From a virus: a DNA stretch of 35,805 nt. The notes under the pieces were generated by a model. That model searched no databases. It saw only the letters and a list, made by a program, of their open reading frames with translations, and was not told the DNA's origin. Numbering within the stretch: position 1 is the first letter of the stretch; every line of letters begins with the position of its first letter. Both the position numbers and the translations under genes were made by a program. This document shows, in pieces, positions 1 through 35,805 of the stretch. The DNA lies in the IMG/VR virus record IMGVR_UViG_3300034061_002014, positions 1-35,805 of that record. The stretch is one strand, 5' to 3'.

Positions 1-810
1 AATTAACCTCGATTTCTTTGATAGTGCTAAACCCTTTTGGGTGTATCACTAACCGTTCGTTTGGCTTAATGCAAAGGTGCGATTTTTGATAGTCAATATA
101 GTGTCCATCAACTATTTTTTTAGGACACGAAAGCATTTCAATTAGATTATTGTACGCTCTCTTGTGTACGATGTACGCAAACGCTCCCCACGTTTGGTTC
201 TGTTGTGTAAAGTATTGATTAAAATAAAAAGGGTTACGCCCAAACGAACCGCCTAAATAAAGGATGTGCCAATCTTTTGGTAACTGGTTCAAATACTTTT
301 CAAACTTGGCTTTGAAATCTTTTACAAAAGTTATGTCATCCTCGAAAATAGCAATGCACTCATAGCCTCTTTCTTTAGCTAATTTAATAGCGTTCAAGTG
401 GCTTTGAATACACGCATATTCGTTATTCGTTACACCTTGTATTGGTGAAACTATTTCCTTACCATCAACGGCAATTAGTCTTTCGACTTGAAGGGTCTTC
501 CCCTTTTCTTTGGCTGTGGAATAGAAACATCCTCTAGCCTCTTGTTTGGCACTAACGGTAAATCGCTCTCGTCTGTCGGCACTTCGTTCAAGGTTGATAA
601 AGACGCTGGGAACTGGGATGTTGATAGGCTTTTTTTTTGCCCCTTTTCTTCGCCCATGATTTCAAAGCAATGCGACTTTCCAAACTTGCAACATAAATTG
701 TAAAGTTCTTCGCTTATTTGTGTTTCTTTAGTGATAGACACTATTTGCGTTCCTGCTCGGAATACGATAGAACCAACGTCTTTTTTAAGTTTAAATTTTT
801 GAGGTATCAT
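1..810 (-). CDS. GT25-family glycosyltransferase expressed by -1 frameshift, left copy, 3' end cut by window
   Basis: This is the left allele of the frameshift product described in full at 34788-35614. The zero frame runs from the ATG at 810 to the A9 run (T9 at 630-638 on the given strand), then a -1 slip near 631 opens a frame that stays open to position 1. I read every codon from 631 to 2 in that frame: there is no stop, and the first possible ATG, GTG or TTG is the TTG at 397, well inside the conserved domain. The frame encodes FINLERSADRRERF, then AVDGKE, CIQSH and the FEDD motif, all GT25 hallmarks. Only the last few codons are missing because the window starts here. Compared with the right copy it has A for V and V for T changes in the N-terminal part. 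Confidence in the domain is high; the slip mechanism is inferred. Confidence 0.8.
475..810 (-). CDS. Small structural-operon protein of unknown function (frame 0 of the frameshift pair), left copy
   Basis: This 111-aa protein has a lysine-rich, apparently folded N-terminal part of about 58 residues (FKLKKDVGSIVFRAG, then KETQISEELYNLC) and a Ser/Thr/Pro-rich, probably disordered tail ending in KKRGRPFKSKD, an AT-hook-like basic end. It differs from its right-hand copy (35279-35614) at four residues: T/K, E/D, P/S and I/T. It begins 13 nt below a good Bacteroidota promoter (830-861), so it heads its own transcript. Its 3' part, from the A9 run at 630-638 to the stop at 475, is read in two frames: as this tail and as the N terminus of the GT25 enzyme. 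I do not recognise its family. The fold of the first 58 residues becomes the N-terminal domain of the fusion when the ribosome or polymerase slips. Confidence 0.75.
   Translation of the reverse strand: MIPQKFKLKKDVGSIVFRAGTQIVSITKETQISEELYNLCCKFGKSHCFEIMGEEKGQKKSLSTSQFPASLSTLNEVPTDESDLPLVPNKRLEDVSIPQPKKRGRPFKSKD
630..638 (-). promoter_or_regulatory. A9 slippery run for -1 frameshift, left copy
   Basis: On the coding strand the zero frame reads CAA AAA AAA AGC, which contains an A_AAA_AAA heptamer. A -1 slip here moves translation into the GT25 frame. The nine-A run is kept in the right copy although bases flanking it differ. Both ribosomal slippage and RNA polymerase slippage are possible on A9. 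Confidence 0.7.
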
Positions 811-826
811 ATTTGGGTTTTATTGT

Positions 827-1435
827 TTACAAATCTACTTTAATTAATTCCACACCGCAAATCTCGCCACGTTCAACTATCTTGTAACGTAGGCTATTTA
901 AGCCGTCAAACGCCCATGTGTGCTGTGTTCTATTCAATCGCTCTTTATTCGCCTTATATTCGCTTGTAATGGGTTGCTTTTCGTGTTTCAAAGACTTGTA
1001 TCTGTGTAACTCGAATTTAGTACGGATGTTGTTTAGCTTTGTTCGGGTAAATAGGTCATCATCTTCGCCACCCCAACCCCAATAATTATTTGAAAAGCCG
1101 TTGCAAGTTAGAAACGCCTCTTCTGTAAACGCTGTCACGCCACCAAAACAAGTATCGTACGGCACTTTGTAGTTGAACTGCTCACATAAACCGCTAAAGT
1201 GTACCGCTCCATCAATAGGCTGTGTGTAATGTGCTAGGCTTTCGGCTAATAAATCAACATCATGAAAGCAAACCGTTTTATCAGTGCACTCATTAAAGCC
1301 TATATTTAGCAATTTACCACGATTAAATAACTCGTTATTCGCTTGTTCGACTACTAAAATGTCAAAGCCTTTGTAATGCTCTACAAATTGTTTTAAGTGG
1401 TCAAGTCTGTTTCGGTATGGAACTATTAACTTCAT
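827..1435 (-). CDS. GT7-like (beta-1,4-galactosyltransferase type) glycosyltransferase
   Basis: This 202-aa protein probably transfers a sugar from a nucleotide-sugar donor. The first residues MKLIVPYRNR are the start of the GT7 fold. HDVDLLAE at about 58-65 is the metal-binding DxD-type motif, FGGV is at about 97, and WGWGGEDDDL at 119-128 is the strongly conserved acceptor/catalytic motif of the galactosyltransferase C-terminal domain. The length is short but spans the catalytic core; there is no signal peptide or membrane anchor, so it acts in the cytoplasm. It overlaps the upstream glycosyltransferase by 4 nt and its 3' end holds the promoter of the next unit. It sits in the head-gene operon, so the target could be a virion protein; a host glycan is the alternative. 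The family call is firm, the substrate unknown. Confidence 0.85.
   Translation of the reverse strand: MKLIVPYRNRLDHLKQFVEHYKGFDILVVEQANNELFNRGKLLNIGFNECTDKTVCFHDVDLLAESLAHYTQPIDGAVHFSGLCEQFNYKVPYDTCFGGVTAFTEEAFLTCNGFSNNYWGWGGEDDDLFTRTKLNNIRTKFELHRYKSLKHEKQPITSEYKANKERLNRTQHTWAFDGLNSLRYKIVERGEICGVELIKVDL
830..861 (-). promoter_or_regulatory. Bacteroidota-type promoter for the small protein/GT25/portal transcript, left copy
   Basis: On the minus strand there is TTTG (861-858), a 20-bp spacer, and TAGATTTG (837-830), an exact match to TTTG-N19..21-TAnnTTTG. Transcription would start near 823, giving a leader of about 13 nt before the ATG at 810. It lies inside the 3' end of the GT7-like gene. 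It is conserved in the right copy (35634-35665). Confidence 0.7.
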
Positions 1436-2073
1436 TGGTTACGGTTAATTATTGCCCACTCTAAGCACTTATCAATTCGCTCCGTCTGCTTTACGTCCTT
1501 GCCATACTCACGACTATACCACGAATGTATGCCAATCGGTTTGTCATTAATATTTATCACCGTACTTGTACCATCTGTTGAAGTTATCTTGGTAAAGTTA
1601 GCGTGTTTGAAGTTCAAATGTAGCCAATAGAATAAACCTGCAAACGGCTCATCTACATTGCCATTCTTTTCACACTGGTTTGCGTAGTCATAAACTTTTG
1701 ACTGGTCAAATTTTGACAACTTAGTTTTAATCATGTCCACATTAAATACATTAAAGAACGGATTGACGTGGAAAAATGATTTGTCTCTATGGCTAATCAC
1801 TCCCTTATCGGGAACACCACAATACGCAAAGTCATTTCGTGTCATGTCAGCAATTACTTGGTCAATTAAGTCCTCATTGGTCACAAAGAAATCTTCGTCA
1901 GCGTTTACGATTATGCCGTTGTAATTTTCAAGTATGTGAAGCAAGTAGGTAAGCGCACCATGAAAGCCTGTAAATTGTTGCAACCTTACAAAGGTATTGT
2001 CATCACGCCACAATGATTTGGCAAGGTTGTAAAGTTTATCGTTTGCGCTTCTGGTAACTATTGTTTTCTTCAT
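1432..2073 (-). CDS. Putative glycosyltransferase with a DExD-type metal motif
   Basis: This 213-aa protein begins with MKKTIVTRSANDKLYNLAKS and carries IIVNADEDFFVTN at about 55-66, which looks like the acidic, metal- and nucleotide-sugar-binding motif of a GT-A fold enzyme. Later come HVNPFFNVFN and IGIHSWYSREYGKD, which fit the acceptor-side loops of viral and capsular glycosyltransferases. There is no membrane segment. The gene overlaps its neighbours on both sides by 4 nt (ATGA type), so it is translationally coupled to the 113-aa gene upstream and the GT7-like gene downstream. The neighbourhood with two other glycosyltransferases supports the call. I cannot assign a numbered family from sequence alone. 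Confidence 0.65.
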   Translation of the reverse strand: MKKTIVTRSANDKLYNLAKSLWRDDNTFVRLQQFTGFHGALTYLLHILENYNGIIVNADEDFFVTNEDLIDQVIADMTRNDFAYCGVPDKGVISHRDKSFFHVNPFFNVFNVDMIKTKLSKFDQSKVYDYANQCEKNGNVDEPFAGLFYWLHLNFKHANFTKITSTDGTSTVININDKPIGIHSWYSREYGKDVKQTERIDKCLEWAIINRNQ

Positions 2074-2411
2074 ATCATTTTTTTATAAATATCAATCCGC
2101 CCTTTAATAAACTCGCACAATTCATATTTCTCCTGTGCTTTAAATTCAATCAATGCTTTAGTCAAAGCGTATTTATTTACCTTTAAAATCTCAGCATCAC
2201 TACTATTGTACTTCGCTATGTTAGTCGTGTAATATTTGCGCATGGACACCATCGCATCAACTAAGCATGAACTGCAATTCCCTTTTAATTTCTTGTTGAA
2301 AATTAGTGTATAGTAATATCGGATAGTTACTCCGCTTACATTGTTAACGCTACCTTTTGAGATTACATTCTCGTTTAACTCATTTAAAAAAGATAGGCTC
2401 CTCACTTCCAT
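2070..2411 (-). CDS. Hypothetical protein heading the glycosyltransferase cluster
   Basis: This 113-aa protein is not recognised. It has one CSSC pair (NCSSCLVDAM, about residues 45-54), which could be a redox or metal pair, and is otherwise helical and lysine-rich with no membrane segment. It follows the terminator after the tail-tube-like gene, and a TATATTTG box (2416-2423) ends only 4 nt before its ATG, so it may open a new transcript. Its stop overlaps the next glycosyltransferase. Its role may be linked to glycosylation or head assembly, but nothing in the sequence shows this. Confidence 0.6.
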   Translation of the reverse strand: MEVRSLSFLNELNENVISKGSVNNVSGVTIRYYYTLIFNKKLKGNCSSCLVDAMVSMRKYYTTNIAKYNSSDAEILKVNKYALTKALIEFKAQEKYELCEFIKGRIDIYKKMI

Positions 2412-2415
2412 TCTA

Positions 2416-2423
2416 CAAATATA
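2416..2423 (-). promoter_or_regulatory. Possible -7 element TATATTTG directly before the ATG at 2411
   Basis: The minus strand reads TATATTTGTAGAATG. The box matches TAnnTTTG but I see no TTTG at the right distance upstream, where the terminator stem lies instead. If active, the transcript would start at or next to the ATG and be nearly leaderless. Confidence 0.35.
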
Positions 2424-2435
2424 GACAAACGTATT

Positions 2436-2466
2436 TAAAAAACAATAGCCCCAACAAAGGGGCTAA
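2436..2466 (-). terminator. Intrinsic terminator after the tail-tube-like gene
   Basis: On the minus strand TAGCCCC pairs with GGGGCTA around a 6-nt loop (TTTGTT), followed by TTGTTTTTT. It lies 30 nt below the stop at 2496, which closes the protease/capsid/tube transcript. Confidence 0.85.
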
Positions 2467-2495
2467 AGTTTATGCAACTAAGGGAGCGAGAAGAA

Positions 2496-3071
2496 TTATA
2501 CTACTGCTTTACTGATGTTATCCAAGTAAGCGATTGAAGTAGCCAAAGAACCGCCATTCAAGAAGTATTTAGGTAAGTAACGTTGCTCACCGCTAAGTGT
2601 CAATAACATTCCTGTGTCATCCTGTAAAGCCGTTCCAGTACCGCCTGCGAATGCCGATGCTTTCAATCCTTTGTCCAATCCGTAAACTTCAACTTGGTCG
2701 TTTTCGTTTTGGAAAATAACAATCAAGTCCTTTGCTTTAAACAAAGTCTCAACTGCTTCACGTTCAGCAGGTGTAGCTGTGAAGATTTTAATAGCTGCGC
2801 TGTGGTTGAATGTGTTGGTATTGTCACCAATCACGCCCTCAATAACACCGTTGTGAGTGTAGTCTTTGCCTGTAACCGTAATCAACTTATAAGCATCGCT
2901 CGAATTGTCAACGCCCATTGTAATGGTGTTAACGTATCCGTTAGCGTCAGTTGTAGTGCTTACGACTTGGCTCTTTTGCGTTACCCAAACTCTGCGGTTT
3001 ACACCGCCCACTTGGTTTTCTTTTTCGCATCCTTGTCCGATGCTTTCTAATATGTCTATGCAATCTGCCAT
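2496..3071 (-). CDS. Probable major tail (tube) protein
   Basis: This 191-aa protein is rich in beta-prone and small residues and follows the major capsid gene, the usual place for an abundant virion protein. It has the character of a siphovirus tail-tube subunit: segments such as YKLITVTGKDYTHN, AERAEVETLFKAKDLI-like helix (AEREAVETLFKAKDLI, about residues 99-114) and a central VIFQNENDQVEVYGLD strand pair, with a glycine-rich end. It sits between two strong hairpins (3096-3116 and 2436-2466), as abundant structural genes often do. I do not see a motif that proves the family. A head decoration protein is the main alternative. Confidence 0.55.
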   Translation of the reverse strand: MADCIDILESIGQGCEKENQVGGVNRRVWVTQKSQVVSTTTDANGYVNTITMGVDNSSDAYKLITVTGKDYTHNGVIEGVIGDNTNTFNHSAAIKIFTATPAEREAVETLFKAKDLIVIFQNENDQVEVYGLDKGLKASAFAGGTGTALQDDTGMLLTLSGEQRYLPKYFLNGGSLATSIAYLDNISKAVV

Positions 3072-3095
3072 TTTATGTTTTATTTAAGATATTAA

Positions 3096-3116
3096 AAGGG
3101 GGATTTGCACCCCCTT
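3096..3116 (-). terminator. Strong hairpin between capsid and tube genes
   Basis: AAGGGGG pairs with CCCCCTT around a 7-nt loop. On the minus strand it is followed by TTTTAAT, a weak U tract; on the plus strand it is followed by AATTTTTTTT. It may act as a partial terminator or an mRNA-stabilising hairpin just below the capsid stop at 3125. Confidence 0.6.
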
Positions 3117-3124
3117 AATTTTTT

Positions 3125-4126
3125 TTAGAAACCTGCGATTACGTTCAAGTCACCGTAGCCGTATTGGTAGTCAATCATGGCACTAGCTGGTGAAAATACT
3201 TTGTCCTCTTTACGGTCGTAGAATGGCTCGATGCTTTCAAAACCGCTTCCATCAATCATGATGTGGTGGTTTGTAGGCAAAGTCAAGATAACTCGGTTCG
3301 GGTCAGTTACACTTGGAGGTGAACCTGCTGTTCCGTAAAGTGCCAAACCTCTGTCAACGTAGTTAGCGTTAATCATTGGAATACCTTGATAAGAGATGCC
3401 AGTCACACCGTTTTGAACCGATGCTCTGTCAATCAAGTTACCGCCTACTGCTGTGTTGATTTGTAAGAAACGGCTCCATGCTTCGTAAACTTTTTGAGTT
3501 ACAATGAACGCTTTAGTTCCGTTGTCAAAAGTTTTAAGCAAATCGCTTTGTGCTGTGTAGATACCATACAAAGTACCTTCGATGTTTGTTAAAGACAAAT
3601 CACTATCAGTAATTGCACCTGCATCAACCGTTCCGTCATTACCTGCAACACCTGCTAATAGTTTTTGATAAACACCGTCCATACCGCTCAAGAAGTTAGT
3701 AGTAGATGAAGTGTCAGCAAGGAATAAAGCGTAAAGTAAGTTAGTGTTGAAAGCGTTTGATTGCTTAGTCACGATACGGTCAACAATCTCTGGAGTAAGT
3801 TCCCCTTTTCTCCAACCATCTGGAAGGCTATCGCCCCAAATTGATTTTACGAAGTCGGTGTAGCATTGCTCAAAAGAAAAATCCAACTCGTATGGGTCTA
3901 ATGCCTTTTTAGTGATTGGCGTTCCTGTTTTGTAATCCCATCCACAAGTCGCCTTGATAGTTGGTGCATCTGTAAATTCAGCATCAAAGTATAGTTCTTT
4001 GCCGATTTTACCAAAGTGAATTGTGAACGGTAAAGCGTTAATCTTTGGGTCGTTCAATAGCGGTTTATAGAATACCTCGTATGGTATCGAACCGTTTGCT
4101 GGTAGTGCTGTTACTGCGTTTGCCAT
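3125..4126 (-). CDS. Major capsid protein
   Basis: This 333-aa protein builds the icosahedral head. It directly follows a ClpP-type protease/scaffold gene with a 31-nt gap, the classical head-gene order, and has the expected length of an HK97-fold subunit. Features include the early SIPYEVFYKPLLNDPKI segment, a long helical part around 115-150 (ELTPEIVDRIVTKQSNAF), a central TKAFIVTQKVYEAWSRFL stretch like the P-domain strand and spine helix, and the closing DYQYGYGDLNVIAGF. The start at 4126 has an A-rich leader (CAAAAACAATAAGACATG) without Shine-Dalgarno, as expected for Bacteroidota. Whether its N terminus is cleaved cannot be told from sequence. Confidence 0.85.
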   Translation of the reverse strand: MANAVTALPANGSIPYEVFYKPLLNDPKINALPFTIHFGKIGKELYFDAEFTDAPTIKATCGWDYKTGTPITKKALDPYELDFSFEQCYTDFVKSIWGDSLPDGWRKGELTPEIVDRIVTKQSNAFNTNLLYALFLADTSSTTNFLSGMDGVYQKLLAGVAGNDGTVDAGAITDSDLSLTNIEGTLYGIYTAQSDLLKTFDNGTKAFIVTQKVYEAWSRFLQINTAVGGNLIDRASVQNGVTGISYQGIPMINANYVDRGLALYGTAGSPPSVTDPNRVILTLPTNHHIMIDGSGFESIEPFYDRKEDKVFSPASAMIDYQYGYGDLNVIAGF

Positions 4127-4157
4127 GTCTTATTGTTTTTGTTTTTAGTTTATTAAT

Positions 4158-5309
4158 TTATTTGTTTTCCTTTTCGGCTCTACGTTTAGCGATTACTTCC
4201 ATTGCTGAAAGTTTTGGCGCATCTTGGTTAGTGTTGTTTGATTGTCCTGCTTCGGCTTTGAAGTTCTTGCCAGTTACAAGTAACGCTTCAAAAGACTTCA
4301 CCTTTGTTGCAAGTGCAACGATTTCAGTCTTGGTGTCGTTAATCAAAGTTTCTTTCTCGTTTACGATTTCTTCTTTAGCGGCAAGTTGCGCTTTCAAATC
4401 TTCGATAGTTGCGTTTGCTTCTTTTAGTTTCGCATCTTCAACTTCAACTTCAACTTCTTTTACCGCTGTAACTACACCCTCTGCAACGGTGTAAGTAGCT
4501 GTATCTACAACGTAGTCACCATCTGCTAAAGGTGTCAACATTGTTTCGTCTTCAAATACCAAAGTGCCTTCAGTAAGTGTTGAGCCATCAAAGTGGATTA
4601 CTTTGCCGTCAATAGTTTCGGTCATTGCTGCCTTAAATAGTTTTGATGTGAGTTTTGCAAGGAAAGATTTTATTCCTGTCAACTCGGCTTTGATTTCGGT
4701 TGTTTCTGCCATGTTAATTGTTTTATTTTGATTAGATAAATACGCTGCTATTTTGTACTTCGTGAATGCCTTTATTTCGCCACCCATGATTTCATCTGCA
4801 AAGCCTAGTTCGATTGCTTCACTTGCTGTTAAGGTTGTTTGACGGTCTAAGATTGGCTTTAAATCTTCGGTTGACTTTCCTGTGATAGTCGAGTAGAAAT
4901 TAACTATCTTATTTTCCGCACGTTTCAAATCTTCCGCTAGTGCTTCCAAGTCTTTTGCTTCCATTGCGTTTGGTGCATCGGGCATCCAAAAAGGATTGTG
5001 AACAAAGAACTCGCTATTGGCGTACATTTTTCTTTTGCCCTTTTTACCAGCTTGGAATATAACCGTAGCTATACTACCACACATACCGTTCACAATAGTG
5101 TTAACCGTAAACGGCAAAGACATTAAACGGTCATGAATTGCAAAGCCTTCTGTTACTGAACCGCCACCGCTATTGATAAACACATTTAGTTCTTCAATAT
5201 CTTGGTGCTGGTCAATGAAATTGTTTAACGTGGTCAAGTCGAAAGACGCTTCATCAAAGAAACCTTGCTGACCGATATAACCGTTAATGTAAAGCGTTGC
5301 GCTGTTCAT
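4158..5309 (-). CDS. ClpP-type (S14) prohead protease fused to a scaffold-like C-terminal domain
   Basis: This 383-aa protein probably processes the prohead and scaffolds it. The N-terminal half is a ClpP fold: FINSGGGSV at 44-52, catalytic Ser79 in GMCGSIAT, His104 in FFVHNP and Asp155 in LDRQTTLTASEAIELGFAD, spaced as in ClpP. Residues from about 200 onward are acidic, with a predicted coiled coil (about 285-345: EVEVEDAKLKEANATIEDLK) and a Lys/Arg-rich tail. That pattern fits a scaffold. An in-frame ATG at 4712 (residue 200, MAETTEIKAEL) has an A-rich leader similar to that of the capsid gene and could start a free scaffold protein, as in lambda C/Nu3. Its promoter region overlaps the divergent plus-strand promoter at 5332-5372. 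Confidence 0.85.
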   Translation of the reverse strand: MNSATLYINGYIGQQGFFDEASFDLTTLNNFIDQHQDIEELNVFINSGGGSVTEGFAIHDRLMSLPFTVNTIVNGMCGSIATVIFQAGKKGKRKMYANSEFFVHNPFWMPDAPNAMEAKDLEALAEDLKRAENKIVNFYSTITGKSTEDLKPILDRQTTLTASEAIELGFADEIMGGEIKAFTKYKIAAYLSNQNKTINMAETTEIKAELTGIKSFLAKLTSKLFKAAMTETIDGKVIHFDGSTLTEGTLVFEDETMLTPLADGDYVVDTATYTVAEGVVTAVKEVEVEVEDAKLKEANATIEDLKAQLAAKEEIVNEKETLINDTKTEIVALATKVKSFEALLVTGKNFKAEAGQSNNTNQDAPKLSAMEVIAKRRAEKENK

Positions 5310-5331
5310 AGTACAAAAAAAGGGAGAATAT

Positions 5332-5363
5332 CAAAGCCAATTTGTTTTTGTCCTAAAATCAAA
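5332..5363 (-). promoter_or_regulatory. Probable promoter of the head operon
   Basis: On the minus strand TTTG (5363-5360), a 20-bp spacer and TGGCTTTG (5339-5332) match the Bacteroidota consensus except A to G at the second base of the -7 box. Transcription would begin near 5325, about 16 nt before the protease ATG at 5309. It overlaps the divergent promoter and contains one copy of the 11-bp repeat. Confidence 0.5.
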
Positions 5364-5372
5364 CTATGTTTG
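5341..5372 (+). promoter_or_regulatory. Bacteroidota promoter of the plus-strand pair
   Basis: TTTG (5341-5344), 20-bp spacer, TATGTTTG (5365-5372): an exact match to the consensus. The ATG at 5366 lies inside the -7 box, so it cannot be the start of the downstream gene; the ATG at 5390 is chosen instead. Confidence 0.75.
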
Positions 5373-5379
5373 TCCTAAA
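5347..5379. promoter_or_regulatory. Candidate operator: two direct repeats TTTGTCCTAAA
   Basis: TTTGTCCTAAA occurs at 5347-5357 and 5369-5379, 22 bp apart, about two helical turns, so both lie on the same DNA face. The second covers the -7 box and start region of the plus promoter; the first lies in the spacers of both divergent promoters. Ribbon-helix-helix repressors often bind such direct repeats, and one is encoded just downstream (5562-5753). Confidence 0.55.
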
Positions 5380-5389
5380 CTTTTTAACC

Positions 5390-5572
5390 ATGTCAATCCG
5401 AAACAAATACATCAGCGCATCAGTTACATTCGTACTATGCTATTTATTGTGCGCCTTTATTGGTGCTAATCTTAACCCCTTGCAATGGTCGGAGTGGGTT
5501 AGATTGTTCTTCATTGTAGCCTTGTTTATTCCACGTCAACTAACCAAAACTATTGCAACAGATGGCAAGTAA
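5390..5572 (+). CDS. Small two-helix membrane protein
   Basis: This 60-aa protein has two hydrophobic segments (about residues 9-29, SVTFVLCYLLCAFIGANL, and 40-54, VRLFFIVALFIP), so it likely spans the inner membrane as a hairpin. The start at 5390 is chosen because the upstream in-frame ATG (5366) is part of the -7 box. With its downstream partner it forms the only plus-strand operon in the window, lying between the tape measure and the protease gene. Roles to consider are superinfection exclusion, a holin or antiholin, or a membrane-tethered partner of the RHH protein. I do not recognise the family. Confidence 0.6.
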   Translation: MSIRNKYISASVTFVLCYLLCAFIGANLNPLQWSEWVRLFFIVALFIPRQLTKTIATDGK

Positions 5573-5753
5573 AAAAGACGAAGCAGAAAAGTATTCAAAA
5601 CAACTCAAAACGCAGTTCACGCCCTACTGGTGGAAACGCTTAGAAAGTCATTGCCAACTCCCGCAGTCAAATACAAGCGTGGCGAAGTTTGTGAGGGAAG
5701 CAGCTATTGAGAAATACAATGAAATTTACAACTCCGATAAATTAACCGATTGA
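5562..5753 (+). CDS. Ribbon-helix-helix-like DNA-binding protein, candidate repressor
   Basis: This 63-aa protein has the length and pattern of a MetJ/Arc/CopG-type subunit: a basic start (MASKKDEAEKY), a short strand (KTQFTPY), helix one (WWKRLESHCQL), a turn and helix two (TSVAKFVREAAIEKYNEIY). The start at 5562 is preferred; an ATG three codons upstream is also in frame. It overlaps the end of the membrane-protein gene by 11 nt, so the two are coupled, and its 3' end runs 28 nt into the tape-measure gene on the other strand. Its own promoter carries paired direct repeats, so autoregulation and control of the divergent head operon are plausible. Function inferred from pattern only. Confidence 0.6.
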   Translation: MASKKDEAEKYSKQLKTQFTPYWWKRLESHCQLPQSNTSVAKFVREAAIEKYNEIYNSDKLTD

Positions 5754-8368
5754 TTTCGGTTATTCACAAAATTAGTGAACTCATCGTAAACGAGTTTAGG
5801 CTGTGGCATCTTCGCTATGCTATCGCTAACCATCTTCGCCATTGTACTAGCGTTGTTAACCTCGTTACTCATTGCCCTATCGCTATACCCTCCGTCCGTT
5901 GTAGGGATGTATCCTGTGGCGAATTTTCTATTGCCTAGTTGAAAGTTAGGTCTGTTACCTACTGCCATCTCCATCTGCGCTAATACTGGTGCAAATCGCT
6001 CCGTAGCTTTGGCTGTCATTACACTTTCGCCTCGTGATAACCTTGCATCTATGCTGTCGCTCGTTGCTGTTCCTGGTCCGTCTAAACCAATAACACCTGT
6101 GGCGAATTTTGGTTTTGGTGGTGCTGGTTGTGAAGCTATGAGTGCTAATTGTGCCGCACCTGTTGCAGCCGCTAATCCTGCGAATATAAACCCTGCTGGT
6201 GGTGGTGCTAATAATTGAGCCATCACCGCTTGTGCTGTGTTGATTATGGTTTGAATTATTGAAGTTGCTTTATTCGCTTGGAATTGTTTTAACTCAATGT
6301 CATACCTAGCCATTGCCGCTTCACGCTCAATCTCTTCTATCTTCTTTGCTTTGTCTTCCTCACTTGCTGTGCTTTGGTTAATCGCATCTATTTCGGCATT
6401 CTTTGTAGCGTCTATGTTGTTTAACCTAGTTTCAAAACCTGCATTTACAATATCTGTTACGGCTTGTAATGCTTTACTGACTTGAGATAATGTTTCTTGC
6501 GCTTGTTCTACGGCTTCTGGGTCTAATCCTAAAGCCTTTGCTACGGTTGGGTCACCCTCTTTAGGCTTTAAATTATTTTTAGCCATTGCGATAGCTTGTT
6601 CGATAGCTTTAATGCCTTGCTTTTCTTCTTCTGTTATAATACCATCAGCACCTAAAAATTCTTTAGTTAACCTTAGCTGCTCTTCGAGTGCCGCTATTTG
6701 TATTTCGGCTTTACGTCTTGCTTTTTCTTCTTCTGTTGCAACCGATAAATCAACTGCATTTAAGTCTAATTGTAATTGCTTTTGATTGTAAGCAATTTTA
6801 TCGTTGAATTCTTTGCCTTGTTTTGCTTTCTCATTTAATGCAGCATCAGCATCGAATTGTTCTATTGCTTTTTTCTTAGCATTTTGTATTGCTTCCCTTA
6901 CTTTTTGCTCCTCTATGCCATCTCCAATAATTAAAGCCTTTTTATCATCAAATGATTTTTCTAGCTTTTGTTTTTCACTTAATAAAAATTCTTCCGATAA
7001 ATTCTTTAAGTTTTCAGCATTTTTTTGTTTTTGCTCAGTAGCTTTATTATCACTTTCAACACTTTCTCCATTTAGTAATTTCTCAATCTCTACTTTAGCT
7101 TTTCGTGTTGCTGCTATACCGTCAGCCGTTTCTTTTTCAACTTTAGCCTCTGCCCTTAGTATTTGTAGCTTTTGTTCACCACTTAAAGTCCGCCCTTTTA
7201 ACTCCTCCCTTAAGGCTTGTAATTCAGTCTTGGCTATGCTTACTCGTTTAGCTGCGTTTTCTTCCTCTAATTTTATAATTGTTTCTGCTGCCTTTTTCCT
7301 TACCTCGTCTGCCTTGCCTTTTTCCGCTAACAATATTTTATTATTCTCAATAACAATGTTATTTTTTTCAATAGCTAATTCATTGCGTCCGATAGTTTCG
7401 CTCAAGTCATCAAGTATCATTGCAGCCTTTGCGCCCTCTTGATATGCTGTTTTAATTTTACTACCTAAACCAACAACGCCAGTACTTAATTGTAACGCTG
7501 CATTTGAAGCCGTTTCTGCCGCCTTTGAAAAGTTACCCTCAAATACTTGTGATATTGCTTCCACAAACCCGCCTAATGCCTTAAATCTGTTTAGTAAGTT
7601 ATCTTGTAGAATAGTACCTAACTTTTTTATTGTTTCGCCTGGTTTGTCAAATGCGTCTGCAAGAAATCCAAATTGCTTTACACCATCAACAACAAAATCA
7701 ACTACAACCGAAAATACTTTATTAATACCTGCCATTGCAAACTCTAATTGGTCTGCCACTTCTGCGTTCTTTCCTAGTATTTCTTGTAGTGCCGTAAACA
7801 ACATTACAACAGCCCCAATAGGGTTTGCATTCATCACTGCATTAACTCCCATTTGTGCTGTTTGAAAGCCTTTTAATCCTGGCACAATGCTTGTCAGTTT
7901 CCCAGTTAACTCATCAAATCCTTGACCGTAATTTCCCACATTGCGTGATGTGTTACCAAGTGCCGCTTCTTGTTCTTTTAGTACCGTATTTAATTGCTTA
8001 GCGGTTGCGATTTGCTCTTTAGTTGGCTTCGCTGTTTGTAGAAGTTGATTGTATAAAGCGTTGTAGGCTTTGCGATTTTCCGCTATGCTGTTTTCCTGCG
8101 CCTTTCCTGCTTTGATGTTTTCTTCGGTTAGCTTGGTCATAACCTTAACTGCCCCTTGCTGTTGCACCAAAACATTGTTTAACGCCCGTTGCTCTTTTTC
8201 TAATGCCTTTACCTCCGCATTTTGTGCAATGTATTCATTGGTCTGTTGCTTCCCTGCATCAGTCAACTCCTTTAGCTTATTCTTTGATTGGGTCAATAAG
8301 TCGTTAACGTCCTGCAATGCCGAAACGGTTGGAGTGGTGTCTATCTTAAATATTAGTGTATCTGCCAT
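5726..8368 (-). CDS. Tail tape-measure protein
   Basis: This 880-aa protein sets tail length and is expected inside the tail tube. It is one of the longest genes here and is mostly alpha-helical and coiled-coil with many Ala/Lys/Glu (roughly residues 1-130 and 320-700), broken by hydrophobic stretches around 165-200 (MNANPIGAVVMLFTALQEIL) and around 715-755 (AQAVMAQLLAPPPAGFIFAG), as in tape measures that later insert in the host membrane. The C-terminal part is Gly-rich with KFATGVIGLDGPGTATSD and MPQPKLVYDEFTNFVN, seen in Bacteroidota phage tape measures. It lies below the tail chaperone G/GT pair but with seven genes in between, and is the last gene of the late tail block. Confidence 0.85.
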   Translation of the reverse strand: MADTLIFKIDTTPTVSALQDVNDLLTQSKNKLKELTDAGKQQTNEYIAQNAEVKALEKEQRALNNVLVQQQGAVKVMTKLTEENIKAGKAQENSIAENRKAYNALYNQLLQTAKPTKEQIATAKQLNTVLKEQEAALGNTSRNVGNYGQGFDELTGKLTSIVPGLKGFQTAQMGVNAVMNANPIGAVVMLFTALQEILGKNAEVADQLEFAMAGINKVFSVVVDFVVDGVKQFGFLADAFDKPGETIKKLGTILQDNLLNRFKALGGFVEAISQVFEGNFSKAAETASNAALQLSTGVVGLGSKIKTAYQEGAKAAMILDDLSETIGRNELAIEKNNIVIENNKILLAEKGKADEVRKKAAETIIKLEEENAAKRVSIAKTELQALREELKGRTLSGEQKLQILRAEAKVEKETADGIAATRKAKVEIEKLLNGESVESDNKATEQKQKNAENLKNLSEEFLLSEKQKLEKSFDDKKALIIGDGIEEQKVREAIQNAKKKAIEQFDADAALNEKAKQGKEFNDKIAYNQKQLQLDLNAVDLSVATEEEKARRKAEIQIAALEEQLRLTKEFLGADGIITEEEKQGIKAIEQAIAMAKNNLKPKEGDPTVAKALGLDPEAVEQAQETLSQVSKALQAVTDIVNAGFETRLNNIDATKNAEIDAINQSTASEEDKAKKIEEIEREAAMARYDIELKQFQANKATSIIQTIINTAQAVMAQLLAPPPAGFIFAGLAAATGAAQLALIASQPAPPKPKFATGVIGLDGPGTATSDSIDARLSRGESVMTAKATERFAPVLAQMEMAVGNRPNFQLGNRKFATGYIPTTDGGYSDRAMSNEVNNASTMAKMVSDSIAKMPQPKLVYDEFTNFVNNRNQSVNLSEL

Positions 8369-8369
8369 G

Positions 8370-10304
8370 TTAGTAAAGTTTTACAAGTTCAACCAATGTA
8401 CTCACGTTCCTGTTAGGGTTATAACCGCTTATCTTGCTCACATAAAAATAGCTGTTGAAGTATTCAATATAAACAGGAATAGTCAAGTCAAGTTGATTAA
8501 TATCGGAAGCATTTAACCTTAATAAACAAGTGACTATCTTAGCCTTATCGAGTACATCAATAAACGCTTGATAGAAAGTAGGGATTAAATTGTCATCAAA
8601 CCCTAAATTTATTTCGCTACTCTTTTGGAAGTGAGTTAATAAAATGTCGGTGGTCTGTGCGTTGTTAGTTGTGCCGTCTGTGTAGGTGAACGCCACATCA
8701 TTAAACTTGGCGAATAAAATCCGCTGGTCTATTTCATCTTTAAACGTGCCGTCATCATTAAATATCTGCAAGTCTGCAACAATTAAACCGCCTGTTAAGG
8801 CTTGTGTACTTGCGCTAAAGTCAATCTCAATTAAATCTTGTTCGTCATCTAAATTCTGGTCATCTAAAGCGATTACTCCATTTGCGAATGTTGCGTTTTG
8901 ATTAGGGTCAATTCTTTCATCATATTGCCACGTGCAAAGATTTCTTTGAGCGTAGCCATCAACCGCAAATGTTATCTGTGGCGTATCGGTTAGGTCTAAC
9001 TTATTTGACCAATCTAAAGCGTTTGCAATGTTATCATTTAGCTTTTCAAACGGTATTATGTTAACCACTTTGTTAACCTCATCAACTTGGATTAGTGAAC
9101 AAGTCAACTTCAAATAAGTAGCTAGTAATTCGCTTTGTTTTATGTCGGGGATTAAAGTGTTTACCGTAAAGTATTGACGGCTTTGAAATGCACTGCCTAT
9201 TGTCGGATCTATTGCTGTTCCACTATTAATTATTGTGTCTGATATTTCAAAACTACATTCAGCAGAAGAAAAGCCAACGCTTTGACTAAACGCTACACCC
9301 AACACAATCGCATCCTCATTTGATGGATTAGGACTTAGTGTAATTTGACCGCTATAACTAAATGTATTTACACCGATAACTAAATCACCTGCCGCTATTG
9401 TTTCTAGAAGCACTCCGCTTATTGGTGTATTGAATAGGAAAATAGATAGTGTGGCTGTAGTAGTTAGCGTTAAAGTAATGTCTATTTTGTAATTAATTGT
9501 GATGTTATCATTTAACACTACAAAACCTAACCAAGTAGCCAAAGCATCAGGGCTAAAATAGGTGTCTTTACCAAATACTTTATTTGTAAAATCAAAGATG
9601 TTGTAAATCATTCCAAGTGGGAATGTATTGTTTGCCGTAAATTTGCAGTTATATCTATCACCGTCCGTATCTCTAACAAAATCCCTACACAACGGCAAAA
9701 CCATTAACTGATTTGGATAGCCGTATTTTAATTTCGTTTCATTGTTTAGCGTGTAACCTTGTGAAGCCGCTATTTGTTCTAAAAGAAACTCAATCGAAAC
9801 GCTTGGTGGCTGGTAAGCAATATTGCCCAAAGCTATTGCAGTAGGTTGCTCAACATTCAAAGCGATTGAACGTGGCACGTTTAAATCCGTTCTCGTTGCA
9901 ACGTAGTTAGTCAACGTGTGATAATAGTCATAAGCACTAAAATCAATATCAGTTAACTTGCCATCCTTTAAAGCAGCAAAGAAATCACTATTCCCCCCGT
10001 AAATGTTTACGTTGTAACCTTGTGCGCTTTCCTTTAGCGTAGCAAATGAAATCTGTTGGTCAATACCGTTTGAATAGTAACGTGCTTTTAGCCTTCTGTA
10101 TGGCTTAGTACCTATGTTGTTTACGTCATCGGGGTTTTCAAAGATAGCTTTGTTCTTTGCTGTTTTCGGAATGGTGAACTCGGCTGACCTTACTCCGCTT
10201 CGCTTTTCAATTTCGCCAATCTTTGCAATGGCGTATTCGATACTGATATCCGCATCAGTAGGCAAGTCAACTAATTTATCTTCGATGTAAAGTTCACTAG
10301 CCAT
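8370..10304 (-). CDS. Large tail protein (distal tail/baseplate-like)
   Basis: This 644-aa protein lies directly above the tape-measure gene, one base from its start, and overlaps the 236-aa gene by 8 nt. The N terminus (MASELYIEDKLVDLPTDADI, EYAIAKIGEIEKRSG) resembles the opening of Bacteroidota phage tail proteins that fold as beta-rich distal-tail or hub modules. The middle is beta-strand rich with many Thr, Asn and Asp residues, and the end has IPVYIEYFNSYFYVSKISGY. There are no membrane segments or enzyme motifs. It probably forms part of the tail tip. This rests on size, composition and position. Confidence 0.6.
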   Translation of the reverse strand: MASELYIEDKLVDLPTDADISIEYAIAKIGEIEKRSGVRSAEFTIPKTAKNKAIFENPDDVNNIGTKPYRRLKARYYSNGIDQQISFATLKESAQGYNVNIYGGNSDFFAALKDGKLTDIDFSAYDYYHTLTNYVATRTDLNVPRSIALNVEQPTAIALGNIAYQPPSVSIEFLLEQIAASQGYTLNNETKLKYGYPNQLMVLPLCRDFVRDTDGDRYNCKFTANNTFPLGMIYNIFDFTNKVFGKDTYFSPDALATWLGFVVLNDNITINYKIDITLTLTTTATLSIFLFNTPISGVLLETIAAGDLVIGVNTFSYSGQITLSPNPSNEDAIVLGVAFSQSVGFSSAECSFEISDTIINSGTAIDPTIGSAFQSRQYFTVNTLIPDIKQSELLATYLKLTCSLIQVDEVNKVVNIIPFEKLNDNIANALDWSNKLDLTDTPQITFAVDGYAQRNLCTWQYDERIDPNQNATFANGVIALDDQNLDDEQDLIEIDFSASTQALTGGLIVADLQIFNDDGTFKDEIDQRILFAKFNDVAFTYTDGTTNNAQTTDILLTHFQKSSEINLGFDDNLIPTFYQAFIDVLDKAKIVTCLLRLNASDINQLDLTIPVYIEYFNSYFYVSKISGYNPNRNVSTLVELVKLY

Positions 10305-11007
10305 TTTGCATAGTTATTTCAGTAGCGTAAATAATTCTCACGCTCACATCAAAAAATTTGTCGTTTGTGTTTCGCTTGGTGAATGTTCCTGCTTCAATCA
10401 AGACAGGCACTGTTTCAATCGTTCCATCTTGTAAAAAGTTTGCGATGTACGCCTGTGAAGTTTGCTTTAAACTTTCCATGTAGGCTAACGCCTCTTGTGG
10501 TATATCACCCGTTGTAAGTATCTCACTATCGGTTACGCCTCTACGCTCACTAACAACTGTTAGATATTGTGGCGTTTGATAAGTTTCAGCATCGGGGATT
10601 TCCGTTTCAAAAGTAGTATTGCCGTTAAATGGAAACACCGCCCAACCGCCTTGCCTTGTTAACCATGCTAACAATTTAGTGTTACAATTAGTTTGCAAGT
10701 CAATTTGATTGTAGGCTTGTAGGTTTAACTCCACTATGTACTCCACATCAGTAGCTCCGTAGCTTAATGTCCAACTAAACGAATAGAACCCAATATCTGC
10801 ACTATCTAAATCAATATTCCAACCTACTGATAAGGGGAAGTTGCCAAACACAGTAAACCACGCTGGTGCTGAAGTGTAATTGCCATCAATACCCAAACCG
10901 TTAAATGTCGAAGCCGTTGAACCTTGCATAATAGCGTCATCGAAGAAACCTTGAATGTTTCCGCTGTCCGTTGCATCTTTAACGTAGGTCTTGACTTTCT
11001 TAATCAT
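10297..11007 (-). CDS. Putative tail/virion structural protein
   Basis: This 236-aa protein is predicted beta-rich (many aromatic and Asn/Thr residues), without enzyme motifs or membrane segments. The start MIKKVKTYVKDATDSG follows the stop of the previous gene with a one-base overlap. Internal segments such as YIVELNLQAYNQIDLQTN and VPVLIEAGTFTKRNTNDKFF fit a virion component. It lies in the late tail block between two other structural genes. I do not recognise the family. Confidence 0.5.
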   Translation of the reverse strand: MIKKVKTYVKDATDSGNIQGFFDDAIMQGSTASTFNGLGIDGNYTSAPAWFTVFGNFPLSVGWNIDLDSADIGFYSFSWTLSYGATDVEYIVELNLQAYNQIDLQTNCNTKLLAWLTRQGGWAVFPFNGNTTFETEIPDAETYQTPQYLTVVSERRGVTDSEILTTGDIPQEALAYMESLKQTSQAYIANFLQDGTIETVPVLIEAGTFTKRNTNDKFFDVSVRIIYATEITMQNG

Positions 11008-11645
11008 TAGTAAGGTATTGTCGTGTAAATAACGGTGATGTTTAATATTCCACTTCCTGCTGTCGGGTTGCCTGTTTCAATCGCCCACATCAAAGCCTTA
11101 TTTGCAATGACGCTGTTTTCATCGTTAGCACTTTGCGCTATTCTTATCGCACTCTTATTTGCCGTTTGAGTTAACATTGTGCCAAAGTCAATTAAGTTAT
11201 TATCCTCAATATCTAATGTGTTAAAGTATATTGATTGAGCTGTGTTTGTTGCGTATGCCGCTGTGATGTATGTATATTTCACCACTACTGAAATCGGTAT
11301 AATTGCCAATCCTGCTCCTGGTGCTGCTACTAATTGAACTGGTGTTGTGTTCCCTGCCAATATCTGTGCGCTACTTATTGCAACGCTTACGGATTGCGTA
11401 CTCCCTAAACCGCTTGACATACTCGCCCATGCTGAACCGTTGTAATATTCAAACTGGCTGTTGTCGGTGTTGTAAATTAGTAAGCCACTCGCTGGTGTAG
11501 CGATTGCGTTACGTTGTGCCGTTGTTAGCTGAATAGCTAAATCTTGGTAGCTTTCCACCATGTCATCTAAGATAACTTGCTGAGGTGCGCTAAATGTACT
11601 CCCTGCAATGTCGGAAGCTAATTGTGTTTTACTTTTTACTGCCAT
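11007..11645 (-). CDS. Putative tail protein with a fibre-type YYNGSAW motif
   Basis: This 212-aa protein has the segment GLLIYNTDNSQFEYYNGSAW at about residues 53-72, which is typical of tail fibres and other surface proteins of Bacteroidota phages. The rest is Ala/Thr/Gln-rich and beta-prone. It overlaps the upstream 256-aa gene by 10 nt and the downstream one by one base, so the three are co-translated. It is likely a tail appendage or baseplate part. Confidence 0.55.
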   Translation of the reverse strand: MAVKSKTQLASDIAGSTFSAPQQVILDDMVESYQDLAIQLTTAQRNAIATPASGLLIYNTDNSQFEYYNGSAWASMSSGLGSTQSVSVAISSAQILAGNTTPVQLVAAPGAGLAIIPISVVVKYTYITAAYATNTAQSIYFNTLDIEDNNLIDFGTMLTQTANKSAIRIAQSANDENSVIANKALMWAIETGNPTAGSGILNITVIYTTIPY

Positions 11646-12406
11646 GATATTTGGTTTTCGTTTATTGTTCTTGTTTCTTGTCTTTGCCCATCAATAAATA
11701 ATTTGGTAAAACCGCACTCGCTAATCGAGTTGGCTTTCACATAATATCGGTTTAAATCATCAACCGTCAACCCACTATTAGCCACGTAGTTTTCACCCTT
11801 TAATGAACCGTTAAAAAAGTGGCGAAGATAAATGTACTCTTTGCCACCAACAGTTATCGCTCCTGTAAATATGTTGTAATTGACTTCGTCTAAATTGTAT
11901 TGAATTTTGTAAGGCGTAGGGAATGCCGCTTGTGCATAGCCGCTTAGATTAAATCTTAACCGTCCGGTTAGGTCTGCTTCGGGTCTGAATGTAGCGATTA
12001 GCTTATAAGGTTGAACGGTTGACATATCAACGCCACCAATAATCAATTCGCCACTATTCCAACCTGCATAAACCGTTACACTAGGTAAGTCCACAAACTC
12101 ACAACCTGCACTCGCTGGACTTATAAAAGTTGATGGATAGGCTGTTTGCAAAGTAAAGTTGGATTGACTTGTGATTGACTTCACCACATGAAACCCAGTT
12201 AACGCCCCAAAGTTCCGAAAGTAGATACGGCTTCCCACTTCTAAGTCAGCACTAAATGATGATGTTAAAAGAACTTCAATTAAACCGTCAGTTTCAAAAT
12301 AAAAGAATGGTCGAGTAGGTAAAGCATAAATCCAAGTGAACTCCCGATGTGCGCTAACCCACTTATAAGGACGTTGAAAAAGTAAATAGTCGTTGGCTCG
12401 GCTCAT
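11636..12406 (-). CDS. Putative tail structural protein
   Basis: This 256-aa protein is strand-rich, with many aromatic residues (HREFTWIYALPTRPFFYFE near the start) and a C-terminal TKLFIDGQRQETRTINENQI. No enzyme motif or membrane segment is seen. A TAAATTTG box at 12411-12418 ends 4 nt before its ATG, but no -33 TTTG is visible, so it may be a nearly leaderless start or chance. It lies between the HK97 gp10-like gene and the distal tail genes, which fits a tail role. Family not recognised. Confidence 0.5.
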   Translation of the reverse strand: MSRANDYLLFQRPYKWVSAHREFTWIYALPTRPFFYFETDGLIEVLLTSSFSADLEVGSRIYFRNFGALTGFHVVKSITSQSNFTLQTAYPSTFISPASAGCEFVDLPSVTVYAGWNSGELIIGGVDMSTVQPYKLIATFRPEADLTGRLRFNLSGYAQAAFPTPYKIQYNLDEVNYNIFTGAITVGGKEYIYLRHFFNGSLKGENYVANSGLTVDDLNRYYVKANSISECGFTKLFIDGQRQETRTINENQISWQ

Positions 12407-12458
12407 GACGCAAATTTAAACAACTCTAAGCCGTTATTATTTTCGTGTCCTATTTTAT

Positions 12459-12965
12459 TTATGCAGCCAATAAATCAAAAATCTCGGATTGGATTTCTGT
12501 AACTAATAATTGAGCGAACTCGGCTTCAATGCTTCGCTGTAATGCTTCGTTAAATATTCCGCTCACTAAATCGCTCCCACCTGCTTGATATATGGTCGAA
12601 CCCTCTTGATGTATTCTCCTTGCAATTAAGAAGGCTAAACTATCTTTACTTATTCCATCGGGAATAATTCCTTTGTCGTCTATCCATTGCCTAATCGCAC
12701 GTTTAACCGCACCATCTCCACCGCCTTTAGTTGGGCCTCTACCGTTTTGCAAATATTGAATATAATCATTGCCGTAAATGCTTAGCACCGTTCCGTTGGT
12801 TACTTCAAACCGTATTGACTTCGCTAGTTTGCCACTTGCGTTTACAACGCTTTCAAACGTGCCATTTGCGCCCCTGCGCTGTATTAGCTTGGTTTGGATG
12901 TCATTTACCAACTGCTCGGTTAATTTGACCCCTAATTCGTTTAGTCGTGCTTCTAGGTTTATCAT
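12459..12965 (-). CDS. HK97 gp10-like head-tail connection protein
   Basis: This 168-aa protein matches the pattern of the HK97 gp10 family, which joins head and tail. It has the RRGANGTFESVVNASGKLA region followed by SIRFEVTNGTVLSIYGNDY, then QYLQNGRGPTKGGGDG, a Gly-rich loop typical of the family, and the helix KRAIRQWIDDKGI. It overlaps the next gene upstream by 4 nt. The context, between tail chaperones and tail proteins, fits a head-completion or tail-completion protein. Confidence 0.7.
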   Translation of the reverse strand: MINLEARLNELGVKLTEQLVNDIQTKLIQRRGANGTFESVVNASGKLAKSIRFEVTNGTVLSIYGNDYIQYLQNGRGPTKGGGDGAVKRAIRQWIDDKGIIPDGISKDSLAFLIARRIHQEGSTIYQAGGSDLVSGIFNEALQRSIEAEFAQLLVTEIQSEIFDLLAA

Positions 12966-13384
12966 ACCTCACAAACTTTACTTGATTTGATTTGGAGTTG
13001 AAACCTTACAAACATTCCATTTGTCACTCCGCTAAACTGCTTATAAAACGGTTCGGCTTCATAGTTGCTCACTATCTTACCGCTACCCTGTAAAGCTAGG
13101 TGAAACCGCCTTTGCATCGTGTCGGCTTCGTCTGTGCTGTTTAACAAGTCATCCGCACCATCGTGTGGTGAACCGTCAAACAGAAACGCCATTAATATGT
13201 TAGGGTTCACGTCTACGCCCATATTAGTCGGGTTTTGCACACGAAAAGGGTATAGGTGTATTTGTGGCATCGGGTTGTCCTTAATGGCTAAATTCGCATC
13301 GCTAACACGCCCATGATAAAACGTGCCATTCGGGTTAATAGTTTGGCAAATGCCTTTGATGAAGTTTACGGTGTCTAAGTACAT
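12962..13384 (-). CDS. Probable tail terminator or head-tail completion protein
   Basis: This 140-aa protein is read from the ATG at 13384 (MYLDTVNFIKGICQTI). A longer start at 13411 is rejected because its extra residues lie on the terminator stem at 13399-13427. It follows the usual layout where a gp10-like gene neighbours a tail-terminator gene. Segments PQIHLYPFRVQNPTN and VRFQLQIKSSKVCEV fit the alternating strands of such proteins. Function is inferred from neighbours and size. Confidence 0.5.
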   Translation of the reverse strand: MYLDTVNFIKGICQTINPNGTFYHGRVSDANLAIKDNPMPQIHLYPFRVQNPTNMGVDVNPNILMAFLFDGSPHDGADDLLNSTDEADTMQRRFHLALQGSGKIVSNYEAEPFYKQFSGVTNGMFVRFQLQIKSSKVCEV

Positions 13385-13398
13385 AAAGCAAAAGTAAA

Positions 13399-13427
13399 TA
13401 AAAAAAGCCACTTGTTAGGGTGGCTTT
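13399..13427 (-). terminator. Intrinsic terminator after the 86-aa moron gene
   Basis: On the minus strand AAAGCCAC pairs with GTGGCTTT around an 8-nt loop, followed by a T tract. It lies 21 nt below the stop at 13448. Confidence 0.85.
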
Positions 13428-13447
13428 AGTTTATTGGGTTTGGCTTA

Positions 13448-13708
13448 TTAAGCAACTTTGAACGTGTAATATTCGCAGTTCGCAAATGCTGCATGAATGA
13501 TGCCTTGTTTATCGCCCCATATTTTCAATACACCTAAATACCATTCTGTAAACATATTCGCATCTGCTTTAGTGAATTCTTCTTCTCTTGAGAAATTTGT
13601 AGCATTATCATAAGCATAGTCATCAGTGTATTTGCCAGTGCATTTAACTAATAGATTGCCTTTTTTTAATTGGTTTTTAAACCATGTTTTGTTGATTGTA
13701 GTTGTCAT
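13448..13708 (-). CDS. 86-aa independently transcribed gene (moron) of unknown function
   Basis: This gene is read from the ATG at 13708 (MTTTINKTWFKNQLKKGNLL); a start at 13780 is rejected because it would place the promoter inside the gene. The protein is soluble and mixed alpha/beta, with Tyr/Asp-rich YTDDYAYDNATNF and a C-terminal YYTFKVA. It has its own promoter (13738-13770) of the same type as the early genes and its own terminator, although it lies inside the late structural block, between tail chaperones and head-tail proteins. The leader ends in ACCAAAACCAACCAACCTATG-like repeats, as in early genes. This is the signature of a moron. No family recognised. Confidence 0.75.
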   Translation of the reverse strand: MTTTINKTWFKNQLKKGNLLVKCTGKYTDDYAYDNATNFSREEEFTKADANMFTEWYLGVLKIWGDKQGIIHAAFANCEYYTFKVA

Positions 13709-13737
13709 AGGTTGGTTGGTTTTGGTTAAATGATATG

Positions 13738-13770
13738 CAAATATAGCTAAACATTTTTTACACTTCCAAA
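13738..13770 (-). promoter_or_regulatory. Strong early-type promoter of the moron
   Basis: On the minus strand TTTG (13770-13767), 21-bp spacer, TATATTTG (13745-13738), followed by CATATCA. The surrounding GTTTGGAAGTGT and TATATTTGCATATCA are shared with the promoter at 18853-18885. Confidence 0.8.
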
Positions 13771-13794
13771 CTTTTTCCAAACTTTTTTTAAAGT

Positions 13795-14477
13795 TTATTT
13801 TTTAAACATTTTCTGCTGCTGCTGTTGTGCGGCTTGTAAATCTTTTTGGTACATGGACTTTTCAAAGTCGTGAAGTAGAATGTCGTAAATCAAAGTCGCC
13901 TGCATATTTGTGACTTCTTCAATAGTCTTGCCCCATCTGTCCATCATGGCAAAGATAGTGGCTTTCGCTCCGAACTTTTTAAACCTGTCCACGTTTGCTA
14001 TCGCCTCCGCTTGGCTTGGTTTGTAGTCGTTCAATCTTTTATAACGCTCAAAGAATTGTTTGAGTGCAGAAAAAAAAAAGCGCATATCGGGTTCGCCTCA
14101 TCCGTAGCCACTTCGCTAAAGTCAATCTCGGTGTAGATTTTCGCAATGCCAATCAAAGCGTCCTTTGGTTTGTCATGTTGCAATAGTAAAGACTTCGCCA
14201 TCTCTAGTTTGCCGTAGCTTTCACGCCCAATGTCAATCTCTTTATGTTTTTCTAAGTAAGCGTTTGGAGGCTCGTGCATAAATTGCAATGCCGTAAACAA
14301 CGCTCCCAGTGCTTCGCTGTTTAGCTTGTTTAATGTTGTAGTCGGTACACCCAATAAACAACTCGCTTGGTCAAGTGCTGTTTCATGGTTTAGAAACTCA
14401 ATGTACTTCTTAAACGGTACATCACCCCAATTAGTCGGGATGTTAATTATCTCCTCGTTTATTTTTCCTTGTATCAT
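13795..14477 (-). CDS. Tail assembly chaperone GT, produced by -1 frameshift
   Basis: The frameshift product is about 227 aa: 136 residues from the G frame, then 91 from the overlapping frame that ends at 13795. The T10 run at 14070-14079 on the coding strand gives GCT TTT TTT TTT CTG in the first frame and TTT TTC/TCT in the second, and the offset is -1, as in lambda gpG-gpT. The second part (FFERYKRLNDYKPSQAEAI, WGKTIEEVTNMQATLI, then QQQQQ) has no credible start of its own: the in-frame ATG at 14085 lies at the slip site. Role: binding the tape measure during tail assembly. It follows TerL by a 4-nt overlap. Family knowledge supports the call; slip efficiency is unknown. Confidence 0.75.
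14031..14477 (-). CDS. Tail assembly chaperone G (frame 0)
   Basis: This 148-aa protein (MIQGKINEEIINIPTNWGDV) is the product when no slip occurs. It keeps residues 1-136 common with GT, then ends within 12 residues of the slip (LHSNNSLSVIKD). It is helical with no membrane segment. The start at 14477 overlaps the TerL stop by 4 nt. In lambda the G to GT ratio matters for tail assembly; the same logic is expected here. Confidence 0.75.
   Translation of the reverse strand: MIQGKINEEIINIPTNWGDVPFKKYIEFLNHETALDQASCLLGVPTTTLNKLNSEALGALFTALQFMHEPPNAYLEKHKEIDIGRESYGKLEMAKSLLLQHDKPKDALIGIAKIYTEIDFSEVATDEANPICAFFFLHSNNSLSVIKD
14070..14079 (-). promoter_or_regulatory. T10 slippery run for tail chaperone frameshift
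   Basis: Ten Ts in the coding strand (A10 as given), reading GC TTT TTT TTT T CTG. Several T_TTT_TTT heptamers are possible. The overlap of the two frames is 14031-14085. Confidence 0.7.
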
Positions 14478-15715
14478 ATCAAACTATTTTTTCTTATTCC
14501 TGTGCTTGTTTTGTGCTTGGTTAAATACATTGTGCTGTATCGTAGTGGGTCAATGCAATGGTTAAATGCGTCAACTGGGATACCTGCTTTTTTATCGTTC
14601 CAAATATAGTTAGATAATTCTTTTCGCAAATTGTGCGATGTTGGTGTTATCACAATTTGATAGTCTTGCATCTTTGTTATCCCTGCGCTCACGCTTCCTG
14701 CGCCCTTCTCGCATGGTATTATATTCGTTCCTTTGCGTCTCAAATCGTCTATCAATCTAGGTTCAGCACTATCCGCAATGATTAACTCATTTGACTTAGT
14801 GGCTTGTTTATTTGCCTCGAATATTTCGTTTGTACCCATGCCAAAAGTAGAATAAAACTTTTCATCAGCGTAAATAATTTTTTTCTTTTCGTCAACCGCT
14901 ACTTTGATTAAGGTTGTCGGGTCCACACTAAATCCATAATCTTGTCCGTAAACGTATGGGAGTGAGTTGTCAAACTCGCCCTGCGTCCAGTTGGTGAAGA
15001 TTGCGCCTTCAGCACGTTCTAACCATCCGCCAATGTAATTGTGATAATACCATTTAGGCTGTTGCTCTTTTGCCTTGTTTGCTTTAGCTAACCAATCGTG
15101 AGATAGATAATGCTTTGCTATTCCGTACCATGAATGAATGTGAGTAATTTCGGGTTTGTCACTAACCGTTACATTATACCCCTCTATTTCGATTTGCTTT
15201 GTGCTATTTTCTAACCAACGCTTATAAATGAAGTGTTCCCTTGTTGATGGGTTTTGTATCCAAATAACCCTATTCTGTTTGGATATTGTTCTAATGCTGT
15301 CGTCAATAGTGTCAAAACTTTTTTCATCAGTATAATCTTCGCCCTCCTCAATAACCCAACAAGTAATGCCACTAATTGATTTTAGATTTGCTGTTTGGTC
15401 ACCGCTGCTTGTTTTGATACCACTAAACAAAATGAAGCTACCCGTTAACTTGTTCACTATCTTTGTTTTGGTTATCTCAAAAGCAGACGCAACTCCCAAC
15501 CTATCCAACGTCAAAAGAAATTCGGGTATGATAGACTTCTCGGCTGATGTCATGGTGTACCTTGTAAATAGTACTCCTTCGCCTTGTTCGTAGGTTAGCC
15601 TTACAACGAAGTCATGAATAGTTGACGACTTCAAACTACCACGACCCCCAGTTATTAGATAGTAGCGATTTTTAGAAGTGTATAATGGTTTGTAAATCTC
15701 ATTTACTTCACCCAT
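14474..15715 (-). CDS. terL: Terminase large subunit, PBSX-type
   Basis: This 413-aa protein is the ATP-driven packaging motor and nuclease. Walker A is GGRGSLKSS at 23-31, Walker B is CWVIEEGED near 142-150, and a coupling motif-like SGIKTSSGDQTANL precedes it. The C-terminal nuclease half has YGQDYGFSVDPTTLIK, a first acidic site, and LIIADSAEPRLIDDLRRKG, a second, as in phage terminase RNase H folds. Its length fits the family. The start at 15715 overlaps the small subunit by 13 nt and the stop overlaps the tail chaperone gene. Confidence 0.9.
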   Translation of the reverse strand: MGEVNEIYKPLYTSKNRYYLITGGRGSLKSSTIHDFVVRLTYEQGEGVLFTRYTMTSAEKSIIPEFLLTLDRLGVASAFEITKTKIVNKLTGSFILFSGIKTSSGDQTANLKSISGITCWVIEEGEDYTDEKSFDTIDDSIRTISKQNRVIWIQNPSTREHFIYKRWLENSTKQIEIEGYNVTVSDKPEITHIHSWYGIAKHYLSHDWLAKANKAKEQQPKWYYHNYIGGWLERAEGAIFTNWTQGEFDNSLPYVYGQDYGFSVDPTTLIKVAVDEKKKIIYADEKFYSTFGMGTNEIFEANKQATKSNELIIADSAEPRLIDDLRRKGTNIIPCEKGAGSVSAGITKMQDYQIVITPTSHNLRKELSNYIWNDKKAGIPVDAFNHCIDPLRYSTMYLTKHKTSTGIRKNSLI

Positions 15716-15954
15716 TGGATAATTGGAATATTAAGTTTCTCACCGTCTGTAGTGTGGTCAATCTTTTGCTTAGGCATTCCAAAGCGATATTGAAGCCACG
15801 TTTTGATTGCCAGTGTATCACCCTCTTGACACTTCGCCCAAAGTTTCGCCCAAACGTCTAAAGGGTCAACGGTCAAATCCATTTGTTCGACCATTCTTAT
15901 TTCGTCTGCTTTTGGTTTTCGACCTGCGTTCTCTCTTTTACCGCCCTGCTTCAT
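15703..15954 (-). CDS. terS: Terminase small subunit-like protein
   Basis: This 83-aa protein starts with a basic GGKRENAGRKPKADE patch, as seen in many small terminases, followed by a helical segment (DPLDVWAKLWAKCQEGDTLA) and a short C terminus. It sits next to the large subunit and overlaps it, which is the main support. It is shorter than most TerS, so its DNA-binding fold may be minimal. Alternative: a different small DNA-binding protein. Confidence 0.7.
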   Translation of the reverse strand: MKQGGKRENAGRKPKADEIRMVEQMDLTVDPLDVWAKLWAKCQEGDTLAIKTWLQYRFGMPKQKIDHTTDGEKLNIPIIQWVK

Positions 15955-16004
15955 TTGAAAAAATTTGACTATTCAATTTATTGTGTACTAGTTTTAAAAC
16001 AAAG

Positions 16005-16481
16005 TTAGTCTTTTTTATCTATCTGCTCCAACTTCCTTTGTGCCCATGCAACGCCCTCATCACCCCCCCATGCATCCCACATTAAACCACCGCATCCATC
16101 TTTGTAAGGTACTTTGCTGTTTTGTCTATGCCGTTCAAATGATGCCATTCGTGCTATTGTTTCACGGCTAATCGGTTCACGGTTTGCTAGTTGGTTTGCT
16201 CTTGCCCATCCTACTGGTGTACCGCATTTTTTTGGGTTTCCGCTTTCATCTCTATACTTCAAAGCACGTTTAGCGTTCTCGGTTGCGGCTTTCGGGTAGT
16301 CGGTGTACGTTTCAGCGTTTAAGATTTCTTTTTGCGCTTTCACGTCATTGGCATGGCTGTATAAACAAAGTCGGTATCTTTGCGCTTCGTCTTTGTATTC
16401 GTTAACCATAACATCGTCACTCATGCAACGCTGGATAAAATCGTCTTTGCTTTCGTTGGTGTTTGGTTTAGGTATTGGCAT
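16005..16481 (-). CDS. Conserved phage protein of unknown function, late-gene leader
   Basis: This 158-aa protein has several recognisable blocks: AETYTDYPKAATENAKRAL, CGTPVGWARANQLANREPIS, ARMASFERHRQ and GLMWDAWGGDEGVAWAQRKL. The combination of SFxRH and WDAWGG is known to me from the ends of phage head-morphogenesis proteins, where it appears as a small alpha/beta module; here it is free-standing. It opens the late block just before the terminase genes, behind a TAGATTTG box and a terminator. I do not give it a function. Confidence 0.65.
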   Translation of the reverse strand: MPIPKPNTNESKDDFIQRCMSDDVMVNEYKDEAQRYRLCLYSHANDVKAQKEILNAETYTDYPKAATENAKRALKYRDESGNPKKCGTPVGWARANQLANREPISRETIARMASFERHRQNSKVPYKDGCGGLMWDAWGGDEGVAWAQRKLEQIDKKD

Positions 16482-16493
16482 GGGTCAAAAATA

Positions 16494-16501
16494 CAAATCT
16501 A
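16494..16501 (-). promoter_or_regulatory. Probable -7 box TAGATTTG of the late terminase/tail block
   Basis: On the minus strand TAGATTTG, the same box as in the small-protein/GT25 promoter, lies 12 nt above the ATG at 16481 and just below the terminator of the methyltransferase gene. A matching -33 TTTG is not seen at the right distance, so the start may need a phage factor. Confidence 0.4.
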
Positions 16502-16509
16502 AACTGAAA

Positions 16510-16540
16510 TAAAAAACCGCACCTTTTTAGGGATGCGGCT
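16510..16540 (-). terminator. Intrinsic terminator after the helicase-methyltransferase gene
   Basis: On the minus strand AGCCGCATCC pairs with GGTGCGG (one bulged base) around a short loop, followed by a T tract of six. It lies 20 nt below the stop at 16560. Confidence 0.8.
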
Positions 16541-16559
16541 TAATTTAAGTTTGTTAAAT

Positions 16560-18719
16560 CTATCCGAATAGTTCGACTTGTGTTTTGGATAGTACTGCGC
16601 TTTCTAAATTCTTTTTGGATAAATCAAAATAGCTTTCTTTCAACTCAATTCCTATATATTTTCGACCAGTCTTTAAAGCAACATAACCCTCACTAGCTAC
16701 TCCACTAAAAGGACTTAACACAACCTCACCTTTATTGCACCACATGTTATAACACCACTCAATCGGCTGTAATTGTGTTGGAGTAATGTGACGTTCATCA
16801 TCACTTGCCCTAGCTGCTCGGTAGTCAAGCGTATCGCCCTCCTGCACGTCAATCCATATAGGTTCAGCTATTTTGCACCACAAATCAAAAGGAATATTAT
16901 TTTGGATTGGCACTTCATTTTCGCCTGGCTTTTTAAAAGTCAAAATGTAATCAGCTAATCCTGGTCTAACAATCGAACTATCTTTTTTAGTAGTACCCCA
17001 CATTAATTGCCTGTTTTTAGTTCTAATTGCTGCAGTCTTTGGGTCTTTACGTATCATGTTTTCAGCATGGAAGTAAAATCCGCAGTCTTGGAATAGTCTA
17101 ATTAAGTCACCTCTAAAGTCAACTATTGAATAAAAGCCATCACGTCCTAGTAATGTTGTGCTTTGCATCATGTGAATTGAAACTAACCTGCCTGGTTTAA
17201 TCACTCGGAGTAAATCGCTAATCAAATATTTAAAATGTTGTAAAAACTCATCATTGTTTTTTACGTTGCTCATGTCTTTTGGGTCATTACTGAAAACGTA
17301 AAGCGCACCAAAAGGTGGACTGAAAAAAGAATAGTCAATGCTGTTTTCGGGTAACTTTGCCACTTCCTCAACGCAGTCACCAAGTATTAACTTATAGTCT
17401 TCGCCTAAGTAACTTTTACTTTCAGTTTGATTAACTTGTTTTTTAGTGTTGGATAAAATAGCCAGTCGCATTTCATCTTGCATTTTTAAGAATTTAGCTT
17501 CTTTGTCTTGAATTGAGTTGATTACGTTTTGCATAGTGTCGGTTGTTATTAAGTAAATATTTACGGTTTTCTTTTGCCCAAATCGATGGGAGCGTCTAAT
17601 TGATTGGTAAAGACTTTCAAAGCTAAAATCGAGTGATGCAAATACTTGATTATTGCAGTTTTGATAATTCAAACCGAACTGCGCTATTTTGCTTTTAGTG
17701 ATTAATACACGGAACTCATTTTTAGCAAATCCTAGTAGGTGCTTTTCTTTAAACTCTACCGTGTCACTTCCCTTTACTTCAATAGCATCTGGAATAAGTG
17801 AGCGCAATAAATCACCTTCCTCATTTTGTTTAATCCAAATTATAAAGTTTTCTGTTGAACCGTTTACTATTTCGGCTACTTCGCCTAACCGTTCTAACTT
17901 AGTTATTCTTAATTCGTCATTAAAATTAGTTGCTGAAACTGAAACGGAGTTAAATAGCATCCCATTGTTTCTACTTTCGGTTACTATTTTGCGTTCGATG
18001 TAATTTAGCGCAGGTAGTGAATACCCGACATCATCAAACCCTAAGTCACTAGGTTTGCTAATCATAACCGCCCAACTACTTATCCATTGATAAAATTCCT
18101 TTTCAGCATATTTTTTAAGTCGATATTTATCACCTTTAATAAGTTCTTTATCAGTTGTGAAGTACATTGCCCTCATATCCTGCGAGGTCATTATGCTTAA
18201 AAACTCTGCATGATTACCTATTTCAAGTTCATCATTTGGTGAAGGTGTAGCGGTACATGCTAGTTTATAAGGTGTTTTTTCGAATAGCTGAAGTATTAAA
18301 GTTTTATAAGACCCCGAGTAATTTTTCAAGATACTACTTTCATCTAGTACAACTCCCGAATATTTAGAGCAATCAATATTTTCTAATTGCTCATAATTAT
18401 TTATGTCAATGCCAGTTAGGTCAATGCCAAATTTATTAGCCTCGTTTATTGTTTGACCCTTTACCGCTAAAGGTGCAAGTATCAAAACTTTGCCATTAGT
18501 TTGACGGCAAACTCTATTTGCCCATTCAAGTTGCATCAAAGTCTTACCAAGTCCGCAGTCTGCAAAGATGGCATACTTGCCTGCCTTTAATGCTCGTTTA
18601 ACAATAAACCTTTGAAAATCAAAAAGGTTTGAATTTAAGTCGGCTTCGTTGACTTCAAAGCCGCTTTCGATGTGGGTTTTCTGTTTCTTTTGCAGAAACT
18701 CTAAATACTCTGTTTTCAT
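16560..18719 (-). CDS. SF2 helicase fused to a beta-class DNA methyltransferase
   Basis: This 719-aa protein joins two enzymes. Residues 1-430 are an SNF2-like helicase: CGLGKT at 55-60 (Walker A), VVLDESS at 123-129 (motif II), ACTATPSPND at 154-163 (motif III) and QSIRRSHRFGQKK at 372-384 (motif VI). Residues 440-719 are an amino-methyltransferase: FSPPF at 466-470 (motif IV, the N4/N6 type) followed later by LSPFSGVASEG at 668-678 (motif I), an order of the beta class. No separate nuclease or specificity subunit lies beside it, so it is likely an orphan modification enzyme that protects phage DNA or marks it. It has a leader with AACCAAACCAAC and is preceded by the 29-aa gene and its promoter. 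Confidence 0.85.
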   Translation of the reverse strand: MKTEYLEFLQKKQKTHIESGFEVNEADLNSNLFDFQRFIVKRALKAGKYAIFADCGLGKTLMQLEWANRVCRQTNGKVLILAPLAVKGQTINEANKFGIDLTGIDINNYEQLENIDCSKYSGVVLDESSILKNYSGSYKTLILQLFEKTPYKLACTATPSPNDELEIGNHAEFLSIMTSQDMRAMYFTTDKELIKGDKYRLKKYAEKEFYQWISSWAVMISKPSDLGFDDVGYSLPALNYIERKIVTESRNNGMLFNSVSVSATNFNDELRITKLERLGEVAEIVNGSTENFIIWIKQNEEGDLLRSLIPDAIEVKGSDTVEFKEKHLLGFAKNEFRVLITKSKIAQFGLNYQNCNNQVFASLDFSFESLYQSIRRSHRFGQKKTVNIYLITTDTMQNVINSIQDKEAKFLKMQDEMRLAILSNTKKQVNQTESKSYLGEDYKLILGDCVEEVAKLPENSIDYSFFSPPFGALYVFSNDPKDMSNVKNNDEFLQHFKYLISDLLRVIKPGRLVSIHMMQSTTLLGRDGFYSIVDFRGDLIRLFQDCGFYFHAENMIRKDPKTAAIRTKNRQLMWGTTKKDSSIVRPGLADYILTFKKPGENEVPIQNNIPFDLWCKIAEPIWIDVQEGDTLDYRAARASDDERHITPTQLQPIEWCYNMWCNKGEVVLSPFSGVASEGYVALKTGRKYIGIELKESYFDLSKKNLESAVLSKTQVELFG

Positions 18720-18740
18720 AGTTGGTTTGGTTTTGGTTAA

Positions 18741-18830
18741 TTACTTAAGTGCTATTGATTTTATTTTTGCGTATGCTTGGTCTGCTGTTAATGCTTGTAC
18801 GGTTATCCCATTAAATGTGTAAGTGTTCAT
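18741..18830 (-). CDS. 29-aa small protein, first gene of the methyltransferase transcript
   Basis: This open frame reads MNTYTFNGITVQALTADQAY and ends in KIKSIALK. It starts 23 nt below the strong promoter at 18853-18885, has the shared ACCAAACTACTATG leader, and ends 22 nt before the start of the helicase-methyltransferase gene. It is too short for homology judgement, but placement and leader suggest it is translated, perhaps as a leader peptide. Confidence 0.5.
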   Translation of the reverse strand: MNTYTFNGITVQALTADQAYAKIKSIALK

Positions 18831-18852
18831 AGTAGTTTGGTTTAGTGATATG

Positions 18853-18885
18853 CAAATATAACTTTTTAATTTTCACACTTCCAAA
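18853..18885 (-). promoter_or_regulatory. Early-type promoter of the small gene and helicase-methyltransferase
   Basis: On the minus strand TTTG (18885-18882), 21-bp spacer, TATATTTG (18860-18853) followed by CATATCA. Upstream bases TTTAAAAAAAGTTTGGAAGTGT resemble those at 13767 and 28473. Confidence 0.8.
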
Positions 18886-18905
18886 CTTTTTTTAAAGTTT
18901 TTTTC

Positions 18906-19008
18906 AACTGCCCCATATTTACGGGCAGTTCGTGTAAAATTACTCACGATATTGAGTAAAGTTAGCTTAATCATTCATTAACCGCAAATGTGCGGCATAA
19001 TGCACATT
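18906..19008. other. Non-coding cluster of four inverted repeats
   Basis: About 125 nt between the stop at 19012 and the promoter at 18885 hold four short inverted repeats: AACTGCCC/GGGCAGTT (18906-18930), TTACTCA/TGAGTAA (18940-18959, 6-bp spacer), CCGCA/TGCGG (18982-18995) and AATGTGC/GCACATT (18987-19008). The last two overlap and exclude each other. None has a proper U tract in either direction. They may be transcript-end hairpins, operators or an alternative-structure switch. Confidence 0.6.
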
Positions 19009-19011
19009 ATT

Positions 19012-19251
19012 TCATTCTTCTTCGGGTTCAGATACTTCTTCTTGTTCTAACTCACTAATAAAGTCCATTTCATAAACTTGGATAAGTTTCACCCCATCTT
19101 CTATTTCATCAAAGGTCAATAGCTGAGGCAATTTTAAATCACGTATTTTTCGAAGCGCATCTTTGTACGTTGGTGCATAAACCACAATGTTAGTGCCTTC
19201 AAAATTTTTATAGTCTAAAACTTGAAAAGTCCATTGGTATAGCTGGTCCAT
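19012..19251 (-). CDS. Hypothetical acidic-tailed protein
   Basis: This 79-aa protein starts MDQLYQWTFQVLDYKNFEGT and ends in an acidic tail (SELEQEEVSEPEEE). There is no membrane segment. Its start is adjacent to the stop of the exonuclease gene, so it is coupled to the replication block. The alternating strands VVYAPTYKDALRKIRD and KLIQVYEMDF suggest a small alpha/beta fold. No family recognised. Confidence 0.55.
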   Translation of the reverse strand: MDQLYQWTFQVLDYKNFEGTNIVVYAPTYKDALRKIRDLKLPQLLTFDEIEDGVKLIQVYEMDFISELEQEEVSEPEEE

Positions 19252-20201
19252 TATTTATCATTTATGGATTTAAACATAATGTTTTCGAGCATCCGAATAT
19301 AAGTTCGGTTAGATATTTTGTAGAACTTGCGGCACGAATTACATTTCATGTGGCGTTTGATGTAACCCATTGCCGTTGCATCGGTGTGAGATAGTTGCAC
19401 GTTGTCACTCGCACATTCTGGACAATGCCACTTTTCACCGCCTTTTAAAACTGCCATGTTCGTATTGTGGTAAATGTACGGTGACATAACCATGTAAACA
19501 TCTTCTAAAACCGCCACATCTTGAACGCAGTAGTCAATCATTTTTTTTAGTGAAGCCTTATTTTTATGTTCGCAAATGTCAATCCATAACTTCATGCCTT
19601 CATGGTCAAGTTTGCGCCCTACGTTTAACACCTTACCGAGATAGTCAAGTTTATTACTAGCGAAGCGAAAGTATTGCCGTGACTTCTTTAGCGTGTCAAG
19701 TGTGCGATAAATAGGAAACATTAAATTGCCGGTTAATATTGCCCTTGTGCGAAGTTCTTTGATGTCGAATTTATCACCGTTGTGCGCCACTATCTCATCA
19801 GCGTGTTTAATTACTTGGATAAAGTCTTTTACTAGCTTGGTATCATCTTGGTTTTCATCCCACTTTAGAACGTGAACTTTGTCTTCATACTGCCATTTGT
19901 AAGCTATGCAGATAATTTTCTTTTGCCTTAAAATATTGTCGGGATTAATATTGACTTTCCAAAATTGAAATGTAGGCACAATGTAATAACTTGTTTCGAT
20001 GTCAAAAAATAGCCTTTTAATTTCGCTATTTTGTTTTTTAAGGTTTGCCTTATTTATAAACCTGCTGACCTCTCTTCTAAAACTTTCTGGTTTAACGTCT
20101 ATCTTAAACTTCTTGAAAATCTCATCCGCAATTTGAGTAATGTTTTGGGTGCTTTCATACCTTACTCGAATATACTCTTGGATTTCTTTAGTTAGAACCA
20201 T
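19251..20201 (-). CDS. DEDDy 3'-5' exonuclease with N-terminal HTH and C-terminal zinc ribbon
   Basis: This 316-aa protein has an N-terminal HTH-like helix set (residues 5-50), then an RNase H-like exonuclease: FDIET at 66-70 (first two acids), AHNGDKFDIKEL at 139-150 (third) and IDYCVQDVAVLED at 222-234, whose Tyr-x-x-x-Asp puts it in the DEDDy class. The C terminus has CPEC (260-263) and CNSC (287-290), a four-Cys zinc ribbon. It resembles the free-standing exonuclease of B-family polymerases but has no polymerase domain, so it may work in DNA repair or replication. Leader AACAAACTATG fits the early set. It lies 42 nt below the VRR-NUC gene. Confidence 0.8.
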   Translation of the reverse strand: MVLTKEIQEYIRVRYESTQNITQIADEIFKKFKIDVKPESFRREVSRFINKANLKKQNSEIKRLFFDIETSYYIVPTFQFWKVNINPDNILRQKKIICIAYKWQYEDKVHVLKWDENQDDTKLVKDFIQVIKHADEIVAHNGDKFDIKELRTRAILTGNLMFPIYRTLDTLKKSRQYFRFASNKLDYLGKVLNVGRKLDHEGMKLWIDICEHKNKASLKKMIDYCVQDVAVLEDVYMVMSPYIYHNTNMAVLKGGEKWHCPECASDNVQLSHTDATAMGYIKRHMKCNSCRKFYKISNRTYIRMLENIMFKSINDK

Positions 20202-20243
20202 AGTTTGTTTATTTAATTGTGGCGAATTTACCGTAATTAATTC

Positions 20244-20480
20244 TCATAATGCTTTATTTACGTATGCTTTAAATCCTAAATCATTTAACTGCTTTATTCG
20301 GTACTCCTGTAAAGGTTTCAAAGTGTCGGTCTTTTCTTTGCACTCAATAAAGATAGCTTCACCGTCTTTCAAGCATAATAAATCTGGGATGCCGTTCTTC
20401 GATGTCCTAATTAAATTAATCACAAAGTAACCTTTTGCCTCCATTTCTTTTATGACTTTGGTTTGGTGCTTACTTGCCAT
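20244..20480 (-). CDS. VRR-NUC domain nuclease
   Basis: This 78-aa protein is a full minimal VRR-NUC fold: VINLIRTSKNGIPDLLCLKD with the catalytic Asp in PDLL (near residue 33), then AIFIECKEKTDTLKPLQEYR with the catalytic Glu-x-Lys (EC K) and the Gln of the final helix. Such nucleases cut branched DNA during recombination. It overlaps the helicase gene by 31 nt, so the two are likely used together. Fits a role with the ERF annealing protein and the exonuclease. Confidence 0.85.
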   Translation of the reverse strand: MASKHQTKVIKEMEAKGYFVINLIRTSKNGIPDLLCLKDGEAIFIECKEKTDTLKPLQEYRIKQLNDLGFKAYVNKAL

Positions 20481-21679
20481 TTCTTGAAGGTCTGCAGGAC
20501 AAAGTCCTTTTTTTTAGATACTGACTTATAAATCTGCCACTCAATCCCATCTTTAGCAAACACCCAGTATACATCCGTATGCGTTCTATTGATTGTCGTA
20601 CAGCGATCTCTCGATTGCCAGTAGCTAATCGCACTAAAATCAATATTATAATAAACTAAAGCCTCCGCATTTGACAAATTAATGCCTTCACGTCCACTTA
20701 TTATTTGCAAAGCTATGGTTTTATTTGAATTATTGAACTCTTCGATGTTGTCGGTAACGTCAAAGTGCTTCTTGATAGCGTCCAATTCAGCAATAAATTT
20801 GTAGAATATAGCTATTTTTTTACCTGCAAATCTTTGTTTTATTGCCACTGCTTTGCTGTCGTCAAAGTCTATTCGATTGCCCTCTTCAAACTTCACCGTT
20901 CCACTATACATTTGATGAACCTTTTGCATTAACTTGACCGATGTGTCAGCTAAAACTACTCCGCTTTTACCCTCAATAATCAAATCATTACTTAGTCGGT
21001 CAATAATTGAATAGGTTGACGGCTTCATTTCTACGGTCATGAAGTGTTCGTTTATTTCGCTCACAAATCCTGCTTCTTTTTGCGTATAGGTCAACATTAT
21101 AGGGTCGATGTACTTTATAACCTTTTCGTAGCTAACCACGCTGTAATCGTTTGATGTGCCGTATGAAGTGTATTTTAGTTTTATAGTGCCGAAGTCATTA
21201 TGCCATTTGTAGAAATTCGCATAGTTTCTAAACGGTGAATAGTTGGAAACAAATAACTGATGGAAGATTTGAGCGTTGCTTTCGGGAAGTAGTGTTCCTG
21301 TCATTAAAATAACCTTGCAACCGTTTGCACATATTCGCTTCGCTTGTTTCGTTCTGATGCTAGGTTTCGGGAACGCTGCCAAACTATGGCTTTCGTCAAA
21401 GATTACTAGGTCGTAATTCGATTTATGTTTATGAAGTTGCTCGTAGTTAATTATCGTAATCGGATACGTGTAACCTGCTGTGGCGTAGTCTTTTTGGATG
21501 CTGCTAATTGCTTTTAGTTTAGTGACAAATAAAACATTTGAGTAGTTACTGCCTATTGATAGTGCGATGTGGCTCTTACCAGTCCTCACTTCATAATTAA
21601 GTATCAACAAGCCTTTAGCCTTTAATATCTCGCCACCTTTAGTGACGGCTTCGGATTGGTATTCTCTTAGTTGAAACAT
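20450..21679 (-). CDS. SNF2-type DEAD-box helicase
   Basis: This 409-aa protein is an SF2 helicase. It shows the Q-like opening FQLREYQSEAVTKGGEIL, Walker A VRTGKSH near residue 32-38, motif II FDESHSLA near 93-100, motif III MTGTLLPES near 126-134 and motif VI SYWQSRDRCTTINRTHTD near 362-379. The length is compact and there is no nuclease domain. It runs one base beyond the primase gene stop and overlaps the VRR-NUC gene, placing it in the replication operon as a replication or recombination helicase. Confidence 0.85.
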   Translation of the reverse strand: MFQLREYQSEAVTKGGEILKAKGLLILNYEVRTGKSHIALSIGSNYSNVLFVTKLKAISSIQKDYATAGYTYPITIINYEQLHKHKSNYDLVIFDESHSLAAFPKPSIRTKQAKRICANGCKVILMTGTLLPESNAQIFHQLFVSNYSPFRNYANFYKWHNDFGTIKLKYTSYGTSNDYSVVSYEKVIKYIDPIMLTYTQKEAGFVSEINEHFMTVEMKPSTYSIIDRLSNDLIIEGKSGVVLADTSVKLMQKVHQMYSGTVKFEEGNRIDFDDSKAVAIKQRFAGKKIAIFYKFIAELDAIKKHFDVTDNIEEFNNSNKTIALQIISGREGINLSNAEALVYYNIDFSAISYWQSRDRCTTINRTHTDVYWVFAKDGIEWQIYKSVSKKKDFVLQTFKKWQVSTKPKS

Positions 21680-21680
21680 A

Positions 21681-24032
21681 TTAAAAAGGTGCTTCGGTTA
21701 GTTTTAAATCAATAGAGAACCAACGCTCATGATGCGACTTTCCTTCATTGTAATCATGGTTGACATAGACTGCATAACTTTCTACCCACTTTTTAAACTT
21801 TTTATTGGTTAGCCACTTCTTATAGTCTTGATACTCGTTGGTAAAGTTATCGAATATTGTAGTTTTATTTAGACGCTCGTTGTGCGCTATCGCTCCGTCC
21901 TTTGTCCATTCGTAGAACTCAAATGAAGTTTCTTTTATAAACTTTCTTACAACAAGGTTATTGAATTCATTTTGAACTAAGCCGTTTGTCAAATAATACT
22001 GCAAACAATTAACCATGTAGCTGTCAAACCTTGCCCATTCGCTTTCGCTCCAGTCATCAAAAAGTAAATGCCCGAAGTGGTCTAATGGTGTACGGTTAGC
22101 ACTAAAGTAGCTACTCATCTCAATCTCAAACTTTCTGCGCTCAAATGAACCACCAACACCACCAACGGTGTAATTAGTTGTGATTAATATTTTCGGACTT
22201 TTTTGGATGGGTAGTTTAATTGCATCCTGTCCTTTGTACTCTAGTGTTATTCCTTCCGTTATTAAGCTAAAAAGACTTTCAAAACTAAAGTTCTTTTTAA
22301 CATCGTCAAATACTAATAGTTGGCAATCGGTTGAAACGGTTTGATAGGGGAATGACTTATTAAATTCAAATGTCTTGCCGTCAATCATGCTGACCTTTTT
22401 CATTTTGGCTATGGCGTTCCAAAATAACCCCTTACCACTTCCCCCATTCGGGTTCTCGCTTATTGTTTCGTCATTAAAAATAATCGCTTTATTATTTGCG
22501 GACGTCTTAAAGGTGTGAAGGAGATAGCCAATCACTGACTTAAATGTGTTATACTTTTGGATGTCCTTGCCACTAACTAACCAGATGAACTCTCTGAATA
22601 TAGCTGGGTGATGATCCGTTTCAGTAAACTCACGGTTTATAATTTGGTTCTTCCAAACATAGCCGTTTAACTTTAGATAGTCTATTTGTTCTACTCCGTC
22701 CTTAGTTACTCTCAAAGCGCAGTTGGAATAGTAAATAAAGCATTCGGTTGGTGTATCTTCTTTTAGCTGAATGTCGGCTGACTTCAAAAAAGATAAATAG
22801 TTTGGTGTAAAAAATTGTGGATTTCCTGCAATGTAGTCGTAAGGCTTCGCCCCTATTTTATCGTTGCTCAATAAATAATCGAGTACAAAATCTTTGATTT
22901 TCTTTTCGTTGGTTTCCTCAATAAAGTTCTGTTCTTTCCGAATAAATGTGTAAGTGTTGCCATTTGCTGGGTAATACTTCATGAAGTTGTTTTGCTCGAG
23001 CCACCTTTTGAACTTTAGCGGACTTAATATAATTCGCCCTTTGTCGGTTATGTTCCAAAACTCATCTACCTCCATCGACCCCTTTACTCGTTCAATAGTT
23101 TCTAAGTCTTGGATTTCGATGTTATCACGTTGGAGCGATGCTTTGATTTGCTTTGGGTTCTTGCCACTTAGTATTTGCTTTTCGATGGAAGAACGGATTT
23201 GACTATCCTCAAAGAACCTCGTGTTAAACGTATTCTTACCACGTTTATAGGCTGAATTACATATCTGCTCAATCTCACTACTATCAAAGTCGCTTTCTTC
23301 GTATTTTAATAGCTGTGATAGTGCTGTATGCTTTCCGATGCCAAAGTCATTAAAAGCCATTGCCAATTTAAACAAGTCATTGTTTCTGCTTCCGTTTTGT
23401 AGGCTGTACTTTTTATTGAACCATTTAAAAAGGTTATCCAATATTTGACTTTCGGAACTCATAGGAACAACAACATCAACGTGCTGTTTACCTATTTCGG
23501 TGTATTCCTCCAACTCAATCGCATCCCATTGTATAGCGTTTGTGTTGATGTATATTTCGGGGTCATAACTTTCAAAACAAAATCGGCATATATCTTTGCA
23601 AGACTTATCGAAGTTGGCGCAATTAAAATGACTTTCTAAAGCGTTAAAATAAAGGGTAAAGTTTTCCGCATCCTTTGGTATTTTAACCAATGCTTTTACA
23701 CCAAGTGCTGAAGGAGAAATAAAAGCAGCATAAACAAACGGTTCATTACTTAGTAGCTTCTTATATTCTACTGCTTCGGCTTCGGTTTTGAATTTATCAA
23801 AGTCAAGTATTAAGAACCCCGAAGGTTCGATTAATCCACTTGCTGACCTTGTGGTGAATGTGCCATTAAAGCAAACACCTGGTAAGGACTTCTTATCCTT
23901 TTCGTCTTTTGTTTTGCGATACTTTAGGACTTTGTCTTTGCTTTCGCCTTGTTTAATTCTGTTAAGGCAAAAGTCAACCGACCTTTGGAAAGGGTTGGCA
24001 ACGTCTGTTACCGATTTAAATATTGAAACCAT
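21681..24032 (-). CDS. VirE_N/BT4734-type primase fused to a D5-like helicase
   Basis: This 783-aa protein primes and unwinds replication DNA. The start at 24032 (MVSIFKSVTD) is chosen: the longer frame to 24197 would put a strong promoter (24127-24157) inside the gene and adds a low-complexity Cys/His-rich stretch. The N-terminal domain holds FLILDFDKFK near 73-82 and AAFISPSALGVKALVK near 102-117, the acidic and Ser/Lys motifs of the BT4734-like primase. A helicase domain has Walker A NPNGGSGKGLF near 527-537, Walker B QLLVFDDV near 571-578 and ILITTNYTVGGVGGSFERR near 617-635, as in D5/DUF5906 helicases. The candidate origin (24185-24354) lies directly upstream. Confidence 0.85.
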   Translation of the reverse strand: MVSIFKSVTDVANPFQRSVDFCLNRIKQGESKDKVLKYRKTKDEKDKKSLPGVCFNGTFTTRSASGLIEPSGFLILDFDKFKTEAEAVEYKKLLSNEPFVYAAFISPSALGVKALVKIPKDAENFTLYFNALESHFNCANFDKSCKDICRFCFESYDPEIYINTNAIQWDAIELEEYTEIGKQHVDVVVPMSSESQILDNLFKWFNKKYSLQNGSRNNDLFKLAMAFNDFGIGKHTALSQLLKYEESDFDSSEIEQICNSAYKRGKNTFNTRFFEDSQIRSSIEKQILSGKNPKQIKASLQRDNIEIQDLETIERVKGSMEVDEFWNITDKGRIILSPLKFKRWLEQNNFMKYYPANGNTYTFIRKEQNFIEETNEKKIKDFVLDYLLSNDKIGAKPYDYIAGNPQFFTPNYLSFLKSADIQLKEDTPTECFIYYSNCALRVTKDGVEQIDYLKLNGYVWKNQIINREFTETDHHPAIFREFIWLVSGKDIQKYNTFKSVIGYLLHTFKTSANNKAIIFNDETISENPNGGSGKGLFWNAIAKMKKVSMIDGKTFEFNKSFPYQTVSTDCQLLVFDDVKKNFSFESLFSLITEGITLEYKGQDAIKLPIQKSPKILITTNYTVGGVGGSFERRKFEIEMSSYFSANRTPLDHFGHLLFDDWSESEWARFDSYMVNCLQYYLTNGLVQNEFNNLVVRKFIKETSFEFYEWTKDGAIAHNERLNKTTIFDNFTNEYQDYKKWLTNKKFKKWVESYAVYVNHDYNEGKSHHERWFSIDLKLTEAPF

Positions 24033-24126
24033 AGTAGAAAAAAAGTGCCCCAAAGAATACAAGTGATGCAAGCACAAGTATTCGATGAGGCAATAAGTTT
24101 GGAATTGTATCTTGCATATACAGTGG

Positions 24127-24157
24127 CAAAAATATAAATTGACAATTAATAAACAAA
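24127..24157 (-). promoter_or_regulatory. Promoter of the primase/helicase block
   Basis: On the minus strand TTTG (24157-24154), 19-bp spacer, TATTTTTG (24134-24127). Predicted start near 24120, giving an 88-nt leader before 24032. Confidence 0.7.
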
Positions 24158-24184
24158 CTATTTGTAAAATATATTTTTTGCGGC

Positions 24185-24354
24185 ACGTTTGCGCCAATTT
24201 AACAAATTCATAAAATATTGATTTTCAACTGCTTAAATAGTTTTGCGCCGATAATCCGATTATTTTCGGGAAAACTTCTGGAAAAAACGTGATTTTGGAA
24301 AAACGTGATTTCTATAAAAGAAAATAGGAAAAGCAGGTGAATAATTGGCGCAAA
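24185..24354. other. Repeat-rich non-coding segment, candidate replication origin or operator region
   Basis: The segment between the primase promoter and the upstream terminator has no gene. It holds TTTGCGCCAATT at 24188-24199, a second TTTGCGCC at 24242-24249, and the inverted form AATTGGCGCAAA at 24343-24354. There is also a palindrome ATAATC-C-GATTAT at 24251-24263 and two direct repeats AAAAACGTGATTT at 24283-24295 and 24299-24311, 16 bp apart, in AT-rich surroundings. These features are typical of origins and of complex operators. Which of the two it is cannot be told from sequence. Confidence 0.55.
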
Positions 24355-24383
24355 TAAAAAACCCCCGATTGTGGTCGAGGGTT
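24355..24383 (-). terminator. Intrinsic terminator of the early operon
   Basis: On the minus strand AACCCTCGA pairs with TCGGGGGTT (one G-T pair), 6-nt loop CCACAA, followed by a T tract. It lies 24 nt below the stop at 24408. Confidence 0.9.
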
Positions 24384-24407
24384 AATGCATGGTCAAGTAA
24401 TCAATGA

Positions 24408-24758
24408 TTAATACTTCACCTTAATCAAGTCCGTAAAATCCTTTTCAAGTTCCAAAACCTTATCAGTAGGTAAGAAAAACAAACGCTCGTTGATGCTGGT
24501 CACGGCTCTTATTTTCTCATCGCTGTTTTCGATTTCGGCACGGATCACCTTTTGGCTTTCAATACCAACGTACGAAAGTAATTGATTAACTCCAGTAGTG
24601 TAGGCAACTTTCAAACGGTGCAGGACATTTTTAACTCCGCTGTTCCCAGTTAGTTTTAAATAATAATCATGCTCGATGTTAAGCATCTTCGAGTAGTATA
24701 GTTGTCGGAAGATTGACGCTGTCAGTTGGTTGAGGTGTTGTTCCTGTTGCTCTGTCAT
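24408..24758 (-). CDS. Hypothetical early protein, last gene of the early operon
   Basis: This 116-aa protein is mostly helical (MTEQQEQHLNQLTASIFRQL, later AEIENSDEKIRAVTSINERL). No membrane segment or motif is recognised. It overlaps the 86-aa gene by 80 nt in another frame, an unusually long overlap for this genome. The leader contains AACCAAATAAACCAAGC, similar to other early genes. Function unknown. Confidence 0.55.
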   Translation of the reverse strand: MTEQQEQHLNQLTASIFRQLYYSKMLNIEHDYYLKLTGNSGVKNVLHRLKVAYTTGVNQLLSYVGIESQKVIRAEIENSDEKIRAVTSINERLFFLPTDKVLELEKDFTDLIKVKY

Positions 24759-24939
24759 TTTGTTTAGCTTGGTTTATTTGGTTATAATTTTCAATAATGT
24801 GTCGTAATTCTTCAAAGCAAATGTTCAAAGTTTTGCGTATTTCTTCCCAGTCGGTGCCAACCTTTCGCATTTCAAAGGCTTTTTTGTTGGCAATTAGTTC
24901 GACATGGTAAGGCTTGGTGAAATCTCTACGGTAACTCAT
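24679..24939 (-). CDS. Hypothetical early protein
   Basis: This 86-aa protein has a helical centre (NKKAFEMRKVGTDWEEIRK, NICFEELRHIIENYNQ) and a Thr/Pro-rich, likely disordered end (TGTTPQPTDSVNLPTTI) that is the part overlapping the next gene. Its start overlaps the Gp157-like gene by 4 nt. Family not recognised; it may act with the ERF/Gp157 recombination proteins by position. Confidence 0.55.
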   Translation of the reverse strand: MSYRRDFTKPYHVELIANKKAFEMRKVGTDWEEIRKTLNICFEELRHIIENYNQINQAKQNDRATGTTPQPTDSVNLPTTILLEDA

Positions 24940-25421
24940 TTGACTTGTAGATTTTGCTTTTCAATAATGATTGCACCCTCAACAAGTAAACCGCTTTCAA
25001 TATCGCTTTTGATGGATGTTTTGTTTACGGTTGGTTTGTAATCAAAATATTTAGCGTCAAGTAAACTTTCATCGCTAATATGCACCGACTTTGACGAACG
25101 GAAGGACATTTTGACTAAAGGTGTCTTTACTTCGCTCAATTCGTATTTCTGCATAGCAAATCCGATAGTTTCCTTTAGTTTAGCTGTTGCACTATCAATG
25201 CCGTCTTTCATAGCCTTTAATCGCTTTATTTCAGCGTCTATTGCTTTGCTGTCTGCTTCGTTGGATAGTATCACCAATCCGTAGTTAGCGGATTTCTCCG
25301 CCAACTCGGTTTGAGTGATTGCTAACTTATTAAACAATTCGTCTGATATTTCGCCTTGTGATGCGATTAATTCATCATTTATGGCTTGTAGTTCCTGGTC
25401 GATGTGGTATAAGGCTCTCAT
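24936..25421 (-). CDS. Siphovirus Gp157-like protein
   Basis: This 161-aa protein matches the Gp157 pattern: a long coiled-coil first half (residues 1-95, with ELQAINDELIASQGEI, AEIKRLKAMKDGIDSA), then the KLKETIGFAMQKYELSEVKT stretch and the beta-rich end with FRSSKSVHISDESLL and IIIEKQNLQVK. Members of the family occur in phage recombination clusters. It overlaps the ERF gene by one base. Its precise biochemical role is unproven. Confidence 0.75.
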   Translation of the reverse strand: MRALYHIDQELQAINDELIASQGEISDELFNKLAITQTELAEKSANYGLVILSNEADSKAIDAEIKRLKAMKDGIDSATAKLKETIGFAMQKYELSEVKTPLVKMSFRSSKSVHISDESLLDAKYFDYKPTVNKTSIKSDIESGLLVEGAIIIEKQNLQVK

Positions 25422-25975
25422 TATTTTTTTACTTTTAGGTTCAACAATTCATTTTCCATTGGTTCAAGTAACTGAAACTTTGCTTTCACTTGGTCAATCG
25501 TTGCTTTGCCTTGCAGCAATGCGTTTGTTACGTTGGTAAAGTCAATCGTGCCACGTTCTAAGAATGGTTTGGCAACTGGTTTAGGTTGTGAAGCAATGTT
25601 GCCATCATCATCATCTGCACCTACGTTTAGAAACGATTGCATTCCGTAACGTCTAGCGTAAGTAATTCCGCTCCCCTGCGCTTGTGCATCATCTTTTTTG
25701 CCGAATAGTATTTCAGTTTCGCAACTCATCCACTCGCCACTTTCGTGGATTAAAATAGTTTCAACATAATTCTTGCCATCAATCGTAATTGTTGGCTGTA
25801 ATAGCGTTATGCCGTTGGCTTGAAGCGATGGCATACACGCCTCACGAATAGAGTTAAGGTCTGCGTACTTGCTTTTGAAAAATGGATTTTTAGCATCCTT
25901 AATCGCTGTTCCCATTGCGCCTTGTGCCTTTAATAAAGCAGAAGCAATCTTTGTAATTGTTGGTGATGTTTTCAT
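25421..25975 (-). CDS. erf: ERF-type single-strand annealing recombinase
   Basis: This 184-aa protein anneals single DNA strands. It carries the ERF hallmarks: LLKAQGAMGTAIKDAKNPFF, KSKYADLNSIREACMPSL, then ANGITLLQPTI, and the GSGITYARRYGMQSFLNVGADDDDGN core (residues about 100-125). The length is close to the conserved core; the C terminus is short. Start at 25975 has the shared leader AACCAAACCAAATAAACC. Neighbours Gp157-like, SSB-like and VRR-NUC proteins make up a recombination set. Confidence 0.9.
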   Translation of the reverse strand: MKTSPTITKIASALLKAQGAMGTAIKDAKNPFFKSKYADLNSIREACMPSLQANGITLLQPTITIDGKNYVETILIHESGEWMSCETEILFGKKDDAQAQGSGITYARRYGMQSFLNVGADDDDGNIASQPKPVAKPFLERGTIDFTNVTNALLQGKATIDQVKAKFQLLEPMENELLNLKVKK

Positions 25976-25999
25976 AGGTTTATTTGGTTTGGTTAATAA

Positions 26000-26284
26000 T
26001 TAAAATGGAAGGTGGTGATCATCATCAGTTGCACTCGCTGAGGTTGCTGGTGCTTTGTAATCGCTTTTAGGTTGCCATTCGTTTAGCACCGCATAATGTG
26101 TGTTACCGTTCTTGTCGGCTTCCTTTCTACGTAGCAAATCAATGTTCACGTACCCTTTTGCGTTGGTATGTTTGTTTAGTTCTTCGATTAATGTTTTGGC
26201 GTTAATTGATACGCTCACCACTTCACCGAATTTGGTTTCTTTGACTTTGATAAATAGTCCGTTGATGTAGGTCTTGTCTGACAT
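26000..26284 (-). CDS. Small protein with SSB-like acidic tail, putative ssDNA-binding protein
   Basis: This 94-aa protein has a strand-rich body (MSDKTYINGLFIKVKETKFG, VSVSINAKTLIEELNKH, THYAVLNEWQPK) and ends in ATDDDHHLPF, which resembles the acidic tip (DDDxxF) by which single-strand binding proteins recruit partners. It lies between an early gene and the ERF gene. The fold is not clearly an OB fold at this length, so the function is suggested only by the tail and the neighbours. Confidence 0.6.
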   Translation of the reverse strand: MSDKTYINGLFIKVKETKFGEVVSVSINAKTLIEELNKHTNAKGYVNIDLLRRKEADKNGNTHYAVLNEWQPKSDYKAPATSASATDDDHHLPF

Positions 26285-26295
26285 TTGTTTATGGT

Positions 26296-26511
26296 TTAAT
26301 TGTTAAAAAAGAAATCAAATTGACCGTAATAAAAATCAACTGCAATTCTTACATTGTAAGATTTTGCTTTATTGATTATATCGCTTAGGCTGTGCGAATT
26401 TACCCACGTTTTGCATTTTGGTTTAGCGTAGTAAAATTCAACATTGGAGCAACTTACTATTGGCGTAAATTTATCGCCTAGTATGTCTTGAATGATTTGT
26501 AGTTTGTTCAT
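26296..26511 (-). CDS. Hypothetical early protein
   Basis: This 71-aa protein (MNKLQIIQDILGDKFTPIVS) has a small alpha/beta look and ends in FYYGQFDFFFNN. The start at 26511 is used rather than 26535, since the latter would lie on the promoter -7 box (26533-26540) and the leader CTAAACCAAACCACTATG fits the early set. Family not recognised. Confidence 0.6.
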   Translation of the reverse strand: MNKLQIIQDILGDKFTPIVSCSNVEFYYAKPKCKTWVNSHSLSDIINKAKSYNVRIAVDFYYGQFDFFFNN

Positions 26512-26532
26512 AGTGGTTTGGTTTAGTTGATG

Positions 26533-26561
26533 CAAAAATATAAAAATAAATTAAAATCAAA
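26533..26561 (-). promoter_or_regulatory. Possible promoter of the SSB-like/ERF group
   Basis: On the minus strand TTTG (26561-26558), 17-bp spacer, TATTTTTG (26540-26533). The spacer is shorter than usual. The upstream AAAGTTTAAAAAAACTTTG is a near copy of the A/T boxes found before other early promoters. Confidence 0.5.
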
Positions 26562-26599
26562 GTTTTTTTAAACTTTATTTTTTGCTAGTATTTTACCTA

Positions 26600-26914
26600 T
26601 CAGATTAAATTTAGCAACTCTATAATCATATCATTTTCAGAAATAAATTCTTTAGAAAAAATTGTTTTGTATTCAGCTCTGTGAGAATGTTGATGATAGT
26701 TAGGGTAGTAATCATCTTTATAGTTAACGCCATAATTTGCTCTACATTTATAACAATATTCAATGCATTTAATTACTTCAATATAATACTTAACGTGCCA
26801 TCCATATCCGTTTATAGCATCGACATATCCAACAATCAATTTTACTTGTAATTCTTTTTTTGCTAACTTAGATAAAACTTCGCCTAAAATTTGGTTATCC
26901 ACTTTGCGTATCAT
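26600..26914 (-). CDS. Hypothetical early protein
   Basis: This 104-aa protein is rich in Tyr, Lys and Ile (IEVIKCIEYCYKCRANYGVN, YKDDYYPNYHQHSHRAEYK) with a Cys pair in CYKC. AT-rich codon use suggests a recent or less adapted gene compared with its neighbours. No membrane segment or known motif. Confidence 0.5.
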   Translation of the reverse strand: MIRKVDNQILGEVLSKLAKKELQVKLIVGYVDAINGYGWHVKYYIEVIKCIEYCYKCRANYGVNYKDDYYPNYHQHSHRAEYKTIFSKEFISENDMIIELLNLI

Positions 26915-26932
26915 TTTTATTTAGTTTTTTGG

Positions 26933-27190
26933 TTAGCAATCATACTCACGTTCTGGCATTCGTCCGTTCTTAATAAAGAAAATCTGTTGACGTTCCTCAG
27001 CTATCTCATCGCTGTCTTTGCCGTTCTCAATCGCTTCTTCAACTTGCTTTAATTCGGGTGAACTTTTAACTTCTGAAACGGTTTCATCTTGTAACCACTT
27101 GGTGACGTTGTGCAGGAATAGTTGTTTGTCGGCTACTTCATACCATCCGCAGTAAAGGTTGCCATTAAGTTCGATTTCAAATTTTTTCAT
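26933..27190 (-). CDS. Hypothetical early protein
   Basis: This 85-aa protein (MKKFEIELNGNLYCGWYEVA) has an acidic, helical C-terminal half (VEEAIENGKDSDEIAEERQQ). It has the leader AAACCAAACTATG shared by early genes and lies in the early operon. Function unknown. Confidence 0.6.
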   Translation of the reverse strand: MKKFEIELNGNLYCGWYEVADKQLFLHNVTKWLQDETVSEVKSSPELKQVEEAIENGKDSDEIAEERQQIFFIKNGRMPEREYDC

Positions 27191-27254
27191 AGTTTGGTTT
27201 TTTTATTTAGTTTTGCATTAATACTTTTTCATAGGGGTATTTGGTTAAGAATTT

Positions 27255-27279
27255 GGGCGGCTGGTTACCGCCCTTTTTT
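27255..27279 (+). terminator. Hairpin with U tract in the plus direction
   Basis: GGGCGG (27255-27260) and CCGCCC (27268-27273) form a 6-bp GC stem with a 7-nt loop, followed by TTTTTT. It is a proper terminator only in the plus direction, yet no plus-strand gene is seen here, so it may end a short antisense RNA or be a processing hairpin after the 40-aa gene. Confidence 0.5.
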
Positions 27280-27400
27280 ATATGCCTTTGATGTAACAAA
27301 GCAAAGCGATTGAACCACTTGCTGCTGCTGCATAAATAAGCAACTGAATGACTGGATTAACCTCGTTCCAATTCTTTAGGATGTGCAGGATAAACTTCAT
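27278..27400 (-). CDS. 40-aa small membrane protein
   Basis: This short frame (MKFILHILKNWNEVNPVIQL, then a hydrophobic IYAAAASGSIALLCYIKGI) encodes one transmembrane helix at about residues 17-37. Its ATG overlaps the stop of the gene above (ATGA), which is strong sign that it is translated by coupling. It ends at the hairpin 27255-27279. It could be a small regulator of membrane proteins. No family recognised. Confidence 0.6.
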   Translation of the reverse strand: MKFILHILKNWNEVNPVIQLLIYAAAASGSIALLCYIKGI

Positions 27401-27606
27401 AGCTTTGATTTTTTAAAGTTAGCTAAAATGTCCATCGCAGTCCTCGCCCCTTGTTCCATCATTGGCAATGCTTCGGGTAGCCATGCGTTTCCTGTGCGAT
27501 GCTTTTTAGCCGCTAGTATTCGGCTATTAAAATAAGTCAAAGCCATTTCGACTTCACTTTCTGTGCGGTCTTTTAGGTAGCTATATGCTTCGATTGTATT
27601 GCTCAT
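27397..27606 (-). CDS. Hypothetical early protein
   Basis: This 69-aa protein (MSNTIEAYSYLKDRTESEVE) is mostly helical, with AALTYF-like helix (MALTYFNSRILAAKKHRTGN) and MMEQGARTAMDIL. The start at 27606 overlaps the stop of the HTH gene as ATGA, so the in-frame ATG at 27633 is not needed. Its neighbour is a regulator. Function unknown. Confidence 0.6.
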   Translation of the reverse strand: MSNTIEAYSYLKDRTESEVEMALTYFNSRILAAKKHRTGNAWLPEALPMMEQGARTAMDILANFKKSKL

Positions 27607-27821
27607 TTTGTAGAATTTAAGAAGTTTAACCATGCTGTCTTTGCCTCGTTGCGCATTTCAATCATTTGCTTAATTGCTTCGTGCGCTTTCTTTGTTTTGC
27701 CGTTTAGAATGTTGTATACGGCTGTTTCGCTCACGCCTAGTGCTTTGGCTACTTGTGCGATGGTGACGTTGTACTTTGTGAGGTCGCTCCAAAGTTCTTT
27801 TAGTTGTTTGTTAGTTAGCAT
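27603..27821 (-). CDS. HTH-domain DNA-binding protein, likely early regulator
   Basis: This 72-aa protein has a helix-turn-helix at about residues 20-42 (VTIAQVAKALGVSETAVYNI) followed by LNGKTKKAHEAIKQMI, which resembles the XRE or resolvase-type HTH. It is too short for any catalytic domain. It overlaps the 55-aa gene before it and the 69-aa gene after it. It could repress early promoters or act on the origin. The HTH call is clear, the target is unknown. Confidence 0.75.
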   Translation of the reverse strand: MLTNKQLKELWSDLTKYNVTIAQVAKALGVSETAVYNILNGKTKKAHEAIKQMIEMRNEAKTAWLNFLNSTK

Positions 27822-27982
27822 TTGTTTAAGTTGTTTATACGATTAGAAAATAATTGCAGTTCGCGAATTGCGATTTGGTTTAAGAGATACACCCCTTGCA
27901 TGTATTTGTGGTGCATCTTGTCTTTTAGTGCTTGGTTGGTTAGACGTAGCACTTTATCACGTCTGTTTTGTAGTTGGCTCAT
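27815..27982 (-). CDS. 55-aa small early protein
   Basis: This frame reads MSQLQNRRDKVLRLTNQALK and continues to a helical IAIRELQLFSNRINNLNKC. It has the leader CCAAACTATG, and its stop codon overlaps the ATG of the HTH gene (ATGCTAA), so it is probably translated. It is basic and helical, with no membrane segment. Not recognised. Confidence 0.55.
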   Translation of the reverse strand: MSQLQNRRDKVLRLTNQALKDKMHHKYMQGVYLLNQIAIRELQLFSNRINNLNKC

Positions 27983-28008
27983 AGTTTGGTTTTTAGTTTG
28001 GTTTATAA

Positions 28009-28149
28009 TTAGTTTCGTTCTACTGCTCTGTAATAACCGCTTGAGTATTCGCCATCAATTACTTCACTTTCCCAATTATCTGGTACTGATTGCAAAAATT
28101 GGCTTTTAGTAATTGATTGTCCGTTGTAGTAATAGCTGTAAGTTTTCAT
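28009..28149 (-). CDS. 46-aa small early protein
   Basis: This frame (MKTYSYYYNGQSITKSQFLQ, ending YYRAVERN) has the leader AACCAAACCAAAACCAAACTATG-like repeats, the strongest example of the shared early leader. The protein is strand-rich and soluble. It lies between the 62-aa and 55-aa genes without overlap. Not recognised. Confidence 0.55.
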   Translation of the reverse strand: MKTYSYYYNGQSITKSQFLQSVPDNWESEVIDGEYSSGYYRAVERN

Positions 28150-28207
28150 AGTTTGGTTTTGGTTTGGTTTATGAGGTTGATAGGATGCCTCGCCCCTTTT
28201 GGTTTAT

Positions 28208-28396
28208 TTAGTTAATTAATAATGAAATTTGTCTTTCAGATATTTCAGTTGCTTTTTTTGTTGCAAAATCTACTGAAAATTTTAATTTAATAAGTCTTGT
28301 AAAATTCATAAACCAAATTTCTTTAGCGATAATATTTAACTCATCTTGATTCGTAATTGCTTGTTTTAAATCTTTAATTGTTAATTGAGTTTTCAT
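28208..28396 (-). CDS. 62-aa early protein, first gene of the early operon
   Basis: This protein (MKTQLTIKDLKQAITNQDEL) is small, helical and soluble, ending in KKATEISERQISLLIN. It is the first gene below the promoter near 28440 and carries the leader AACCAAAACAAAAAACAAACC before its ATG. Its position as the first early gene suggests a host-takeover or regulatory role, but nothing in the sequence shows this. Confidence 0.6.
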   Translation of the reverse strand: MKTQLTIKDLKQAITNQDELNIIAKEIWFMNFTRLIKLKFSVDFATKKATEISERQISLLIN

Positions 28397-28434
28397 AGGT
28401 TTGTTTTTTGTTTTGGTTATTTAATTTCGATATG

Positions 28435-28476
28435 CAAATCTAAAAAGGTTTATTGTATTAAAAAACTTTTTCCAAA
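28435..28476 (-). promoter_or_regulatory. Early promoter before the first early gene
   Basis: On the minus strand TAGATTTG (28442-28435) followed by CATATCG matches the -7 box. The nearest TTTG (28476-28473, in AGTTTGGAA) is 30 bp away, so the -33 contact may be a T-rich stretch in between. The upstream AAAAAAAGTTTGGAA copies the boxes at 13767 and 18882. The rest of the 28397-28553 gap is AT-rich with no hairpin terminator seen for the lysis genes. Confidence 0.55.
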
Positions 28477-28553
28477 CTTTTTTTAAACTTTTTTTTGAGC
28501 AAAAAACAATTACACAATAAAAAACGACTAAAAAAATACCCTAAAAAAAATAA

Positions 28554-28991
28554 TTATTTGGCTAAAATAACCGCAGTCACCCCCAAAATAACGCCCAAAC
28601 CCACACCACCAACACCCCATCCAACCGACTTTATTAATGTTTTCCGCTTTTGTAGCTTTAGTTGCTTCTTTAATTCATTGCGATTATCAATGGCAATGTC
28701 TTTAGCTAAAGTCAGTAGGCTTATTGTTTCGTCTTTTAAGGCGATAACGGTATCGAGTGAAGCAATATACTTGCGTGAAGCCAAAACAACGCTATCTGCC
28801 ACGCTAATCACTTTATTTGAATGGTCTAGTTCCGCTTTGTTTCTGTCGTTCAATTCGATTTGTTTAATTAAATCTAAACGGCTAACTAAAATGCTATCTG
28901 ATTTGCTCTGCCCATATACTTGTGAGGCTGTCATCACTAACATTAAGGTTACGGTAAATAACTTTCGGTTTAACTTTGCGAAGGCTGTCAT
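28554..28991 (-). CDS. Lysis-associated membrane protein (second spanin-like component)
   Basis: This 145-aa protein starts inside the previous gene in another frame (98-nt overlap). It has an N-terminal signal-like stretch (LFTVTLMLVMTASQVYGQ, residues 11-28), a long helical coiled-coil part (LVSRLDLIKQIELNDRNKAE, about 35-120) and a Gly-rich C-terminal membrane helix (WGVGGVGLGVILGVTAVILA, about 125-144). The nested arrangement next to a holin and endolysin is that of Rz/Rz1-type spanins, but no lipobox Cys is present, so it would be an unusual outer component. Alternative: a phage membrane protein unrelated to lysis. Confidence 0.55.
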   Translation of the reverse strand: MTAFAKLNRKLFTVTLMLVMTASQVYGQSKSDSILVSRLDLIKQIELNDRNKAELDHSNKVISVADSVVLASRKYIASLDTVIALKDETISLLTLAKDIAIDNRNELKKQLKLQKRKTLIKSVGWGVGGVGLGVILGVTAVILAK

Positions 28992-29238
28992 AAGAATATT
29001 GTTTAAGTTCTAAATCGTGTTTCAATCCTGTGGCTTTCTTAATCGCTTTTAGTTCGTTTGCTTGGCTTACATCAATCGCACTTTCTAACCGGTCAATGTA
29101 CTCCTCTTGTTCTTCGATTAGAATATCCCTTGCGTCCATTTTAGCGTCTGTTTGCCCACCGCAATAGCTTAGGCTGGTCAATACTAATATCAAAAGAAAC
29201 ATGGCGTAGATTGCCACTATCCAAGGGTGTTCTCTCAT
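28894..29238 (-). CDS. Inner-membrane spanin-like protein
   Basis: This 114-aa protein has one N-terminal transmembrane helix (IVAIYAMFLLILVLTSLSYC, about residues 7-26) followed by a coiled coil (EQEEYIDRLESAIDVSQANE, about 40-80), the layout of an i-spanin. It overlaps the endolysin gene by 4 nt at its start and the next lysis gene by 98 nt at its end. Role: with its partner, it would disrupt the outer membrane at lysis. Family identity is by layout, not by a conserved motif. Confidence 0.6.
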   Translation of the reverse strand: MREHPWIVAIYAMFLLILVLTSLSYCGGQTDAKMDARDILIEEQEEYIDRLESAIDVSQANELKAIKKATGLKHDLELKQYSYDSLRKVKPKVIYRNLNVSDDSLTSIWAEQIR

Positions 29239-29699
29239 TGCTTATTCCTATAATGGGTTTTACCGCCAATCTTAACGGCTTCCAAAACTTGCCTACGGTT
29301 AACACCGTTTGCCCTCAAAGAAACGTGAACCCATGCAGGTTCGTTGCTATCTCCGAACTCCCAAATCAACTGGTCAAAATCTAAATTGTTTTTGATGTAT
29401 TCAAATATCTGCTTGTTCGTTACGCCTCCGAAAATGTCAGCATCAATATCAATGGCACAACCGTTGCAATGGTCTGAGTTAATCGAACCGCCAATCGCTT
29501 TGTTTATTTCTTTGGAGCGGAAAAAAGAACTAATCCCAATCGGTTTGCCAAAGTGTTCACGAACTTTATCGAATACATTTGTGGCTACGTTCTTCATGGC
29601 TACCAACTGCCCATCATCTGGGATGTTGTTAATCTGTTTACGTATAGCATAGTCGCTTTTCGTTGCTTCTTTTAGGCTTACATATTTGCTTATCTGCAT
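29235..29699 (-). CDS. Endolysin, M15-family peptidase (L,D/D,D-type)
   Basis: This 154-aa protein cuts peptidoglycan crosslinks or stems at lysis. It has the M15 zinc site: SINSDHCNGCAIDIDAD with His77 and Asp84, and PAWVHVSLR with His125. It has no signal peptide, so a holin is needed, and one is encoded just before. Length and the ISSFFRSKEINKAIGGS lead match the Peptidase_M15_3 type found in Bacteroidota phages. It overlaps the spanin-like gene by 4 nt. Confidence 0.9.
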   Translation of the reverse strand: MQISKYVSLKEATKSDYAIRKQINNIPDDGQLVAMKNVATNVFDKVREHFGKPIGISSFFRSKEINKAIGGSINSDHCNGCAIDIDADIFGGVTNKQIFEYIKNNLDFDQLIWEFGDSNEPAWVHVSLRANGVNRRQVLEAVKIGGKTHYRNKQ

Positions 29700-29701
29700 A
29701 A

Positions 29702-30097
29702 CTATTCTGATTTGCGTTCCAACATATTAATCAAAGGCTTTAATATATCTAAATTGGTAACGCCTTTTATATTCTCTCTCACGCTTTGCAATTCACTCAC
29801 CGCAATAATAGCCACAACCGCTTTGACCATAAAGTCAGCATCACCATAATAACCGCCAATCACGTGAGCGATTAGTATGGCTAAAAAGTAAGACAACACC
29901 GCATAAAACTTTCTAATCATTTTATTGGATGTAATTAGTTCGCCCTTTGTCTTTGCCGACATAATGCCTGTAATAAAGTCAATAACGCTAATTGCAACAA
30001 CTAAAAACAATGTTGATTGTAATGGTGCTAAATAAGTCAAAACTGCCGCCAAAGCTAAGCCACCGTATTTAGAAGAAAGTAGTTTGTAATCTATCAT
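29702..30097 (-). CDS. Holin-family protein
   Basis: This 131-aa protein has three to four hydrophobic segments (GGLALAAVLTYLAPL, TLFLVVAISVIDFITGIMSA, YAVLSYFLAILIAHVIGGYY, VKAVVAIIAVSEL) and a charged C terminus with NLDILKPLINMLERKSE, a pattern of the phage holin 4 family. The VISVIDFITGI segment is typical. It sits two bases before the endolysin gene and overlaps the gene before it by 4 nt. It would form the membrane pore at lysis. Confidence 0.8.
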   Translation of the reverse strand: MIDYKLLSSKYGGLALAAVLTYLAPLQSTLFLVVAISVIDFITGIMSAKTKGELITSNKMIRKFYAVLSYFLAILIAHVIGGYYGDADFMVKAVVAIIAVSELQSVRENIKGVTNLDILKPLINMLERKSE

Positions 30098-30498
30098 AAA
30101 TCATTTACAAATTGAATAGGGTCAATAAAGTTTTCCTCCGTTACCGTTTCGCTGTATGCCTTTATCGCATCCCATCCATTCCACCAATAGTTAATTATTA
30201 AAACCGCCTCATCAAAATATTCGTTTTCGCTGTCGGCTAAAACTGCGCTTAATTCCCACTCACCAACGTATTCAGCAGCTAATAATCTACGTTTAAACTC
30301 TGCTTCGTGAAGCGCATTGATTTCAGCAATGTGCGCTTCTTTATTCCATACTTGCAAACTAGCCAAATAGTCTATTTGCTCTTGTGCTGTTTCAAAATAA
30401 ATAAAGTTAGTGCCATCAAATAAGCTACTAACAAAATTACTCGGTATTGTTTCGGGTGCAAATCCACCATTTGTTTCTATTGCTGTGACTACTATCAT
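30094..30498 (-). CDS. Hypothetical protein between fibre and holin
   Basis: This 134-aa protein is acidic and helical with many aromatic residues (FIYFETAQEQIDYLASLQVW, IINYWWNGWDAIKAYS). It overlaps both the fibre gene and the holin gene by 4 nt. Such a place often holds fibre chaperones or accessory tail proteins. No family recognised. Confidence 0.5.
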   Translation of the reverse strand: MIVVTAIETNGGFAPETIPSNFVSSLFDGTNFIYFETAQEQIDYLASLQVWNKEAHIAEINALHEAEFKRRLLAAEYVGEWELSAVLADSENEYFDEAVLIINYWWNGWDAIKAYSETVTEENFIDPIQFVNDL

Positions 30499-32642
30499 AA
30501 CTTCTCAAATATTTCGATGTAAGTTCTTGCGGCTATCACTGAATTGCTTTGTCCATTCGTGCCACTTGCAAATCTAAATTGAACCGTCCCTGCTGTTGAT
30601 GATGTTGTTATATTGCCACTAACAATTAAATCACTTGAGGCAGCTGATATTCTGTTTGATGCCGTTCCTTGCAATGCACCATCTATTGACAATTCTTGTG
30701 TCATAGTTGTGTTAGAACCTCTGCCACTTAAAAAAATAAGACTGGTCGCACCTGTTGGCAATGTTGCTCCTATTTTTATACCACCTGTTGCACCAACTGC
30801 CGATGTTACACCAATTACACCACGAACTATGTATGTTTTATTTGCTCCTAATGTTGCAGTCACTAACCCTGTAATGTTTGCGGCTACGTTTGATGTTGTG
30901 GCTTGGTCTGATGCAATAAATATTCTTGCTACTAAAACAGAATTAATATAAGGCGCATTATAGTAGTGATTTGCATTTGTGCTAACTGCGCTTTGTTTAT
31001 TCGCCACATCTTCTGGAGTAAATCCTAAAGCCGTTGCGATTGTTTTGTTCTTCCAAAGTTGCGTTGAACTTTCATAAATCAAAGCATCATTATTCGCTAA
31101 TGTTCCTGTATTGATATAAACATTATGCAACTCGTCCAACTCCCAACCGTTCATAATCTTCACGTAGATTTTGCCATTGTTAGCGTGTGCATATTCCACG
31201 TACCCAATAATTACTATATGACCTGTCGCTCCTGTTGGTTTTATATTTGTTATTCGCCCTGCAACCGTTGGACTTAAATAAAGTACATCGCCATCTGCCC
31301 ACGTTTCGCCCTGCAAACTTCCAGTCGTGTTTATACCTTCTAATTGCCCAACGGTCATAATAAACCCTTCTTGATTTGCTGCTATTGTTTCGGTTACAAC
31401 TCCCAACGTATCTGCGCTATTGTTATCATTATTCGCCTGTGCTAAATTAACCGCTAATCTTTGCCCCTGCGCTCCAGATACTTTCACCACTTGATAAGCG
31501 GTTTTAGTTAGTGTAGTGTTCGGTGAAACTTTATTGACCACCCTAGCTACTAAGTCAACGCCATTCTTCAAAGTTACTGAACCGCCTTTTAGAAGCGTTT
31601 GCGAACTTCCTAAAGTGTTATTCCATTCTGTTGCACCAACGGCTAATGTTCCATTCGGACTTACATTTAATTGTACTTGGTCTGCAATTAAATTGTAAGT
31701 ACCTAAATCAACATTCTGTGTTGCACCTGTGTATGGCACTAATCCGCTTATTGAAGGAATGTCGCCAGTAGTCGCAATGGTATAACTCCCTGCGGCTTTA
31801 TTCGGGAACTCTAATATAATGCCAGTAGTAGTTGCGTTTGTGTTTTTTAAATTGCTTTCGTGTGTTCCATTGCCTAAACCTAAAGAACCATCAGAAGCAA
31901 TATAAGCATAAGTGTCATTTGCATCGTTTGCCGTTCCAACATAGCTATCTGCAACTTCGCTATAAATCCCTGCCGTATCACCTACGGTTATCATGTTCGT
32001 TGTTATACTCCCCTCGTCTGTTACTTGTTGAAGTGTTGGAACACTAGCAACTTGCAACGCCCAAACTGCCGCACTTGCTGTTTCATCACTACAAACATAA
32101 ACATCACCGTTGTCTAATATCCATCTGCTACCAATAACAAACCCTTTAGTAATGTCATCATTTGCCGTTGGTGTGAATGTGAAGTTATGGCTCACTTCTC
32201 GAATGGTAAAGCCATCTTGTTGCATGGTGTATAAACGCCCTGCTTCCCACTTCAATTCGTAGTCTAATGAACAAACTAGCGCAACGCCTTTTGCGCCACC
32301 GTTCCCTGCATCGGTTAAACCTTTTCTTATTCTGGAGTAATTATCAAGTTGTATTTGGTCGCCATCTGAAATCAATATATCTTCTCCATCTGTAGTATTG
32401 CCCTCGACTAATACTTCGTTTAGTGTTTGGCTACCGCCACCACCTTGCACCTGCACCCAATCACCTTGCTCGTTTAGAAAGTAATCCACTTCGCCACTTT
32501 CGCTAATACCTAAACAATCTTGTACTTCTTCGCAAATATTACTAGGTAGTTGAGTAGCTGGAAACGTCAAAACAAGTGAAACGCTTTTTGTTTCCGCTTG
32601 TATAGTTGTTGCGCTAAAGGTACAAACTATGTCAATTATCAT
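30495..32642 (-). CDS. Large tail-fibre or receptor-binding protein
   Basis: This 715-aa protein has the low-complexity, Gly/Ser/Thr/Ala/Asn-rich, beta-prone composition of phage fibres. It starts with MIIDIVCTFSATTIQAETKS and contains YFLNEQGDWVQVQGGGGSQT (about 53-72), a carbohydrate-binding-like start, then TNATTTGIILEFPNKAAGSY and PYTGATQNVDLGTYNLIADQ, both common in Bacteroidota phage fibres. The C-terminal part is repetitive (ITTSSTAGTVQFRFASGTNG). It overlaps the 119-aa gene by 11 nt. It most likely binds the host surface. Confidence 0.75.
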   Translation of the reverse strand: MIIDIVCTFSATTIQAETKSVSLVLTFPATQLPSNICEEVQDCLGISESGEVDYFLNEQGDWVQVQGGGGSQTLNEVLVEGNTTDGEDILISDGDQIQLDNYSRIRKGLTDAGNGGAKGVALVCSLDYELKWEAGRLYTMQQDGFTIREVSHNFTFTPTANDDITKGFVIGSRWILDNGDVYVCSDETASAAVWALQVASVPTLQQVTDEGSITTNMITVGDTAGIYSEVADSYVGTANDANDTYAYIASDGSLGLGNGTHESNLKNTNATTTGIILEFPNKAAGSYTIATTGDIPSISGLVPYTGATQNVDLGTYNLIADQVQLNVSPNGTLAVGATEWNNTLGSSQTLLKGGSVTLKNGVDLVARVVNKVSPNTTLTKTAYQVVKVSGAQGQRLAVNLAQANNDNNSADTLGVVTETIAANQEGFIMTVGQLEGINTTGSLQGETWADGDVLYLSPTVAGRITNIKPTGATGHIVIIGYVEYAHANNGKIYVKIMNGWELDELHNVYINTGTLANNDALIYESSTQLWKNKTIATALGFTPEDVANKQSAVSTNANHYYNAPYINSVLVARIFIASDQATTSNVAANITGLVTATLGANKTYIVRGVIGVTSAVGATGGIKIGATLPTGATSLIFLSGRGSNTTMTQELSIDGALQGTASNRISAASSDLIVSGNITTSSTAGTVQFRFASGTNGQSNSVIAARTYIEIFEKL

Positions 32643-32991
32643 TGCTAACCGAATTTATTACATCACATAAAACAATGTCGGTTATCTTGTTCACCTTAAA
32701 TCCTGCGTCAAAGTCAGCATCATTTACTTTTGCCACTACTTCGGCATAAACACGCCCTGCTATAAAATTAGAACTTGCACCCAAAACAATCGCTTTGACC
32801 TTACCCAACAAACTACTCACCACTTCCATTTCATTTAGTGCTATTTCAACTAAAATGTTTTCACGTCTTTGGTATAGGTATAAAATAACGTCTTCGCAGT
32901 TACTTATTTGGATAGGGTCGCCATCTTCACCAACTAACTGAATGTTAATGGTCAAGTCTTCACCCTGCACTAATTGTTTTACTGCTCCCAT
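32632..32991 (-). CDS. Small fibre-anchoring or baseplate protein
   Basis: This 119-aa protein (MGAVKQLVQGEDLTINIQLV) is strand-rich and looks like the N-terminal domain of baseplate upper proteins: an Ig-like beta sandwich with INIQLVGEDGDPIQISNCED and VYAEVVAKVNDADFDAGFKV. It lies between the connector-like protein and the fibre, overlapping both. It may dock the fibre on the tail. Confidence 0.5.
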   Translation of the reverse strand: MGAVKQLVQGEDLTINIQLVGEDGDPIQISNCEDVILYLYQRRENILVEIALNEMEVVSSLLGKVKAIVLGASSNFIAGRVYAEVVAKVNDADFDAGFKVNKITDIVLCDVINSVSNDN

Positions 32992-33668
32992 ATTATGCGT
33001 CTGTTGTTTTCGTCAAAGTAATATTTCCTATTCTTCACACCTGCACCAATAATGCTGAATGGCAATTTGGTTTTGACTTGTTTGCAAAGTGTATCACGCT
33101 CATAAACCACACCGTCAAGTGTCCAATTAACATCGTTTAAATAATTAATCATTTCGTTTGCGTAGGCTGATGTCTGACCTGCTATTGAATTAAGCAACTC
33201 GGCACGTCTTTTGTCGCTCACTTGACCGAACCCCTCTTGTTGAAACTGCTCTAATCCCCATTGTGTACCGTGCAAACCTAAATAAGGCATATATCTTTTC
33301 ATGGTGCAACCTGCTAACCAACGTTTCACAAACACATTATAGAAGTTCATCAACTCATAATCGCCCCAATCTGCACTCGGTGGTGCTTCATTTACTGCGA
33401 TGGCATCTAAAGCGATGTAATAAACACCATTATAAAATACTTTATCGCCTTCAACATACGTTCTATTCGTTCTGTATTGCTGTGGGTTCGCTAGTATAGC
33501 GTTATTAATATCTTCGATTAATTCTTTCGGGAGTTCATTCTTAACGTCCAACGTCTGCGCTAATATCACTTGTTGCTCAATCTGTGCTGTTGGTGTATTC
33601 GGACTTAACACCGCAAAGAACGGTGTTATATCCACTACGCTTATCCATGCTTTATTATTCGGGAACAT
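32979..33668 (-). CDS. Head-tail connector-like protein with a CBM-like insert
   Basis: This 229-aa protein resembles the DUF6712-type connectors of Bacteroidota phages that follow portal genes: NAILANPQQYRTNRTY, later WLAGCTMKRYMPYLGLHGTQ and NWTLDGVVYERDTLCKQVKT. In the middle, residues about 70-100 (TYVEGDKVFYNGVYYIALDA, then PPSADWGDY) look like a carbohydrate-binding module of the CBM5/12 type, whose aromatic residues line a sugar-binding face. It overlaps the portal gene by 14 nt. The connector call comes from place and pattern; the insert is an inference. Confidence 0.6.
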   Translation of the reverse strand: MFPNNKAWISVVDITPFFAVLSPNTPTAQIEQQVILAQTLDVKNELPKELIEDINNAILANPQQYRTNRTYVEGDKVFYNGVYYIALDAIAVNEAPPSADWGDYELMNFYNVFVKRWLAGCTMKRYMPYLGLHGTQWGLEQFQQEGFGQVSDKRRAELLNSIAGQTSAYANEMINYLNDVNWTLDGVVYERDTLCKQVKTKLPFSIIGAGVKNRKYYFDENNRRIIWEQ

Positions 33669-34791
33669 TTGGCATATTTATTTGAGTGTTAACAATACCA
33701 TACTCGCTCAAAGTCCAATCTATACTACTGCCGTACATTGTAGCCATAGTTTCTTGAATTAACCCCTGCACTGGTTTAACGGCTTCCCTTAATTCTTTTC
33801 GTGCTTGTTCTATTGCGTTTGTGTTTCCTAAAACTGCTGCTTCGCTGTAACCTAGTAAAACGGGATGAACGCCAAATAAACGGCAAATAGAACGCTCGAT
33901 AATATCACGCTTCGTGTTTGATGCTTCTAGTATTGGCTTCGGGTCGGTTGCTGTGTATGTTGGTGCTTGTTCGGGAGTTTCAACAAAGTGCGCTAAAACT
34001 CCGAAACGTGAAGTCAATCCGTCTTTATTTTTCTGTAAGCCTGTGAACTGCGTCATTGCTTCTTCTACACGCTGACGGTCTGTTAATCCATCTTCACCTT
34101 CCGTTGTTTCATTCACTCCGCTAAACGTCATGATACCGCCCAAAACAAAGCCATTCAATACGGCTTCATAGTCCATCTTTGATAACTCACTTGACGTTTT
34201 CAAATCTTCAAATGCCGCTAAATAATCGGGAAGTCCATAATGCCCACTATCAAACGGATTGCCATTATAAACGTAAAGTATTTCGCCACGCCCACCAAAG
34301 TGGTTGACGTTTATATCCATCGCTTCAAATGTAGCTACTTCGCCCTGAAAGTCTTGCAACTCAACCCACGCATCACGTCTATATTTGTCAGTTTGTATTG
34401 TCGGGTTATAAAACCAAGTGCCATTTATTCCACGTCTGAATTTCTGCAACGGCATCACTTCCGATTTTCCAACTCGACCGTTTCCAAGTCTTGAAACATG
34501 GATAACAACCGCATTAAAATACGACCATGAAGTAGCAAATATTCCTACAAACTTATCCGCTGTTTGCTTTGAGTTCACTTTGAACCCCGAAGCAACTGGA
34601 GAAACAAATCCATCCGCTTGAATGTACTCCGCATATTTCTTTGCGGCTTTCTTTGCCACGCCACTATTATTGATTGCTTCAATTAATTCTAAAGGCAAAT
34701 TGTCATTCCATCCATAACGAAAATATCCATCACCTTTTTTTTCAGTAGTGACTGGCAAAATGTTTTTGAATGTTCGTGTATGTTTGCTCAT
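33655..34791 (-). CDS. Phage portal protein
   Basis: This 378-aa protein forms the ring at the head vertex. Its N-terminal part has GWNDNLPLELIEAINNSGVA, and its stem region includes SKMDYEAVLNGFVLGGIMTF and ERSICRLFGVHPVLLGYSEA, the helix and loop seen in phage portals, then KELREAVKPVQGLIQETMA. The length fits a compact portal. It overlaps the GT25 stop by 4 nt (ATGA), so it is coupled to that gene. It lies far from the terminase genes, unlike in most phages, but follows the capsid cluster if the genome is circular. Confidence 0.75.
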   Translation of the reverse strand: MSKHTRTFKNILPVTTEKKGDGYFRYGWNDNLPLELIEAINNSGVAKKAAKKYAEYIQADGFVSPVASGFKVNSKQTADKFVGIFATSWSYFNAVVIHVSRLGNGRVGKSEVMPLQKFRRGINGTWFYNPTIQTDKYRRDAWVELQDFQGEVATFEAMDINVNHFGGRGEILYVYNGNPFDSGHYGLPDYLAAFEDLKTSSELSKMDYEAVLNGFVLGGIMTFSGVNETTEGEDGLTDRQRVEEAMTQFTGLQKNKDGLTSRFGVLAHFVETPEQAPTYTATDPKPILEASNTKRDIIERSICRLFGVHPVLLGYSEAAVLGNTNAIEQARKELREAVKPVQGLIQETMATMYGSSIDWTLSEYGIVNTQINMPNVPE

Positions 34792-35614
34792 TGTATGCCT
34801 TTATAATTAACCTCGATTTCTTTGATAGTGCTAAACCCTTTTGGATGTATAACTAACCGCTCGTTTGGCTTAATGCAAAGGTGCGATTTTTGGTAGTCAA
34901 TATAGTGACCGTCCACTATTTTTTTAGGACACGAAAGCATTTCAATTAGATTGTTGTACGCTCGCTTGTGTACAATGTACGCAAACGCTCCCCACGTTTG
35001 GTTTTGCTGTGTAAAGTATTGATTAAAGTAGAAAGGATTACGCCCAAACGAACCGCCTAAATAAAGAATGTGCCAATCTTTTGGTAACTGGTTCAAATAC
35101 TTTTCAAACTTAGCTTTGAAATCTTTTACAAAAGTTATGTCATCCTCGAAAATAGCAATGCATTCGTAGCCTCTTTCTTTGGCTAGTTTTATAGCGTTCA
35201 AGTGGCTTTGAATACACGCATATTCGTTATTCGTTACACCTTGAATTGGTGAAACTATTTCTTTGCCATCAACGGCAATTAGTCTTTCGACTTGAAGGGT
35301 CTTCCCCTTTTCTTTGGCTGTGGAGTAGAAACATCCTCTAGCCTCTTGTTTGGCACTAGTGGTAAATCGCTCTCGTCTGTCGACACTTCGTTCAAGGTTG
35401 ATAAAGACGCTGGGAACTGGGATGTTGATAGGCTTTTTTTTTGACCTTTTTCTTCACCCATAATGTCAAAGCAATGTGACTTGCCAAACTTGCAGCATAA
35501 ATTGTAAAGTTCTTCGCTGATTTGCGTTTCTTTAGTGATAGAAACAATTTGCTTTCCTGCTCGGAATACGATAGAACCAACGTCTTTTTTTAGTTTAAAT
35601 TTTTGAGGTATCAT
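34788..35614 (-). CDS. GT25-family glycosyltransferase expressed by -1 frameshift, complete right copy
   Basis: The fusion is about 275 aa: residues 1-60 from frame 0 (to the A9 run at 35434-35442), then 215 residues in the -1 frame. The -1 frame opens with PINIPVPSVFINLERSVDRR, whose INLERSVDRR (72-81) is the classic GT25 start motif, followed by LIAVDGKEI, NEYACIQSH and IAIFEDD at about 153-159, the catalytic acidic motif. Without the slip, the first start codon in this frame is TTG at 35201, after the INLER, AVDGK and CIQSH motifs, so an intact enzyme cannot arise from any canonical start. No stop or indel spoils either frame in this copy or in the left one. The enzyme overlaps the portal gene by 4 nt. 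It may glycosylate a virion part or host surface sugar. The GT25 call is firm; frameshift expression is strongly inferred. Confidence 0.85.
35279..35614 (-). CDS. Small structural-operon protein (frame 0), right copy
   Basis: This is the 111-aa product when no slip occurs, ending in KKRGRPFKSKD. It differs from the left copy (475-810) at four residues. Its last 52 codons (35279-35435) overlap the start of the GT25 frame. Within that dual-coded part I count four differences between copies, fewer per base than in the rest of the first 874 bp. The N-terminal 58 residues are common to both products. Function unknown. Confidence 0.75.
   Translation of the reverse strand: MIPQKFKLKKDVGSIVFRAGKQIVSITKETQISEELYNLCCKFGKSHCFDIMGEEKGQKKSLSTSQFPASLSTLNEVSTDESDLPLVPNKRLEDVSTPQPKKRGRPFKSKD
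35434..35442 (-). promoter_or_regulatory. A9 slippery run for -1 frameshift, right copy
   Basis: The coding strand reads CAA AAA AAA AGC; nine As are conserved with the left copy while the bases just upstream differ. In the -1 frame an upstream stop (TGA at 35454-35456) bounds the open stretch, so entry must occur between 35453 and the INLER motif. Confidence 0.7.
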
Positions 35615-35630
35615 ATTTTGATTTTATTGT

Positions 35631-35805
35631 TTACAAATCTATTTTAATTAGTTCTACACCGCAAATCTCGCCACGTTTAACTATCTTGTAACGTAGGCTA
35701 TTTAAGCCGTCAAACGCCCATGTGTGCTGTGTTCTATTCAATCGCTCTTTATTCGCCTTATATTCGCTTGTAATGGGTTGCTTTTCGTGTTTCAAAGACT
35801 TGTAT
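35631..35805 (-). CDS. GT7-like glycosyltransferase, right copy, 5' part beyond the window
   Basis: The stop and the last 57 or so codons of a second copy of the GT7-like gene (827-1435) are present. The reading frame is open from 35805 to the stop at 35631 and differs from the left copy only at a few silent or mild positions. The catalytic motifs lie in the part outside the window. Confidence 0.8.
   Translation of the reverse strand, partial: YKSLKHEKQPITSEYKANKERLNRTQHTWAFDGLNSLRYKIVKRGEICGVELIKIDL
35634..35665 (-). promoter_or_regulatory. Promoter of the small protein/GT25/portal transcript, right copy
   Basis: TTTG (35665-35662), 20-bp spacer, TAGATTTG (35641-35634) on the minus strand; the same as in the left copy. 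Confidence 0.7.

Follow-up and report, generated by a model that had tools for sequence, protein, structure and literature searches.

The window, that is, the whole stretch of 35,805 nucleotides of viral DNA that was analyzed, carries a head operon in which the genes of a ClpP-like protease, a candidate major capsid protein, a tube/adaptor-like protein, a 113-residue protein, a protein with a DED motif (a putative glycosyltransferase), a GT7 enzyme, a 111-residue ORF, a GT25 domain, and the portal protein follow one another on the minus strand in this order (Table 1). The record ends in a direct repeat of 1001 bp (1–1001 versus 34805–35805, with 49 mismatches). Since its ends are repeated, the genome maps as a circle of 34,804 bp, and the GT25 domain that is cut at the start of the window is found complete in the second copy of the repeat. 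To judge from their divergence, the two copies seem to be strain variants, ~5% apart, joined at the record ends of a circularly mapped genome. The replication genes are akin to those of Flavobacterium, Nonlabens, Polaribacter, and Bacteroides phages, and the capsid protein distantly resembles a capsid-like gene of Bacteroides phage BS-TP3 (22% identity); on the basis of these two features, the host of this uncultured phage is probably a member of Bacteroidota. Outside the operon, a single ORF (16560–18719, minus strand) combines a DEAD/ResIII-type helicase with an N6_N4 DNA methylase.

Table 1. Features of the head operon, with positions given on the numbering of the window.
Feature	Position	Strand	Remarks
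ClpP-like head maturation protease	4158..5309	-	Pfam CLP_protease E 2.5e-32; phrog_94 E 2e-43
Major capsid protein candidate	3125..4126	-	phrog_1623 (virion structural) E 1e-5; BS-TP3, 22% identity
Tube/adaptor-like virion structural protein	2496..3071	-	phrog_19979 (virion structural) E 1.5e-4
113-residue protein with CSSC motif	2070..2411	-	Resembles N-terminal half of Bacteroides phage gp5
Putative GT-A-type glycosyltransferase with conserved DEDFF motif	1432..2073	-	ATGA overlaps on both sides
GT7 enzyme (β-1,4-galactosyltransferase-like), HDVDL and WGWGGEDDD	827..1435	-	PF02709 E 1e-24; B4GALT1 structures E 2e-35
111-residue ORF, frame 0, first repeat copy	475..810	-	Domain 1–52 and disordered tail ending in KKRGRPFKSKD
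111-residue ORF, second repeat copy	35614-35279	-	
Slippery A9 run, frame 0 CAA AAA AAA AGC	630..638	-	Join point of the frames
A9 run, second repeat copy	35442-35434	-	
Dual-coding overlap: tail of 111-residue protein (frame 0) and GT25 N terminus (frame -1: PINIPVPSVFINLERSADRRERF)	475..629	-	Both frames constrained
GT25 domain, frame -1, first copy, cut by window start	1..629	-	PF01755 E 3e-12 for the full -1-frame reading
GT25 domain, frame -1, complete, second copy	34788..35433	-	Stop overlaps portal start
Portal protein	33655..34791	-	PF04860 E 4e-11; phrog_11226 E 6e-15

A preliminary description of this DNA had placed three glycosyltransferases between the capsid/tube genes and the portal gene, within positions 827–2073 and all coupled by short overlaps. 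Their place in the operon is as described, and two of them are indeed members of GT7 and GT25, whereas the "DExD-type" enzyme is a glycosyltransferase only putatively. The span 827–2073 includes two of the three genes, with GT25 lying outside it, at 629–1 and 35433–34788. Overlaps of the ATGA type are present at three joints (2070–2073, 1432–1435, and 34788–34791), at the last of which the TGA of GT25 at 34788 overlaps the ATG of the portal gene, but the GT7 gene and the 111-residue ORF are separated by a gap of 16 nt. On the other side of the portal gene, a DUF6712 protein (32979–33668, minus strand) neighbors the glycosylation module and shows a sub-threshold match to the carbohydrate-binding CBM_5_12 family (E 8e-4, 19.8 bits versus a cut-off of 26.2).

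Enzymes of the proposed glycosylation module

The GT7 enzyme is assigned to its family unambiguously, with profile scores well above the curated cut-offs both for PF02709 (Glyco_transf_7C, E 1e-24, 86.5 bits versus 23) and for PF13733 (Glyco_transf_7N, E 1e-13, 51.2 bits versus 27). Nearly its whole length can be aligned with human β-1,4-galactosyltransferase 1 (E 2e-35), a strikingly close match between a phage protein and an animal enzyme. The DVD metal-binding motif (HDVDL) and the catalytic motif WGWGGEDDD are present in the window and in every locus that covers the gene. The phage protein thus shares both motifs and the whole-domain match with B4GALT1 and B4GALT7, whereas it differs from them in being a minimal soluble enzyme of 202 residues. 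An additional ORF of 121 residues (6223–6570 in contig L035) lies between the DED-motif gene and the GT7 gene in a single member of lineage C.

The GT25 domain is recognized once translation in the -1 frame is carried across the overlap with the preceding ORF. Read in this way, it matches PF01755 (Glyco_transf_25) with 47–59 bits in three lineages, versus a cut-off of 24, and the match includes the N-terminal INLxRxxDR motif of the family, in the form INLERSxDRR. Its family identity is then unambiguous, and its activity is predicted. The nearest relative of known structure is procollagen galactosyltransferase 1 (E 2e-7), which is a protein glycosyltransferase. In common with the lipopolysaccharide galactosyltransferases and procollagen galactosyltransferase 1 of this family, the phage domain includes the INLERSxDRR and IFEDD motifs, and the Pfam match spans most of the family; it differs from them in the absence of its own start codon and in the location of its N-terminal half, which is encoded in a shifted frame inside another gene. 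A pattern search of genome contigs found no prophage or cellular homologues of this GT25, and among INPHARED phages the only matches, with less than 37% identity, are in Lak and other huge phages. A GT25 protein of L077 (27% identity) was rejected as a related system and serves as a contrast case, since its gene, located in a glycan island, stands by itself and has a start of its own.

The DED-motif protein is ~70% identical in the three lineages, with an invariant DEDFF motif. It has no match above the cut-off in Pfam, PHROG, or NCBIfam, and its AlphaFold2 model is poor (pLDDT 51). Several nucleotidyl-sugar transferase folds are among the Foldseek matches of this pLDDT 51 model, in a list whose best E is 0.07. 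With no family match and a poor fold model, the protein stays a putative glycosyltransferase. Two other matches, to GAPDH in the PDB (E 0.0085) and to RfaH in NCBIfam (E 0.0035, far below the cut-off), were judged to be due to chance. No relative of the DED-motif protein or of the portal protein was found among INPHARED phages.

Frame structure and selection in the overlap

The preliminary description spoke of a GT25 fusion with an N-terminal part of 60 residues. This fusion exists as a frameshift product only: GT25 is open solely in the -1 frame of the 111-residue ORF (810–475), which also contains its N-terminal half, and the two frames meet at the A9 run (638–630). One base back from CAA AAA AAA AGC, the -1 frame reads KKKPINIPVPSVFINLERSADRRERF... 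and continues as GT25 to position 34788. The predicted trans-frame product has 275 residues and comprises a folded N-terminal domain of ~52 residues followed by GT25. Beyond what was described earlier, the fusion thus requires recoding, and the un-fused 111-residue protein is itself under selection.

The same gene order, the -1 offset, and a run of nine or ten A residues are found in 18 other contigs from 18 datasets, which belong to three lineages (A, L012–L022; B, L023 and L024; C, L035–L039) with portal identity of ~62–65% between lineage A and the others. Such recurrence shows that the layout of the fusion is not due to chance. Both copies of the repeat carry the A9 run, and the frames are maintained in A9 and A10 variants alike. 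In nearly all members of lineage A, the -1 frame is closed 11–23 nt before the A-run, and in lineage B a stop in this frame directly precedes the run. In the window copies and in most relatives, there is no ATG, GTG, or TTG ahead of the point at which the N-terminal half of GT25 would be lost, which rules out an internal start for GT25 in most members. The sole exception among the 18 contigs is L035, whose -1 frame has an upstream TTG.

An in-frame slippery heptamer, A_AAA_AAA, is present where frames 0 and -1 overlap. No RNA structure that could act as a downstream stimulator is shared in the 75 nt after the A-run; however, many slippery motifs like A_AAA_AAA suffice in E. coli to lift frameshifting over the background level without any stimulator (PMC4066793), so that such an element is not obligatory. 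A tract of nine or ten A residues is also of the kind that permits slippage of RNA polymerase. The slip may therefore take place at the level of either the ribosome or RNA polymerase, with an identical product in both cases. The pair formed by the 111-residue ORF and GT25 was also considered as a tail assembly chaperone of the G/GT type, an identity rejected because the pair sits between GT7 and the portal gene and not in the tail region. A second candidate recoding site lies elsewhere in the genome (14477–13795, minus strand), where a 148-residue ORF downstream of the terminase is accompanied by a 96-residue ORF in its -1 frame, with a T10 run (14079–14070) at their overlap point that is retained in five lineage-A contigs; this pair does look like a tail assembly chaperone G/GT and is a candidate for one.

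Polymorphism in 13 lineage-A sequences reveals how the two frames are constrained. Before the A-run, 29 of the 38 polymorphic sites fall at codon position 3 of the 111-residue frame, and after the stop of this ORF, position 3 of the GT25 frame accounts for 64 of 82. Within the overlap, polymorphic sites at third positions are divided evenly between the two frames (9 and 9), and only two changes are non-synonymous in both frames, versus 8.9 expected. In comparisons between lineages, the protein of one frame was kept while its codons were recoded synonymously (six tests with 4000 recodings each); in none of the six did any of the 4000 recodings match the similarity observed in the other frame, and this frame was left free of stops in 0.3–2.9% of the trials. 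By these measures, both the 111-residue protein and the GT25 read-through are real products of selection, and the recoding of GT25 is well supported.

The N-terminal domain and relatives without glycosyltransferases

In the AlphaFold2 model of the 111-residue protein, residues 1–52 form one small β-β-β-α-β domain, with pLDDT of ~91 for residues 11–50, whereas the tail is disordered, with pLDDT below 60. The best matches of this model in a Foldseek search of BFVD include head-to-tail connector proteins of actinobacteriophages, at a level that is not significant (E 0.04), and a fold search of the PDB returned nothing.

Related phages of gut Bacteroides lack glycosyltransferases at this place and have one head gene immediately ahead of the portal gene. 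In Bacteroides phage BS-TP3, the corresponding genes are found in the order protease, capsid, adaptor, gp5, and portal, without any glycosyltransferase. An ORF of portal size follows immediately after members of the gp5 family in 32 of the 33 loci checked, and none of 14 records bearing gp5 contains a match to PF01755 or PF02709, with the relatives of the window matched as positive controls. The 113-residue protein of the window can be aligned with the N-terminal part of gp5 at a score that none of 200 column shuffles reaches against the gp5 family, and hhalign yields P 3e-4 for this protein and BS-TP3 gp5. In turn, the second part of gp5 can be aligned with the N-terminal domain of the 111-residue protein, weakly and in the right order, with 4 of 200 shuffles reaching the score. 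Two gp5 members, L082 and L097, end in RRGRPSSK, similar to the KKRGRPFKSKD of the 111-residue protein. This comparison suggests that an ancestral pre-portal head gene was invaded and divided by the glycosyltransferase genes, and that GT25 thereafter overlapped the tail of this gene in the -1 frame. The earlier proposal that the N-terminal ~60 residues of the fusion could tether it to a particle protein agrees with the confidently predicted small domain and with its gene slot, which is taken up in relatives by one head gene next to the portal gene.

Proposed function and comparison with known systems

Starting from the gene order, the frame structure, its conservation, the selection on two frames, and the catalytic motifs of GT7 and GT25, all of which can be read directly in the DNA, we can propose how the operon might work. 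A glycosylation module would have been inserted into a head-morphogenesis operon. The main product of the 111-residue gene would be the 111-residue protein, with its small folded domain and basic disordered tail, and the minority product would be the 275-residue trans-frame protein, composed of that domain and, after it, a complete GT25. The switch between them would be the -1 slip at A9 or A10, by the ribosome on A_AAA_AAA or by RNA polymerase inserting an A. Since its gene lies beside that of the portal, the N-terminal domain would probably join or chaperone the assembling head or portal vertex. Through the fusion, nascent particles would then receive a limited supply of GT25, comparable to the delivery of enzymes by Gag-Pol in retroviruses, and GT25, GT7, and the putative DED-motif enzyme could build a short glycan on virion proteins. 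Here we infer the docking on the head, the virion as the substrate, the order of the three enzymes, and the efficiency and level of the slip. On balance, we favor the general reading, in which recoding at a sub-stoichiometric level couples GT25 to a head protein adjacent to the portal and virion proteins are glycosylated during assembly. Its more specific form, in which the frameshift fusion places the glycosyltransferase in or on the procapsid by means of a head-protein domain, in the manner of Gag-Pol, so that assembling virions are glycosylated, and in which invasion by the glycosyltransferase genes split the pre-portal gene, is put forward tentatively.

As regards the substrate, none of the three proteins of the module has a strongly hydrophobic segment, making a membrane-type Gtr action less likely, and no Gtr-type flippase or membrane glycosyltransferase was found among the genes scanned. 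These two features, together with the confinement of the module to the head operon, make us lean towards virion proteins over the surface glycans of the host. Glycosyltransferases of phages that alter host glycans are nevertheless well known, with serotype conversion as a cited case (PMC12619734), and enzymes acting on surface glycans occur in both GT25 and GT7. The recoding could thus be real and the enzymes could still modify surface or precursor glycans of the host, leading to receptor masking or superinfection exclusion, with the N-terminal domain as a tag for solubility or expression; the placement in the operon would reflect nothing but late co-expression. We regard this as unlikely, considering the lack of membrane segments and partners just described and the fact that a free cytosolic enzyme would hardly be expected to come from a conserved, dual-coded fusion with a domain of the head slot.

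Another explanation would be that the slip sets the ratio of two products of the glycosyltransferase module, the 111-residue protein being an accessory subunit or inhibitor of these enzymes and not a head protein. Its gene does follow immediately after the two other glycosyltransferase genes and always accompanies them in the clade that bears them. However, phages without glycosyltransferases retain, in collinear position before the portal gene, a gene whose N-terminal CxxC domain is similar, and this gene, together with the RRGRPSSK tail in L082 and L097, points to an older role of the 111-residue protein in the head, which renders an accessory function rather improbable. There is very little to recommend a modification of phage DNA of the type carried out by the glucosyltransferases of T4, since the location in the head operon and the fusion to a head-slot domain fit it poorly and, to our knowledge, GT7 and GT25 are not DNA-modifying families. 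The window proteins scanned include no base hydroxylase or pyrimidine-modifying gene, which would be at odds with such a role even though phage glycosyltransferases often glycosylate modified DNA (PMC12619734 and references therein). Finally, it is scarcely credible that a homopolymer assembly error split a normal fusion gene or that the overlap is a decaying pseudogene, for although A-runs are prone to error and the record ends stem from two strain variants 5% apart, each of the 18 contigs, drawn from 18 datasets, has the phase seen in the two repeat copies, the frames are preserved with A9 as well as with A10, and purifying selection in the two frames excludes sequencing error and pseudogene alike, unless a single systematic error were common to all the contigs.

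The reading that ties GT25 to the head protein can be compared with several known systems. Slips of the -1 type are known in structural genes of phages, in the tail chaperones G/GT as well as in proteins of the capsid and the tail that bear Ig-like extensions (PMC5009743). The present case resembles them in the -1 slip within a structural operon, the minority product, and the shared N terminus with an additional C-terminal domain, but the extension here is a complete GT25 enzyme in place of a chaperone or an Ig-like domain, and the site is located in a pre-portal gene and not in a tail chaperone or capsid gene. Gag-Pol recoding in retroviruses and totiviruses delivers an enzyme to the particle (PMC5009743), and in both cases a structural N-terminal part is fused by recoding to an enzyme, apparently bringing a limited number of enzyme molecules to the particle. 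The differences are that the fusion described here, known from sequence, belongs to a phage head operon, that its enzyme is a glycosyltransferase, and that no cleavage is proposed. In mycobacteriophages, glycans are present on subunits of the capsid and the tail tube (Freeman et al. 2023, as summarized in PMC12619734), which establishes virion glycosylation as real in phages. According to the same summary, the glycosyltransferases are likewise encoded by the phage; as far as is known from it, they are not recoded fusions with a head protein, and they belong to another host group and to other glycosyltransferase families.

In the part of the literature that was covered, no paper was found on a phage glycosyltransferase that is produced by frameshifting as a fusion to a protein of the head operon. 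What would be new here is a glycosyltransferase as a recoded fusion, while frameshifts in structural genes and the delivery of enzymes by Gag-Pol were already known. The arrangement suggests that in this virus an enzyme that adds sugars is coupled to the assembly of the viral particle itself, and it makes testable the question of how phage-encoded glycosyltransferases find virion proteins; if the proposal is true, an encoded low-copy tether between a head domain and a glycosyltransferase would answer this question directly and would be the phage equivalent of enzyme packaging by Gag-Pol. Additionally, annotation that does not allow for frameshifts misses the N-terminal half of GT25, so that conventional gene calling would truncate the enzyme, and similar recoded enzymes may be common in metagenomic phages.

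Follow-up and report, generated by a model that had tools for sequence, protein, structure and literature searches.

CCAA-repeat leaders of early genes in a Bacteroidetes phage: a probable aid to translation initiation that coincides with seams of gene exchange

Short repeats placed directly before start codons are known from the SAS/ESAS systems of Cluster K mycobacteriophages (PMC3203893) and Cluster EF Microbacterium phages (PMC7302621). According to the sections of these two reports used here, a role of SAS in translation was supposed but unproven, and SAS was also named as a possible target of homologous recombination. In T4-type phages, promoter/stem-loop (PeSL) cassettes were described by Arbiol 2010 and Comeau 2014, as summarized in an excerpt of PMC4503421. 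On the bacterial side, the available part of PMC3155529 states that Bacteroidetes do not use Shine-Dalgarno sequences and rely on unstructured leaders, with S1 being proposed. Moreover, in the part of PMC6847099 used here, A at −3, −6, −12, and −13 raised initiation in Flavobacterium johnsoniae, and a reporter was cut by 90% when UCCC replaced positions −14 to −11. Start codon choice in Bacteroidetes, where Shine-Dalgarno pairing is not used, is still in need of an explanation.

The DNA analyzed here (the window) was the 35,805-nucleotide IMG/VR virus record IMGVR_UViG_3300034061_002014. A sequence-only reading of the window had assigned a common leader to nine starts, namely, 13708, 18719, 18830, 25975, 26511, 27190, 27982, 28149, and 28396. 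All nine ATGs were present at these coordinates on the minus strand, and each was preceded by a leader that is rich in A and C, contains no G, and carries CCAA repeats. The proposed ACCAAAC was exact at seven of the nine, the exceptions being 13708 and 28396. The repeat, which had been placed one to three bases before ATG, ended one base before it only at 27190, 27982, and 28149; every leader had CCAA between −6 and −20, in one to three copies and with no fixed spacing to the ATG. Positions −8 (A), −2 (C), and −1 (T) were invariant, and ATGA followed in every case. The reported lack of a Shine-Dalgarno sequence was confirmed, with no G in −18 to −1 of any of the nine; as the leader is G-free, such pairing is impossible. 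Regarding the two weaker forms that had been suggested, the one before the exonuclease-like gene 19251-20201 (20202..20218, minus strand) contained only AAACAAACT and no CCAA, and the leader at 24758 was located within the preceding overlapping gene (gap of −80). A further leader with one ACCAAA, outside the original nine, was found before gene 26600-26914 (26915..26932, minus strand).

Eight of the nine starts were located at 18.7-28.4 kb; the ninth, 13708, was carried by an insertion within the structural half. Four of the nine leaders followed the host-type promoter element TANNTTTG at a distance of 21-38 nt. These minus-strand units comprised the −7 element TATATTTG with the CCAA leader of gene 13448-13708 (13709..13745; 29 nt from TATATTTG to ATG), TATATTTG with the leader of the 29-aa ORF 18741-18830 (18831..18860), TATTTTTG with the leader of gene 26296-26511 (26512..26540), and TAGATTTG with the leader of gene 28208-28396 (28397..28442). 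At the other five leaders, TANNTTTG was not found within 60 nt upstream. Operon-internal gaps of 21, 24, and 26 nt were filled by the leader, also on the minus strand: 18720..18740 before the helicase-methylase gene 16560-18719, 25976..25999 before the ERF-family gene 25421-25975, whose product is an ERF-superfamily single-strand annealing protein (Pfam PF04404, E 2.4e-23), and 27983..28008 before gene 27815-27982. The remaining two minus-strand leaders were those of gene 26933-27190 (27191..27215) and of the 46-aa ORF 28009-28149 (28150..28172; CCAA at −18, −13, and −7). Since leaders fill operon-internal gaps and TANNTTTG is near only some of them, a pure promoter element was ruled out.

The insertion was moron-like (13397..13795, minus strand), with a promoter, the CCAA leader, an 86-aa gene, and a terminator-like hairpin at 13404-13427. 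It was missing from three relatives (L085, L105, and L208), whose homology ran contiguously across the site. This hairpin, downstream of the 13708 gene, was the sole terminator-like coding-strand hairpin beside the scanned leaders; none was called in 18700-19060 and 25900-28700. The mean unpaired probability over −25 to +15 was 0.711 for 12 CCAA-type starts, including 20201 and 26284, which have no CCAA within 30 nt, vs 0.563 for 36 others (P 0.0003).

The gap, seam, promoter, and enrichment counts were based on 51 genes hand-picked from the ORF list, or on 48 after the non-ATG starts GTG 13411, TTG 24197, and TTG 35201 were removed. ACCAAAC matched 16 times, always on the minus strand, compared with 7.1 expected matches, and ACCAAA was present in the 25 nt preceding 12 of the 48 chosen ATG starts, compared with 8 of the remaining 607 ATGs on the minus strand (P about 5e-10). 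AACCAAA was present in 9 of 13 early leaders; when these leaders were dinucleotide-shuffled 500 times, it averaged 4.7 and never exceeded 8. Shuffled controls thus stayed below the observed count for both ACCAAAC over the window (0/100 as high) and AACCAAA in the early leaders (0/500). The 6-mer sharing over all 28 window leaders with room was not beyond shuffles (77/200). The view that late genes lack the leader held as a tendency: CCAA was found in 9 of 11 early vs 3 of 12 other genes (Fisher P 0.012), where "early" was assigned from gene content and the upstream gap was at least 12 nt, because many genes overlap and leave no room for a leader. A G-free final 20 nt was seen in 9 of the 11 early leaders that had room, in 2 of the 14 late ones, and in 13.3% of 316 host genes by a crude gene caller. 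The leader C fraction was 0.264 in early genes vs 0.155 in the host, whose leaders, by the same crude caller, had much A (0.40) and little G (0.12). The gene lists of other phages and the host were produced by a crude longest-ORF routine, not a trained gene finder; thus, the per-phage counts are approximate.

In 295 bacterial genomes of one class, the motif matched at most 14 times per genome, similar to the backward control. A host-wide bacterial leader was accordingly ruled out for these genomes, as the motif was not general there. No DNA match was found among phage records, and the search of these records with three proteins yielded relatives of only <60% identity, the best being Riemerella phages (terminase), Flavobacterium phages (helicase-methylase), and an uncultured record (primase). 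A first-scan primase search of genome contigs found no relative. Other repeated leaders were observed in relatives, namely, ACACAC in L090 and AAACCAA in L014 and Flavobacterium phage 11b. The window shared only replication and recombination proteins with the two AAACCAA phages, and no relatives of its small early proteins were found in them (15.6 kb covered for L014). A universal Bacteroidetes phage motif was ruled out because the leaders of FCV-1, B40-8, P12024S, and Leef_1 were other or unshared. A literature search limited to one open-access collection gave no previous description of leaders of this kind from phages of Bacteroidetes.

On sequence comparison, the leaders also coincide with seams of gene exchange between relatives, which is new here. 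Homology between approximately 90% identical relatives stopped just past the leader and ATG, and unrelated small genes were located behind the same leader. At the 28396 start, homology ended at 28386-28389, with unrelated genes behind the same leader; further leader seams were located at 25969 and 28001. At the helicase-methylase start, upstream contexts and downstream alleles were found in all four combinations, with upstream and +13..60 identities of 1.00 and 0.62 for window-L204, 0.29 and 0.98 for window-L206, and 0.97 and 0.60 for L206-L208. In L074, a 98-aa gene was located between two copies of the leader plus ATGAGCCAACTACA; L007 had a single copy and was without this gene. At the 27982 start, CCAA was kept in six relatives' loci (four distinct versions beside that of the window), and the upstream sequence differed. 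At one orthologous start, CCAA repeats persisted in the leaders, and the repeat arrangement and flanks changed. Merging left 12 homology ends between 12.0 and 29.3 kb. CCAA-start zones, which make up 4.2% of this sequence, held 4 of them, and other starts, which make up 6.7%, held another 4; the corresponding counts for the 14 homology beginnings were 1 and 6. Because ends and beginnings are located at non-CCAA starts as well, a specific link of seams to CCAA leaders was not supported, and gene starts in general act as seams. One of the four CCAA homology ends, at 26927, may be due to gene 26933 ending there, not to the leader of 26914.

The sequence-only reading had offered either a phage-specific translation enhancer or a regulatory-protein site. 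The former is best supported; for the latter, the scanned small proteins showed no RNA-binding family match. We consider it reasonably likely that the CCAA leader is a translation-initiation leader common to the early genes of this phage lineage, acting on host ribosomes without Shine-Dalgarno pairing, which it probably helps. A phage leader acting at the translation level is favoured because it is G-free, stands at both operon-internal and promoter starts, and is not general in the sampled bacteria. The ribosome would be offered a G-free, unstructured, A/C-rich stretch ending [AC]CT-AUG-A, which may raise initiation through S1 or accessibility. The U at −1 and the A at +4 could lengthen pairing with the initiator tRNA loop. 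Among the nine leaders, A was present at −3 in 67%, at −12 in 78%, and at −13 in 78%; against the translation-leader reading, −6 departs from the F. johnsoniae optimum (A in 44%, C in 56%), and the 90% reporter loss with UCCC at −14 to −11 in PMC6847099 weighs in the same direction. The repeated leaders may additionally serve as short homologies for recombination, with the phage's own ERF protein as a candidate driver of exchange, and small early genes would then be gained and lost as leader-plus-gene cassettes.

Alternatively, the CCAA repeats could be early-mRNA sites for one phage or host RNA-binding protein, such as a host RRM protein, that switches or boosts the early set jointly. The sharing beyond dinucleotide content (0/500), the one to three repeat copies, and the fixed C −2, T −1, and A −8 agree with this, as do the global RNA-binding proteins reported from Bacteroides (PMC11697453). 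However, such a protein seems unlikely, as the repeat-to-ATG spacing varies from −6 to −20, relatives use other repeats, none of 21 scanned window proteins matched an RNA-binding family (one was an HTH protein), and the two AAACCAA phages share only replication and recombination proteins, with L014 covered over 15.6 kb. We are similarly doubtful that the leader is an ordinary low-G, A-rich Bacteroidetes leader, in which CCAA reflects composition and drift and is shared through duplicated or exchanged leaders. Host leaders are likewise A-rich and G-poor, 6-mer sharing over the 28 leaders stayed within shuffles, and cassette exchange could spread one leader. Nevertheless, late leaders of the same genome mostly lack CCAA, C is enriched over the host, 7-mers in early leaders exceeded all shuffles, and the content persists at one orthologous start despite a changed repeat arrangement.

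We regard it as quite improbable that the repeats persist chiefly at the DNA level, as recombination linkers by which small early genes are shuffled, and play no part in translation. Three seams (28388, 25969, and 28001), the finding of all four combinations, and the cassette between two leader copies would fit, but gene starts without CCAA are seams too, and the repeats are strand-specific and within 20 nt of start codons, neither of which a recombination site needs. A broader and speculative proposal, to which we give little weight, is that each lineage of Bacteroidetes phages has its own start-leader "dialect", such as CCAAAC in the window, ACACAC in L090, or AAACCAA in L014 and Flavobacterium phage 11b. 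Each dialect would be read by a cognate factor of host or phage that favours early phage mRNAs on ribosomes blind to Shine-Dalgarno sequences, with the repeats doubling as gene-swap joints. If true, a gene landing behind a leader would be translated at once on the phage's programme. A phage in which one leader recurs before the early genes, together with relatives that use other ones, supplies ready-made series of test sequences for start codon choice. The overlap of leaders and exchange seams also points to a way in which small phage genes without a known function can be swapped and translated immediately.

Compared with the described systems, the leader resembles mycobacteriophage start-associated sequences without being one, because relatives use other repeated leaders. 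As in the cited sections on SAS/ESAS, a short repeat stands directly before many, mostly ATG, start codons in one orientation (16/16 ACCAAAC on the minus strand) and is confined to non-structural genes, here at 8 of 9 starts with the ninth (13708) on an insertion. In contrast, SAS is described there as a 13-bp, G-rich sequence, GGGATAGGAGCCC, with AGGAG in it and a core capable of pairing with 16S rRNA, whereas the CCAA leader is G-free, cannot pair with the anti-Shine-Dalgarno sequence, varies in repeat number, and is found in phages of Bacteroidetes, whose ribosomes make no use of such pairing. Similar to the T4-type PeSL, as excerpted, a repeated regulatory element is located beside small early genes that are shuffled there. 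Each PeSL copy consists of an early promoter and a stem-loop terminator; here, the promoter −7 element accompanies 4 of 9 leaders, and the only coding-strand terminator-like hairpin is downstream of the 13708 insertion gene. Finally, the Kozak-like leaders of Bacteroidetes, in the parts of PMC6847099 and PMC3155529 used here, likewise lack Shine-Dalgarno sequences, are A-rich and weakly structured, and often have A at −3. However, those are base preferences that hold across the genome. The leader described here is one repeated sequence found at only part of the phage genes; its repeats contain C, and the two bases preceding ATG are CT throughout.

The window is a complete viral record of 35.8 kb, with nearly all genes on the minus strand. 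The 14.4–26 kb region encodes enzymes (terminase, helicase-methylase, exonuclease, helicase, BT4734-type primase, Gp157, and ERF), preceded in transcription order by small ORFs of unknown kind at 26–28.4 kb. The nine starts listed in the sequence-only reading (13708, 18719, 18830, 25975, 26511, 27190, 27982, 28149, and 28396) were each verified as a true ATG with an A/C-rich leader, the composite being approximately (AACCAAA)1-3 ... [AC]CT-ATGA. Positions −18 to −1 contained no G, and A at −8, C at −2, and T at −1 were invariant. TATGA was found at 9/9 of these starts, compared with 9/39 other window starts and 52/343 starts of sampled bacterial genomes; for CT just 5′ of the start, the values were 9/9, 2/39, and 16/343, respectively.

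The recurrence of the leader is not due to chance. ACCAAAC occurred 16 times against 7.1 expected, always on the minus strand, and ACCAAA preceded 12 of 48 ATG starts compared with 8 of 607 other minus-strand ATGs. When each early leader was shuffled with dinucleotides kept, AACCAAA, common to 9 of 13 early leaders, exceeded the shuffled maximum of 8 (0/500). The excess of 6-letter sharing over all 28 leaders with room was not significant (77/200 shuffles). Because many genes overlap, a fair contrast between early genes, so classed by content, and others was limited to gaps of at least 12 nt. Here, CCAA preceded 9/11 early genes and 3/12 others. With a crude gene caller, the values were 9/11 early and 2/14 other; among 316 genes on 20 stretches drawn from sampled bacterial genomes, the share was 8.2%.

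A sequence scan placed TANNTTTG, the Bacteroidetes −7 promoter element (PMC6847099), 21–38 nt upstream of four leaders (13708, 18830, 26511, and 28396), while the remainder were operon-internal or lacked such an element. The gaps at 18719, 25975, and 27982 (21, 24, and 26 nt, respectively) were essentially all leader. Since the leader lies both behind promoters and mid-operon, it is most simply read as an RNA element that would act at translation. The upstream blocks of the four promoter-bearing genes were mutually similar (z 1.8 to 8.5, six pairs); at about −100 to −50 (minus strand) they resemble AAACTTTAAAAAAAGTTTGGAA, possibly an operator. An HTH protein gene lies at 27603–27821. A hairpin-like AACTGCCC..GGGGCAGTT was seen at about 18900–18930 (minus strand), upstream of the 18830 promoter; by eye, both arms were changed together in the phage record L206 (AACTGT..ACAGTT).

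Ribosomes of Bacteroidetes do without Shine-Dalgarno pairing, and dependence on unstructured leaders and S1 has been proposed for them (PMC3155529). A G-free leader avoids structure. Around the start, the mean unpaired probability was 0.711 for 12 CCAA-type starts (including 20201 and 26284, without CCAA within 30 nt) compared with 0.563 for 36 others, the former being less structured. The leader is not simply the published optimum, as C occupies −6 in 5/9 leaders and one F. johnsoniae reporter was impaired by UCCC at −14 to −11 (PMC6847099). This departure leaves room for a specific CCAA reader. The suggested translation enhancer was favored as an RNA element. No candidate for a dedicated reader was found: the scanned small proteins matched no RNA-binding family, and the window shared enzymes and ERF alone with Flavobacterium phage 11b and with the phage record L014, of which 15.6 kb was compared. 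Just upstream of gene 27190 (27190–27240, minus strand), another ATG is preceded by an ACCAAA leader of its own and starts a 4-codon ORF; its counterpart in the phage record L074 (about 5400–5460) shares the reading frame of the gene, which is thereby extended at the N-terminus.

At three structural-half genes, the scan located TANNTTTG ending exactly 4 nt before ATG on the minus strand (16493 and 16481; 12418 and 12406; 2423 and 2411). As the published distance from the −7 element to the transcription start is 4–5 nt (PMC6847099), leaderless mRNAs are implied. In relatives at 16481 and 12406, the spacing was kept with changed spacer letters. Late mRNAs of the phage may be leaderless, in contrast to early ones with a leader.

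Alignments with relatives show that the leaders are also seams of gene exchange. Homology with approximately 90% identical relatives stopped at 28386–28389, within codon 3 of gene 28396 or immediately after it, in 11/11 loci listed (8 records), and restarted at 27992–28011, inside the 27982 leader. The small genes in between vary from record to record, and each follows a leader of this type: the window has MKTQLT.. and MKTYSY..; L007, L008, and L074 have MKTIAPN..; MKTFENV.. and MKTTKN.. belong to L005. In L074, a 98-aa gene is flanked on both sides by leader+ATGAGCCAACTACA; in L007, the gene is absent and a single copy of the repeat remains, the outcome that recombination between direct repeats would be expected to give. 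The helicase-methylase start shows two upstream contexts and two 5′ alleles, which occurred in all four pairings (window; L204 and L207; L206; L208), and homology of the L074 ERF gene with the window ended in the third codon. Gene 13708 lies on an insertion of 399 bp that carries its own promoter, leader, and hairpin and is missing from L085, L105, and L208. When all seams were counted, starts without CCAA were also affected, as expected from phage mosaicism; leaders as preferred seams were thus unsupported.

Near relatives kept the leader at orthologous starts. Orthologues of 27982 (protein 85–96% identical) had a changed upstream flank and CCAA repeats in differing arrangements. More distant relatives use other leader sequences: AAACCAA in 8/16 leaders of L014 and AACACAC in 9/23 of L090 (each 0/200 shuffles), and AATATCTTATCTT ahead of the ERF start in one ERF-bearing group, for which the ERF gene alone was examined. 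Among 80 helicase-methylase orthologue leaders, near-duplicate records included, the final 20 nt lacked G in 40, and CCAA lay within 30 nt in 30. Cellulophaga phage phi38:1 (L219, first 50 kb) showed a repeated leader, CACTATCAAA, at variable distance before ATG, and TATCAAA in 10/86 leaders. At opposite ends of the window, two 111-aa genes (475–810 and 35279–35614, minus strand) start alike behind near-identical upstream sequence, TAGATTTG then 19 nt then ATG.

AACCAAACN0-3ATGA occurred at most 14 times per genome in 295 genomes, at a frequency close to that of its backward control, and 3 times in the 35.8-kb window (control: 0); these genomes represent the class of a Chitinophagaceae bin bearing a helicase-methylase relative, which may not be the host's class. 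In the isolate 11b, AAACCAA preceded 12/67 genes, structural genes among them, and therefore is no early mark there.

The nearest known system is the Start-Associated Sequence (SAS) of Cluster K mycobacteriophages, likewise a repeat ahead of start codons of non-structural genes, for which a translational role was supposed and recombination mentioned (PMC3203893). However, SAS is a G-rich, rRNA-pairing 13-mer (PMC3203893), and thus the leader is not a member. T4 PeSL cassettes have gene shuffling in common with the leaders, but not anatomy.
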